Below, piece by piece: positions 1-64,000 of a stretch of 64,000 bases of DNA (positions are counted from its first letter, which is position 1; every line of letters begins with the position of its first letter). Below the pieces are notes generated by a model. That model had not been told where the DNA came from and searched no databases. It saw only the letters and a list, made by a program, of their open reading frames with translations. This DNA is from Sclerodactyla briareus. Its lineage: Eukaryota; Echinodermata; Holothuroidea; Dendrochirotida; Sclerodactylidae. Position numbers and translations under genes: made by a program. The stretch lies in contig JAODTK010005689.1 of NCBI GenBank assembly GCA_026419785.1, positions 124,001 through 188,000 on the forward strand. The letters run 5' to 3'.

Positions 1-2045
1 CCGTTGACAGTTTACACCTCACAAGCAATAGTCCTCTATCAATCGCTCACTTGTTATCCCCCTGGGCAATGTGATGTCATCGCTGCAATCATCATGGGCG
101 TGAAACACAGAAAACATTATCGTTCGAAAATTTCCATTAGTCCCAGACTTAATGTTTCAATACTGAACACATTCTGTTTGTCAGCTGTGGTGAGAGACTG
201 GCATATTTGGTAGCACACTTCCTTCTTTTTCTTTCAAGAGAAGTTCACAGTTGGCTGCCAGGGGTGTAGTAGGTCGTGAGCGAACGTGCATCCTGGGTGG
301 TGCAGGCAAGCTTGTCTCCATCAGGTTATCATTGACCAGGGGATTATTTCGCTAGCTGTGAGAGGCCTGGGCTTGGTACCAGACTAAACTTGAATCCTAA
401 TCCTAATGCTGAGGAAGAAGGCAGCTACGATGGCTGCTCTAGTTACAGCGGATGATTTTTAGGTCTGACATTCCTTTGTGGAAAAAATGTGGACATTTTT
501 TTTTGGTGAACATAATCATATATACAGGAGAATACAGGTTTAGTTATGGTTTTGCTGTGATGATATACAGTATCGATATTGAATTGCCCTAACACTATTT
601 TCCTTGTCTTGACAACGTGGCTGATGCTTTTTGCTTCATCTGCTAACTGGATTAACGAGTCTAATTAACATGCTTCTGATATTCCTTCTTTGACGATGTG
701 GAGGTTCATGTGCTGTTCAGTTCATTTCCTTCGATGATATCTATTTCAGCATCCAAACTCAGTTGTCTCAGTTTTCCTCTTCTTGATTTTTAATACTTTC
801 TCTAAATTGCTAATTGGTTCCTGTGTGAAGTCATTCAGAGAAAACGCTGACAATAAACGAGAATGCAGACCTGGCAGTTAGTTTTGGCATTTCCTTCCTT
901 GTCTTCTAAGAGCAGTTCCTTACAAACAAAAACCATTTCTCCTAATGCTTTAGGCTCTCATATACCATCTAAACCTCTCCATTGTCCACACTGTCATGGT
1001 GAGACCCTTGAAGCTTCTTTACTTGTACAGCCACTTCTCAAATGGCACTTCTCTTACGCTCTGATTCTCCAGATAACGTTGTCTCTGATTTGGAGAGGAC
1101 AAAATATCTCTCGCTGATTGCCCATTCTTCTTCTAAACGCCTTAATACTCTTCAGTTGGCAGGGGAGCAATTTTGTGGTGGAAAATGAAGATAAGCATCA
1201 TTATTGCAAAGACTGAGTGGAAGTGGATGGTCATTTATATATCCCGTGGGGTACTGTTTATTCTGCAATCACTTGCTAATCATTTCTCATTTATTTTTGT
1301 TCTTTGATGATTAAATCATAACACCAATCCAAGGAACATGGGGGAGGGGATGAGAACTTCCATTGACTCATTCTACTCTTTTCGACTTTTGACTTTCCGC
1401 ACACAAGCCTTCTGGATAGGGGGTCATTTTCACCCTCACTCCAAACAAGCCTATCCCTGTTTCATGAGGCATCTATCAGGGAAAACTTGTTCACTTTCAC
1501 CTCACACCGACCTGATGGCGTCCTTAAGTATTCTTGTCTACCAACTCCCCCATCTTTTCTGTCAGTCGTTTGTGCATTGCAGGCTTTTCTCATTATATTT
1601 GTGTTTTTCCCTCGTTGCGGAGTGTTTCCTGTCTATCTCTCACCATCCGCTGCCCCAGCCATGGGTGTCAAATCGAATTTTCTTCATCCTCTGACAGGAA
1701 TCTCTCCCTGAAGGCCCATTTGAGGTATATCGCAGATGATTTTCTGCCTCCACCGTCTTTGGTTTCTCACAATTCTTGTGAAGAAGAGCCAGGGAAAATT
1801 GAAACAACTGACACCGGATAGTGATACCGAAGGATAATACTTCCCAAACTGTCTGCAAACTCGGAGAAGAAAAGAAAAAAGGCAGCAGGGTTGCCATTTG
1901 TGTTCCTGTAGGTTGCTGTACCTGTACCCAATTTTTCAAATCTTGGAACTAGACATGTGCAGCCGGGTATTAACCGCCGACGTGTATAACCTTGCAGAAA
2001 TGACCTTTGTGGACTTTGCTTAGAGAAAGCACATTAAATCATGTC

Positions 2046-2290
2046 CATTTGACCTCTGGTGAATGCCCCACCTTTCGTTGTTCAGTACCAACTGTAATTC
2101 ACATTCTCCAAGTTTCGTTTGAATACGACAAAGTTAGAAAATTCATCAAATATGCAAATTTAGGACTAACAGCAAGCAATCCACATTCACCAAGTTTTGT
2201 TCGGATCCATAGAAAATCATGAAAAAACCTGGACAAATTTGACCTCCGGTGACTTGAAATCACTGTCATGTTTTTCGATACCAACTAATT
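2046..2290 (+). repeat. Two diverged direct copies of an interspersed repeat
   Basis: The module TTTGACCTCTGGTGA at about 2048 recurs as TTTGACCTCCGGTGA at about 2238. The module CACATTCTCCAAGTTTCGTT near 2099 recurs as CACATTCACCAAGTTTTGTT near 2182. Together they give a roughly 80-190 base direct repeat with substitutions. This looks like an old dispersed repeat with internal duplication. It has no coding content. Confidence 0.55.
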
Positions 2291-3694
2291 TCCCTACTGG
2301 GCAGTCCTGTGATTGTCCATGTCCATGTTGAGTTAGGCGCCGCGATCACATAACATATCTATGGGAGAGGGGTTTGCAAATGATTTTGTGCGTGCTTTTC
2401 AGTGTTTGTCCCAGCCTTTTTTTGGCGAAGATTATAGCCCTACACACTGCACACGACTGTGAGTATTATTAACTGTCTGGCGCACTGTGTCAAAAACAGC
2501 AGACAAGCGTGTTTCCCTATCAATATTTCTCAAGTCATGGTGATCTCCAGCCGCTAGGCTCACTGCGTAATAGTATTTGTGTTACTCCTGATAGCACCCC
2601 CTTTGGAATTTTTGCGAGCGCGCACCTGGCGGATTCAGAAGGAATACGGTATGTACTCTGTATGGAGGTCCTAAGCTGATTTTGTTGCCTTTTGGCACCC
2701 TATCTCAGAGCTTGGGTATAAATCCTCTCCTCTCGGCAATTATCATTTCCATCATAGCCTATATTTTACCTGATAAAAGTCTTTTTTGATTGGCTCATCT
2801 GGTTATGCATTTTTGATTTGATAAATTGCCCTCTGGTGAGGTGTTATCCCCCTCCGGGGGTTGATCATTGTTGGAGTCATTGCCAGTATTCCAATGTCCC
2901 CCCTGCCACTTCCATCCCCGGGAGTGACACTCCTTGTTCATGGAACAAGTAACTCACCTCACCCCTCTTCAGAAGCAGATGTGGAGTAGAAGTTCTGATT
3001 TCTTGACAACAGTCTGATCTCAGCTGTCATCATCCAATATCTTCCTTCTCATTGTTTTGTCCCTGACAGTAGTACTGACGGAGGCTCCCAGATAGGTTCC
3101 ATGATTTACAGCCCCTCTTCAAATTCAAAATCTGGGCGAGATAGTCACATTCGGGTCTTTGATTCTTGGGTGATGATGCGGAATTGCCGCATTGCGGAGG
3201 CAATGTCCGCTCTGGTTACTCATTCATGTTTTTCACGCTAATTCAATTCAGGGGAGCTTACTGGTGATGGCATGAAGGTGAAAGGAGCGGAACAATATCA
3301 GGTGTAGTCTTTAATAATTAAACTGCATTAGTGTAGACTTTCTGGAGTATGTTTACCACGCGTACAGTTGGAGCATATTCTATTATCGTATCTAAAACTG
3401 CTTTGAATTTTTATTTTTTTTATTTGCCTACAACATTTTCATCTGTATTTTTTCTCAACATCAGTTTACTTTTAGCGGGTTGGATGGTTCATAGACTCAT
3501 GAACTGAGCTGGCAGTTGATTTCCCAAACTCTTTGCACATGTGTTGAATCGCAGCGGAGGAGGGGGGCTTAGGCTGCCAACATTCTGGGACTTGGATAAG
3601 GGAGTTGGCTGAATGATTGACAATGAATGCTGCGCCATGCCTGGGAGTTAGCTAGGGATGTTCAGCCCTATGAATTTAGGGACACTTTTAAGCT

Positions 3695-3840
3695 GCATTT
3701 CCATTCACACAGCAGATGGAGGCGGGTAAAATTGCTCACTATAACTTTCTATAGACCCATTTCCATGCACGCATGCAAATCGGTCATGTGACGATTTTCA
3801 CCCACCCGCCCGCATGTCTGCGTGGTATTTCGTACTCGAT
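3695..3840. repeat. Imperfect inverted repeat (MITE remnant?)
   Basis: GGAGGCGGGTAAAAT near 3720 is partly complementary to GATTTTCACCCACCCGCC near 3793, with further weak complementarity outside. It may be a hairpin or a decayed terminal-inverted-repeat element. No target duplication was identified. Confidence 0.3.
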
Positions 3841-4772
3841 TTCCGGGGATTTCCCTGTACTCTTACTGCATTGTAGCACGATAGTGCAGGTAGAGAACAA
3901 TCTTTCGTTTGACTCATGTTTCAAACAACACTCGTAACTGTTTCAACACTTCTTAATGATATCTACACAATTTTCCTCTCTAATGGCCAACACCTATTCA
4001 CACCCATATTTGCATGTTTTAAACCATTGATGTGTCAAGTATATGCCCTAAAAAAAAAAAATTTAATCTCCAAAACCTGTCAATTTTGAAATTGTAATAG
4101 TTTTTTTAGGTGCTATTGTTCACATTTAGGACAATGGTTCTAGATTAAACACCGGTGTTTAGGTCCAAACACTAACGTCCGTGTTTAACAGATTGTGGCG
4201 GAGGTGCATGATTGTGGTAAAAACACAGCTTTAAGCAGGGAATTGCTATTTCTGCAATGTAACTCTCCTGCAGGGCAATCTCCTGTTTGGTTATAAGTTG
4301 TGTGATTGACCTTTTTCCAAAAACGTTGCAATGCAAGAAGGCTATAGACTAGGTTAGGCACCCTTTCTCATTCCAGACGTGCTCTTCACAATCTTTTTGA
4401 GAGCCAAGATTAAGTAGAATCATTTCTGATAGAAGAAAAAAATGGGCCTACAGTATGCTTATTGAGCACTCCTTGGGTAAGAAAATTGACCTTGCCAGCT
4501 GAATTTGGCCTGTGGGCAGTAGTTTCAGTCTGCCTATGCCTGCTGTTGACAAATTGGAAATAATCCCCCCACTCATCGCCACCCCCATCTCCCCCTCCCC
4601 CTCCCTCAGGTACTTGTTCCAGGCATTGTCATAGTGAGGGGACTGATCAAAGTTTGTTACAGTTTTGCTACACAACCTCTGTATGTTAGGCTAAGCCTTC
4701 GCTAAAGAAATTAGGTACTCACTGGAGACAGGTTCATCCTGCATTAACATTTCTCTTTTCTCACTTGTGCAG

Positions 4773-4884
4773 GCCCGACCACTACCATCATGGATATCCC
4801 ACCAACGGTGATCGTCCCACCTCGTGCTGTCATTGTCCATGAGGGAGAGTCTCTAGCTGAAATGGAATGCATTGTCAATGCCAG
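4773..4884 (+). CDS. sdk: Exon: Ig3 domain, N-terminal half
   Basis: The acceptor is a pyrimidine tract ending in TTGTGCAG before 4773 and the donor is GTAAAA at 4885. The exon reads PPTVIVPPRAVIVHEGESL followed by AEMECIVNAR. This is the A, A' and B strands of an I-set Ig domain, including the first disulfide cysteine. The PPR...E(C)xxNAR pattern is typical of the third Ig of Sidekick. The exon is 112 bases with no frame break. The second half of the domain is the exon at 13073. Confidence 0.8.
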
Positions 4885-7800
4885 GTAAAAACATGCCTTA
4901 GGGCTTCCACGCATTCCCCACCCCAGACTAATATGGTGCTATAGAGCTGAAGGGTTTTGGAGATTGCCTTCCCCTCCTCACCCCTCCTCCCCATGATAAC
5001 GAAATCAACTTTTGACTGTTCAGGGGAAGTTTTACTCTTGTTTTTTGTGCAAATATCAATTGTTGCACCATTTGCATCTACAGGCCAATAGAGAATGGTG
5101 AAAGTGTCACCTCTGTAATTTTACTCTGCCCCCCTCCCTCCTGCCATCACCCTCCCCCGCCACCCCCCCAATACAAATCTCTGCTTCGCCAGCGGGCAGA
5201 AAAGTATACCGACGGCTGATATTTTCAACATTTCCATTCAGGGGTTCAAGGGACGTGATTTTCTGGAAATCACTTCCCCTTTTGCCAGTCAGATTAAATA
5301 TGGAGTTTGAGAAGTTTCTCATATCGAGAAAAATCTGGCAACTTTGTTCGACCAGTCAGACTTCCCTCGATTCGTGTCCATGGCCCATGCGAAACTGTGA
5401 ATGGATCAATGTTTGCAGCAGTGATTGTTAGGAAAAGAAAGATCCTGGAATTGTTAACTTTCAATCAGCCAGCAGAAAATCTGGATATTCTGTTTCCACA
5501 GAACGATCTTAGTTGTTTGTATCCTAAGCGCTTATGAATATACCACCTCCATTTGTCTGCCAATCCCTCGCACTTACATTTATGCATTCTCTTCCTCCAT
5601 GAAAAAGATCTCTATGTTAGGTATGTTCATCATTCGGAATATCATTCTGAATATGATTGATCATGTTTTCATATTTTCTGTTCCATATCGCTGATTCCGT
5701 TTTGACACGGGTAACAAATTTCTGCATATTTTCTTGTTTTTTTTTCACATGAGGCTAATACCTGCTCTGAGTGTCTATCGCTCCAGATTTATTGATTTTT
5801 TTGTTTCCCATCGTTGGGGAGATTCTTACTTGAAGCACTCGCAGCTATTCCTAGTGGAGGACCATTATTGCAAATCATCTGGCTTTATTAAGCCCCACGC
5901 TCACTTCTTTCTGCGATGCGACGTGATGCGGGAGGGTTATGAATCACTGCCTCCTCCAGGCCATACTAAGAAACCATTTAAAAGTTCCTGAAAAACTCCT
6001 AACTCTGAAATGGAAGATTCCGTAGTGCTTTGGGGGATATTTCAGTACATTACCTGGAGTGTGTTCCAAGCCTCTAATGTTTACTCTAGAGCATGCTTTT
6101 GATTAGTGTGGTATAGTCTAGTGTCAAGTTTTCCAGCTTGCTCTTCTACGTCTTCATATCTTATTAACGAGTCCAGAGTGGTTAGGTACTGGCAAGCTCT
6201 TGTATCTATGGATAGTAGTATTCACTACATCATATATTCTGCAGAGGAGTGGTTGTTTTTTAAGAAACCTTTTTGTCAGTTTTTTTTTTGGCAGCCTGTT
6301 TACATTCCCTGGCACCAGGTGTGGGCAAACCTTCACATCCCGTGTCTGGATGGCACTTCACCGCTATCTTGTGGGCATGTATACTCAAGAGCACTTGTTG
6401 AGATTACTCTTCCCACATGCTCCCACGGTCTAGTACGAATCTCTGCGAAAGCACATAACGTGTTCACCCAATCTGCCGGCGCACAGGCATTTCAGCACGC
6501 TCTGCCTTCTTTGGAACAGCTCCAGTCCATGTCAAAAAATGCTATCCAGTTGACAGCTCCAAATCTGTTCTCAAGACACATTGTTTACATTGTTGTATCA
6601 TTGCCGGTTTCGTGTATTGTCCATTCGTCATTGAGACTTTTTGTGTAATGCGCCCTACAGACTTTACTATTATTATTATTATTATTATCATAATGTTAAA
6701 GTAGATATTTCACTATTGAATGAACGATCACACCATTGCTTTTACAAAACCTCACCTTTAGCTTTGGTACTAAGTACCTCTCAAAGAGTTAAGAACCTAA
6801 TTCTTCTGTTCTGTTTTCAGTTCCTTTTTAATTTTCTTTTATAACAGTATGCCGAATTATTGGAAAGTTAGTGTTCAAATTTACACGCAGTTGTGTACCA
6901 AATGAAAATTAATGTTCGTTCACCCACTCAAATATCTCTAGCACAAAAACCTGGAAGGATGATTTTAATTCATACGATTAGAAAGACACTATAAACCTAC
7001 TCCATTCGTAGATAGAAGAATTTTTTCCACAGAAGCATTTTAACTGGGTTAGTATTTTTTTTACCTCGCTTTCCACTCTGTACGGGGAGTTTTGAAGATA
7101 CAATACTTTCATTTTGTATTTGCATAGAATTGTTGGAACAAACGCCTTCTATTTTGAATTGATTAAAGCGTTGGATTGGTTTAGGGGGTCAGACGCCCCC
7201 ATGACCCAAGTGATCAATAATTTTGTACACAAAACTGATATTTTGCAGTTCAGTAGAGGTTTTTTTAGCTCAGTTATTTAGCAAATATTGCAGCAAGCAT
7301 GTTGGTTAGGGGGACCCATAAATTGTACTTATTGCCCATAGGGAGGGTGAGGCATTTATGAAGATGCACTCCTTGAGTTCCGACCTCAAAATTCTCCCCC
7401 CCCCCAAGACAATCTCTTGGTACGCGACCGTCATTCACTTTATTCATCAACACTTCTTTCAAACTGTCCGTTATTACCAAAGGAGCGCAATAAACAAGAT
7501 GCCAAGAAAAAAAAGCCAAATTGTGGAGGTTCAGAGGCATGCTTCAATGAAGTAAATCATCGTCTTTCCCAGTACAAACAGAATATATTGAACCAGAAAC
7601 CTAGTTTTGGCACACATTTCAAGTGCTGTCCACAAATGGTTCAGCCAATGTTACACTCATATATGGCATTACCTTCGCTCTTGATGAAAGGAACTTAGCT
7701 GACAAGAGGGCATGCAGATTTCCTGTATATGTACATATATTCATTGGCTTGCTTGCAAATGGGTAGTTAGGAGGGTGCCTCAACCTGCTGGTTCTCTCGC

Positions 7801-10800
7801 AAACATTTGAGAGGCGTGGTAAGAGTGGTAGGGGTGATTCCTATAATTTGAGTGTACTCGCAGAGGAAGAGATAGCCTACCAGTCAGTTTCTTTTAATTG
7901 GGCAGATAATAAACTGTGGTGTTGATGTTTGATGCAACCGTTCATGTTCGCTCTATATATTTAAAAAAAATTAAATTTGTAAAATGGTATATCATGTTGT
8001 TTCCCATTGATCATAATGCGACGAGAGACATAAAAGAGCTATCTGGTGGCTGAAGCAGGGGTACATCATCTTAAATTAAAATGGTTCTCTTATGGCTTTT
8101 CTTCTAGAAGTGGGAAATTTCAACCGTACGATTCCTATCAACGTGTAGCATTTCATGGTCCATATCTGGGTTATTATAACATTTCCCAACAGAATTATGG
8201 AAAGTTGTTTTATCAATGACAGCGTCTTCAAGTCTGGTCATTTTGGTGTTAACAACTACATACCACATTTTATTCCTATGTCTGTTCAGCCTTGACTGCA
8301 TCTCATTGTTTCGACAGAGCAGTAGGCGTAGGCACAATTAAACCATGCAGGTATATAAGAATAAAGCGAATCAGTGACCTGTAGGATAGCCATATTCCAT
8401 TTAGGTGATTCCAATTTGGGTACAATGATCAAGCCTCCAGCCTGTAACTTCTGACCCCTGATCAAGTGCTCACTTTACAACTTATAATTACTTCTTAATG
8501 CTAACTGTCAGGCAACTTACAGGAATTTCTCAGTTATTATTAATGACACTGCCTGTAATATCAACACAACCCTCATAATTTCTCGCAAAATTGGTTGATT
8601 GTCTCCCGACTGAAACCCTAATTAGGGCCACCTCTCATTTCAAGAGCTGTTCAGCTGGTTTCAGTTCCCCTTTCTTCAGTTTTCAGAGCTTCATTTCTGA
8701 AAATTCAAATTTCTCGTTTCATGTCCTCATTTCAGTGACACGTGTCCTCTTCGTTGCTCTTACTTGTGTCTTCAGAGCTCGCACGAATCAATAGGACTTA
8801 TCAAGGCAAAATGACTCGTGGAGACTAAGAGCTTTGTTAATTCATGCAAGTGTTTTTAAGTCATTGGATCCTTGCTTCAAAGAAACGGCAGGATTCCTGG
8901 TACAAGAGTAGTGTTTAATCTTGTTGGAAACCGAGGTATCAGTGGTGTGTTTGACAGAGTCCTTATATTTCCAAATTCTTCGAAAATAAAATCCCAATCA
9001 GGATTGGTGGGATAAAATGTGTGGCATACTGGTATCAGATAAGCCTTGTAAGCTGAAACATCAAGCTGAATAAAGCCTTGTGACGTGTTGGAGGTAAAAT
9101 TATAACAACCTTCTAAGGAGTAAGGTGAGTATTGCAAAACTTGGTCAGTACTAATAACTGGTGTTCAGGAATTTCTGGCAAAATGTTTGAAGCCACGTGA
9201 TGATTTTGTTAAAGAGAAGATAAATTAGGATGAATGGATCAGTTTTGAAGGGACGGAGCTTTAATAACGAGCGATGATGAACAAGGGCTGCTACTGCTGC
9301 TTTTGTGTCTTCCAAAAGCAGCTCAAATACTGCATCTCAATTACAGCCTAAAAGTACTTTGTTACTTTCCACTTACTTCAGGAGAATCAATCAACCACTT
9401 TGAATTGGTCACAAGACTATTGTAATTTAAAGAACACGAATGTACAGTGAAGTCAATGGTGGACTAAATAACACATCAATAATATCAAACCTATAGTGTG
9501 TTTATCAATTTACCTCTTCACAGTCCCCACTTTCAATTTCAAGTCCCTTATAAGAGAAGGGGGGGGGGGGAGGGCTGTTTCACCTTATAAATGGCCCATT
9601 AAACTTTAGAAGTCTGCTGAAAGAGACACTCGTAGGGCTAATGTGATAATATATCACTATCATTGATAAATTCTTGGAAATGGAGGCTATCAGTGGTTAA
9701 GTGAACATTATAAGCCTGCTACGAAACATTATGGGCTCTTGGATATTATACACTATCATTGATAAATTGCAGTGTAAGGATTCCTTATTTACGCTATTTT
9801 AACAATTGAGCATCATGTAACACCTACTCATATACAACCGCTTTCTTGAAGGGTAATGGGTGAAGGGTATGTACAGAATTTGCAATCAAACTAGCATAGG
9901 TGAAAAAGAACATGTCAAAACCCCACACCCCAACTTTGGAGGTTCTAGCATATGTTACCCCTGTTGAGATCTTTCATTTTACTTTTGAGAAATTTGAGGA
10001 ATCTGTGACTGGGGGGGATGGTGGGGAAGTCTGGCCCTGCCCAATAGATTCCACACAGTAAATGGCTGCAATTTTTGCGCTATGACAACAGAAAGACAAA
10101 AATAGGTTTTTACTACCTTAAACGGAATGAGATTTGCGTCCAGTAGTTGTGAACGATTTTGTAGGTTTCTGTTCGATTCCCATTATAGTTTGTTTGTCCA
10201 TATGTTTTACATTGACTTTGTAGTATAGGGGACCTTCCGTTCCCCCACCCGTGATTTCACAAGTAAATTTGTGCAATCGCTATTGTGCCTTACAGAAACT
10301 CGAATCGGCTGAATTCGCTCAGGGGTCTGGCTGTCATATGTGTGAATTGAGGTACCAAAATCCTGTCATATTTACATGACCTTGGTCCATCAGCATTTTA
10401 AATAACTTTCTATTCATTCATTGATTCAAATCCCCGCGTCATTATTATTTCAATTTGTAATATGACTGTCTTGATCTCGGAACATTTATAACAAATACCC
10501 CACCACCCCCCCCCCCCCTTGCCCCCTTATTTCATGGGGCTTATGCAGTGCCTGTGGGGGTTGAACATGTCTAAACATTTCTTTTGTCATAGCCTATGGT
10601 AAAGGCCTTCATGGAATGCAGCTTCTCTACTTCCCAAACACTGTGCTAGTTATATACATTCAATAAAAAAAAAATCCAGTGATACTGTTACATTACATAA
10701 TATTTACTGTGATAGAAATGGGAAATTGGGTTTTTGTTTCCATTCTGAATCCTTGTCATTTTACAACGACGCCAAGTCTGACACCAAGTGATATAGGGAG

Positions 10801-13800
10801 GTCCCCTCAGGCACAACTCCAGATAGCCTAATCTGAGCCTAATTGCTTTCATTAGGCTACACATAGTGCCGCGACCTGATCGAGTAATCATGAATGTCAT
10901 CACTCCTCCCAAGACGCTCCTAGCAATTCCATCCGCTCCGGCCCAGTCGAACTGAGTGGGAAGTTAAGATCTGTGTCTGATTTAACGATGTTGGCTGAGT
11001 GAGGGTTGACTATCCCCCCCCCCCCACCCCCCACAGGCTGGAGGATGGACATCGATAAGAGGGCCCATTTGTAAAGCTGCCATACCCTGGGGATATTTTT
11101 AATTAAGACCAATAGGGGGATTGGCAATGGTATCAATCAAAATTACCTGTTAATGGATAGGTTAGTTTTTATTAACAGAGTTGTATAGGTAGATATGATG
11201 GATGATGGAATTTGATGCAGGGCTGGAAAGCTCATAAAGATGGACGCAGTAGTGTGCATGTCCTCTGTTTAAGAGGATTTATATATCTGGCAATATTTTT
11301 TGAGCAAGTGGCTCACCTGGGGGTGGTTGGGTGGATTAATCCTTTTTTGTGATAGACATACCCCCTCCACTTTTTGAACTATGCCCTGGTGTGAGGTCGA
11401 AGGGAGGAAAAAACAAACTTTTAACCAAATAGGCAAAAATGCACACTGATCACATCAGCCATGTGTTTAATAGGAGTGTATGAAACAATGTTGATTCAAT
11501 TTAATTAGAAACTGTGGGTAGGTCAAGAATCACTCAAGATACCCTGTTTATAAGCCCTTGGAAAATCAAAAGAAAGTCTTGTTACAAAAGTTGAGACATG
11601 TTGAAGCGGAACCTTTGAAGTGTTTGTGCTATGGGGGAAATTGAGGGGGGGGGGGGGTAGGAATAGAGGGTGGAGGGGAATGAATGGAGGGTGGAGGGAG
11701 AAATGAATTTGGGGGATTTTAGCCCTGCTGCTCTTCAAGCAGGAGCGACCCACTTGTACTGCACCTTTTCTAACTTCAGGGGTGACCATGAAAATCACTG
11801 TTGATCGCACTCTGTGGCTCTAGTTGTTCGTCTGGAGTCCGTAATCCGTATTTAATATCTCCAATCGATAGTGGTAACTCTTAGCTGACATAGTCCATAG
11901 CCAGTAAATAATAATTATTATACATGTTTTGGCCTTAGGCTGTGAACACTCGTTTCAATCGGAGTGTCAATGTTTAATTCACTCTAAAAAGTTTACATGG
12001 CCCCTTGAGAATAACATTGAAGGCGAGCCCAGGCCCCATGAGAGATACATTGATTGGAAGCCCGCCTCCATTACTATTCATTTGTATATATGACTTGTCC
12101 CGCTCTCATGAACATTTATAAACAAAATTCCCAAAGGAGTGTCTGTGGCATGCCTCTCGAAAACTTGCTATGTTTTTAACCATCTTTGGTCGGAATTAAA
12201 ACGGGTGAGTAACCAGAAGATCCACTCCTGGAATCTCCCTCTCGCTCGCAAAGGCTCCGAATCAAACACAACTGCATCATGGAAAGGTAAAAAAGGAGAA
12301 AGCTACAGTTAATCCGAAGGAAATGGACAGAAATCAAAAGACAGCCCCTCTCTCTGCAATTTACGGTTGATCACACATTCTCCGATGCGAAGCTGTCGCT
12401 TCGCACCCTCCCCCCGAGAGCGCACCTCCCATCCATCGGCATTCCCCTCTCTCAGCCCGAGAGGCCGATCATTCACGGCAAAGGCGTTATTCAGAATTCA
12501 TCGTCCATGGCGTGGCGGGATAGATGTATTCTTGACAGCTTTCGGTTCATTCTCATCAAATTGGTTCTCCCTCAGTATAAACAGATTGGTTTATTACGCC
12601 AATTTTTCTGGGCGACGTATTACTTTGACTCCAATTGTCTCTTCCCTTCCGTTTGTCACGCCCAGGTAAAGTGGGGGACATGACACTGACTCATGTGTGC
12701 GCTGCCCATGGTTAATTTGGGAATGTCCAAATTAAGCTGGGTGACGTTAGTTGCTTTTGGGGTCTAAATTATGGTATATTTATGGTACCATTATTGAGGG
12801 GGGGGGGGGGAGTGGAGGAAGAGAGGTAGGTTTAGTTAGGAGAGGTGGGTTTTAAAGCATGTGATGACACGGCCGTTGATTGCATCTATAATGTGTAGTG
12901 CCTGCAACCATGGAAAACTAGAATAACAATTTTTAGACTGGAACGCATGGCCTTGTGCACTCGTATGGCACAGAATTGAGGTGCAGACATATGAATTATA
13001 TGAGAGCCCAGAGAGTTAGAGTAATAAACCATAAAGTTAATGATTTTATCTCATAAATACGTCCTTTGGAAGTACTTTGGGAGGTGACATGGTATCGGGG
13101 TAATCAGGTGTACCAGAGAGGGGGCTTGGAGCTGTTCAAGCTGCAGATACGCAGTCCTCAGATGTCAGATCAGGGGACCTACGAGTGCCGGGCTTCTCTC
13201 AATGGAGTCTTTGTCAACAGAATAGTGCTGACCTGACCTACTACAGTAAGTCTTGTGCATTCAATGTTGCAGCATTTGAACATAGGCATACACGTCAAAA
13301 GGAAGTCTAACCCACTTTTTTATGCATCATGGTATCAGAGCGGGTAGCAACTTATATTGGGGTGACGAGTAGGTCAATTTGCCCTCATTCGTTTCAGCCA
13401 ATCCTAATCAAATGTTCCATATGTGTGAAATTTCGTCCACTGTGAGTTTTGGCTGTAGTGAAATCTGGCAACTCTCAGAGATTCAGGCAGAAAAATTCTG
13501 ACAGATGAAATTGGAAATATGCCTATGTGTACATATCAAATTTTGGACTACTACTCATTCATTGCTTCAAGATTAGATATTGTAGCACTTGAAATACAAG
13601 GCTTGCATAGCCTTAAACCACTAGCACTGAATGGAAAAGTACAGACTTACTCTCTGGATGATTATTGTCTTGTTACAGGATGATAAAATGTACCCAAAAT
13701 AACTGTGGCGAAAGGGTTGACATAGCTTCCGAGAAGGAATTCCTTCTAAAAGAATTGCTCTTTCATTGCTTTCTGTGTGATATTATATCAACTCTTCCTG

Positions 13801-16800
13801 TGGCCTCTAGTATACCCGCTACCATGGGTGTTTCATGACGTGAGCAGTCCTCATTAAATTTTTTGTGTTTTCATGGTCAGTAATTCATCCCATCGTTATG
13901 ATTTATTTTACAATTTTGCTGTCAAAATTTGGTATACCATTCCCTGATTGTGTGACTTTCCGTTTTCATTTATTAAATCCATGAAGGAATATTGTTCAAT
14001 AGATTTCCCCATACAAATGACACATGTTACCCCTAAGCTGACCTCTGACTTCGCAAATTCATGTATTTGCTCAGCCTTGTGATTTCAACCTGACCCATTT
14101 TCATTACGCTAATTCTGATTCTAACAACAATGAGGTACTGCCTGCTAATCATTCAAAGGACCTGTCTCTCTTCTCTGAGGTTCCAATCATTAACCTCTTC
14201 CCAGTAGCGTTTTAGCTGTATACTCATCAAACTAACTCTCATGTATTTATCTTCATGTAGATATATAATATCAAGTTGCTTTTTCCCATTTCATCCACCA
14301 TTTTCAACTGCATGGCTTCTGTCATTGAACCTATATTACTGGTGGGGGTCAGGGAGGGGGCAGGAGGGGGTTTACTGTGGGGGTGGTGGGCGGGGGGAGG
14401 GTGGAGTAATTGAAAAGGTGGGCGTGGTCTTTGATGGGTTTGTCAACCTCCAATTCATAGCTAAAACACATGTCTACTGTCTCGAACCAATAAGATTACA
14501 ATCCCGTCAAATTTGAAGTTTGCGCAAAGCCTGAAATCCCCTCCTCCCTTGTCTTTATACTGATGTGGTGAATGTTCCTGAAGTGGACCAACAGCAGTGG
14601 GGGTCAAGCTGGGGGAGGCAGGGGGGTAGGTGTAGTTTTCTTCTTCCGTCCCTCTTGAGCATCAAGGAATAATGACGCCTCTCACAATTTTGATCCGTTT
14701 CACCTCGCCAAGGCTCTGCGGACTTAGAAGCATGTGAGTAGAATCAGCCATGACGCCAGTGTTCTGACATGCAAACTCTATATCCATATCTATATGCATA
14801 TATATATATTTCTATATTGAATCTATCCTTTTATATTTTCCTATCTTTATGTTGGTTTCTCACCGATGAGTCAACGTAGGAAACGCTGGCTCATTCATGC
14901 ATCAATTTTTTTCGTCCCAACACCTTGTACTTGCATTTGAGTAAAGTGGTAGATAACCTGCATTGAATCTATAGTGACCAGAAGCAACGGTAGTCAAAAA
15001 TCCATGAACGAAACAGTGAAGTAGATTAGGGACTTTATTTTACAGTTTTCAGCTTTAATTTCTTGATACACGAGTGTAGAACTTTCTATTTCATTATGTT
15101 TTCGTTACAAGGTCGAAAGCTTATGGTAATCTATAATTTTCTGTGTACCTAATACAGTTTTAAAAACTTGGTAAACTGTTGGAAATTTCCTGGCACTGTT
15201 TCTTTTATCGATTATCAAAAGGTGTGATTAATAGATGTTTCATCTGTATTTGACTTTTCAAATTTCCGAAGCAGTGATTGCCAGACATCCAAATTGACAC
15301 TGAATGGCTACCACTCACTTTCCCGTCCCACCAAAAAAGGAGTCTGAACTATGTACAGTTTTGTTCCCATGTCTGTTGTGTGTACTGGGGTAAATGCTAC
15401 ACAACCATTAGATGAGCATACATGGACGATGAACATGTCCCAAGACTGAGATTGGATGATAATGACTGCTGGCAGCTTCGGATTCCTGAGAGGCAAATAA
15501 CCCACTCAACCGAAGCTGGGGAGAAGGTCATCAGTTGTACTAATTTACCCTGGAAAATGTTTAGTCAATAGGCTACAATCATCTACCTCACCCCTAGGGG
15601 GAGTCGGTCAATCACTGACTCAATGTGGCAGGAATTAGGCCTTTGACGGCGGTTATTTGTCCATCAATGCAACATTGTTTCATGTTTGACATAGTCCTCT
15701 CTCTGGAATTCTTGAAATTACACGGAGGGTTGGCAGTTGGGTGGGACTGCTTGGAATTGGAGGAGGATATGGTTGCAGTGTTTCTGGTGGTTGACATGAG
15801 GACTAATAAAACTAGGTATGCTACAAATGTAACCATAACTATCCCAGTGGAATTAAATTTCAAGGCAGATCGCCCCTCCCCCCCCCCCCCCCCCCCATGA
15901 TGAGCAGGGAGTGGAATGTTATTATTTCTTCTTGGATTGCTAATGCGAAACAAATGCTATCCTTGAAGGCTACTGCTCCTATTTTGATACCAAAGAAACT
16001 TCATGGCCGCAAAAAAAATTTACCGTATTCATTCCGCTAACGCCCAGGGCGCTTGCAAAGTTTCTCAGATGGCCGATCATGGCGAGTCTAACTTAATGTT
16101 TTGTATTCGTTTTGGCTGTATTTTTGCGGGACTGACACTGTGTACTTACTACACCATTCAAAAGAACATTGCCCAGTTGAAGCAACAATGGCCTTGCATT
16201 TCCACAAGCAGTGCATCCGCCCCTCTCCCAACCCCCCTTCCTGATCCCTTAAATGCAACTCCCAACAAAAAATGATCTTTCACTCAGCCGTGACATAATC
16301 CTGCGCTGTAACAATATAACACGACTCAAACATGATGGGCTATGTATCCAGACGTACGACACTACCTTGGCCTCAATGGGGATGGATCCCGAAGTGAGAC
16401 ACCGGCGGGAATTTGGATTGTGAAAGTGCGAAAATCATTGCTAAAACTATCAATTATAATCGTTGTATACAGTGAATTGTTGAGCACCTCATTCATTCCA
16501 TGGCATTGAGTAAAACCGCATGTCTGTGCGCGAGTCCAGTGCCACCCAGGAGCATAATCGCGATGGCGACCGCGGTCGAATGAGCGATTTGGTTTAATAC
16601 CATATGGTTTTTGTGTATGGTGTATGGCTTTATGCACTACAATGAATAAGCATATTGCTGTGCACTGCTGCCTGTAAACCGAACATATATTCAGGCTTTA
16701 CGGCCACGCATATCAACTTTATATTTTCAAGAGTTTGCAAAACAAAGTTGGGTGGGCGCTTAATACGGGAGATGGGCGCTTAGCGGATGAAGATGTTAGA

Positions 16801-19800
16801 TAAAAATGATTGAACTTGCTGATGATACCTCTGAACTAAAACAATGAAAAATTGATCCAATTTATTTAACCGAAAAGCATCAGTAAACTCACTGTCATCA
16901 GTAGTATATTGTTTTGTTTATGAAAGAATAAAAAATAAGGACTTACCAGTTTTTCCATGTCCACCCAAACGGCTCAAAATCCCATACTGTCATCAGAGTG
17001 TACAGAATAGTTATATTTGTTATTCCATTCACTTTTTTTCCTTGTTTTCTTAATTTCACCCATCAACAATTATTAATTTTCACTTGAGATTTGTTGGACA
17101 TATGGGTTTCAAATTAGGTAGGAAACATTGGTTTTTGTTCACGATGTTGTTTTCAAGTGAATAACATTTTATTAGGGTATATATCATTTGTTTCTTTGGG
17201 TATTGGCAGGCTATGGGTTGTTGAGGTTACCAGGCAAGCTTAGAGATACCATTTTGCAAAATTTGAAAATGAACTTCATTAATTCCAACATACTGGTATA
17301 CATATTTTTACCAACAGATTATGGATTGGGTTTCAGTATCTAGGAACAGGAAATTTATTCTAGGTGCATGAATGAGCCAGTTTGCCTACTTCTGCATTCC
17401 GCTGACAAGCATGCATTGCTAGTAGCGGAATCCTGAGTTCCGCTTTGGCTGTACTCTTTTTGGTGGTAAACGGAGCAAGAAGTGAAAGTCGGGTGCCCGT
17501 CTCTGGTAGGGCGTGTGGGGTGAATGGCAGGGTGGGGTCTGAAGGGTTCCTGATGTTTTTAATCCTAAACAGACCTTCAATGCCCTTGTCATTGTTTCTA
17601 TGTATTGCTGCATCATGCGAGTACTGCAGGCTGTGCATGCGTGCGTGCGCGAGGGTTTTCTGTACATGGCAACTGCCAAACAATGGATTGGTACGACCGT
17701 GTGCTACCCTTCAGTGCCTCTGCGTTAGAGTTCCCCTAATTGTCAGAAATAATTGTGCTTTCCAATTAATTAGTAGACAACCACTAATCTGTACATCTCT
17801 AGAATATAGTGTATGTACCTAAAAAATTTGGCCACTGTTGATGTTAGCCAGTGTTTCTTCTAATTTCGGCTGTCTGTTGGTGCCTTATATGGGGCTTTCC
17901 CCCTGAAGAATAGGTGGGGGGGGGGGGAAGGATGGGAACGGAGTTGGTATACCCAATATGCATTATATATTGTACTCTAGCATGTCAATTCTGAAAAGGG
18001 AACTTTGAAAGCATATCCAGGTACCGTTATTTCCTGAAAAAATTGTTCAACATTTCTTGAATCCTCCTACACCTGGTGGGGAGAGCTGGCATTTTTTAGT
18101 GCCATAAAAAAAAGAGCACTAGTGATTGCAACCCCTGGGATTCTTGACACCAGGAGGATAACATGTTTGTGTGTGTTTTGTGTGTGATTGAACTTTGGCT
18201 TCTGACCTCAAGGTGGTTATTGGATGATAATTATTAGTTTATGTATTTGCATCATCCTATGGAGGATCGCCACGTTTACTTGCACGTAGGAGAAGTTAGT
18301 GTTTTTTTCCTGTATTTTTCTAACACATACATGAGTCCTACCCCATGTAATACACACCAATTTCTCACTCTTGGTTTTAAAATCATCTAAATTGAAAAGT
18401 GGGCCAGTAAATATAATACAATGGCCCATGAAAGTTCCTCCTAAATCTTGCATTTTTTTCGAACGATTGAATTATATTACAAGATATTGTCTCAAGGAAG
18501 ATGCACATAACCTCTTCCCCCGGGCCCCTCACTCATTTCGTTTTTTCTTCTTGAATCATGTTTCATCTTAGTGTTCCTTTTCGTTATCATCTTTCTTCAC
18601 TTTCGCAAATAGTCTTTTGTCCCCATCCTTCCCCCCCCCCAATAACTCTACAGGGTAGGAGTTTCGTGGTCCCCGTACGTTCGATCAGTTAACCCTTCCA
18701 GTACCCCGCATGGCCATGTTTTGTACAGCTTCCGTCCTTTCTACACACACAGGGGTTTGTTCATGTTTTATTTGGCAGCTGTCGGATCATCATGATGCAA
18801 GGAGGTTTTACTCCTTTTTTTCTAGATTGAATACCCAACGAGAATGTTGCATTCCATTTATGCTTTCATTGGGTTAACAGGACGACCGACCTCGTGTTTA
18901 AGGCCTTCCTGCTTAACCGTACATCAGCACAGCCCTAATTACAGTGCATGTTGGGTAATGCATGAAACTGACACCCCCCCTCCCCTCGATTTTCTGTTCC
19001 CTCACAATATTTAATCAACTCAGTGTGGACTCCAGGAATGTTAAATTGCAGAATGCTTGTTTGAAGCCGCTGCAGTTAATGATTCGTCTGTCGATCTTTG
19101 TAGGATTGTCCTACTGTCTCTCTATGTGTCTGTCTGTTCACCCATATACCACTATCTGCACTGCTATGTATATGTTGTTGGTCTGTCTATGTCAGCCATA
19201 TCTCAAAGAAATATCTGTATCCACAATATGGAAGTACAAATAACAGTTTCCTGACTTTAAACTATTGGGATCGTTCATAGATCTAACTCATAACCGACAA
19301 TGACAAATTCATTATTTATGATGTTCCCCCTCCCCCCTCCCCCCCTCCTCCCTAATATCTTTCCCTATGAAAATAATGCCTACATCATTTCATTGTTCTT
19401 TTGTTAAGATTCGATGTCTCTTTCATTTTTCATAGACTTTTGTGACTTTCAGAATGCAATGCGTAAAAGGAAGACAAACATGTTCGGACTAATACGTTAC
19501 TCCTACTTGCCGTCTCATACTTGTAGTCAGGAGTTCCATGACCTCACTTCTGGTTGAGTCCATAAACCCAGGCTGGGAGTATTGGAGCCGAGCTTCTAAC
19601 AGGGGGCATGGTCATTTACTAGAGGAAATAATCCACTACCTCATAACTAGGACGGATCATGGGTGCTGTTATGCATCCGGAATAGTCTTTCCTACCTAAA
19701 ATCACAAACTTCCATCGAAAGTTATTCAACTTGCAATTCATAGAGTGGGCGGCAAGATTTTTTTTGGTCTTGATTCATTATGACAAAATATTGGAATATT

Positions 19801-22800
19801 TTTTATTACTATTATGAAACAGATCTTGAAGAGAAACATTTGATTAGGCTATTTTTCTGTTTGGCATGTTATGTTTAGTTCGCTTTGGCACAGCACAGAA
19901 CGTTAGTTTGTTAGCACTGAGCACTTGTCCCTTATACTCTCTCGCACTAATTACAATAGTGGTACACACAATGGGTCAGTATTGCGTGTACTGTGGTATG
20001 ACCGACTGGTTTGAATTTCACATCCATGATAATTCTTGTCTTCAGTAGATTTTGAAGGGTGACACATTTCTTTTACCAAGGTAGCCATCATCCATTAATT
20101 ACTGATATGACAAAACCATGTGAATACCGACGTTGACCTGTATTTATATAATTTAATAGTAGATTAACATACGTTTTGTATCTCAGAAGCCATTTTCCAA
20201 CTTAACAATGACTTGAAGAGACAATGTTGTCTCCTCAGTACTCCTGCTTGATCGGCTGCTTTTGCAACCCGTGCACGATACTCTTTACTCCCTATCCATT
20301 TTAATAAGTTTTCATTTCTTAACCTTTGGGTATGCCATAGTACTCAAGTCAATTTTTTGATATCAACAAAGTTGTGCTAAACCCAAATATGTGACAGCAT
20401 GCAAATGACGGTGACAGGGATTGCATGAGAGATGTCAGTCCAACTTCACATGATGGTTGGAAAACAGGGGAACAGCCACAGAGACCCTTTTGGATTCAGA
20501 GAAGTAAATTTGGTAACTTCATGCATGTAATCTTGTAATTTTCTCTAAATATTATCCAGTCCAACCACAGCTCAAATTTTAAACATGACACCCCCTGCCC
20601 CCAGCCCTTCTCGATCTCTCTCCTCCCGTCCCCACTTAGTATTCCTACGGTACTATGGTTATGCCCCCAAAATCTGATAGCATTTGTCGATGCCAGTCAT
20701 TCTGTTTGAGTGCCCATATAATGCTATGCTCCAGGCTTCATCGGTGCCTACCTGCAGCTTTCTAGATTGTTTCTGTTGATAAACAGTTTGTGACTGGATG
20801 AAACAAAATGTGGTAGTTCAAGGGTGTTGAAACAGCCTGCAATTTGCTGATGATGTTGAGCTATTGTTCACATTGGTATTCTAGTGTGGTGCTACATTTA
20901 AAATCAAGTGATAAATGCTTTTCTTTGAGACCATAATTTAAAATCCCGCTTAGATGATCACATCACAATTAGCCCCCACCCCAATATTGCCTCAAAATCC
21001 ACACCTGCTGGAATCCAATGAAGACTGCATGATAAATTTCCACAAAACTTGTTCACTAGAATAAGATAGGCTCCCTATACGGGGCCTACTTGAAGTTTTC
21101 AAGATTCTACTGATAACCATTTATGGCTAGGTGTAGTAGGTGAAGCAAAATGTGCTATTTCTCTTGTATAAAAACCTCGCCAAAAAGTGAGAGCCATTTC
21201 GCCCACACTGGTAAAACCCTCTTAAAAGCATGGGATTATTCCAGTGAAATTTTTCATGAAAAGGTACTTATATGCGCCCCCCTGTTGGATCAGTACCTGC
21301 AGTTTTTAAGATTATTTCTGCTGATTTAAATCTCTCGCTGAGCGAAACGAAGTGCTCTATTTCTCTTGTATTAAAGTGGCAGTGTCCTCTGCTAGCTACT
21401 AACAGGATGCAATAGTGCTGTTTGCAATCTATTTCACAAATTCAACTCCCCCAGATAGGACCCTGTACCCACCCCTCTTGCACAATCTATGGCTTCGATA
21501 GAACCCAAACTGGCCACCCCATCGCGCTTCTCATTTTGCCGGACTTATTGTCTAGCTGGAGCTTTTGGTGTCATACTTTGTTTGCAAAATTTTGTGGATT
21601 ACGTCACAACGAATGATCATCCCAGTGGAATTCCTATATGGATTATGGTATAATATTTCTATGATCCATCAACAAATCCGATATATAGTGGACTCTCCTT
21701 TCCCATCACAACTTCATCGGAAGAGCCCTGTTAATTTTTCGTGAAGTGTTGCAAAGCAATATACCCTCTATGAAACAGCTAATGCCAGAGCCACTGTACA
21801 CAGAGGTATAGGGTCAAATGGAAGCGTAGATACTACCCCAGGAACTTTCTCATCAAAAGTAGTGTCAAGAATTTTCCACATCGCGGAAATCTGTGAAATC
21901 GCATAATTTTGTTCTTTTTTTCAGTATAAATGCAGAAAGCATGTTCTGCTTGAAAAAAAAAAATACCTTGAAATTTGGCAATAATTCCTTGAAAAAACCC
22001 AAATAGCATAATGAATCGAAAAATGGCAATTACACGAGCCACATCGTTGCTGCTGTAATTCTTCACCATCCATTGATTCCATATTAAAATTCAACGCAAA
22101 CATTGTTTTTCATTTCTTCTGAATCTCGAAAAGTTACCCACATTGTAATATGCAGTGCCGTGAGTGCAAGCCACCAGCATCAGCATCCCAGCCATGTACT
22201 GTAGTAGGCTACGTGAACTCCTAACACTGGGGGCTTGTCATTATTACATGTACGAATTTCGCATCTATCGTAGAAAACTGTGGCGAAAGTTTTTGCGCAC
22301 TGCCATATAACTGCGCCAGTGATATCGAGAACATTCCATTGTTACATGTTTACCACTTTAAAATTTAAATTTTCATTTCAGCAATTTATGGCAGTAAAAA
22401 TTGATTTTGGAAAGCAGAATAAGCAGAATTTGGCTTTTAAAAGCAGATTGAGGCAGAATTTACTTTAAAGAAGCAGAAAATTCTTGCACACTAATCAAAA
22501 GGATTAGCCATGTGGCCCTCTGTTTTGGGGTAACACCTGCAGTTTTCGAGGCTGTTTCCTACTGATAAACAGCCAGATGGCTGACTGAGACAGTATTTTT
22601 CTTGTAATAGAATGTTCAAGAGAGTTTTCCAGAACCGTGCCTTCCTGAGAACATGGAATCTCACTTCATATTATAATATATCATTTATTCATGTTACTAT
22701 ATTGTTCATTGAAAGGTTAGCCATGCACTTCTGTGAGTCAAGTTTTATTGCCAATCATTCACACTCATGGCAAATCCTGGACCAGTTTTTTCTGAACCAA

Positions 22801-25800
22801 TGACTGCAAATGTTCGCTTTTCTCAGAGGCAAAATAACTAAGCTGGCGTGTGTCAACTCTCCTTAGTTTCACAGTATAGGCGACATCTTCACTCATCAAA
22901 ATTTACTTCCCATCATCGTCAATGCTGCCCTTCATTCAATCTACCAGACCCATAGTGGTGTCTTATTACAACGCTCACAGTCAGAGCAACCCCATGCACC
23001 TTCCCATGTAGTGTGAACCCGACCCGAAACGCCTTTTTGTGTCTTTGGCGCTGATCGTTAATCTGCATGCTGTCCCACTAGCTATATAAATAGGGCTTCC
23101 TGTCTCCAAGTCCATTATGCTTATGGGGGTTTGTTTTGATTGACTTGCTGGGATTGGCCTGGCCAAACCTGATGTATAAAAAATATTAAGGGTACTATAT
23201 TGTCCCAATACTGCATGCAGTAATACAGGCTATCCTGACATCGTGCTGCCTCAACTTGTATCCGGTCATACACAGCGTCCTAGCTATTATCGGTTTGAAG
23301 TGCTTACCACGGTAGAAATTCCTAATCATATTTCACTAACGAGGGCTCTTCTCGGCTGATTGAGTGGAATTGCGCCTCAGAAGGTTATGTCTGGCTCTAA
23401 CTATATATAGTAAAAATCACACTCATGCTCCACGGGGGACATGGAAAAACAGAGCAATGTTTGTAGAATGAACATTGTTCCCCAATCACAGCATATTTTG
23501 TTTTTGCGTTAATTTGTTCTGTCATTTCTGCCATTAGGAGGGAGGGGTGGGCCCTGTCATCACATATTCATGTTGCATATTTAAAGTTCCATTCGGCCTT
23601 TATTTCATGTCCTCTTTCCTGGCCACGAAGCTACCCATACTGTAGTGATATATCGTATTGACTGGTATAAAACCTACAATTGGGAAAAAAATTCTTGAAA
23701 CGATAGGTCAAAATTCATAATTTTGTGGAATAGGTCCCTGTGCCGAAACAAATATATTTGTTACAGCTGGCCAGCTTTTCTGAAAACCGATCACCATTTT
23801 CTCCAAAATAGAAAACTTTTGTGCTGTGATTTTAACTGAATTCCTTCTCGTTTAGTTTCTGGTGCTAAACAAACTTGATTTCGAGAGGCAGATTGCCTCT
23901 AGTATTAAGGAGAATCCTCGTGCATTTTTCTCTTACGTGAGGGGGAAGCAGAAAGTCAAGGACAGCATTGGTCCTTTGATAGATTCCAACTCGGGTTGTA
24001 CAATCAGCGATAGCCAGGAGATGGCTAAGGTTCTTAATAATTACTTCTCGTCTGTTTTTACTCATGAGAACTTGGATAATTTTGGTGACCTAGTTGTCGG
24101 GGTTTCTTCTCCGCATAGTATTGGTAATATTGTATCTTCGTCTGGTTTGTAAAGGAGAAACTGCAGAAGCTCAAAAGTGATAAAGCTCCTGGTCCTGACG
24201 GAGTTTATCCTTTCTTACTAAAATCCTTTGCCGACGAGTTGTCTGTTCCACTAGTTATTGTTTTCAATAAGACTCTACAAGAAGGTATTGTTCCGGATGA
24301 TTGGAGGAGAGCAAATGTTTCTCCTATTTTCAAGAAAGGTAAACGGTCTCTTCCTTGTAATTACAGGCCAGTCAGTCTTACTAGTGTTGTCTGCATGGTC
24401 AGGAATAACTCTTCGATCATATGAGTTTGATTATTTCAATGAGCATAGTTCTGATTAGAGATTCTCAGCATGGGTTTAGGAAGAATCGTTCGTGTTTGAC
24501 TAATCTCTTGGAATTTGTGGAAGATTTTACATGTTCTGTTGACAACGGCAATGCTGTTGGATTAATTTTCCTGGACTTTCAGAAGGCTTTTGACAAGGTT
24601 CCTCATGAGCGTCTCTTGCTCAAGTTGGAGAACTTTGGTATTGGAGGGTAATTGCCCAAGTGGATTCGTGAGTGGCTTCATAATAGGGAACAATGAGTTT
24701 TCATTAATGGGGCGGTCGTCTTCTTGGCAAAAGGTCACTAGTGGTGTTCCCCAGGGATCGGTTTTTGGGCCGCCTGTTTTCTTTAGCGTATATTGACGAT
24801 TTGAAGGTTCTGTTCATTCAAGGTTAAGAAGTTCGCAGACGATGCTAAGTTGTATCGGGAGGTCGGTTCGAATGATGATGCTGTTCAAAGGAATCTGGAT
24901 ATAATTTCCAAATGGTCTTCCGACTGGCAAATGTTTTTCAATGTCGACGAGTGCAAAGTTATGCAGTTTGGTTTTCACATTTCAACCCTTCCTTCAAGTT
25001 CAATGGCCGAAATATTCAGGAGGTGATTTCAGAAAAAGATCTTGGGGTTTGTTTTGATTCTTCTTTGAACCTTCCAAGCAGTGTGCCGAAGCTGCTAGAG
25101 AGGTAATTGGATTCTTGGCTTGATTAGACGTCACTTCAGTTTCCTTGATAAGATATTTGTGTTGTCAGGCTGTTTAAGCAACTGGTGAGACCGCACCTAG
25201 AGTATTCTGTACAAGTGTGGAATCCCTACTTGCAAAAGACAAGCATGTAATTGAGAACTTTCAGCGTAGGGCAACTAGAATGATTCACTGTCTGAAAAAT
25301 TGATCTTACGAGGAAAGATTAAGGCGTCTCGGTCTAACTACCATGGAGCTGAGGCGAATTCGGTGACTTGATTCAGGTTTTCAAAATTGTCCATGGACTC
25401 GATGGCCTGTCCTTCCACTACTTCTTTGAATTTTCCAATGTTACTGCAAATAGAGGTCACTGTCTCAAGCTTCGTGGCAAGCGCTGCAGAATGACATATC
25501 GGTAAATATTCTTCTCGCAGAGAGTGATCAATGAGTGGAATTGTCTTCCTGAAAATGTTGTTTGCTCTAAGAGTGTGAATGCGTTCAAGAACATCTTGAT
25601 TTTTTTTCAGGAATCACAGGCGTATTATTTAGTTCGAGTTTGGGTTCATTTTTCTTTCCTGGATGTTGTGGCTTCGGGGTCGTTTATGAGGATTATGTCC
25701 TTCCTGACTCTCATTCACTAAACTAAACTAACTTGTAGATGGGGTATCAATCGATGGCATTCATTTTCAATATCATTGATACTCATTTTCTCAATTCTTT

Positions 25801-28800
25801 CAAGAGCTGAATGGAGCTTTAAAGAAGAAGTTTCATAGCAAGTTTGTATTCCTGCGGACTTGTGAGACAATACTTTGTGATTACTTGTCCACCCTAAATT
25901 GTATGTCATTTTCCAATAAAGGGATACACAGTTAATTCACATTCATTTTCAACACTAAGCAACTCTATGACGTCATGGATCGATGGCGACTGCAGCGATT
26001 GCACAAGATGACAAATCACCTTAAAGTCTATCCAGTCTGTTTGCTGTCCGAGAAGCTACTACAAATGACCAGAGGGACATAAATAGATATTTAAAGTTAG
26101 AGAAAGGGTCATTCAAGGTAAAATATTGTGTAGAACTGGCTGACATTCAACCACATTTCATCCCAACAGATTTTGATCACTGGTTAGTGCTATTCTCTCT
26201 CTCGTGTGAAGCACTCAAGGGCAGACACTTATATAGCCAATTCTATGGGCTCGCAATAGGTTCATGCTTTTATTATCCGCTAACTAGCAATTCCCGGATG
26301 GTTGGAACAAACTTAATATTTCATCAAAAACAACCACTGCTCATGAAACAGGCGGGTCTAACAGTTTGAGGACCCATTTGCGATAATTTCTCGTGTATTG
26401 CTGATTAAAGATGTCTCAACATAACAGTGACGGTGACATACAGGGCCTGGAAGCTGTCATGAATCAATATCGTAAAGTAAAACAATTGTCGATGATGTGA
26501 CCTTCAGTTCACCCCTGTTAGAGGCTCTCCACTCCATGTAGGAGAATACACCAGCTTCCACACTGACGTACTATACTCAGGTTATGGTTTCCCCGCCAAA
26601 TAAGAATGTCAACATTGATTGTGCAATCCAAAAATTTCTCCTCTCACAAATTACTACAAATGCCTTCTAAATTCTCATTTTAGACATTGACTTTTTTTAA
26701 CTTCCAGCAATGCCGCACTCTATAAAGCCTGTACCAAGCAGCAGTACAGAAGCTCATCCACACGGATAAACAAACACGTTATGCAACCATGTGTTGCTCT
26801 TGTGCAAACAACTTGGAAACCATAGCTGGCCCTCTAAAGATTTTAAGCCTCCGAGATGTGATTCCTAAAGCCTTTCTTAAAAGTTTTACCTACAGTGAAG
26901 TAATTCTGTTTTTGCTTGCGTTCTATTTTCATTCACAATTGGTCTCAGCTGCGGACTCACCTCTGCTCATTGTGAATTCTCATTGTATTGCTGATTTTGG
27001 ATGTATCAAAGGAACGGTGGCCATAACCTGCATCTCTTTAAAGGTGTGAACGGCTATAATGCCTGTCCTAGCATGCAGGTAGAAAAATGTTATCATTGGT
27101 CATAGTTATATGCACCCTTTGATTGGGACAATGCCGTTCGGGGTGAGTATTTACGTTTGTGTCAAACAACGTTTATTGGATTAATGATTAACTTCGTTAA
27201 CTGCTTCTCCCGAGCATGATGATTGATGGATTGGGAGAAACTCTCACTACGAGATCAATCTTCGAGGATGGCTCAGAAGGCCAAGGTAGTCAGCTCGAGT
27301 GGCTATCTCTTCCTGCCGATTAAGGGTGAACTGATCTTTCGTTGTCTCTATTTCTCCTCCGACTTCAATACTAAATCAATACTCAGGAAGAGGTAAGAGT
27401 TTCAAGGTTGATTCAGAAAATCAACCTGTCAAAGTTACAGAGTCCCATCACTGGATTTTTTGTGTGCTCTACTCGCAATTCGCTGTCGTTAATCGTTTCT
27501 TTCACCTTCGCGACTTTCTCCGTCTCTTAATCGTTCTCCTCTGTTACTGCCATAAATCTCCTGTTTGCAGTTGTGCGCTATCTCTAGCCAATGTTGCGTA
27601 CTAAGAGCAGGCTGTTAAAGTGGCGATAAAAGTTTGTTGGCAGTGGTTTAACGGTCGTGCCGTTTAAATGTTGCAGTTGATGTATGACTAATTCTGTAAG
27701 ACCGGAGGCAGAGACCCGCTGAGATGGACGTCGTTTGTCCTCTCCCAATCGCAGGAAAATGCAAATCAATGACATTAATGGAGCAGTAATCGAGCCCATT
27801 GTTGCGTGGGTTTTTTGAAGCCTCATTAGCAGTTAATTGATATAGGCTTTAGACTTTTGATCCAAGATAATTAGGTGCATTAGCATACATGATGTAAAGA
27901 TCTTATTTTTCGTTTAGCTTTCCGGTGGGTGACAAGGAGGTTGGTCGAGTTGTATCTTGTAAGAACAAAGTTTTTTGTGCTAATTTTGTAATCATCAAGA
28001 ATGATTTTCACAAAGATTGGTGAATAGAATTATCCTGATCTGACTAGCAATTAGAATGTTCCCAGAGTATGCTGGTCTTGAAAGTATTAAATAAATCATT
28101 AGATTTGGTGGGTAGTTAGTTTTATTGAGTTGATTTCTGTGGTAGCTCATCGAGCATAGAACAAATTCCAGAATCCCAAAAGAATGATATGTTCTGAGAT
28201 TAGTAATTATTTTATTGAGCTAACAAATTCAATAAGAAAATTATACGATGTTTGTTGCCTAGTTCGGACCAAAATCTGGTAGCTCTCTATTCAAAGGAAA
28301 AAAAAAAACATAATTTGTTTCGACTCTCTCAGATATATATCTGTCTGGGTTATTCTTAAGATTCATTGCACTCCATAGCTCACATTTGAAGTGCATCTAG
28401 CACTTGCCCCCGTAACTATTGGCTGCTTTCTCAACCCTGCCCTCAACTTCTGCATATTCAACGCTAATTCTTGTTTCGCCCCATGACGGATCAGGTCCAA
28501 CCTAATTTCACTTCTTGGGCCTTTTGACATATTCTGCAGTCTGGACCCTTTTACCCAGAGTATCTTCTTTATAGAAAGATTTTTGAAGGATATCCATGAG
28601 TACATACAATGATGTGTTAATTATGCTTGAATCAGGACAAAGCTGTGAAAGCTGCTCAATTAGCTGTAGTTACTAGGGCAACTGCTAATTAGATGCACTT
28701 AAAGAGGTAAGTACTGTCATCAATTAGTTAGTAGTTAAAGGATAAGTTTGAGGGATACAATAGCAGGCTGAAGTAGCATCTGCCTGATCTACAAAGCAAA

Positions 28801-31800
28801 GCCTGATAGCATGACTGCAAAATCATAACTCAGTGGGAACATTCAGGTCCATTGACTGACCTCAACAGGGAAATGAAATGAAGTCTCGATAGTTGAGTAG
28901 CATTGAGAACTATACTCTATGAGGTTGATACTCTTTGGCCAACTTGTCCTCACTTGTCATTCTAGAGATGCTGGTTTTCAATGCTAGTTCCACAAAAAAG
29001 TCTGAATGGTGATAAACAGTAAACGCAAACCCTGCATCCAATCTAAGCATATTTTCACTGTGCTTCCAACTCACCTTCTTAAGCTCATCTAATTAAATTA
29101 ATCTAATTAAATAAGCTCACCTAACTGTGTGTATCTGCTATGATTGGCAATCATCCAAAAATAAACGATAGGCAAAAAAAAGTGATTGCCCAAAGAGAAC
29201 ACTTGCACTTTTCTTGAATTTTTTTTTTCCTCATTTTTTCATGTAACTAACTGCAATGAACCTTGACGATAACTTCTTGTGATTTTCTCACAAAATTGTC
29301 TGCGCCCCCCCCCCCTTGGGAATTGTGCCATCTTATACCCCTATGCCATTGCAAGGACTGATCCTCCAATCTGCTCATACCCTTTAAATGACAAGCTGAT
29401 GTGACTGCCAAAGCATTTTCTTGGTGTATTACTCATGAGACGAGTGTTTGTGTCTGGCGTTTTCTTGCGAGATTGTCACATAAAAAAAACAAACTTGGTA
29501 GGCAATTAAATGGATCAATTGCAATAATCCTGCAGAAGTTGACTCTCTCCCGTGATGTTGGAGAAAGATGTGGCATCATTACCCATATTAGCATCGAAAG
29601 TTCTGTCTGTCTTCATTTTAGTCACCGGTAGCTTTCCCCAGCTGCAGAAGAGCTCAATAGCGGGAATATGTAAACAGTATTAATTTGACGCGATTAACTC
29701 CGCGACAAAGGGAAGAAACTGCCGAATGTCGTAGCTGCGATCCTCTTGCCTTTTGTCGCCAACCGTTTTGTTACTAACCCCCCCGTGAGTCACGGCCGTG
29801 TCGTGGTGTAACACTGTTAATCAACTCAAACAATTTGTGCCCCCAGAGTAGCAACTCTGGACGTTGTTTGTTTACTTTTGTCTTGACATTACTAACACAC
29901 TGTCTGCCTGACCACTTTAAGGTGATCTCTACCAAGGTTTTGGATTGCCTATCGCTCCAGGTTTCTCAGATGAGAGACGAGTTGGTCCCGAGTCAGATAA
30001 TGCACCATGACATCATTGACTGACTTCAGTGGTTTATTCGTCATTGACATTCTGGTATTGCACCAATTTGGGGTTGCTATCGGTAAACTTGAGATGCATA
30101 ATAGTCTTGCAAAACATATTGACGGTTTGTTTTCATTAGTGTGAAACTGGAGACATTCACTAACTGGTAAAAAAGTTTCTTCGTAATGCACTTGTCGTTT
30201 GCATGACACACCCGTAATACGTAATATAGTGGGTCATTATCAAATCCATAGTGACTCACATGTGACTCACTCTCCCTGGAGGGTCAGTCACAAAGCTGAC
30301 ACTGGTGTGCATCATTCCCTCGTCTTATGTACGTCATGGTACAGGAATTGTATGACCCACCTCTGTCTATGACTCACCCTGTCTAAGGTATAAGAAGGTG
30401 TGCAATAGAAGTGACTGAGAGGTGCGTCATTGTACAGGAATTGTATGACCCACCTTCTACTATGACTCATTCCATCTAGGGTATGAAGAGGTGTGCAATA
30501 CAAGTGACAAGTGCATATGCCTAACATGATTGAAATTTAGAATAAATCTTGATCTCACACAATTTTGAATTGCTATCTTCAGGGTAAAAATTTGCTAATA
30601 CTGAAATATCTTTTACAGGTGAACGAGGCAGTTAGCATCATTTCAATACAGCCATCTCTCACTACAACAGTAAATGATACTTCCGTCAGTCTATTCATCA
30701 CTTGATCACATTACGCCTATTCAAAGTGCCAAACATTGCTTACGATTCAGTTTCATATGTGAAATGCTCATCACATCAGCACTTTTGGTCGGGATGTAGC
30801 TGACCAAGCTTTTTTTTGTAGTATTGTTCAGGGTTTACATTAAGAAGAGAACAGAACAAAACCATAGTTCAGGGACAATTTTTGTTCAAACAGCTGTTTT
30901 GAAAAGCGCATTAATACTAGTTGTTTATTCATTCGATTTATTTGATTCAGCAACTTACACCATATTTATACTGCTATGCAAACACTTATCCTCACAAAAA
31001 ATGAACGTCCTTCTGTAACTTTGGTTTCTCCGAACTTGTCCGGACCAAATGTGTGCCTTTGCTCTATTGGAATCTGATGAACTTTGTGAGAAATTGCATA
31101 TGGTATGGAATTTGACCTAAGATGACTTCAAACTGACCAAACTGACTTTTGTCGGGACCAAATTGAATCTGACCATTTTTTAGCGCACCTCGATTATGGG
31201 GCAACAGCCTCTTTCAAACCAATCTGAGACTCTTTCTTGTGGTATACATACATGGTTCTCAAGCATAGATTGCTAACAATACACACTGAAAACCATGATC
31301 ACCCCCACCCCTTCCCCCTCTCCCACACGGGTATTTCATGGTAACTAGTCCTTCCTCATTGCTATGAAAAGCAACAAATCCCAGATACTGTCATGATAGA
31401 ATGTTTTGTCACTGTCAATCTGTACTCCTGATACAGATGCTGAGGTTCTCTTGCTTGTATATATGACTCTAATAAAACACCTCCTTCATGCAATTTCATA
31501 CCCAGAGGGCATTTACTACAGTTAGGTACCGTATTCATTCCGATAAGCGCCCAGGGCGCTTGCAAAGTTTCAGATGGGCGCTTACGAGAGTATAACTTTT
31601 TACCGATTATTTTTTACATAATATTATTGGGGAGGGCGAGTCGTAGAGACGGGCGGCGGGTGCACTGCATGTTGGAAAATCAGCGATAAACATTGTTTGC
31701 CTTCTCAACCTGTGGGCGATATTTTTTGAATGTGTGTTTACTTACATAGTGTTCCAATTTCGAGCACTTGACTGTTTGCCATTTTTGCAAGCATGTGTTG

Positions 31801-34800
31801 TGGGTCTCGACCGATTGCAAAAAGTTGGGTGGGGGCGCTTACAGGGAGATAGGCGCTTAGCTGAATGAATCACGGTTATGTTATTTCAGATTCCACTGGC
31901 AATCATTTTCAAGAGCTCCACTAGATTTGTGACAACTTTTGCACTGTGAATATTGGAGATTCTCTCCATCACACATTCTTATTTATTAAATATAATAAAA
32001 TTTGCTTCTTATGACAATGTCAGCAAGTAGGGAATAGCAAAGCTAACACAATAATAAGAGAAACTAGATATCATAGAGAACATGTTAGGAATAATGCTTC
32101 TTGTTCCAACTAATTTTTTCACAGCAATTTCCCATTCATCACTAGCCCTGAGGTGAACACGGTTAGCCCTGTAGGTAGCACCGTGGTGATACCCTGTGGG
32201 CCTTGGATCTCCTACTCCATCCATAGTATGGTACAGAAACGCCACAGATGTCACCACCCTGGGGGATTCACGATACCAAGTGAGTATTGGCTTTCTCACC
32301 CCCTCCCGATTCTTTATAATTGCATCTCCCCACTTCCTTTTGTTTCTTTGAATGACCAAGATTCAAGATTGCAATGCACCTCCCTTTCCCCCATCCCCAA
32401 CCATTGTTTACGCCTCCAATTAACGTGGTTCACAACAGGATCGCACTTCAATTCAACTTCTTGTTGCTCCTTGAACTTGCACTATGTGGCTTTAATCTTG
32501 GCATTGATGAATTTGGCAAACTTTGATAATAGGTGGCGCCCTTCAAGAACCTCACCCACATTCTACAGTGATTGCATTCCCCTGTGGGTGTGTGGGTCTA
32601 ATACTGCAGACTACCAACCAGCTATGGGGAGTTCGTAGTTGATAAAGGAGTGGAAGATGGGATCCACCAGTGGTATAGCTATAGGGGGCCTGGGTGTGGG
32701 GGGGGGGGATGCTGCTTCATGAAATTTATAGAAATCCCAGACAATCTTAACAGCAAGAGAAAATATGGAACCTTACTTGTATGGTTCCATCGCCTTCAAC
32801 AAACCCACAAGAATAAATATTGGCATATTAAGAATTTTAATAAAGTCGTTAGGGTGTGGAAAAGAACTTTAAGTCGAATATATTTCTGCTTTCCATTTTT
32901 TTCTGCACATTGCACGGTGCCACTCATGGTGGTGGTGAACTTTTTGGGACTGGACTTCGATACTTTTCGAACCATCATTTTTCATAAATCTAAAAAAAAT
33001 TATTTGTCCAATTTGGGAGGGCAGCTGAGGGGAATGTTTCTTGGCCCAAATGACTACCTCGTAAGCAAACAAAACAACGATCTTGCCCCAAACCAACTTC
33101 TTAGGTGTGTCACACACCAAAACCCTCTAATATGCGCCCCTGGGTGTTTTGCGAAAGACCGACGAGGGAATACTCATGGATAGAAACAATGTGTGGCCTC
33201 TGCTAGTGAAATCAGTAGGTTACTTTTGTATGATAACCAATTTGAGATTCACAACCGAATTATTCTTCGTGCAGATCGGAACTACTATCGGATTTGGTAA
33301 AAGATTTAAGCATGTAATATTTGGATGGTTGTGCCATCACTCAGCGAGCACTGCTCTATTCTCCCCATATTTTGTCAACGGGACCTACCGATCCGTGACT
33401 GCGAAGCCAGATTCGCCATGCTCAGTGTCGCATCTTCCTCAACGAAGTGCTTAGGACATCAATGACACCTTGCTTATCTAAAAGGTCGAGTCACGCTGAA
33501 ATGAATTTCCAAGATTGTCAAGATATTCTAGGTCTAGGAACCTTGGTTCTGCCAGATTTGTTTAAGAAACTTTAAAGAAATATGTGTTTTGTCCAAAATT
33601 CTATGAGGATGTAGATTAATGGCAGAGTTCAAGACCAAGAACACATGAATACCTCGAAACACAAACAAAAAACAGTGGTTCCCCCCTTTCCCAACATCTG
33701 TAAGCATTAGACCAAAACAGTAAAACAGTTCCATTCTCGAAACATGTTCGGCAAATTTACAAATAGGTTTTCAGCTAATGACGTTTTCCGCTGGAACACA
33801 CATGATGGCGTGCCCATTGAACCACCCCAGTGGGCAATTCAGCCAACAACTTTTCATGTAGTACATGTTGTTCTTCTTTTGTTGGAGTGGCGGTGGCCCT
33901 TGCTTTAATAGGAATTGGGAAAACCTGGTTGGCAATAGGAATGTTTTGCGAGTCCGTTGTCAGGGTGTTTTTCCACTTTGGGGACAACGGCCGCTTGTCA
34001 CACAATTGGGAAAAAGACTTCAACGGCTAGTTACTTCGAATGGGTCTATTGTTGTGGCATATGAGACAATATCTGAATGACCAAGAAGCTACACTATACC
34101 GAATTGGTTAATGATTTGCTACTTCATCTTACTTTTATCGTATTTTTCAATGAAACAACTTCTTTTTTCTTCCACTTCACATATCAAACATTCTGCAGAT
34201 TTTGTTCCTATTACACGACTGTCTTAAAACTCCTTTATCCATGCCCTGTCTGATCCTTCATTTTTAAGGCAGAAATGTTGGAAAGCCATGTTTAAATAAT
34301 GCTATTAGTTCTGTTCTTTTATTTTTCTTGCAGAGATTGCACCAGAGTTCACAGTCTCCCCCAATGATACCCTCCTATTGGTCGGGGGGTCTGCTTTGCT
34401 GGGTGCCAGGCCTCCGGTGCCCCTGTCCCTACTATACAGTGGTTCAAGGGTTAAGAACGATAGATACAACTTTCCTAAGCCACCATCCTCTACCATCTTT
34501 CACAGATGCTGCTTACCAACTAACCTTTACATCGTCATCTTCAGTATGCTAGCCAGCTAGCTACTTGGACTGGCCTAATCTTCCAGCACCATTTGTAAAT
34601 CATCTATACAGCATTGCCATATAAATTATCAACCCCCTTTGGCCATGTGGGCTACACCAGGGGTCCCAGTGGTTGGCACGAGAATGTTGGCATTCCACCC
34701 GGGATACCAGGGTTCGAGTTCCAGTCAGGTCATACCAAAGACTTTTGAAAATGGTACCAATCCCCTCTCGCTGGGCGCTCAGTACATGGGATTGAAGCAG

Positions 34801-37800
34801 GGACAAACGAGGGGTACTGTCCAAGAGGCATTGCCCAATACAGTGTACCTGGTGACGAATTTGCAGCTGACAAAATCGTGCAAGCATTCAGTCCGCACAG
34901 ATTCTAGTCAGTGTAATGAGTTCTTTGCCATGTTTTGGGCATTTGGAAACATGAAATTGCACCCAATTCTGAGCGGTGCGAGTAGTTTGCAAAGTGTAGC
35001 CCCGGCTGGTGTTTTCCAAGATTGGCACTGGACCAGTGTATAAGTGTAGCTTGAAGATTTCTGTAATAACACATCTGTACGAATGCATTATTAGACAATA
35101 CCTCACCGCGGCTCATCAATCGTTAATATTCCTCCAGATGGTAACCCAGCTGCCAGTGAAAGGTCAACCCTGAACTCCAGGTACACCCAACCTTTGAAGC
35201 AGGGAACTTGCGGATCACGGACGCTGAGACATCCGACTCGGGCGTCTACAGGTGCGATGCGACCAACACAAAGGGCACTATCAATAAGACTATCAACTTC
35301 AATGTATACGGTAAGCTACCTGGCTTGATGAAATTCAGGGAGTGGAGAGCTGGATTAATGTATACAACCTTCTCGTCAGAGAGACATGAGTGTTTTGCAT
35401 GAAACCAGGACAGCTAATTGCCCTGAGAAGGATATTTTTGTACTAGGATTTCGTTAGATGGCTCTAACCAATCGGGTTCAATTTATCCTCATAATGGTCC
35501 ATTTATTTTCTGATCAAAAGTTGATGTTGATTGGAAAAGTTTGCTCCTATTTATCATACCCCATAGCAATTCTAATAACACCATTTCCTAGCGTTTTTGT
35601 CTTATTGTGACTCTTTGTCAAGCAAACACTTTATAACCAAAACAGGCCCTAGGAATAATTTGTTGTCATACTAGATTTTTTTCATCTTTCAGAATCAGCT
35701 GATGAAGAAATATTGAACCCTAGTAATATTAATTTAATGTGACATCCATTCTAATTTTGTACAGATGTCTTTTTGCTTTCTTTCATTCTGTTGAGACAAC
35801 GTTCTTGAACATAGGCTTGACATTACAGGCCTAGGCATCACTTGTTCTAACTGGTGGCACGCCCTGTGTCTGCATTCAACACAGCTGCTTCTATTGAAAT
35901 TGGAAAAAGCATGCCATATACCTTAATGACAAAAATGCATATTAAAGTAATGGAATGGATTTTCTATGAATTTATAGACTGTTTCTGTACCTCCCATTTA
36001 ATCCTCCCGAACAAAATTTAGTTCGATTCATGATTTGTACTACTACGTTCTAAAGTCCAAAATAGTTTACAAGTAATACTCTGGCCAGAATACCGCACCA
36101 TTGATATTCTAGCACGAGGGTAGCTAGCGCGTTTCCTGCATTCACGCACTAACCAACGTCATGACCAAAAGCATGCCAAAATTTCCAGAGTACATTGCAT
36201 CATTTGTGATAGCATTCCACGAATTGAAAAAAAAAAAAAATTGACCATTGTACTTTAGGCAGGGAATTACATCAAGCAATACATCCAGTTGGCCGTAACA
36301 CAAGTTCATTATCAAGTAATAAAGCCATTCTTTTACCAATTCAAGCAAACCCACATCACAAGCAACTCGCCCCATGGACACAGAGGCAGTTCTGGATACT
36401 AAGGTGACGGTCCCTTGATTGTGTGGTCCTAACAGGATACCAGAAATTCGCCCTCTGTGGTTCTGGTACCACGATGATCAGGTGGTCGATGTCTCCGGGG
36501 GAACATTTTTCACTGTCGCCCTCTGGGTCTCTCGAGGAAAAAAATCAGTAGAACCCCCCGAAATCAAGTTGAGGCCACTACCGACGCTGGGAGCTACATC
36601 TGTCGTGTGACCTCGATAGCAGGGGACATGAGGCTAAGTGGCTGACTCTCTGTCATAGGTAGGTGAAACTTGTTTGTGTATATGTGGGACACCAATCAAT
36701 CATAATCAACCCACTATAACATTTTCATTTACTATTGATTCTTCATTCCTTTCATGTGTTGATGTGTCATTTTAATTGGTATCACAAATTCCAAGAATGG
36801 CAGCGTGGTGTCAGTGATGCTTTACAAGCCGACATTCCAACTTCCGAATTCCAGGAGACTCCAACGTTTTTTCCCCTAGTTTGGGTTGCACTTGAAGGTT
36901 GGCAGGGATGAGGTCTTGGTCTTCACATCATTGTTCTCTGCTGTAAAACAGTTGACGTGTGGATTTTCGGGGGTTGTTTTGGGTATTTGTCTTGTCATTT
37001 GCAATCCTCATGTTGGACTTGAATCTTCTGCTCCTCCAGATTCCAAAAAAGTGGGTCCATAATCCTGGAGTTCCACTGATCATCCTCTTGATGAGGATGT
37101 GAGACGGTGGTCCCCTGAAGAAGGTTGGATTGGTTACACCTCTGCTAGATATCATCTGAGCACTAGTTATCACCAGTGTTCAGGTTCCTTCTTCAGTCGT
37201 CCTCCTATTAACGGCGTTGTTGAAATTTGGGGGCCCTCTTTAATGAAATGCCTTAGAAATTCTCCCATTTCCACCAGTCTTGTACTATATGTCGTTTGAC
37301 CCCCTCTCTAGAATACTACTTCCTCTATTTGGTATGATAATATATCACACAACTAACCATTTGAGTCCCGTTTCAATCGTATGCTGTACTCCTCTTCAGT
37401 GGCCATTACAACTACTGTTCGCTGGTTGTGGAAGCAAAGATTGCTGGTAAAACACTCCCACAATGTTCGTGGAAAGTGCAGTGCTGTAAATCAAATAGCA
37501 TCAGTTTGATGGGGGTTCAGGCAAATTTTTGAGAACTCATGAAATATTCTGTGGAGTAATAAATTGCAATGGCTAATCACGGGCCTCAGCCAATTTATAG
37601 TGACTGTCCATGATGAGAAAGTATTGGGTATGGCATCGTCTCCTGCTTATCTCCAAGTGATTACCATCCCCTACCTCATCAACACCACCAGCAGCCTCCT
37701 CCTCTCCTCCACAGAAATAACTGGCGGCAATGCTCCTAGCATCATTAGAATTGACAGGTGGGTGGGGGGAGTGATGGTAGCACTATGACACAAATGCCGG

Positions 37801-40800
37801 TTTACCCATGTTTTCTTCTCTAAGAAATTGTGCACTCTCTCTACTTCCCAAAAGATGCAACTCAGCACTAAATTGCATCAGGGACCCCTTTTTCCCTACC
37901 CACCCCCCCAGGACCATGATCATAACAGTTTCCCCTGAGTGCCTTCCTGTGAAGTCACTGCGCCCACCAATAACCCCCTCTCCACCCCCTCCTCCACAAA
38001 AAAAATCCACTGTTCATGATTCCAAAATTTTAAATTGTTATTGAATACATGAAATAATGAAAAATAGCTATCCAGAACTTCACCATACTGGCATGCTCAG
38101 TGGATGAGGGGGGAGGGGGGGGGGGTGTCTGTGGAAAGAGGGGAGTTGGGCGTGGTGGGGGATATTACTGTGGGGATCCAGACAGACAAGTTCTCCAATC
38201 TTGTCTTAATTTTAATCTATTCCTATGGTGATCCATTACAACCCCGTCAGTAGGTTACCTACCCCTACTCGTTAAACCCCCCTCTCCACCTCTCCACCTC
38301 TCCACAATCCCGCTTTGGTTGCTAGTAACTCCCTTTTTTGTCTCTTCCCTTTTGAAACCCCCTAGTGGGGATTTGTTCACCTGTCTATATGTCCTTAACA
38401 CAGAAAATAGCTGTCACTCCCTGCTACATTACGTTAGCCAGTTTCCGACCTACATGAAAGTGCACCATTCGATAGTATGGTCTGGCAGATTGAGAGTGAT
38501 TGATGGAGAATACAAAGTCCTCCAATTTTTTTGATGGATCAGAATATTACAAATTCATGACTTGATTGATCTCTCCCCAATTGTGTTTAGCCATAAGGCA
38601 TTCCCATAAAATGGTCTAAATAAAACAATCCTGGCCCTCAATATATTGTTTTAAGCCAGGGAAAAATCTGATGCATTTTTTTTAATCACAGTGTGCAAGG
38701 TATTGAGGATGCAGAACTGTTGTCATTTAGTAGAAATCTTTGATATATGCATTAACGTTTTGGCTTCATTGGATATTATGGTATAAAATTAGAAGCAAAG
38801 AATCACCTTAGGGAAGCATTTAGGATTTGCGCCGAAGTCTTGGGTTGATTCTGCAATTCCATTACACTATGTTATTTCGCCTGCAATGCTTATGCAAGGA
38901 TATTTTCAGAGTACATGTGATTTTTTCAAGACTTTATATTGCAGTATGGGGTGTCTCTCGCGGCCAATGAAGACTGTCAATCCACTTTGATACTAAAAAA
39001 TTCCTTAGAGTGAACATTTTTAAGGATCTCTAAAACAGTACACCCTGTTTCATGCTTTCAAGTTACATTGGATGACATATAGTATCCCCCAACATATCGC
39101 CATTGTACCACTGTAACATTGTTTCCTCCCCCCCTTTCTTATTTTGTTCAACTGGTTACATTATCAGCAATTTCGACACCACGCCATTTAAATTGTTTTG
39201 GGACTAATAATTAATATATAGCTGCTATTTTGCAATGGAGTGCAATATTGGGGGTCCTGAACACAATTTCTTAGCTGGTATAAACATTTACATGAGTTAA
39301 GAAGATTTGCCTATCCCCCGGTTTATATTTCATGTATCTGCATCTCCAGCACATTTATGCTATTGTTAATTTTGGTTGTTTAGGCATTTGAAATTCTGCC
39401 TCCATAAATTGCCGTATCTACTGTGATTCTCCCATGTTAGTCTTGGGACAACAGTTGAATTAAAAACAGTTGTTTTAACAAATGGGATTATAATATATCA
39501 ATTACTGTAATATTTCCAATAGAAGTATGTGCCCCGATGAGAGTGAACCCGTGTTTTTTACCAACTTTACAGATAGTACCCTGATCATTATAGTGACTTG
39601 TCCAACAACCCATACTAGACAACACCAACGCCCTCTTGCTCGTCTCGTCCCTGCAACCATTTCAGTTTCGTCATTCATCAGTCCCCCGGAGACTCCCCAC
39701 TATCAAGCAGCCACATACAGCTTTCTACTCTTACCAGTCCCCTCACAAGGTACCCCCTTTAACACTTGGTGCATGGGGAATTTCAGGAGACATGCCTTGT
39801 CCACTCCCGCAATCAAAATGTTGCAGTCTGGAGCTGCTATCGACTGAGCTAATCCGCACTTTTTAATGTGGTCAATCAAAAGGTCCAGAGTACCATGATT
39901 TGTTTTCAGATCGTAATATGCTCCTCCTATACTAAAACTAAAATGAACCCTTATCATCTATCTACCACCGGAGAAGAGGCTGTTGCTTTCCCCCAATCCT
40001 TCAACACAGATGCATAGTCCACTCAGCTGTGAGTTTTTGGCAATATTAACCAATTGTCATCCTTTTTTCCGACATTTTCTGCTATTACAGTTTCGTCAAG
40101 ACAGGTATATTCCATACCTGATGTTTACTTTACCTGAGTGTTTTATCCTTTTTGCTCTCAAGAACCACTCAGTTTGATTTACGTCTATGACCGTCCTCAC
40201 CAACACCTCTCAGAAATCCGCGTACAAACCAGAAGTTGCAGGCCCACTCAGTCCATCCGACTCCAGAACGATCATCCTGACTTGGGTGCCGGCCCTTTAA
40301 ACGGCAACACGCCGCTGCTGCGATACATCATCGACCAGAAAGAAGATCGTAAGTCAGACCTTGATGTCCCCCCCTCGTGTCAGGCCCGTATGGCTCTTTA
40401 ATCAAGGAATGATCACATTTACACCCGAGATGTTTTCATCACTTGTTACCGACAGATTAGCCTGAGAGTAACCCCAAATCATTTCCTGTCAGAACTGTTA
40501 ACAATCAGGCAGAGAAGATTGCAGGGTATGCCGGAACGGTCTCACAATCCATCAAGTTGATTGTACATTCAAGTTATTTCCGGAATAGATGTAAACAACA
40601 ACAGCGAAGGTGAAACAATTTGAGGAAAAAAAAAAGTTTATCTGGTGCCAACTTGAACCAGTTATTCATCTTGGTAGTTTACTCTCGCAGCTGAATCAAG
40701 AGAAAAAGAGAAATATGCATCCACATTGCACAAAACTGCTGCCCAAGTAGTTCTTAGCTGGGTAATGTGTCAGCTGAAAGCTAATGGGTCTGGGGCGGGA

Positions 40801-43800
40801 GAATTCATTCCTCCTACATTTCACAGACCTCTCTTGTATTTTTTATCATTCAAATATGCATTCAATGTTAGGAAATCAACCCGTTGATATTGTAGCATAA
40901 GTGCATCCTGTCACTTGCTGATAATGAAATAGAATTATTTTATAGTTGTTGCTTTTTCTTGATGATATTAGTCTCATCACAATTACTTACATTTTTTTAG
41001 TGTCATATTAATATCAATCTGGTTCTGCCCTTTTCGTTGGATATAGAGTGAAAGTGTTTCCCTGTCTGAATTTCTCATTCTTTTTTTCAGTTTCCAGTTA
41101 TCGTGAAGATTGAGTCCACCACTGTCGATCCCTCGGTGACAGTTTCACTCGGCCGGTGTAAAGCCCTCCCGTAGTTACCAGTTCAGAATCAGGGCTGAGA
41201 ACAAAGTGGGACTGGTGACAACAGCTCCCCCTAGCCCTACGTTGGTCAGCCCTACCAGAGAACGTAAGTAAACCCAATATCTGCTCTCACGAATAGGATT
41301 AAACGTTATTATTCGAGAATGCTCATTTACTAAACAACAATGGATCTTGGTAACATCTTGAATGTGTTTCTCTCCACAACATGTAGCACATGGAAATGAC
41401 TTGTGGGATTATTCAGATGGCATTTTCAATTAAAATGTCATCTACACCACTGTCTCAATTTACACTTCTGCAATTTCACAGGCTGTTGCCTAATATATTC
41501 ATAATTGTAACATTTACATTCTAGTAGTTTGTGCATGCTTAACCCACAAGTTACACACACAATATGTTGGGGTGAAGTTATCAATTAAAAAGTTACTGTA
41601 TAATAATAGTGATATCCGGTTCCTATATTGTGCTTGTCAAAGTCGCAGACATGCTCAAGCCACCCCAGATTACCCCTGATTATTCAGTGACTTGTCACAG
41701 CCGTACTATACAGCACACAGCTCTAGCTTGTTCACACCCAACACATCATTTCAGTACATATACGTCACTCGATCATGTCCTCCGGAGACTTCCCACAGGG
41801 CTGCCACTTACGGCACTCTCCACTCTTCACAAGTTATCTGACAAGGTCCCACTTCTACACGAGTGGTAGTGTGGGGCATTCAGGAACGTGTCCTTGTCCA
41901 GAAGCACTGCAGAAAAGTCCTCCGACTTTTAATGGTTTCAAACTGGCAATCAATGGTTTTTCTCTTTCCAAATATAACCCTACCAGAATAATACCAAACT
42001 CATTCAAGACCCTTGACATTACTTGATGGTGTTTTGAGATAACTTTTCAGTTCATTTGTGTAGTGAGTGGGCTTGTCCAGAGGGGTGCAAATAGCGCCAA
42101 AAAAATCCACTGAATTTTCCAGTCATTTGGATGAACATCAAACAACCCAGAAAGTACCATTTCCATTGATCTGGGGTCTCCAGAAGCGAACAGTCGCTGT
42201 ACCCTCAGTGACAACCATAGTAGCACTTCGCTGGGATGGTGAACCCATCTCCCTCCCACCCTACTCCGACAAAGCTTGGTGCCATGTATGCCTACCCACA
42301 TTATACACAATCCTGTTGTGTGTAGAAGGCCGGTTTAAGAGTCTCTTGTAAGTCGTCAAAGTATCTGAATTCATGCCTTTATGATGTCGCCTCAGTCGAG
42401 ATAGCATTTTGAGCAGAACATTTATGGACCCCATGCTAGCTACGTCTTTTGGAATGTTGCTGTCGACAGATTAACAACCACACACATCCACAAATCAAAT
42501 GCTGGGTCGTGATCCCGCTATTCAACATCCAATTCAACTTTGAACAAAGTTTCAAACACCAGTCTCATGATTGATCACTGAACTTATCTTGCAAAAGTGC
42601 TCCAGCACTTTGAGCTGATTATAAACTGAGAAAAATTAGTCAATGTTCCAACTCTGGTGACAGACACGATCACTTTAATGCGTGTATCCCCACCGAAAGT
42701 TGAAATCATGTGGTGAATCACTTAAGTAGCCCCTGGGCTCAGAAGAATTTCAATAGTTGAACATGAGACATATGTTGTCATTTGTAATCCTACTCAGATA
42801 CACTAACTTGTTTATACATCTATGAGAATGTAATGGGCCTGTATGGATAGTTTTATATTCATTCAGTGCCCCCCACCCACATATCATATACATGTAAGAC
42901 CATGTGTTCCAGTGGAGCATTGTGTTACAGCCGGGTGTCCCGGAATAGCCTTCATCCATCCTTTGCCTATTTCACCCTGTTGCTTACAAATGTTGATGTT
43001 TGGAATTTGCCGCTGCTGTGCTGATTAATCTCGACTCTGTGGCAGAGATTTACGATTATAAGGAGAAAATAGGAAGGAAAGACATCTGGGGGGCAAAAGG
43101 AAACTGGGGGAGATTACGAAACGTAATGCCGCGTAACGAGGTCGGGCGGAATACCAGGCAATTATCACCAAAGGCAGTTTTGGGTGTCATATTTATGGTT
43201 TGTGATTGTAGTATTTGCATGCATTGTACATAGGAGTAGCATGGAACCCCGAATCTGTTTGCAAGGAATTTGATCCTCCGGCATGGAGTAGAATACAATT
43301 TAATGCATGGAACAAGGTCATTATAGACCTAGTTTTGATAACAGCAATATCAATCAAGTTGCCGTTGGCATTTGTTTGTGTCATATGTAGCTACATATAT
43401 ATATATATGCACTGGCCTCAGGTACAATACAAGCCTTACCACAACTGGAAAAGTATAAAACCAGAAGGGGAAAAATTATGGCCGAAAAAAAAAAATTCCA
43501 ATTGAACTGCAAATGCAATTTTGTGTTGTATGTTTTTCACTTCATTAATGATGGTAGCCGAAACTCCTAGTCATTTTAGGAAGTTCTGGATATATTCAAC
43601 AACCCGTCCATTGACATTCGTCATTTTCAGTGGCTTTTTGCCTCGCCTCTGACAATGAGGATTCTTTCTCTACAACCTCCAATCTCCATCGAAATACCAC
43701 CTGATTTTAGGAAAATCCAGGAGAGCACTGAAATGCACTAATTTGGGGCCAAATTTGACTGAAGTCATGTCTTGGCCTAATTCTCTAAACTATGCAAAGG

Positions 43801-46800
43801 AACCAGAGAGAAAAAAAAAAAAAAACACCAACTGACAGCCCTGTCTTGTTGGACCTTTCACATAACAATGTTTTCTTGTGCAATCCAAGTGGCAATATTT
43901 GTGAAATTGTCCATTGACTCTCCATTACTCCGTACATTTTTGATACAATTGCCCAACATTTGAGTTGAATCTGCCTTTTCTTACTGTTTTTTGTACAGTA
44001 GCTGTTTTAAGGAAAGCATGGCCATACCCCCATTATATTTCAATCAAATCAGGTTGGGGAGGGGGGAGGTATCTTATTTGGGAGATTACCTATTGACTCT
44101 AATAATCCAATCATCCAGCACTTAAAATGAATAAATAAGACAGCATTTATAATGTGCCGTTCATCTAGCGAACTAATCCGAGGCGCAGATACGAAGGAAG
44201 AAAGACCCAAGTCCTGTGAAACACTCTCCTAAACAGGAAGGATTTCAAGTGAGATATGATATGTTGTTTCAGAGGTGCCATTCCTCAAACGAAGTGGCAG
44301 ATCTTTCCAAACCCTAGAAGCGGCAGTGGCAAACAAACGATTTCCATAAGTGGGATAGGACCTAGGAACAACCAGAAGAGATTTATAACAAAAACCTGAG
44401 CATACGTGCAGGGACATATGGAGTAATCAGAGTAGTGATGTACTCAGCGGTGTTCTGAACAAGTTGGAGCTTATTAGGATGTATATCAGGAATACCAAAA
44501 AGAAGGGAATTGTTGTTATCAAGGCGTGAGAGAACCAAAGCATGCATAATGACAAGCCGCCTGATCTGACAGCAATTTTGTGACTGAATTAATATTCCTA
44601 ATATAGGAATAAGAAGTCTGACATATTTTCCTCATTGATGTTCATATCTGAGGTTCCATCGTCACTTGAGATATCAACTTCAATTTATCACAGGGCAGCT
44701 ACCTTAGTAAAAATAAAACCAGTCCCTTCAATCAATTACTTGGATCACCACTCATGTCCAATCAAACAAATTTCATTTCTTTTGTGTTTCTTCATTTAGT
44801 CATACATGTTGAGGGATGCATCACAATCCCCTACCAGGCCCCCCTCCTACCCCCCCCCCTACCTCTGCTATATATACCCAATACATCCTCTGTGAGCCTA
44901 GTTCACTTGCCCTGGTGTTACTCTAGTTGTGCTAACACAGCGTCCTTCCACCTCCTTCTCGTATGAATGCTGCTGCCAATAACAGAGTTCTCAAACAAAA
45001 TATCAGAAATATGATCCCCACACCTTATACTTTATTATCCCCCCCCCCCATCCTGTAATTGATGTTATTCAAATTATAGAAACTGCTGCACATCATCACA
45101 ATATTCCTAATATAGGAATAAGAAGTCTGACATATTTTCCTCATTTGATGTTCATATCTGAGGTTCCATCGTCACTTGAGATATCAACTTCAATTTATCA
45201 CAGGGCAGCTACCTTAGTAAAAATACCAATTCCCTTCAATCAATTACTTGGATCACCACTCATGTCCAATCAAAACAAATTTCATTTCTTTTGTGTTTCT
45301 CTTCATTGAGTCCTACATGTTGAGGGATGCATCACAATCCCCTACCAGTCCCCCCTCCTACCCCCCCCCCTACCTCTGCTATATATACCCAATACATCCT
45401 CTGTGAGCCTAGTTCACTTGCCCTGGTGTTACTCTAGTTGTGCTACACACAGCGTCCTTCCACCTCCTTCTCGTATGAATGCTGCTGCCAATAACAGAGT
45501 TCTCAAACAAAATATCAGAAATATGATCCCCACACCTTACTACTTTATTATCCCCCCCCCCCATCCTGTAATTGATGTTATTCAAAGTATAGAAACTGCT
45601 TTGACATCATCACAATATTCCTAATATAGAAATAAGAAGTCTGACATAATTTCCTCATTTGATGTTCATATCTGAGGTTCCATCGTCACTTGAGATATCA
45701 ACTTCAATTTATCACAGGGCAGCTACCTTAGTAAAAATACAGTCCCTTCAATCAATTACTTGGATCACCACTCATGTCCAATCAAAACAAATTTCATTTC
45801 TTTTGTGTTTCTTCATTTAGTCATACATGTTGAGGGATGCATCACAGTCCCCTACCTGGCTCCCCTCCTCCCCCCCCCCCCCCCTCTGCTATATATACTC
45901 AATACATCCTCCCTGAGCCTAGTTTTCTTGCTCTGGTGTTACTCTAGTTGTGCTACACACAGCGTCCTTCCACCTCCTTGTCGTATGAATGCTGCTGCCA
46001 ATAACAGAGTTCTCAAACAAAATATCAGAATGTGATCCCCCACACCTTTTTTATTACTTTATTATTCCATCCATTATTCACCCCTCCCCCCCCCCTCATC
46101 CTGTAATTGATGCTTTTTGAAAGTACAGAAACTGCTGCACGTCATCCCAAGACCGGAAATTAATCCTCATCTTAAGATGAGATGGGTTCTGCCAATATTG
46201 ATCTGGACCAGAATGGATTTTTATTGAGTCTAATGCACTTATGACATTTTTAATATCAATATTCGAATATCATATTTGTCTCATAAATTTTGTTCGAGAT
46301 ACACCTGCTGAGAGAATATGTCAAACAATGGTACTTAAAAACTTATCTGACATTCACAGTTTGAGCTTCGGATTACTGTTAGGAGGAATTTGGATTCAAT
46401 TAACGTAACGAGAATATGGTAAGTTTGTAGATTCCCAGCAATACCTGGGAGTCTGCCAAATATTAAAAGCGAAATATGAGAAAAAAAGAGCGAAAATAGA
46501 CCTGTATGTGCATAAAATATAATCATATTAATATTGAGTGCTTATACTGCACTTCCCAACATTGTTATACATTATCAAAGCGCTTCACAAATATTACCCA
46601 GTCATTAGAACCAGTCTGCTCCTGAAACAACCCAAAGTAACTTGGTGCCATTTGCAGGGCCCAGGTTTTACTCATGATCCCCCACAGGTTCCCATGTATT
46701 GCCTGGGTAGGGGGAACATAAGATTAAGAGGAAAGTTGCCTTGCCCAAGGACGAACCAGAAGAGCTGATCAGTCCATTAAGTTTTAAATCAAATACAAAC

Positions 46801-49800
46801 GGGTAGCTTACAACAGAATTAATTTTAATATTGAATATTTATTTTACAGTTGGTATGGAGGGGCATTTCTCGACAGGGTGAGTAGGGGAATGGTAGAATG
46901 TGATTTGGTATGAAGAAGGTTATTGCATTGAGAATGACCACCATTCTGTGGCATAAGCACAAGATTTGGTGGTCAACCACTCCCTTCCCTTCGTGCATGT
47001 ATGTGACCAAAAATGATTTTAGCAGAAAAATTGTTTCACTGTACCTTTGATAATTGTATTGCACTGATATTACACCAAGTTGTGCTGGGAGCCAATAATT
47101 GCATTCACTTACCCATGGGAGGGAGGCGAGATGCCATTGATGAGAGTGTCCTCCTCCTGGGTCCCATCCTCCCACCCATCCCACCCCAAGACAAATCTCT
47201 CGGTATACCACTGCTGCCACTGTGTTTTCGTTTTGGTGAGATTTACCATGGGACTATTTGTTTGTGAAAATATAGCAGTATTTGTGATTTTTGCCTGCAA
47301 AGATTATTACAGAAGCTGTGATATTGCCTGAAGTGATAACTCCCAATTTTCATTTCTCACACGCATTCCATCGAAGCCATTCTGTTCTGAATCCAAGCAA
47401 AAAAAACAGAAGAACGTTGCCTCTGGGGTAACTGCCCACCTTCCTGCTTTCATCGAACAAGCAGCCATGTAGCGTCATCACCATACAGCTCGCTATAGGT
47501 GAAAGTCATTAATGTGCAATGATCAAATCAATGGCAGGAGTATAACAGCTTTGACGCTTGCTGCTTGGATTTAGGTGATGCGTTATCAATTATTCATCGT
47601 GATAGAAAAAATTATAGATCTGTTCGTGTTCCTCATCAAGTTTGAACAGAAGTGGGATATTCCCGGCATAGACCCAGAAATCAGTGTGTGCTCACATGCA
47701 ATCACAATCTTGATCATCTGAGAGAGGATGCTGGGGCATGTATGGATAATAACATTTATAATGGTATAAGGATGTGTACTTTACTCACAAATGTTACAGA
47801 ATGAGCTTGAATGTGTATACAAAAGTTATCGGCAAATAGCTGTGTCCTGCAGTTTCCATTTCTCGGGTGAAACAAAAATGAAACCAGAGCTAAGTGTATT
47901 TTTAAAGTGTTTGTAAAGTATGCAATATGAATGTTTTGTTCTACTTTAGCTGTCTACCAAATTTACTCTAGAAAAATCCCCCCCCCCCCCCGAGTGAGGC
48001 AGGGGGCGGGGGGGGGGGTGGTGGAGTGACACAGAAATAATTCTAATGAAACATGAACCACATGAGAACCCATGAGATTAGGGTTAGAGAATCCTGGTCA
48101 GGTCAAGCTGCTCTCTCATCGGATGCTCAGCAGATGGAGCCGGGAAGAAAAAAAAGCATGAGGGGTAGGCAACTTCCATGTTGCTGTGTGTGGGTTGATT
48201 ATCCCCACCTGCCAAGAGATTTGCAACAGGAAGTGGCATATCCAGGTCTGCCCCCTCTCGGATGGGTTCAATCATCTAAATAGCAAGTATAAAAAACTAT
48301 ATACAAACAATTGGAGGCTGTGGGCACCTTTTCATTATGCACCCTGTGATACTACAGACAGGGTGAGTCATTGTCAAAGGTAGTAGTAGTAGTAGGTCAG
48401 TCTGTCTCTCCGACATGCTCGTGAATCAACCTCACGCCATGTTCCGATCTTGCGGCAAATGGTATTGCTCATACCGCTTCCTCTCCTCCAAAAAACTGTT
48501 AATGTTGATGGCCCTGAATTGCGATTTGATTTTTCCGAGCAAGGTAGTCACGGGTCTCCCAACTGGCTTAGTATATGTCTCAATGCTTCATTGATCTTCG
48601 CTGGAGCTTCTTCTTGGAGTCTCGCGACGTGACCAAAAAATCTCAATCGTCTATATGCTACTACGGATGACCAAGGATTTGGTTGGGGGTCACAATCATC
48701 ATAAGTCATTGTTTGGTATCCAATTGTCATTGGTCCATATGATGTTGATAACATCGCGGAGTAGTCTTCTTTGGAAAGTGTCAATTTTGTAATAAAGATG
48801 TCTCGTTGTACCCCAGCAGTTCGGCCTATACGAAAATACTCTGTATAAGTGCATCGAAAATCCTGAGTTTGATGCTTGTTCCTACTCGTCTGCTCTTGAA
48901 AATTGTTGACAGAGCGTTGAAAGCATTGTTTTGTTGTACCAATTCTTCTTCGGTTCCCAACACATTCCTACATATTCACATTTCTTCCAACTTCCATTGC
49001 CATATCATGTAATTGAAAATTTCTCAGTTTTTGTGCTGTTTATTTTCATATTTCTTCTTGTCAGTTTCTCAGTCACTCGTTCTTCGATGTCTTGTAGTAT
49101 ATTTCAACCAGTTGCTGCCCAAGAGATATATAATCATCGGTATTGTTGGTCCACATGAAGAAGTTGTCCGGTGTTATCATTTGGCACGTAGTCATGATCG
49201 AGGTCATTTATTATTCATGATTATGGCACCTGTAGTCATTGGTCGAGGTGGTCTACCGTTATTACTAACATTGACTCCGCCTCACAGCCCTAGATGACTT
49301 AGATTGAAATGATGCGTTTTTTTCCTCCTTTTTTCGACATAATCTGAGTGAAATGACACACTCACCAGGGTCTCTTTCGACTGACTATTCAGGAAAATGG
49401 ACGGCACCTGTGAGTCACTTCAGGTTTGACAATGACGCATATTGACTGACCATGCTAGGAGTATGGGGGTGTTCCATGCAATTGTTGATGAGTGCATTAG
49501 AACCAGCAAGTTTGAATCTTAGGCACAGTACTATATTTAACCGGTCATGTTTTTCAATGTTTACAGCCCCAGATGACCCCCCACAGAGGGTCGTGGCCAG
49601 TGCTAGCGCAACAGACTCCATTATTGTAGAATGGCAGGTAAGTACCACCCCCCCCCCCCCCTCCCACCTCATCCATGAGTCTCTAGTCCACCTACTATGG
49701 GTGTCAGGATGATCAGTTTAGTGACACCAATGGAAAAAATGTCCGAAGTCTCTTAAATCTCTCTGATAGACTCACTCCAGTATAGGTCCAAACCAACCGA

Positions 49801-52800
49801 TCATCATCTAATGTGACTAGATGGGCAGGAAAGGGGGGGGGGGGGGTCATGAGCTGCAATGTCTGGCAATAGCTTTAAATCTCAGGAGACTGAGTAAGTT
49901 CAAGCTTAAAGTACTTCTTCAAAAGGATATGAATGCTGGTGGCACCCCATTTACCTTGATCAGTAGTTGGGATTTCTATGAGATCCCACTCCACCGAACC
50001 ATTGTCGACTAATAATTGCAAGCATTGCAAACCATGTCTTCTTTTATCTTATTGTTTTTCTGCCTCTGCATGTTCTCTACTGTGAGCTCCTCTCAGTCTA
50101 GCCATCACACTGTTGATTATGGCCGTACCATCTTAGCCTTATACTGCTGAGCCATGTCCCAAGATTAGAAATGTCATCACATCAGCAGGAGGTGCCAGTC
50201 CTCTCCCATTTGCCTCAACAATGAGTTGATTCGATTGGTGCTATCTTATCCCCACTCTCTCCAGGAACCTCCTGAAGACACATGGAATGGGGCTCTTCCT
50301 GGGGGACAGGGTCAGGCACCGCCTCTACGGCTACCCAAACGACTGGACCACCATGGACATCTCCAACGTCGACCAGAACCGGGTGTGTGGGTGGAAGGCT
50401 CCGTGACTTGGCAGAGGTACGAGATCCAGGTGGCTGCCTACAACAGTGCTGGGGTAGGCACCTACAGCGACTCTCTGAAAGAACAGACACTGGAAGGAGG
50501 TAAGGCATCAAGCATTGCTGAGGGCGGGGTGGGGGTGGGGGTGGGGTGACTAGTAGTGGCAGTAGACCTGTGGACTTGGCAGGGGTACAAGGTCCAGGTG
50601 GCTGCCTACAACAGTGCTGGGGTAGGCACCTACAGCGACTCTCTGAAAGAACAGACACTGGAAGGAGGTAAGGCATCAAGCATTGCTGAGGGCGGGGTGG
50701 GGTGGGGTGGGGGTGGGGGTGGGGTGACTAGTAGTGGCAGTAGACTGTGGACTTGGCAGGGGTACAAGGTCCAGGTGGCTGCCTACAACAGTGCTGGGGT
50801 AGGCACCTACAGCGACTCTCTGAAAGAACAGACGCTAGAAGGAGGTAAGGCATCAAGCATTGCTGAGGGCGGGGTGGGGGTGGGGGTGGGGTGACTAGTA
50901 GTGGCAGTAGACCTGTGGACTTGGCAGGGGTACAAGGTCCAGGTGGCTGCCTACAACAGCTCTGGGGGGTAGGCACTCTCAGCGACTCTACCAAAATGGA
51001 AGAGAGTACTTATTAGGCATTGCTGAGACAGGGAGGGGTGACTAGTTGTTGTTGTAGGCCTGTCCAGAAGGGTACCAACTCCAGGTGGATGCCTATAACA
51101 GCGATGGAGTAATCACCAACATAACTTTACAAGAACATGTAGTAAAAGAAGATGAGGTGTTGAAGGGGGGGGGGGGGGCACAGGGCCTAAAACACTGCTC
51201 TCTTTAACACCTTCAATAGGATAGGTACGAGAAGCGATTTGGAAATATTTTAGTTTACTTTGTGGACTTTTGTCTTCTGTCTTTAAAAATTGCAATGTTT
51301 TTCTTTGTGGACAATTTTTTCCTTCTTGGAGAAAGTTCATTAACATTTTGACATCTCTCTCATAAATCTTATCACAGTTCCCATCGAGTCGCCTAGGAAT
51401 GTTGACATCCAAGTGGTGAACTCGACAGCTATTTTGGTGAACTGGTCGCCACCTAATCCTTCCACTATCAATGGAATCAACCAGGGATATAAGGTAAACA
51501 TAGTAAAACTGGGCATTGGTTTGCTGGTAGAACGCCAACTTGTATATCCCCATAAAACTACAGCAGTTGGTATACATGCCACCGAATGGGGTCCCAGGGG
51601 ATTGATTACAATGAAGTTTGACACAAAATGTGCGCCAATTCTGGAACGTGCAAATTCTCAATCAAATCGTTGTAAAGGAAATGCCCGCAAAATGGGGTCC
51701 AATATGACGTGAATGAAAGTTGGTTCCAGAATTATCGCCATGTTTCAAAGTGTGCAAAACCCTGAAGAAGTGTTCATAACCCCAACTTGTGTCACAAATT
51801 CAAGGGGCTCCCATCTGAGTGGTGTAGAAATGCCCACCCTCAAACTCATCCCGAATTCACATCAGATGAATTTGTGTGTAAATTTCAAGTCAATACTGTT
51901 AAACTAAGGAATTCTCTACCAGATTCCGTAATTAGTTCTTTAACATCATCAATCTTTGAAGAGCGAGGCGCGAAAGCATGTATCAGCCGATATTGAATAC
52001 CTTACTTGAATAATTGAGAATATTTAGAGGATGGCTCTTTCTTTGGTTCTTTTGTTGTTGTTATTTCATTGTTTTGCTATTCTGTTTATAGGTGTATATA
52101 TATAGGTGTAGGGAGTGTTCTATCTTGATGTGCCTTCATCTGGCTTCCTTTCACATGTATCCAGGTCATTGTTACTATATGAAGATATATTGTATGTGAT
52201 ATAATAAATTATAGATGAAATGGAATATTATGGGTATTATAATGTAATTGTGACTATGATTTGCTCTTTTCTACCAGTGCAAACCTATGTAGCCCGCTAT
52301 GGAGGAAGATAGAATCGAAGTCATCGTTCCTTCAAGCCCGGGTATCAGGACTTTCTCTAAGACTGTGGGAGGCCTGAAGAAGACACCCAGTACGAGGTGA
52401 CAGTCCTCTGCTACACAAACCCTGGCAACGGCCCCCACCAGCACCCCACGGGAACATTCAGGACCAGTTCAGGAGGTACCCGGACCCGTCGAGAACCTGA
52501 GAGTGACCAATGTCCAGGCTACCTCACTAACCCTGGAATGGGACCCCCCAACTGAGGAGAATGGCATCTTGATAAGTGAGTAGAGTTACCTGTGAGATGG
52601 CTAGGATCTAGTGATGACCTAGCATGAGAGTGACTCATGTCCAGGCTACCTCGCTAATCCTGGAATGGGACCCCCCCCCCCCCCCCACCCACAACTGAGA
52701 AGAATGGCATCTTGAGTAGATGTTACCTGCAGGGTTAGCCCCTCAATTAGCCAACAATAGGATAGGAACAGCGAGGACATATAACCCTAGGATAGAACCC

Positions 52801-55800
52801 CTAAGACAGGAGTATGGCATCTCGACAATTTAGTCATGGTGACCCCATTGATCACCGCAGCCAATGAACTAACAGAGTTGAAGGTCTGCCACTGTAAGCT
52901 TAGAGTGAACAATTTCAAGGCTACCTTGCGCTCGCCCTGGGTTATTGACCCTACCACCCTGGACTCATATCCCAAACATAAAAGTGTTGCGCGGGTGAGA
53001 GTATATTTTTCATGAATAGAGTTCGAAAGATTGTTCCTCATACTGTTTGTGCAATGTTAGACTGGCAATGAGTCCGAATGACCTTTGACACTGTATATTA
53101 TCTTATGATTATATTCCAAATGTGATACTGCTTCATCACTCTTATACCACCATCATCTGTTGAATTATAAATTGATGGTGACTGATATTAAGGAATAATT
53201 TTGCTATGTTGCAAGTTACATCCTAGGTTTTGGCCAGCCTGCATTTGCTAGAGCTTTGGTTTTGCATGTTCACAGTACAGCAGAATTATTAAAAAAATAT
53301 TGAACTTAAGCGATAGTGTTAGTCAATATATTGATGGATTTATGTATAATATTATCTGTTATTCTATTCTCCAGATTACTGGGTGAAATACTTCCTGTCA
53401 ATGACACAAGTAATGAGGTGTCCTCTGAACTTGAGCCAGATAGCACACACTCCATGTCACTCAGCTGTCAAGCCAGACCACCTATTCATTCTCAGTGTGG
53501 GCGGAGACATCGGTGGGGGCTGGGGACATGCAGACTACTATCATCGGATCGGGCATCCCACCAGGTATGACCTCTCGCTTATGTCAGAGGGAGGGGGGTG
53601 CTAAACACCTATCTGTCCAGTAAGACCACCTACTTATTCCTAGTGTGAGTTGAGACATCAGTGGGGGCTGGGGACATGCAGACTACTATCATCATATCAG
53701 GCTTTTCACCAAATATGACCTGTTATTGATGTAGGGCAGGGGTGGTGGTGGTGGTGGGGTGCAATTCTAGCCACTTACCTGTCCGGCAGACCCTTCATTT
53801 CATTTCTGTTTCAACATTTGACATTTGTGGGGCTGGGGACTTGCAAACAACTGATTATGTCAGGCATCCCATAGGGTATGACCCTCTTGTAGCATGGAGG
53901 GGGGGGGGGGGGGAGGGGGGGGGGGCTGAGGGGGGATGCTCCACTGTCCAGTCAGATCCACATATTCATTTGTAGCATGGACACGAGAAATCTATGCGCA
54001 ACGCTGGGAACGTGACCCCCCCCATCAGCCAGACTGACCAAGGTGCCCCCAGGTCGTCCATACCCACAATGGAAAAGCACCCATTCATTATTCCTAGGCC
54101 TGATAACATTCCACGTGAGATATACAAATTCCAAAAGGCACTTCTGGTGGTCCTATTACTGTTTAAAGATGCGAATTTCAGATGAGCAATTGATGATATA
54201 TGTGACATCAACAGTGCTGCGTTAGTTTACTTCTATTCATATTTTTCCTCTCTCAGTGGTACCAGAATCACCGACCACTCCTGACGCTTATGATTCCAGT
54301 CGAGGTCCGTCAACTACACTTCACGCCTGGCTTCGATGGCCATGCCAGCATCTCTCTGTGGACAGTCGAAGCTCTGGTCGGCTCTGATACAGAATGGATG
54401 ACTGTGTTCACCATCAGCGCACCAGAGGCCAACAACTTTGTCATCACTGGCCTTAGGCCTACACAGCCTACACATTCAGGATGATAGCGACGAATGTAGC
54501 CGGGGACAGCCCACCCAGTGAGGTATCAAACAGCATAAACACAGAGCCTGATGGTGAGTGCAATAGAGTGGTTGGCCACAGTTTTGGTAGAGCGTCTGAC
54601 CTTCCAACCGGATAATAACCGAGGTATATTTCCCGGTCGACAAAAATCCTACCAAAAACCTTGAAAATGGTACCTGATGCCTTCTCGCTGGAAGTTCAGC
54701 ACAAGGGATTGGAAGCAGGAGACAAATGAGGGGTAGGCAATTGCAATTTGCGGTCTGCTGTGATTACCCCCCTCCTGCTGGGGCTTGAATAGGAACGATC
54801 CTTGCTCGCCCAGTTACCATAAAAAAAAAAGAGGGGGGGAAAAAAAAACAATACTGAACTTCACGGCCCTACATGGCCTACACATTCAGGATGATAGCGA
54901 CGAATGTAGCCGGGGACAGCCCACCCAGGGAGGTATTGAGCAGCCTGAAAACAGAGGCTTCGGCGAGTAGTAGAAACCGACTCTATAGGGAAATTGAATA
55001 TGCGTTGCTGCTTGCAGTTCAATAAGCTCAGTGTATTGTAAGGTCATTTGAAACGGTTACCATTAAGGAGAATCGGCAGTAGCTAGCTCAGTAGCAAAAC
55101 TTCACTGCAATTCTCTCACACTCAATACCCACGGAATAGGTCAAAGATGTAATCATTGTTTTCACACCAAAGAATGATTGCAGTTTGATTGCAGATCCTG
55201 GTCCGCAACTATAACGCTATTGGGATCACCTCAATTGTAAAGCTGCACCGGGAATTTATTGTTGTTTTAAATGCCAGTCCACACAGCATAAATTACTATC
55301 CAAGATTTAAGACTTGTGTTATTCTGAATGTATCAAGATAGAAAGGTTCACAGTCAGAGAGGCCCACACAGAGTTGTAACCAAGTACACAAAATTTTCAA
55401 GTCAAGTCGTATTCACCCAAAATATGGTGCTAGTCAAGACATTCAAGCAAGTCACTATATAAAGTCAATGGGAGCAAGTCACTCGGTTATTGTCAAGTCG
55501 CCAGCACTTTTCACCCAAGTCTCAAGTTGCGACTTGTTACAACACTGCCAACCAGAACTGCAACAAATAAATAAATTCAGCATTTTACTCCTTAAAACAA
55601 CAGTCAAATGTCAGAATTGTCACCTGATCAGTAAATTAACTGTAATTGGAAGCAATTTAGCCGGCACTAAATGTGGCTAGCAACGTCCCTGCTCACAGTG
55701 ACGTAGCTAAAAATACATGCCTGGACACAGCATCTCATGTCTATTATGGTTCCAATCTGATGTATTTAGTATCTCTACATTCATGGAGTAAGCAGCACTG

Positions 55801-58800
55801 ATCAGATTCTCTCGCTGAGTCCATAGATGAAAAGTGACAGGTAGCTACTTGGAAGTCTGTTGTGTGACCTAAGATCCCTTAGAGATCATTCCTAACTTTG
55901 AGGGTGCAGCCACTTGAGGGGAGGGGTCCAGAGGAGTAGAGCTATGGGTGGTACTGTGCTAATACATTACGTGCAGGGGCCCTGGTAAAGGTCCAAGGAT
56001 GGGGTGGGGGGGACTGGACACACCCAATCTCCAGTGGTTCTGCTCCTCTGATCTAACAGAGTGACAAGTTAATAGTTGGATGATTACATCGCCCATGTTT
56101 TGCTCAGCTTCCCAATGGCTCTTCTTTTGTTTCAGGCCCCGAGATAGCGCCTGGCAAGGTCAGCATCCGTGCCTACCAGCGAAAAATTCTCCGAGTCAGA
56201 TGGGTGGTGAGTTCACCATTTGTGTTAGAGTGGATCTGTGGAGGATGTACTCGGTGATCAAAAGAGTGTGTGAGGCAGTGAGAAGCCTTCTCGAGCCTCT
56301 CGAAAATGAGTAGAATCTATAAAATAAAAATGCAATGGAGGCTGATTGGTGTGGGTTTGATCTGACAAAATCTCTATCTTTGGGCCTTTACCTGCCTGGA
56401 GATTAAACAGTGGGCCTGTGATGACCTTTACAATTCATTTATTTGAGGGGGGTAGGACTGTCTGCTGATTTATGGTAGGATAGGTGAAAATGAAAGCATC
56501 AACCCAAAATTAAACGTTCAAGTGACCTTGTGGAATGATTGATACATTCATTGATGGTATGGAGTAGTCCTATCTATGACCATTCCGATTTGTTTCGTTT
56601 CGTAGCCATTGGCCGAGACTGACTGGAATGGGGTTGCCAGAGGGTACAGGATCGACTGGTTGAAGGTAGACGACCAGTCAGCCAGGACTCACACCCTGGA
56701 GGACCCCTATGGTAGTGAGTACATCATCACAGGGCTGGAGGAGTACACCGGGTACCAGGTCACTGTCAGGGCCATCAATGACGTCGGCGAGGACCATCAG
56801 TCTACCCAGCACTGTTCGGACCCATGAAGCTGGTGAGTTTGTCAATCTATTCCACATGATCTCCACCAATGTCCTTAAACTCCTACCAATTATGCACATG
56901 TCAATTGCTAGACGCACCCCTAGACCCCCCGAGTGTCCATCATGGTTACCCCATGGTCAGGAAAGTATTGACGCAGGGTACGTTAAGTCCATCAATGGTG
57001 AGTCCTGTTTGGGCGATAATGCGTTGGTTTGCGTCAATTTACGAATTTTGCGGAATTGGTGAGCACTGTACTTTCATTTTATGTTCCTATTTTCAACATT
57101 TGCTGTTTTTTCTTTACAGTACCTACTGCTGATCCAGAGGGCCTCACTGCCTCCGTTCCAGACCATTCTACCATCCAAGTGGCCTGGGGAGAAATCCCTG
57201 CTCAGGATAGGAACGGCATAATCATAGGCTACAGGGTAAGGGTTCCCTTCCTGCTCTTAATTTGTGGTGTGTACCGGTTCTATTGGCCTACGTAGTTTAT
57301 GAATAATGGCATTGCTGGAACATGCACATGATATATTCTAGAGAAGCGAAGCTAGCAACGGGCACGCAGGCGTTTCTTACATTCTAAGTGCTAACGAATG
57401 TTGCGCCAAAACCTGGCTTCAGAGGAACAGACGCATGAGTGTGTGTTTTTCTGTAGAGAATCTCGTAGCGACTTCAGAAGCGCTCGCAAAAATCGAAACA
57501 TGCATACTCTTTGAGTCAGTGCTTGATTTTGGGCGTTCTATGTTCAACAATCTTTTGGACGCGTTATGTTAGATACAAACATTTTTACTGACTTTGAAGT
57601 CAGTTTTTGGCAATTTAAATGACCATTTGTATCTTTTGATAACATTCCCAACAAAATTATGGAAAGTTGTTTTTCGTGACCATTGCACTTTAACTGCCAA
57701 CTTAGTAATTGTTTCAGAGGTTCTAATTATTCAATTATTTCTGTACCAAGGTGTTCTATCAAGATGCTGATGACCTGATGGCTGACCAGATGGAGCTGGA
57801 TGTTGATGGTAATGATACCATGGAGGTCACCCTTCAGGACTGAAGGGGTTCACTAGCTACACCATCATGGTAGTCGGGAGGACCAGAGTGGGGGCTGGCA
57901 TACCCACTGATGGAATCACAGCTAGGACCCTGGAATCAGGTAGTGTATGGGAGGGGGGGGGGGAACCTACCAGACCTTGGGGATGGCAGATCTGTACTGA
58001 AGAAGTGTTTTATTATCTCCAAGACGGCCTGACCACATGTAACTGTTCAATTCTTAAAATGACTGATTGGGGAAGGGGCCTAGCCCAGAACCTTTAGATA
58101 AGGTGCACATGCCAAGCCTTGAGATGACAGGTAAAAAGTGTTTGACTATTGCTAGGAATGGCCTAACTGCCTGTATCCTCTGGTCAATCACATGATTCGG
58201 TGAGGAACTTACCAGAGAACCTAGCAAAGAACCTTGAGGTGCACAAGCAGCACCATACAGGGCTGATGTTCCCTCTGCTCGGTTCATGGAGGAATCTCTG
58301 GCTGGTAGACTGCCTATCTTGTTCATCCAGGAGGTGTCCCAGCCTTAGTGGGATTATTGATAATGGAGAGGGCCCTTCCAGTTTAGGGAGCGACCTCTAG
58401 GACGAGACTCTTCACAGGAAAGTCAGGACAGGCCAATTTAGTTACTGGGCTTTTGAATGTTATCAATGTACCTTGATCCGCTAGGACATCAATCTAGGCC
58501 AGCCAGGTGACAGATGCAAGATGACATCTTGACCATTGTATTCTCTTGAAGAGGTGGCAGGGGAAGAAATCTTGTTGAACATTGCACCCTAGCATTAGCA
58601 TGATCCCACATCATGACAGCCACTGGTCACTTAGTAAACACTTTGTATTGAAACAACAACATCTGGAAGGGGATGCATGAAGGGCGATATACTCTGTTTC
58701 TCCGTTCATATACTCCTATCGATAGGTGTTATATTCATGAGTATTGTATTCATAAGTGCTGTATTCATGAGTATTGTATTCATGAGGTTTTTGTCTTTTA

Positions 58801-61800
58801 TTCTCCCATCCCACAGAACCAGGGTCACCAACTGACATCCATTTTCCAACCGTGAATGCTGAAAACGACGTCACGTCGTGTGGGCCGAGCCCAGCGAGCC
58901 TAACGGGGAGATCACTAAATATAGAGTAAGCAGTCGCAAACCTATCCTCATTCAATTATTCTAAAAATGTTGAGTCATTCTGTAAAGTACTTTTTGAGGA
59001 CCGTTTCCATTTCTTGACTAAAGTTGAGATGTCTGTGGCTGTGTGGTCATGATGTTTGTTTGTGTACTCACTAAATACTATGACTGCATAGGCCTGGGCA
59101 GATGATGCCTATACTTGATATGTATATTTCGAACAATGAGCTCATGATCCCTATAATTGCTGGATGAGTTCAAAGGTCATTTGAGGTTGGGTTACTATTT
59201 TTACCATTTGTCTAAGGAGAAAGTGGACAAAGGGGCTGCCCTCCCCCATATTACTAGTCATGTATCTTAAACGAAATTAGTAATATAGCACTGTCATATT
59301 TTCACTTCAAATGGTTTTGGTACAAACCTGGCCATTTCCTGGTTATAACCTACAGAAAAAAAAACCTAATGTACAATCCCGACGTGAACAGGACCGATGA
59401 ACCCCCTCTGAGGTCAACAGAGTTCAAAGTGCAGTGACCACAGTTCTTCTCATCTGATGACATGAACATTCTGTGTTTAGCTGTCTTATGAGGAATCAGA
59501 GACTCCTTGGGAGAAAAAGAAATTTATTTTCGGCCATTCTTGGTTATCAGGCCATGAATGCAAAATGGAGGAAATAAATATGACATGAAACAAATTATTC
59601 TGTATGATAGAAGAGCTTAACTGTGCTTCTTTATAAGCAAGTAATCCTAAGTAACACCTCCACGTCCCCAGATCACATACAGATACGAGGCTCCGCCCAG
59701 ATCATCCACACCAATGAGACAGAAGACGCGAGGGTCAGCCAGTACAAGGCCACTGGCTGCAGGCTACCCTTACTACAGTTCAGTACCTGCTAAGAACAGG
59801 CTTGGGCTGGGGTAGCTCCGAGATCTCTGATGTCTTCACTACAAGTGAAGAGGTAAGAACTTCCTTCTTTATCTGCCGGTTCCGGCTATCCTGGGTGGGG
59901 TCTACTGTTCGGATTCTTTCCACCATCCTCTTACCAAGGTCGGACTGGCACACACTTTCTTATGTATTTCTTTCTGCAGTCATTTTGGGGCAGCCTCTTG
60001 CTTCCTATGATGATGCTGTTTAAATATATTCTTGGTGTCTTGGGAAAAAAATTGATGTTATTCCCCAACCCAACAATGATGAATGAGATTTCATTGGTGA
60101 ATTTCGGAGAAGCCCAACATACTGCCGACCCATATACAGAACATACCATTCAATTCCCTTTCCAGCCGTGCCAAACCCTCCATCTAACGTGAACGTCAAC
60201 CATGTGAAGAGTCGCCAAGTCACGCTCTCGTGGTGACGCCCGGCAATGCCAATAATGCCCAATCCGGGGCTACAGGATAAGGCTGCGGAAGACACAGGGG
60301 TCTTGGAGGGACCATCCTACTTCTATACCTCATGAGACGGTCCTATACCATATAACGGGTGAGAGAGAATTTCCCCAATTTTTTTTTTAGTTTTGTCTGT
60401 CTTGTTCAGATCAGGACTCACAGCTAATAGGGTGGCATTGAAGTCTGTGGAAAATTATTCTCATTTTGTTTTTTTGAAGACACTTGTTGTGAGGTATAGT
60501 GCATGTGAGTGTGTAATGTGGCATCATACTACTTGCCTGTTCGCAGGATTTCTCTGGAACTGAAAGAAAAATTTCGATGAAATTCCCCGGGTTGGGTGAA
60601 CACTATCTGAATAGATTTGAGCATGAAAGTCATTATGTAGGGTGATTAGCTTTTTAATATAATATGTATTTCCTTAGGCTGTTAGCAAGTTGAAAGACTA
60701 ACCATAGGAGATAAGTGATGTGGGTTGGCACATGGGTACAGGAAATTGGTAGATGAACTGGTTAGATTTTGAGCCTAAAAACTCTGATTAGGTAGTCTCA
60801 AACATATAGTTTATGTGAATTGGATTCATGCAGAGTGGTCGGATTTTCCCGAAACTTTGTGGTTATGGTCCACATTCAGACTCAAACAGAGAGTCTGGAA
60901 ACAGGTCATTGGGAAGAATTGTGTACACTCATGCCCAACAAGTGGCCACTTTCAGAAGTATGAATTTAGATCACTAATTCCTGCAGCAATGGCGGGGGGG
61001 GGAAGGGGGGGGGGGGGGATTTCATGAATGACAAAAATGGATGTGACTAAAAGTCATACAAACAGAGAGACATATCTGCCCTACATACATCTGAAGAAGT
61101 ACATCGTAGGCTGATCCCTAACCCCTTGCAAATGACATATTCCTGTGCAGCATATTCACCAGTATGAATGTTAACGTTTTACTGCACAGGTTGAAACCCC
61201 ACACAGACTACCAGTTCAGGATTCAGGCCAGGAACGATGTTGGCTCGAGTCCATTCAGTTCACCGTCTGATTGGAGAAACGGAGAGGATGGTAAGTTGAC
61301 TAATAAGAAAAAAAGTTAGATGGAGGTTGAGGCTTTTTTTCCTGCTCATATTGTAGCATTATAAACATTCGACAGTCTACGCTGATTATTGGCATTTACA
61401 GTCCGAGATATACGTGTTAACTGCTGAACTCGCAAAAGCAAAATATAACCCACTGAAGTCATCGGTTGGTAACAATGATCTTATTATTAAAGATCTTATG
61501 AAAGAATAGGATGAGCCCTTCAGTGTGTAACAAGTAAACCTAGTTTCCTGTGCGTACATGCAATGAAATAATGACAAATCTGCAAAACACCACTGATTAG
61601 GTGTTAAGTGAAAAGACTTGATATAAATAAATAGTGCTATTACCGTACAAATGTTTTTGTGTTTGGTGGCAAACATTGTTAATCGATCATAGAACCCAAA
61701 CAAACTCATATCTTTGTCAGGTTTTAAATTTTTTATCAAGGATGATAACATCTTCTTTGAACACATTTTCACAACTCTTTTCACCAGTCCCTGAGCGGTG

Positions 61801-62499
61801 CACCCACCAATCGGTTAACGTGATACCTGTGACGACAACTTCAGTCCAAATTAATTGGCAGGTGAGCATTACCCTTCATAATTAAAGGCCAAAGGTCATG
61901 TAAATATGGCTGGAATTGTGGTATTCCTACCTATTCATATGACAGCCTAAAAACCACATGCCGAAAATGCAGTTGATATGAGTGTAATGATAAGGCAAAA
62001 TCATTTATTGCAAAATTGGCCTTGTGACATCACAAGGGAGTGGGGGGGGGGGGTTTGACTGGATTACCTATAATACAAAGTCAACGTGGAGCATGTACTT
62101 TTGAAAAGGCCAAGAAAACCATAACTATTGATGGGATCCAAATGAAAATCTCCAAAATGGTTCGCAAAATATTATAAATAATCTCATTCATTCATGTGCA
62201 CAGATATTGATCAATGTGTACGTTGAAGCATGTCTAATCGTTTACACCTGACCAGGCTCCTGACGCCGACACCCACAACGGGGATCTGCTCGGCTTCCGA
62301 GTCTGGTTCCGCCAAATATCCAGAGCCCAGACGACATCTCGCCCCCCAGCGAGAGGATCGTCGATGACCCTCTGGACACCCACTACACCCGGGACAACCT
62401 CATCAAGTATGAGAACTACGAGGATAAAGATGGCAGCATTCAACAGGATCGCAGATGGACCGTACAGCCGCCCATCAACCGTTTATGTCGGGGAAGCAG
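4773..62499 (+). CDS. sdk: Sidekick-like Ig/FN3 adhesion protein gene (partial, internal part)
   Basis: Gene-level entry; the exons are listed separately. Sidekick proteins are single-pass membrane adhesion molecules with six Ig domains, thirteen FN3 domains and a C-terminal PDZ-binding tail. They mediate homophilic, layer-specific synaptic recognition in vertebrate retina and act at tricellular junctions in flies. Here 23 exons on one strand encode Ig3-Ig6 and FN3-1 to FN3-10 in that order. Recognisable stretches include NGINQGYK in FN3-3, YEIQVAAYNSAGVG in FN3-2, ENGILI in FN3-4, a GFDG...SISLWTVEALVG stretch in FN3-5 and VYVGEA closing FN3-10. Introns between FN3 domains are mostly phase 1 and those inside them mostly phase 0, and many junctions join in frame. 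Start codon, signal peptide, Ig1-2, FN3-11 to 13, membrane span and tail are not in the window. Many exons carry single-base frame breaks. Assignment to Sidekick rather than another Ig/FN3 protein (DSCAM, contactin, RPTP) rests on domain order and on signature residues as I know the family. Confidence 0.88.
6440..6692 (+). mobile_element. Decayed non-LTR retrotransposon 3' end with (ATT)n tail
   Basis: Reading across two frames, the stretch gives an AGAQAFQ...LP.LWNS...VKNAIQLTA..K..L..H.F pattern. This is the usual C-terminus of L2/CR1-type reverse transcriptase polyproteins (AF..AAP.LWNSLP...FK..LKTHLF). It is followed by TTTTTGTGTAATGCGCC and an (ATT)n microsatellite at about 6664-6690, as in L2-type 3' tails. 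There are several frame breaks, so the copy is dead. Only about 80 codons of the 3' end are visible. Clade assignment is an inference. Confidence 0.55.
8177..8225. repeat. Short dispersed repeat piece, matched at 57640
   Basis: The stretch containing AATTATGGAAAGTTGTTTT matches about 57655-57675 almost base for base, with CATTCCCAACA-like sequence before both. The full family extent is unknown. Confidence 0.5.
13073..13245 (+). CDS. sdk: Exon: Ig3 domain, C-terminal half
   Basis: The frame starting at 13081 reads EVTWYRGNQVYQRGG, then LELFKLQIRSPQ, then MSDQGTYECRASLNGVFVN. It holds the Ig core tryptophan (W-Y-R), the D.G.Y.C motif and the second cysteine. The donor after 13245 is a good GTAAGT. 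The frame hits TGA at 13234-13236. Shifted by one base, the end reads ADLTYY, the expected G strand, so a one-base indel lies near 13225. The acceptor AG at 13071-13072 is the best nearby but lacks a strong pyrimidine tract and its phase does not join cleanly to 4884, so the 5' edge is uncertain. Confidence 0.7.
14341..14404 (+). other. G-rich tract with quadruplex potential
   Basis: Successive runs of three to six G on the plus strand are separated by 1-9 bases (GGTGGGGGT, GGAGGGGG, GGAGGGGG, GTGGGGGTGG, CGGGGGGAGGG). This meets the usual G-quadruplex motif several times over. It is intronic. Confidence 0.5.
16021..16793. mobile_element. MITE-like element with degenerate terminal inverted repeats
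   Basis: The left end is TACCGTATTCATTCCGCTAA followed by CGCCCAGGGCGCTTGCAAAG. The right end contains GGGCGCTTAGCGGATGAA, the reverse complement of the left end with small losses. The same left end occurs at 31527, where the right end is better kept. Internal subterminal blocks (GCGCTTGCAAAGTTT on the left, AAAGTTGGGTGGGCGCTTA on the right) are shared by both copies. There is no transposase frame, so it is a non-autonomous DNA transposon. Superfamily unknown; a TA target is suggested by the second copy. Confidence 0.6.
20740..22620 (+). repeat. Cluster of four decayed copies of a short repeat unit
   Basis: An anchor of the form CCTGCAGTTTT..AGATT.TTTCTGCTGATAAA, followed about 40-60 bases later by AAATGTGCTATTTCTCTTGTA-like sequence, occurs near 20751, 21087, 21295 and 22540. 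The copies are heavily diverged and irregularly spaced (about 336, 208 and 1245 bases). Possibly a decayed tandem or segmental array. No coding potential. Confidence 0.5.
22411..22485 (+). repeat. Imperfect AAGCAGAAT-type short repeats
   Basis: AAGCAGAAT, AAGCAGATT, GGCAGAATT and AAGCAGAAA recur within about 75 bases. Minor low-complexity stretch within the intron. Confidence 0.4.
23860..25735 (+). mobile_element. 5'-truncated CR1/Jockey-type non-LTR retrotransposon (dead copy)
   Basis: Frame-broken plus-strand remains of a reverse transcriptase polyprotein in correct order. From 23860: the linker before RT (ENPRAFFSYVRGKQKVKDS). Near 24175: DKAPGPDGV. Near 24360: CNYRPVSLTSV. Near 24460: QHGFRKNRSC. 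Near 24560: FLDFQKAFDKVPHERL (catalytic motif A). Near 24740: SGVPQGSVFGP. Near 24830: KKFADDAKLYREV (motif C, FADD). Near 25180: LVRPHLEYSVQVWNPY. Near 25255: IENFQRRATRMI. Near 25525: RVINEWNCLPENVV (C-terminus). It ends in CTAAACTAAACTAAC near 25715-25730. No endonuclease domain precedes it, so the copy is 5' truncated as these elements often are. Several frameshifts and stops make it inactive. CR1-like is my best clade call. Confidence 0.88.
30329..30509 (+). repeat. Tandem duplication, 93-base unit, two copies
   Basis: ACAGGAATTGTATGACCCAC occurs at 30341 and 30434, 93 bases apart, followed in both by CTATGACTCA..C..TCTA.GGTAT.A..AGGTGTGCAATA.AAGTGAC. About 80 percent of positions appear to match. 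A third, weaker echo of the motif may lie upstream near 30245. Confidence 0.65.
31527..31878. mobile_element. MITE-like element, second copy, with terminal inverted repeats
   Basis: The left end is TACCGTATTCATTCCGATAA GCGCCC. The right end is GGCGCTTAGCTGAATGAATC ACGGTTA. The ends are reverse complements over about 25 bases with few mismatches, and TA flanks both ends. Length about 350 bases; it shares ends and subterminal blocks with 16021-16793. It has no coding capacity, which suggests a non-autonomous DNA transposon. Superfamily not determined. Confidence 0.7.
32125..32279 (+). CDS. sdk: Exon: Ig4 domain, N-terminal half
   Basis: The acceptor is TTTTTTCACAG before 32125 and the donor is GTGAGT at 32280. 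The first frame reads FPFITSPEVNTVSPVGSTVV then IPC, the first cysteine. After the base run TGTGGG at 32195-32200 the signal continues one frame over as TPSIVWYRNATDVTTLGDSR, with the core W-Y-R. Removing one G from the GGG run would restore a single frame, so the break sits in a homopolymer. The second half of Ig4 (C' to G strands, second cysteine) is expected next but no convincing exon was found before 34334. Confidence 0.85.
32280..34333 (+). other. Intron region that should contain the rest of Ig4
   Basis: Domain order requires an exon for the second half of Ig4 here, roughly 100-150 bases with a D.G.Y.C motif. A fragment reading QCVASASEIS at about 33186 is suggestive but lacks a matching upstream D.G.Y and clear splice sites. 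No other candidate. The 177-codon open frame at 32650-33183 shows no domain. Confidence 0.4.
34334..34449 (+). CDS. sdk: Exon: Ig5 domain, N-terminal half
   Basis: The acceptor is TTTTTCTTGCAG before 34334; the donor is GTTAAG at 34450, a weaker but acceptable GT. It begins IAPEFTVSPNDTLLLVGGSA and, after a frame break near 34391-34404, continues as CQASGAPVPTIQWFK with first cysteine and core tryptophan. The last base G joins AT of the next exon to encode D (WFK-D-GN), which confirms this donor. Confidence 0.82.
34640..34840 (+). mobile_element. tRNA-related SINE copy
   Basis: CAGTGGTTGGCACGAG and GGTTCGAGTTCC resemble the A and B boxes of a tRNA-derived polymerase III promoter. The body with TTTTGAAAATGGTACC, CTCTCGCTGG, GGGATTGAAGCAGGGACAAA and GAGGGGTA is shared with a copy at 54560-54790, and in part with 48090-48250. 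It lies in the Ig5 intron. Confidence 0.55.
35138..35310 (+). CDS. sdk: Exon: Ig5 domain, C-terminal half
   Basis: The acceptor is TATTCCTCCAG before 35138 and the donor is GTAAGC at 35311. It starts GNPAASERSTLNSRYTQ. After a break in the CCTTTGAAG run near 35191-35200 it reads EAGNLRITDAETSDSGVYRC and then DATNTKGTINKTINFNVY. The LRI...DSGVYRC and NTKG residues are classic Ig E-F-G strands. The exon joins the previous one in phase 1. The last base G begins the next codon. Confidence 0.88.
35311..36345 (+). other. Intron between Ig5 and Ig6
   Basis: AT-rich, with no repeat or open frame I can name apart from an A-run near 36228-36241. Confidence 0.55.
36346..36658 (+). CDS. sdk: Exon: Ig6 domain (single exon)
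   Basis: The segment reads MDTEAVLDTKVTVP, then LWFWYHDDQVVDVSGG, then EATTDAGSYICRVTSIAG and DMRL..LSVI. This covers a whole Ig domain with core tryptophan and second cysteine. The donor is GTAGGT at 36659. At least three frame changes are needed, including a TGA at 36416-36418 where the first cysteine is expected. The acceptor is placed at ACCAATTCAAG before 36346; an AG at 36361-36362 is an alternative. Unlike Ig3 and Ig5 this domain is not split by an intron. Confidence 0.78.
38105..38165 (+). other. G-rich tract with quadruplex potential
   Basis: A run of about 20 bases almost entirely G is followed by GGGG, GGG and GGGGG blocks within 60 bases on the plus strand, so several quadruplex registers are possible. 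Intronic. Confidence 0.45.
39595..39870 (+). repeat. Interspersed repeat copy, related to 41680-41960
   Basis: AGTGACTTGTC, CATTTCAGT, CCCCGGAGACT, a GGGGAATTTCAGGAGACATG CCTTGTCCA block and the end block GCAGTCTGGAGCTGCTATCG ACTGAGCTAATCCGC. The first blocks recur with changes at 41688-41900. The end block resembles a tRNA-like or SINE tail. Family not identified. Confidence 0.45.
40163..40348 (+). CDS. sdk: Exon: FN3-1, N-terminal half
   Basis: The acceptor is CCTTTTTGCTCTCAAG before 40163 and the donor is GTAAGT at 40349. Following on in phase 1 from Ig6, one open frame runs through the exon: RPHQHLSEIRVQTR...TQSIRL...LNGNTPLLRYIIDQKED. The NGNTPLLRYIIDQ stretch is the C strand region of Sidekick FN3-1. 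Between TQSIRL and LNGNTP the natural FN3 sequence (RTIILTWVPA, with the B-strand tryptophan) lies in another frame. Two opposite indels therefore bracket that segment. Confidence 0.85.
40349..41090 (+). other. Intron inside FN3-1
   Basis: About 740 bases, AT-rich, ending in a strong T-rich acceptor tract. Nothing else seen. Confidence 0.6.
41091..41263 (+). CDS. sdk: Exon: FN3-1, C-terminal half
   Basis: The acceptor is TTTTTTTCAG and the donor is GTAAGT at 41264. The first frame gives FPVIVKIESTTVDPSVTVSL. After a break near 41150-41160 the second gives VKPSRSYQFRIRAENKVG and then LVTTAPPSPTLVSPTRE. SYQFRIRAENKVG is the F-G region of an FN3 domain (Y.FRV.A.N..G). The exon ends in phase 1 and joins 49567 to give E-P-PDDPPQ. 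Confidence 0.85.
41680..41960 (+). repeat. Interspersed repeat copy, related to 39595-39870
   Basis: Shares AGTGACTTGTC, CATTTCAGTA, TCCTCCGGAGACTTCCCAC and GGGGCATTCAGGAACGTGTC CTTGTCCA with the upstream copy, in the same orientation. The family is unknown to me. Confidence 0.45.
44130..44588 (-). mobile_element. L2-like non-LTR retrotransposon 3' fragment (minus strand)
   Basis: Read on the minus strand, the segment gives LVIMHALVLSRLDNNNSLLF, then GIPDIHPNKLQLVQNTAEYI, and further on LLVVPRSYPTYGNRLFATAA then SRVWKDLPLRLRNGTS. These match the late part of L2/CR1-type reverse transcriptases (LV.A.V.SRLD..NSLLYG, KLQLVQN.A, and the C-terminal F..AA...W..LPL.LR). A segment between the two blocks is missing, so the copy carries an internal deletion. 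The 3' end on the minus strand (CACATTATAAATGCTGTCTT ATTTATT) is typical of L2 tails. Inactive. Confidence 0.8.
44591..46149 (+). repeat. Tandem triplication of a 0.51 kb unit
   Basis: Three head-to-tail copies start at 44591, 45100 and 45614 (spacings 509 and 514); the last runs to about 46149. Each begins with ATATTCCTAATATAGGAATA, which contains a perfect 7-base palindromic arm pair (ATTCCTA/TAGGAAT, degraded in copy 3). Each carries a C-rich tract, TGCTATATATAC and ATGAATGCTGCTGCCAATAA. Copies differ by few substitutions and homopolymer length changes, so the array is young. Small open frames inside (ending NAAANNRVLKQNI) repeat with the unit but are probably not genes. The first copy directly abuts the 5' edge of the L2-like fragment. 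Confidence 0.9.
46510..46790 (+). repeat. Interspersed repeat with CAAAGCGCTTCACA motif
   Basis: The sequence TATTGAGTGCTTATACTGCA, then CATTATCAAAGCGCTTCACA, and later GTTGCCTTGCCCAAGGAC has the look of a widespread short repeat seen in marine invertebrates, with a GCGCTT-containing head and a CTTGCCCAAGG tail. Single copy in this window. The family call is a memory-based impression only. Confidence 0.4.
47978..48018. other. Poly-C tract facing a poly-G tract (potential hairpin)
   Basis: A run of 14 C at 47978-47991, a nine-base spacer, then five G, one C and eleven G up to 48018. The two arms can pair over more than ten GC pairs. On either strand the pure runs can also form quadruplex or i-motif structures. 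Confidence 0.6.
48075..48260 (+). mobile_element. SINE fragment, third copy of the family at 34640 and 54560
   Basis: CTGCTCTCTCATCGGATGCT CAGCA, then GCATGAGGGGTAGGCAACTT and a TTGATTATCCCCACCTGC block match the 3' half of the element at 54670-54785. The tRNA-like head is missing. Orientation is the same as the other copies. Confidence 0.5.
48400..49290 (-). mobile_element. Non-LTR retrotransposon C-terminal fragment (minus strand)
   Basis: Minus-strand reading from about 48890 down: LRIFDALIQSIF, then a TFQRRLLRDVINIIWTNDNW IPNNDL block near 48780, then VAYRRLRFFGHVARLQEEAP and further ...AIN...LPQDRN. RRLR-FGHVAR with an upstream FQRR.LR..I.I.W is the region after the RT domain found in RTE-, I- and R-type non-LTR elements. 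Upstream (48890-49290) short RT-like pieces such as SLGQQLVEIY persist in broken frames. There are many breaks, so the copy is inactive. It is a different family from those at 23860 and 44130. Confidence 0.72.
49567..49637 (+). CDS. sdk: Exon: FN3-2, A-B strands
   Basis: The acceptor is ATGTTTACAG and the donor is GTAAGT at 49638. It reads PDDPPQRVVASASATDSIIV then EWQ. This is the start of an FN3 domain, ending at the B-strand tryptophan. The phase 0 end joins EPPED of the next exon. No frame break. A 14-base poly-C run lies just 10 bases into the following intron. Confidence 0.87.
49638..50264 (+). other. Intron inside FN3-2
   Basis: Contains a poly-C run right after the donor and a poly-G run near 49834-49846. 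The open frame at 49821-50012 shows no known domain. Confidence 0.5.
50265..50499 (+). CDS. sdk: Exon: FN3-2, C to G strands (parent of the tandem copies)
   Basis: The acceptor is CACTCTCTCCAG and the donor is GTAAGG at 50500. It starts EPPEDTWNGAL. After a break in the GGGGGAC run near 50310 it reads DRVRHRLYGYPNDWTTMDIS and NVDQNRVCV, then returns to the first frame near 50395 as TWQRYEIQVAAYNSAGVGTY and SDSLKEQTLEG. TWQRYEIQVAAYNSAG is the hallmark F-G region of Sidekick FN3-2. The final G joins TT of 51378 to give V-P, confirming phase 1. The last ~95 bases are repeated downstream (see 50556-51150). Confidence 0.88.
50556..51150 (+). repeat. Tandem array of extra FN3-2 C-terminal exon copies
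   Basis: The block ACTTGGCAG...GAAGGAG|GTAAGG of the parent exon (50406-50499) recurs at 50574-50667, 50751-50844 and 50919 onward, with spacings of 168, 177 and 168 bases. Copies 2 and 3 keep the coding sequence (TWQGYKVQVAAYNSAGVGTY SDSLKEQTLEG) and the GTAAGG donor, and differ from each other by only a few bases. Copy 4 decays after CAACAGC. A fifth, strongly diverged copy lies near 51055-51115. The spacer in each unit is GGGGTGGGGGTGGGG-like followed by GACTAGTAGTGGCAG. The AG of that spacer is the only visible acceptor and it has no pyrimidine tract, so use as alternative exons is doubtful. Confidence 0.9.
51378..51493 (+). CDS. sdk: Exon: FN3-3, N-terminal half
   Basis: The acceptor is TCTTATCACAG and the donor is GTAAAC at 51494. 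It reads VPIESPRNVDIQVVNSTAIL, then VNWSPPNPSTINGINQGYK. The B-strand tryptophan and the NGINQGYK C strand are almost diagnostic for the third FN3 of Sidekick. It is 116 bases with no frame break and ends in phase 0. Confidence 0.92.
51494..52277 (+). other. Intron inside FN3-3
   Basis: Mostly non-coding. Around 51787-51996 an open frame contains VNTVKLRNSLPDSVISS, which faintly resembles the C-terminal W.SLP..V stretch of CR1-type retrotransposon proteins, so a small element fragment is possible. TATA-rich sequence follows at 52080-52230. Confidence 0.35.
52278..52575 (+). CDS. sdk: Exon: FN3-3 C-terminal half fused to FN3-4 N-terminal half
   Basis: The acceptor is TTTTCTACCAG and the donor is GTGAGT at 52576. 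The first part, over broken frames, ends TQYEVTVLCYTNPGNGP, the F-G region of FN3-3. The second part reads VPGPVENLRVTNVQATSLTL, then EWDPPTEENGILI, the A-C region of FN3-4. There is no intron between the two domains here, unlike the other boundaries. At least three frame breaks occur (stops near 52309 and 52357, plus one between the two halves). The last base A joins AT of 53375 to give N-YWVKYF, supporting the donor. Confidence 0.85.
52618..52965 (+). repeat. Decayed tandem copies of the FN3-4 N-terminal coding segment
   Basis: GTCCAGGCTACCTCGCTAAT CCTGGAATGGGACCCC then GAGAAGAATGGCATCTTGA at 52639-52715 copies the parent at 52512-52572, with an expanded poly-C run in the middle. A weaker copy (TAACCCTAGGATAGAACCCC then GGAGTATGGCATCTCGA) lies at 52781-52825, and another (AGAGTGAACAATTTCAAGGC TACCTTGCGCTCGCCCTGG) at 52902-52942. 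None keeps an open frame or a good donor. Confidence 0.82.
53020..53190 (+). repeat. Interspersed repeat copy, matched at 63840-63940
   Basis: TTCGAAAGATTGTTCCTCAT ACTGTTTG, then ACTGGCAATGAG and ACCTTTGACACTGTATATTA TC recur at 63848-63930 as TTTGAAAGATTGTTCCTCAC ACTGTTCA, ACTGCCAGTGTA and ACCTTTGACACAATTACATC ATC. Same orientation. The family is unknown. Confidence 0.55.
53375..53564 (+). CDS. sdk: Exon: FN3-4, C-terminal half
   Basis: The acceptor is TATTCTATTCTCCAG and the donor is GTATGA at 53565. It starts YWVKYF and, after shifts, reads VKPDHL and then YSFSVWAETSVGAGDMQTTI IGSGIPP. That is the F-G strands and the linker to FN3-5. The last base G joins TG at 54257 to give V, so the phase is 1. 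Two frame changes lie between about 53390 and 53485. The last ~105 bases recur three times downstream in decayed form. Confidence 0.85.
53608..53990 (+). repeat. Decayed tandem copies of the FN3-4 C-terminal exon
   Basis: Copy 2 at about 53612-53722 has ATCAGTGGGGGCTGGGGACA TGCAGACTACTATCATC, nearly identical to the parent. Copy 3 at about 53770-53885 has GTGGGGCTGGGGACTTGCAA AC and GGCATCCCATAGGGTATGAC. Copy 4 near 53938-53990 keeps only GTCCAGTCAGATCCACATAT TCATT and TAGCATGGACACGAGA. A G-run of about 40 bases (53899-53938) separates copies 3 and 4. The frames are broken; copies 2 and 3 have lost the donor or carry stops. Confidence 0.8.
54257..54553 (+). CDS. sdk: Exon: complete FN3-5 domain
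   Basis: The acceptor is TTTTTCCTCTCTCAG and the donor is GTGAGT at 54554. It reads VPESPTTPDAYDSS, then after a shift VRQLHFTPGFDGHASISLWT and VEALVGSDTEWMTVF, then NNFVITGLRP and, after a second shift near 54466, AYTFRMIATNVAGDSPPSE. GFDG..SIS.W.VE and YTFRM...N.AG.SP are typical of Sidekick FN3-5. It is the only FN3 domain in the window contained in one exon. It ends in phase 1. Confidence 0.9.
54560..54790 (+). mobile_element. tRNA-related SINE copy
   Basis: A head with GAGTGGTTGGCCACAG and GGTAGAGCGTCTGACCTTCC (A-box-like), then the shared body CCTTGAAAATGGTACCTGAT GCCTTCTCGCTGG, GGGATTGGAAGCAGGAGACA AATGAGGGGTAGGCAA and a TGATTACCCCCCTCCTGC block. Same family as 34640 and 48075. It sits between the parent FN3-5 exon and its duplicate, so it may have inserted after the duplication. 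Confidence 0.6.
54862..54965 (+). pseudogene. Duplicate of the FN3-5 C-terminal exon segment with damaged donor
   Basis: Copies parent 54448-54553 closely: CCTACACATTCAGGATGATA then GCGACGAATGTAGCCGGGGA CAGCCCACCCAG. It reads RPYMAYTFRMIATNVAGDSP then PREVLSSLKTEAS in one open frame, where the parent has a frame break, so the duplicate shows what the undamaged parent should encode. The donor position has GCGAGTAG instead of GTGAGTGC, and no acceptor with a pyrimidine tract precedes it. GC donors exist, so splicing cannot be fully excluded. Confidence 0.8.
55365..55560 (+). repeat. CAAGTC-rich dispersed repeat
   Basis: TTCAAGTCAAGTC, CTAGTCAAGACATTCAAGCA AGTC, GAGCAAGTCAC, TGTCAAGTCGCC and AAGTCTCAAGTTGCGACTTG recur over about 190 bases. 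This resembles the CAAGTC-rich ends of some DNA elements. No termini identified. Confidence 0.4.
56136..56206 (+). CDS. sdk: Exon: FN3-6, A-B strands
   Basis: The acceptor is CTTTTGTTTCAG and the donor is GTGAGT at 56207. It reads PEIAPGKVSIRAYQRKILRV RWV, a short exon ending right after the B-strand tryptophan, like 49567 and 61788. PE.AP..V.IR and L.LRWV correspond to Sidekick FN3-6. It has no frame break and ends in phase 0. Confidence 0.87.
56207..56605 (+). other. Intron inside FN3-6
   Basis: About 400 bases without recognisable elements. Confidence 0.6.
56606..56832 (+). CDS. sdk: Exon: FN3-6, C to G strands
   Basis: The acceptor is TTTCGTTTCGTAG and the donor is GTGAGT at 56833. It reads PLAETDWNGVARGYRIDWLK, then VDDQSARTHTLEDPYGSEYI, then ITGLEEYTGYQVTVRAINDV GE in a single frame. 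A shift near 56790-56800 is followed by SLPSTVRTHEA. The WNGVARGYRI...W.K and EEYTGYQV...AINDVG residues fit FN3-6. It ends in phase 1 and joins 57120 as V-P. Confidence 0.92.
57120..57235 (+). CDS. sdk: Exon: FN3-7, N-terminal half
   Basis: The acceptor is TTTTTTCTTTACAG and the donor is GTAAGG at 57236. It reads VPTADPEGLTASVPDHSTIQ then VAWGEIPAQDRNGIIIGYR. The P.QD.NGII.GY. stretch matches Sidekick FN3-7. No frame break. The phase 0 end joins VFYQDADD. Confidence 0.93.
57236..57750 (+). other. Intron inside FN3-7
   Basis: Includes the dispersed repeat piece at about 57640-57690 shared with 8177-8225, with CCATTGCACTTTAA after it. Otherwise nothing identified. Confidence 0.5.
57751..57939 (+). 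CDS. sdk: Exon: FN3-7, C-terminal half
   Basis: The acceptor is TATTTCTGTACCAAG and the donor is GTAGTG at 57940. It reads VFYQDADDLMADQMELDVDG, then NDTMEVTLQD. After a one-base break near 57835-57842 it continues LKGFTSYTIMVVGRTRVGAG then IPTDGITARTLES. L..FT.Y...V.G.T..G.G is a standard FN3 E-G pattern. It ends in phase 1 and joins 58817 as E-P. Confidence 0.9.
57940..58816 (+). other. Intron between FN3-7 and FN3-8
   Basis: A 12-base G run lies 11 bases after the donor. A 15-base tandem repeat (58732-58789) sits just before the next acceptor. No exon or transposon seen. Confidence 0.5.
58732..58789 (+). repeat. Minisatellite, 15-base unit, four copies
   Basis: TATTCATGAGTATTG, TATTCATAAGTGCTG, TATTCATGAGTATTG and TATTCATGAGG start at 58732, 58747, 58762 and 58777. 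The array ends 27 bases before exon 58817, where the branch point and pyrimidine tract should be. Confidence 0.85.
58817..58925 (+). CDS. sdk: Exon: FN3-8, N-terminal half
   Basis: The acceptor is CTCCCATCCCACAG and the donor is GTAAGC at 58926. It begins EPGSPTDIHFPTVNAENDVT. After a break at about 58874-58882 it reads VWAEPSEPNGEITKYR. The W.EP.EPNG.I..Y pattern is the B-C region of FN3-8. The phase 0 end joins ITYRYE. Confidence 0.88.
58926..59671 (+). other. Intron inside FN3-8
   Basis: Roughly 750 bases with no element identified. Confidence 0.6.
59672..59852 (+). CDS. sdk: Exon: FN3-8, C-terminal half
   Basis: The acceptor is CTCCACGTCCCCAG and the donor is GTAAGA at 59853. It starts ITYRYEAPPR. 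After breaks it reads NETEDARVSQYKATGLQATL, then TTVQYLLRTGLGWGSSEISD VFTTSEE. The G.GWG.SE stretch fits the end of Sidekick FN3-8 (QGWGE). There are at least two frame breaks, and the expected Y of the F strand appears as TVQYLLRT, hinting at extra small errors. The phase at the 3' end does not join 60166 exactly. Confidence 0.8.
59853..60165 (+). other. Intron between FN3-8 and FN3-9
   Basis: About 310 bases, no feature seen beyond the splice signals. Confidence 0.6.
60166..60358 (+). CDS. sdk: Exon: FN3-9, N-terminal part
   Basis: The acceptor is CAATTCCCTTTCCAG and the donor is GTGAGA at 60359. It reads VPNPPSNVNVNHVKSRQVTL SW, then hits TGA in GTGGTGACGCC near 60232. In shifted frames it continues PIRGYRIRLRK then TQGSW and HETVLYHITG. 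The B-strand tryptophan and the API..Y core of FN3-9 are visible. At least two breaks. Confidence 0.82.
60359..61189 (+). other. Intron inside FN3-9, mostly an interspersed repeat
   Basis: About 60480-60970 is a diverged copy of the repeat also found at 62755-63320 (shared GGTTGGGTGAACACTATCTG AATAGATTT and ATTTTCCCGAAACTTTGTGG TTATGGTCCACATTCAG blocks). A G-rich run follows at 60993-61018. Confidence 0.6.
60480..60970 (+). repeat. Interspersed repeat copy A
   Basis: Blocks in order: GCAGGATTTCTCTGGAAC, GGGTTGGGTGAACACTATCT GA, GGTGATTAGCTTTTTAATAT, GGTAGATGAACTGGTTAGAT TTTGAG and TCGGATTTTCCCGAAACTTT GTGG. All recur in the same order at 62830-63190. No open frame, so it is non-autonomous or a tail fragment. 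Confidence 0.75.
61190..61290 (+). CDS. sdk: Exon: FN3-9, C-terminal part
   Basis: The acceptor is TTTTACTGCACAG and the donor is GTAAGT at 61291. It reads LKPHTDYQFRIQARNDVGSS then PFSSPSDWRNGED. Y.FRIQARNDVGSS.FS is the F-G region of FN3-9. No internal break. The last base G joins TC of 61788 as V. Confidence 0.9.
61291..61787 (+). other. Intron between FN3-9 and FN3-10
   Basis: About 500 bases, AT-rich, nothing recognised. Confidence 0.6.
61788..61861 (+). CDS. sdk: Exon: FN3-10, A-B strands
   Basis: The acceptor is CAACTCTTTTCACCAG and the donor is GTGAGC at 61862. It reads VPERCTHQSVNVIPVTTTSV QINWQ, ending just after the B-strand tryptophan as in FN3-2 and FN3-6. No frame break; phase 0 into APDADTHNG. 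Confidence 0.88.
61862..62255 (+). other. Intron inside FN3-10
   Basis: About 390 bases with a G-run near 62042-62053. Nothing else recognised. Confidence 0.6.
62256..62499 (+). CDS. sdk: Exon: FN3-10, C to G strands
   Basis: The acceptor is TTTACACCTGACCAG and the donor is GTGGGC at 62500. It reads APDADTHNGDLLGFRVWFR, then after a shift SPDDISPPSERIVDDPLDTH and YTRDNLIKYENYE, then after a further shift KMAAFNRIADGPYSRPSTVY VGEA. The long C'-E loop is a peculiarity of Sidekick FN3-10, and the domain closes in VGEA as in the family. Breaks lie near 62310 and 62425. The next exon (FN3-11) is not in the window. Confidence 0.9.
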
Positions 62500-62754
62500 G
62501 TGGGCGCAATAGTTTTTAGGCAGTCACAGGAAGGAAAAATTACCAACAATAAAAAAGGACACTATTGTCACAATATCCCAACATTGTCCAAAGTACAATT
62601 GTCCATGAAAGTGGAAAGAATAATAATAAAATGATAATGTAACCAATTTATTTAGCACCCAGTATGTAGCCATCTCTAGGAGCTTCACAAACAAAAGCCA
62701 TATATGATTAGACAAAACAGAAACAACAACAGCAATATAGGCTGGCCATTTTTT

Positions 62755-63420
62755 GTCTCACCTGAATGAAATTTAGGGGAGACTTAGTGGTCACTATGGA
62801 GTGTGTATGTGCATGTGTGTCACACTTTCTCATCAGCAGGATATCTTTCGAACAGTAAGTGCAATCGCGACAACATTTTTGGGGTAGCATCGGGGTTGGG
62901 TGAACACGATCTGATTAGATTTTTGGCACAAAAGCACTAATAAGTAAGGTAATTAGCTAATTTCATGTAATGTATTGTTTAGGCTCTTTAGCCAGATTAT
63001 GGATGAACCGTAGGTGCTATGGTGGACTGTTTGGCGCAAAGATGCGGGATATAAGGTAGATGAACTGATCAGATTTTCAGCTTAAAATATGGCAATTGGG
63101 GGTCTATTTGCATAATTTATCAAAATTTCTTAAAATTTGTCGGTTTTTCACAAAACTTGGTAAATATGGTCTACCTTCAGTCCCAAAACTTTTTAATGAA
63201 GATAAGATTCGGGTCAATGGAGGTTCCATTCACCATACCTAATTTGCATAATTTATGCAAAATCTGTATGTATCTGTGTATACCTATATTTGGGTAAGTT
63301 GTTGGATTCTCAATGATTGATTGAAACCTGAAAGGAAGAGACTTAGTGGTCACTATGGCGTGTATGTGCAAGTGTGCCTGCGTGTGTTTTGTTTTCTTTT
63401 CGCATCATATCAGGATCATT
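62755..63420 (+). repeat. Interspersed repeat copy B with a head repeated at its end
   Basis: The head GTCTCACCTGAATGAAAT then GGGGAGACTTAGTGGTCACT ATGGAGTGTGTATGTGCA lies at 62757-62814. Body blocks match copy A (60480-60970). At about 63325-63380 the head recurs as GAAACCTGAAAGGAAGAGAC TTAGTGGTCACTATGGCGTG TATGTGCA. This looks like two adjacent head-to-tail copies, the second truncated. Confidence 0.75.
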
Positions 63421-63839
63421 CATAATGTCATTCCTATAATAGGGTGTAATCAATAGACCAGAGCTATATTTATCAGGTATTGTATCACATATTTCATGAT
63501 GGGGCTGAACATGGGCAGTCCCTGTAGATTCTCAGAAATACTTTTTTTATAATGTTTTATTTTTTGTTAATGTGTGGTAGAAGGACAAAGCAAAGATTGC
63601 TGCCATCTTTGAAGTATTCATCCATTCATGTTGTTTGTGGCATAAATACATAGTTCTACAGCCTTCCTTCGGGCCTGTTCACCTGGTAAGTTTGGAGATA
63701 TAGATTCTCCCCACAGTGCTATCATTACAGCTCACTCTTGAACTGTCACCACTCTTTGAAAACAAAATCAATTCATGTTCTTGTTGATGAGTATGGGGGG
63801 AAATTTGTAAGTTTGTAAACCTGATTGGATGTGTCATTT

Positions 63840-63940
63840 CTGTCAGGAGGGTTTTGAAAGATTGTTCCTCACACTGTTCATTCGACATCAAACTGCCAGT
63901 GTACCCCTACAACCTTTGACACAATTACATCATCATCTCA
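63840..63940 (+). repeat. Interspersed repeat copy, matched at 53020-53190
   Basis: TTTTGAAAGATTGTTCCTCA CACTGTT, CAAACTGCCAGTGTA and ACCTTTGACACAATTACATC ATCATC match the copy at 53026-53160 in the same orientation. Confidence 0.55.
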
Positions 63941-64000
63941 CTAGCTTCAACCGTGAGCAGGCTCAAGAACAGAACCACTCCAAAAAATAATTGGTTGCTG

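Follow-up and report, generated by a model that had tools for sequence, protein, structure and literature searches.

A tandem array across the 5' splice site of an FN3 exon, with further exon-end copies in the same gene, resembles the mirages of amphioxus

Amphioxus globin genes contain minisatellite-like duplications that cover intron/exon boundaries; these have been described as mirages, a name that goes back to work on Adh3 (PMC3087553). The genes reported to carry them are Adh3 and the globin genes BflGb6 and BflGb9 (PMC3087553), together with TnC and PGBD5 (PMC3902484). The repeat units measure 10-72 bp in Adh3 and 150-160 bp in the globin genes, with a 157 bp unit at the 3' exon boundary in BflGb9 (PMC3087553). 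In the globin arrays the inner copies are homogenised and the edge copies are excluded from homogenisation, one gene has haplotypes with unequal numbers of copies, and results obtained by RT-PCR suggest that splicing is undisturbed (PMC3087553). The published mirages come from cephalochordates (PMC3087553, PMC3902484). No connection of Sidekick with amphioxus-type mirages was found in the literature searched, in which few subscription papers were covered, and the word sidekick does not occur in the available text of PMC3087553 and PMC3902484.

The window analysed here is a stretch of 64 kb, all features of which are given on the + strand. A tandem array is present at 50405-51177 with a unit of 168 bases comprised of the last 95 bases of an exon and the first 73 bases of the following intron. 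TRF reported the interval 50405-50989 with a period of 168, 3.4 copies, 92% matches and a score of 990, and self-BLAST of the array returned E = 3.7e-177, which excludes a chance origin and confirms the tandem array of the FN3-2 exon end proposed in the initial annotation. Spacings of 168 and 177 bases were recovered with an ungapped repeat finder, and alignment placed the copy starts at 50405, 50573, 50750, 50918 and 51065 (c1 to c5), confirming the previously noted succession of 168, 177 and 168. The accompanying remark that all spacings are multiples of three carries no weight, since 177 is 168+10-1 and the divisibility is coincidental. Copying of the exon end was also recognised correctly in that annotation, but the exon portion is 95 rather than 94 bases and there are five copies rather than four, the additional copy being c5.

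The unit c1 (50405..50572) was delimited by TRF, the repeat finder and alignment. Relative to c1, c2 (50573..50749) has a 10-base G/T insertion and has lost one base; c3 (50750..50917) carries two silent changes. The next copy, c4 (50918..51064), is decayed and contains indels, while c5 (about 51065..51177) is the oldest detectable copy. Identities to the parent obtained by iterated alignment with shuffles were, by position, 93% for c2 with its flank, 92% for c3, 73% for c4 and 66% for c5. The donor GGAG|GTAAGG is present after 50499, 50667 and 50844 in c1, c2 and c3, and the homologous donor is gone in c4 and c5, in agreement with the earlier statement that the near-identical c2 and c3 retain both coding sequence and a GTAAGG donor. 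Up to position 50531, c1 and c2 differ only at 50415, 50421 and 50424, the differences underlying the reported change of R-Y-E-I to G-Y-K-V; beyond that position indels are found in the G/T tract and close to the unit end. Thus c1 to c3 are near-identical apart from the first bases of c1, and c4 and c5 are diverged. Since c4 has the c2/c3 version at the three sites, the first bases of c1 appear to lie outside the homogenised part. A G/T tract of the G-quadruplex type, identified by regular expression, lies just 3' of the donor at 50522..50546 and again at 50690-50724 and 50867-50891. The array is layered, with c2 and c3 young or homogenised and c4 and c5 old. Of the suggested young tandem duplication, the tandem duplication stands, and youth applies only to c2 and c3, if these are not simply homogenised. 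A DNA search of the 319-Mb assembly (3,171 contigs) located the array in one place only, including a match at 50919-51121 in the c4/c5 region. The GC content was 42%, and no Rfam match was found in the 64-kb window.

The array is very probably a minisatellite of the mirage type, a tandem duplication with a unit straddling the 5' splice site. It is a minisatellite-like tandem array, the unit spans the exon/intron boundary with the donor inside, and the unit length of 168 bp is slightly above that of the published globin units, compared with 157 bp in BflGb9. As in amphioxus, the inner copies are homogenised and the edges diverged, either exon end can be affected, the splice signal may persist in copies, and there is recurrence in several genes of the genome (PMC3087553, PMC3902484). 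The locus differs from the amphioxus cases in that four donor ends of one gene are affected within about 4 kb, with older layers visible. The host may also lie outside the cephalochordates: searches of the genome for the GFP family and for a lancelet-type GFP returned nothing, although an empty result of this kind carries no weight in itself. Searches for COX1 and innexin were likewise empty, and hits to HSP70, kinase and homeobox sequences gave no useful indication of the lineage. Two other systems invite comparison. Mutually exclusive tandem exons share with the array the duplication of coding sequence and donor within a gene; here, however, only the last 95 bases of the exon are copied, neither its acceptor nor its remainder being included, and the older copies decay. 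Intron gain via tandem AG/GT proto-splice sites (PMC3087553) likewise involves a splice site duplicated in tandem that could seed an intron or exon, but the present duplication starts in an exon and runs into an existing intron, and no new exon is evident.

The parent of the array is the second exon of the FN3-2 domain (FN3-2b, 50265..50499; donor GGAG|GTAAGG, phase 1), whose sequence looks like the latter half of an FN3 domain and which leads in phase via its own donor (donor 1) into the next FN3. The first FN3-2 exon (FN3-2a, 49567..49637), encoding the A-B strands, reads PDDPPQRVVASASATDSIIVEWQ and ends WQ|GTAAGT in phase 0 with an acceptor of 14/20 pyrimidines; no Pfam match was obtained for its 23 residues. 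The exon following the array contains the first half of FN3-3 (FN3-3a, 51378..51493, phase 1), and TLEG|VPIESPRNV continues from donor 1. With the Pfam fn3 cut-off at 25 bits, the two-copy frame of c2/c3 (25.6 bits) and exon FN3-6b (39.1 bits) scored above it, and the parent exon frame (13.7 bits), FN3-3a (22.1 bits) and FN3-4a (24.9 bits) scored below. An Ig exon upstream in the gene passed the Pfam I-set cut-off with 28.7 bits. The FN3 pieces run through 61 kb of the window and on into locus L015.

The known architecture of Sidekick is six Ig domains followed by thirteen FN3 domains, a membrane span and a PDZ-binding tail. FN3-5 matched structure 1wis, listed as KIAA1514 and which we take to be the fifth FN3 of Sidekick-2, with 63.3 bits at rank 3 behind two many-domain titin chains; the best single domain of those chains scored 22.6 bits among the matches listed. 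FN3-4 matched 1wfn, labelled 'sidekick 2', over all 99 residues with 54.7 bits at rank 6 behind many-domain chains. The FN3-2/3 query showed no preference for Sidekick, with receptor phosphatases and titin on top and 1wfn far down at 27.9 bits; we know of no solved structure of Sidekick FN3-2 or FN3-3. On the basis of the FN3-4 and FN3-5 matches combined with the domain order, the gene is probably that of the cell-adhesion protein Sidekick.

Local self-comparison of the sequence and a comparison of 13 hand-delimited exons of the gene with their flanks, the 5' starts being approximate in 3/13 and some exons of the window falling outside the set, revealed copies of the donor end downstream of four exons: FN3-2b, FN3-3b/4a, FN3-4b and FN3-5. 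Copies in the other three directions (3' end upstream, 5' end upstream and 5' end downstream) were found at none of the 13 exons. Iterated alignment against shuffles yielded 4, 3, 3 and 1 convincing copies respectively, short or weak later hits being left out of the counts. Downstream of FN3-3b/4a (52278..52575) three decayed copies at 52625-52738, 52782-52844 and 52896-52951 showed 73, 72 and 74% identity over different lengths, and for each of them 0/300 shuffles scored as high; that these identities are flat with distance speaks against the mirage-type reading. FN3-4b (53375..53564) is followed by three decayed copies at 53606-53747, 53772-53908 and 53939-54054 with 78, 70 and 63% identity, the first two having one stop each in the parent frame. 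The single copy of the FN3-5 end (exon 54257..54553, copy 54853..54974) is 83% identical, with the donor GGTGAGT changed to GGCGAGT. All three of these parents emerged from both the exon-flank test and the iterated alignment, and the four copy-bearing donors lie within about 4 kb of one gene (50499 to 54553).

Indel columns were present in 9/9 of the decayed copies and stops in the parent frame in 3/9. Substitutions at codon positions 1, 2 and 3 of these nine copies numbered 48, 31 and 58, a third-position excess with p = 0.017. Under strict neutrality of parent and copy alike a smaller excess would be expected; this mild one is explained by a constrained parent paired with an unconstrained copy. 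Among the six close duplications (<1 kb apart) detected in 34-64 kb, a rough estimate of enrichment at exon boundaries gave P of 0.0007 to 0.11 according to the margin chosen and to whether a doubling for detection bias was applied, a result that is suggestive only.

Boundary copies were also encountered elsewhere in the genome. The sample consisted of 37 FN3 exons in 13 loci, of which four represent one titin-like gene and one continues the contig of the window; FN3 hits with E > 0.01 or located <900 bases from a locus end were excluded. Donor-side copies were found at 3/37 exons (in loci L018, L019 and L026), and L017 has a fourth that scored at the threshold. On the acceptor side, copies were found at 6/37 exons; two of these are weak, and four, located in the duplicated L017 domains, seem to go back to a single inherited event. 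These results indicate that both exon ends are affected and that the gene in the window is not alone. At L026 7355-7894 an FN3 exon end is copied twice downstream, the donor GT having become AT in the first copy. The titin-like gene at L017 5322-9984 has FN3 exons duplicated at a spacing of ~1,050 bases with acceptor-side copies upstream.

One possibility raised in the initial annotation was that some of the copies serve as alternative exons and vary the F-G face of FN3-2, a reading that must now be considered extremely unlikely. Coding sequence and donor are both retained in c2 and c3, an in-frame product results when FN3-2a is joined straight to the CAG|GGG of c2 or c3, and four AG acceptors of c2 (exon starts 50554-50566) would produce an in-frame, stop-free cassette after donor 1. 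Pyrimidines, however, make up 5-7 of the 20 bases preceding these four sites, where nine genuine acceptors of the gene have 14-17, and for c3 the sites are out of frame. Across AG sites of c2 to c4 the count was 5-9, and for c5 it was 5-13. The earlier description of the spacer as G-rich and devoid of a pyrimidine tract consequently holds for c2 to c4; a better site, with 13/20 pyrimidines, is present in c5, although the c5 donor is gone, as is that of c4. An exon extended to donor 2 or 3 would be terminated in frame by a TGA, the 17th codon counted from donor 1, and insertion of c2 or c3 after donor 1 from CAG|GGG, a site with 9/20 pyrimidines, leads to a frameshift and a stop. Structural considerations suggest that, with a copy inserted, an already complete domain would acquire a second F-G hairpin, and that without the parent exon the C to E strands would be lost from the domain's middle. 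At other exons the corresponding copies have decayed. The copies are not each surrounded by a usable acceptor and donor, as expected of mutually exclusive exons, and neither reading frame nor coding constraint is maintained across them, with the frames of c2, c3 and c5 open. Poor acceptors, broken frames and decay were the grounds for rejecting alternative exons. The least clear case is c5, which has an open frame of at least 27 codons and the best acceptor-like site among the copies (13/20), whose exon start at 51068 would be in phase with donor 1; these features speak against a purely neutral reading. By arithmetic on positions, none of the GT sites listed for c5 keeps the phase. An elaborated version, in which the donor end is a recurrent source of copies that leaves a layered fossil record in each affected intron, and one layer (c2 via its weak acceptors, or c5) is a nascent alternative exon of a neural adhesion gene, the animal not being a cephalochordate, is a long shot. 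As judged from the sequence, splicing most likely proceeds from the first donor and removes the copies with the intron.

The remaining explanations concern the origin of the array and the state of the gene. A G-rich intron start forming an R-loop or quadruplex could be a recurrent duplication hotspot that pushes older copies downstream, which would refine the mirage interpretation and is not exclusive with it. We regard this as possible but rather unlikely: identity falls with distance in two ladders and many G runs follow the FN3-2b and FN3-4b donors, but in the 200 bases 3' of the donor FN3-3b/4a lacks any G run of >=4 and FN3-5 has a single one, copies were not detected at FN3-7b and FN3-12a despite long G runs, and ordinary exclusion of array edges from homogenisation would give a similar gradient. 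As a general cause, a quadruplex hotspot was set aside as inconsistent across the 13 donors. The quality of the assembly bears on two further readings. As assembled, the parent exon changes frame twice by eye, near 50292-50304 and near 50383, so that its frame is not reliable at face value, and apparent small frame breaks were noted by eye in the FN3-like exons at 50265-50499, 54257-54553, 56606-56832, about 57800-57850 and about 60233. The breaks in FN3-2b (two), FN3-5, FN3-6b and FN3-7b could mean that this whole gene copy is a pseudogene with the array part of its decay. That is very improbable since breaks of the same kind occur in the titin-like gene of the same genome (12 in 7,389 bases of FN3 segments by an automatic criterion), which led to its rejection as the main reading; furthermore, the breaks in the window are small indels, no in-frame nonsense substitution was noticed in the parent exons when inspected by eye and unsystematically, and the genome search with the array matched this locus alone. 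The automatic criterion found no breaks in the FN3 segments of the window or in L015, indicating that those in the window rest on the reading by eye. The frame breaks are probably assembly indels rather than signs of gene death. The same apparently indel-prone assembly, together with the near-identity of c2 and c3, leaves the number of near-identical copies uncertain and could be taken to mean that the array itself is a false tandem duplication or a collapse, the latter having been raised in the initial annotation. A pure artefact is nevertheless very improbable because the copies differ by 7 to 34% from the parent, spanning identities from 93 to 66%, and identical anatomy is found at other exons and on other contigs.

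The copies thus look like splicing-neutral, decaying repeats of the kind known in amphioxus and not spare exons. For a mirage-type origin of the array, a single duplication may have joined the last 95 exon bases and the first 73 intron bases head to tail, after which further unequal exchange, slippage or conversion would have added copies and homogenised them (c2, c3), and copies deeper in the intron would have decayed (c4, c5). Three other exon ends of the gene, and boundaries in further genes of the genome, are proposed to have undergone the same process. Since the first donor still ends the exon body, the extra copies would be intronic and spliced out, and the array would be tolerated by selection. 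Of these results, the most interesting is that layered copies recur at four exon ends lying next to one another. Boundary-spanning duplications are one proposed route to new introns and exons, and four layered arrays at neighbouring exon ends make order, age and effect on splicing testable in one gene. The copies also mimic true exon ends and can mislead gene prediction, a caution for annotation.

Other tandem repeats were observed on the same contig. In the window, 44591-46150 contains ~3 tandem copies of a unit of ~510 bases that are 89-92% alike, with stops in all three forward frames, and 30329-30508 contains two copies of a 93-base tandem repeat. Beyond the window, a large tandem array with a unit of ~120 bases, the copies being 92-96% alike, occupies L016 3219-5075.
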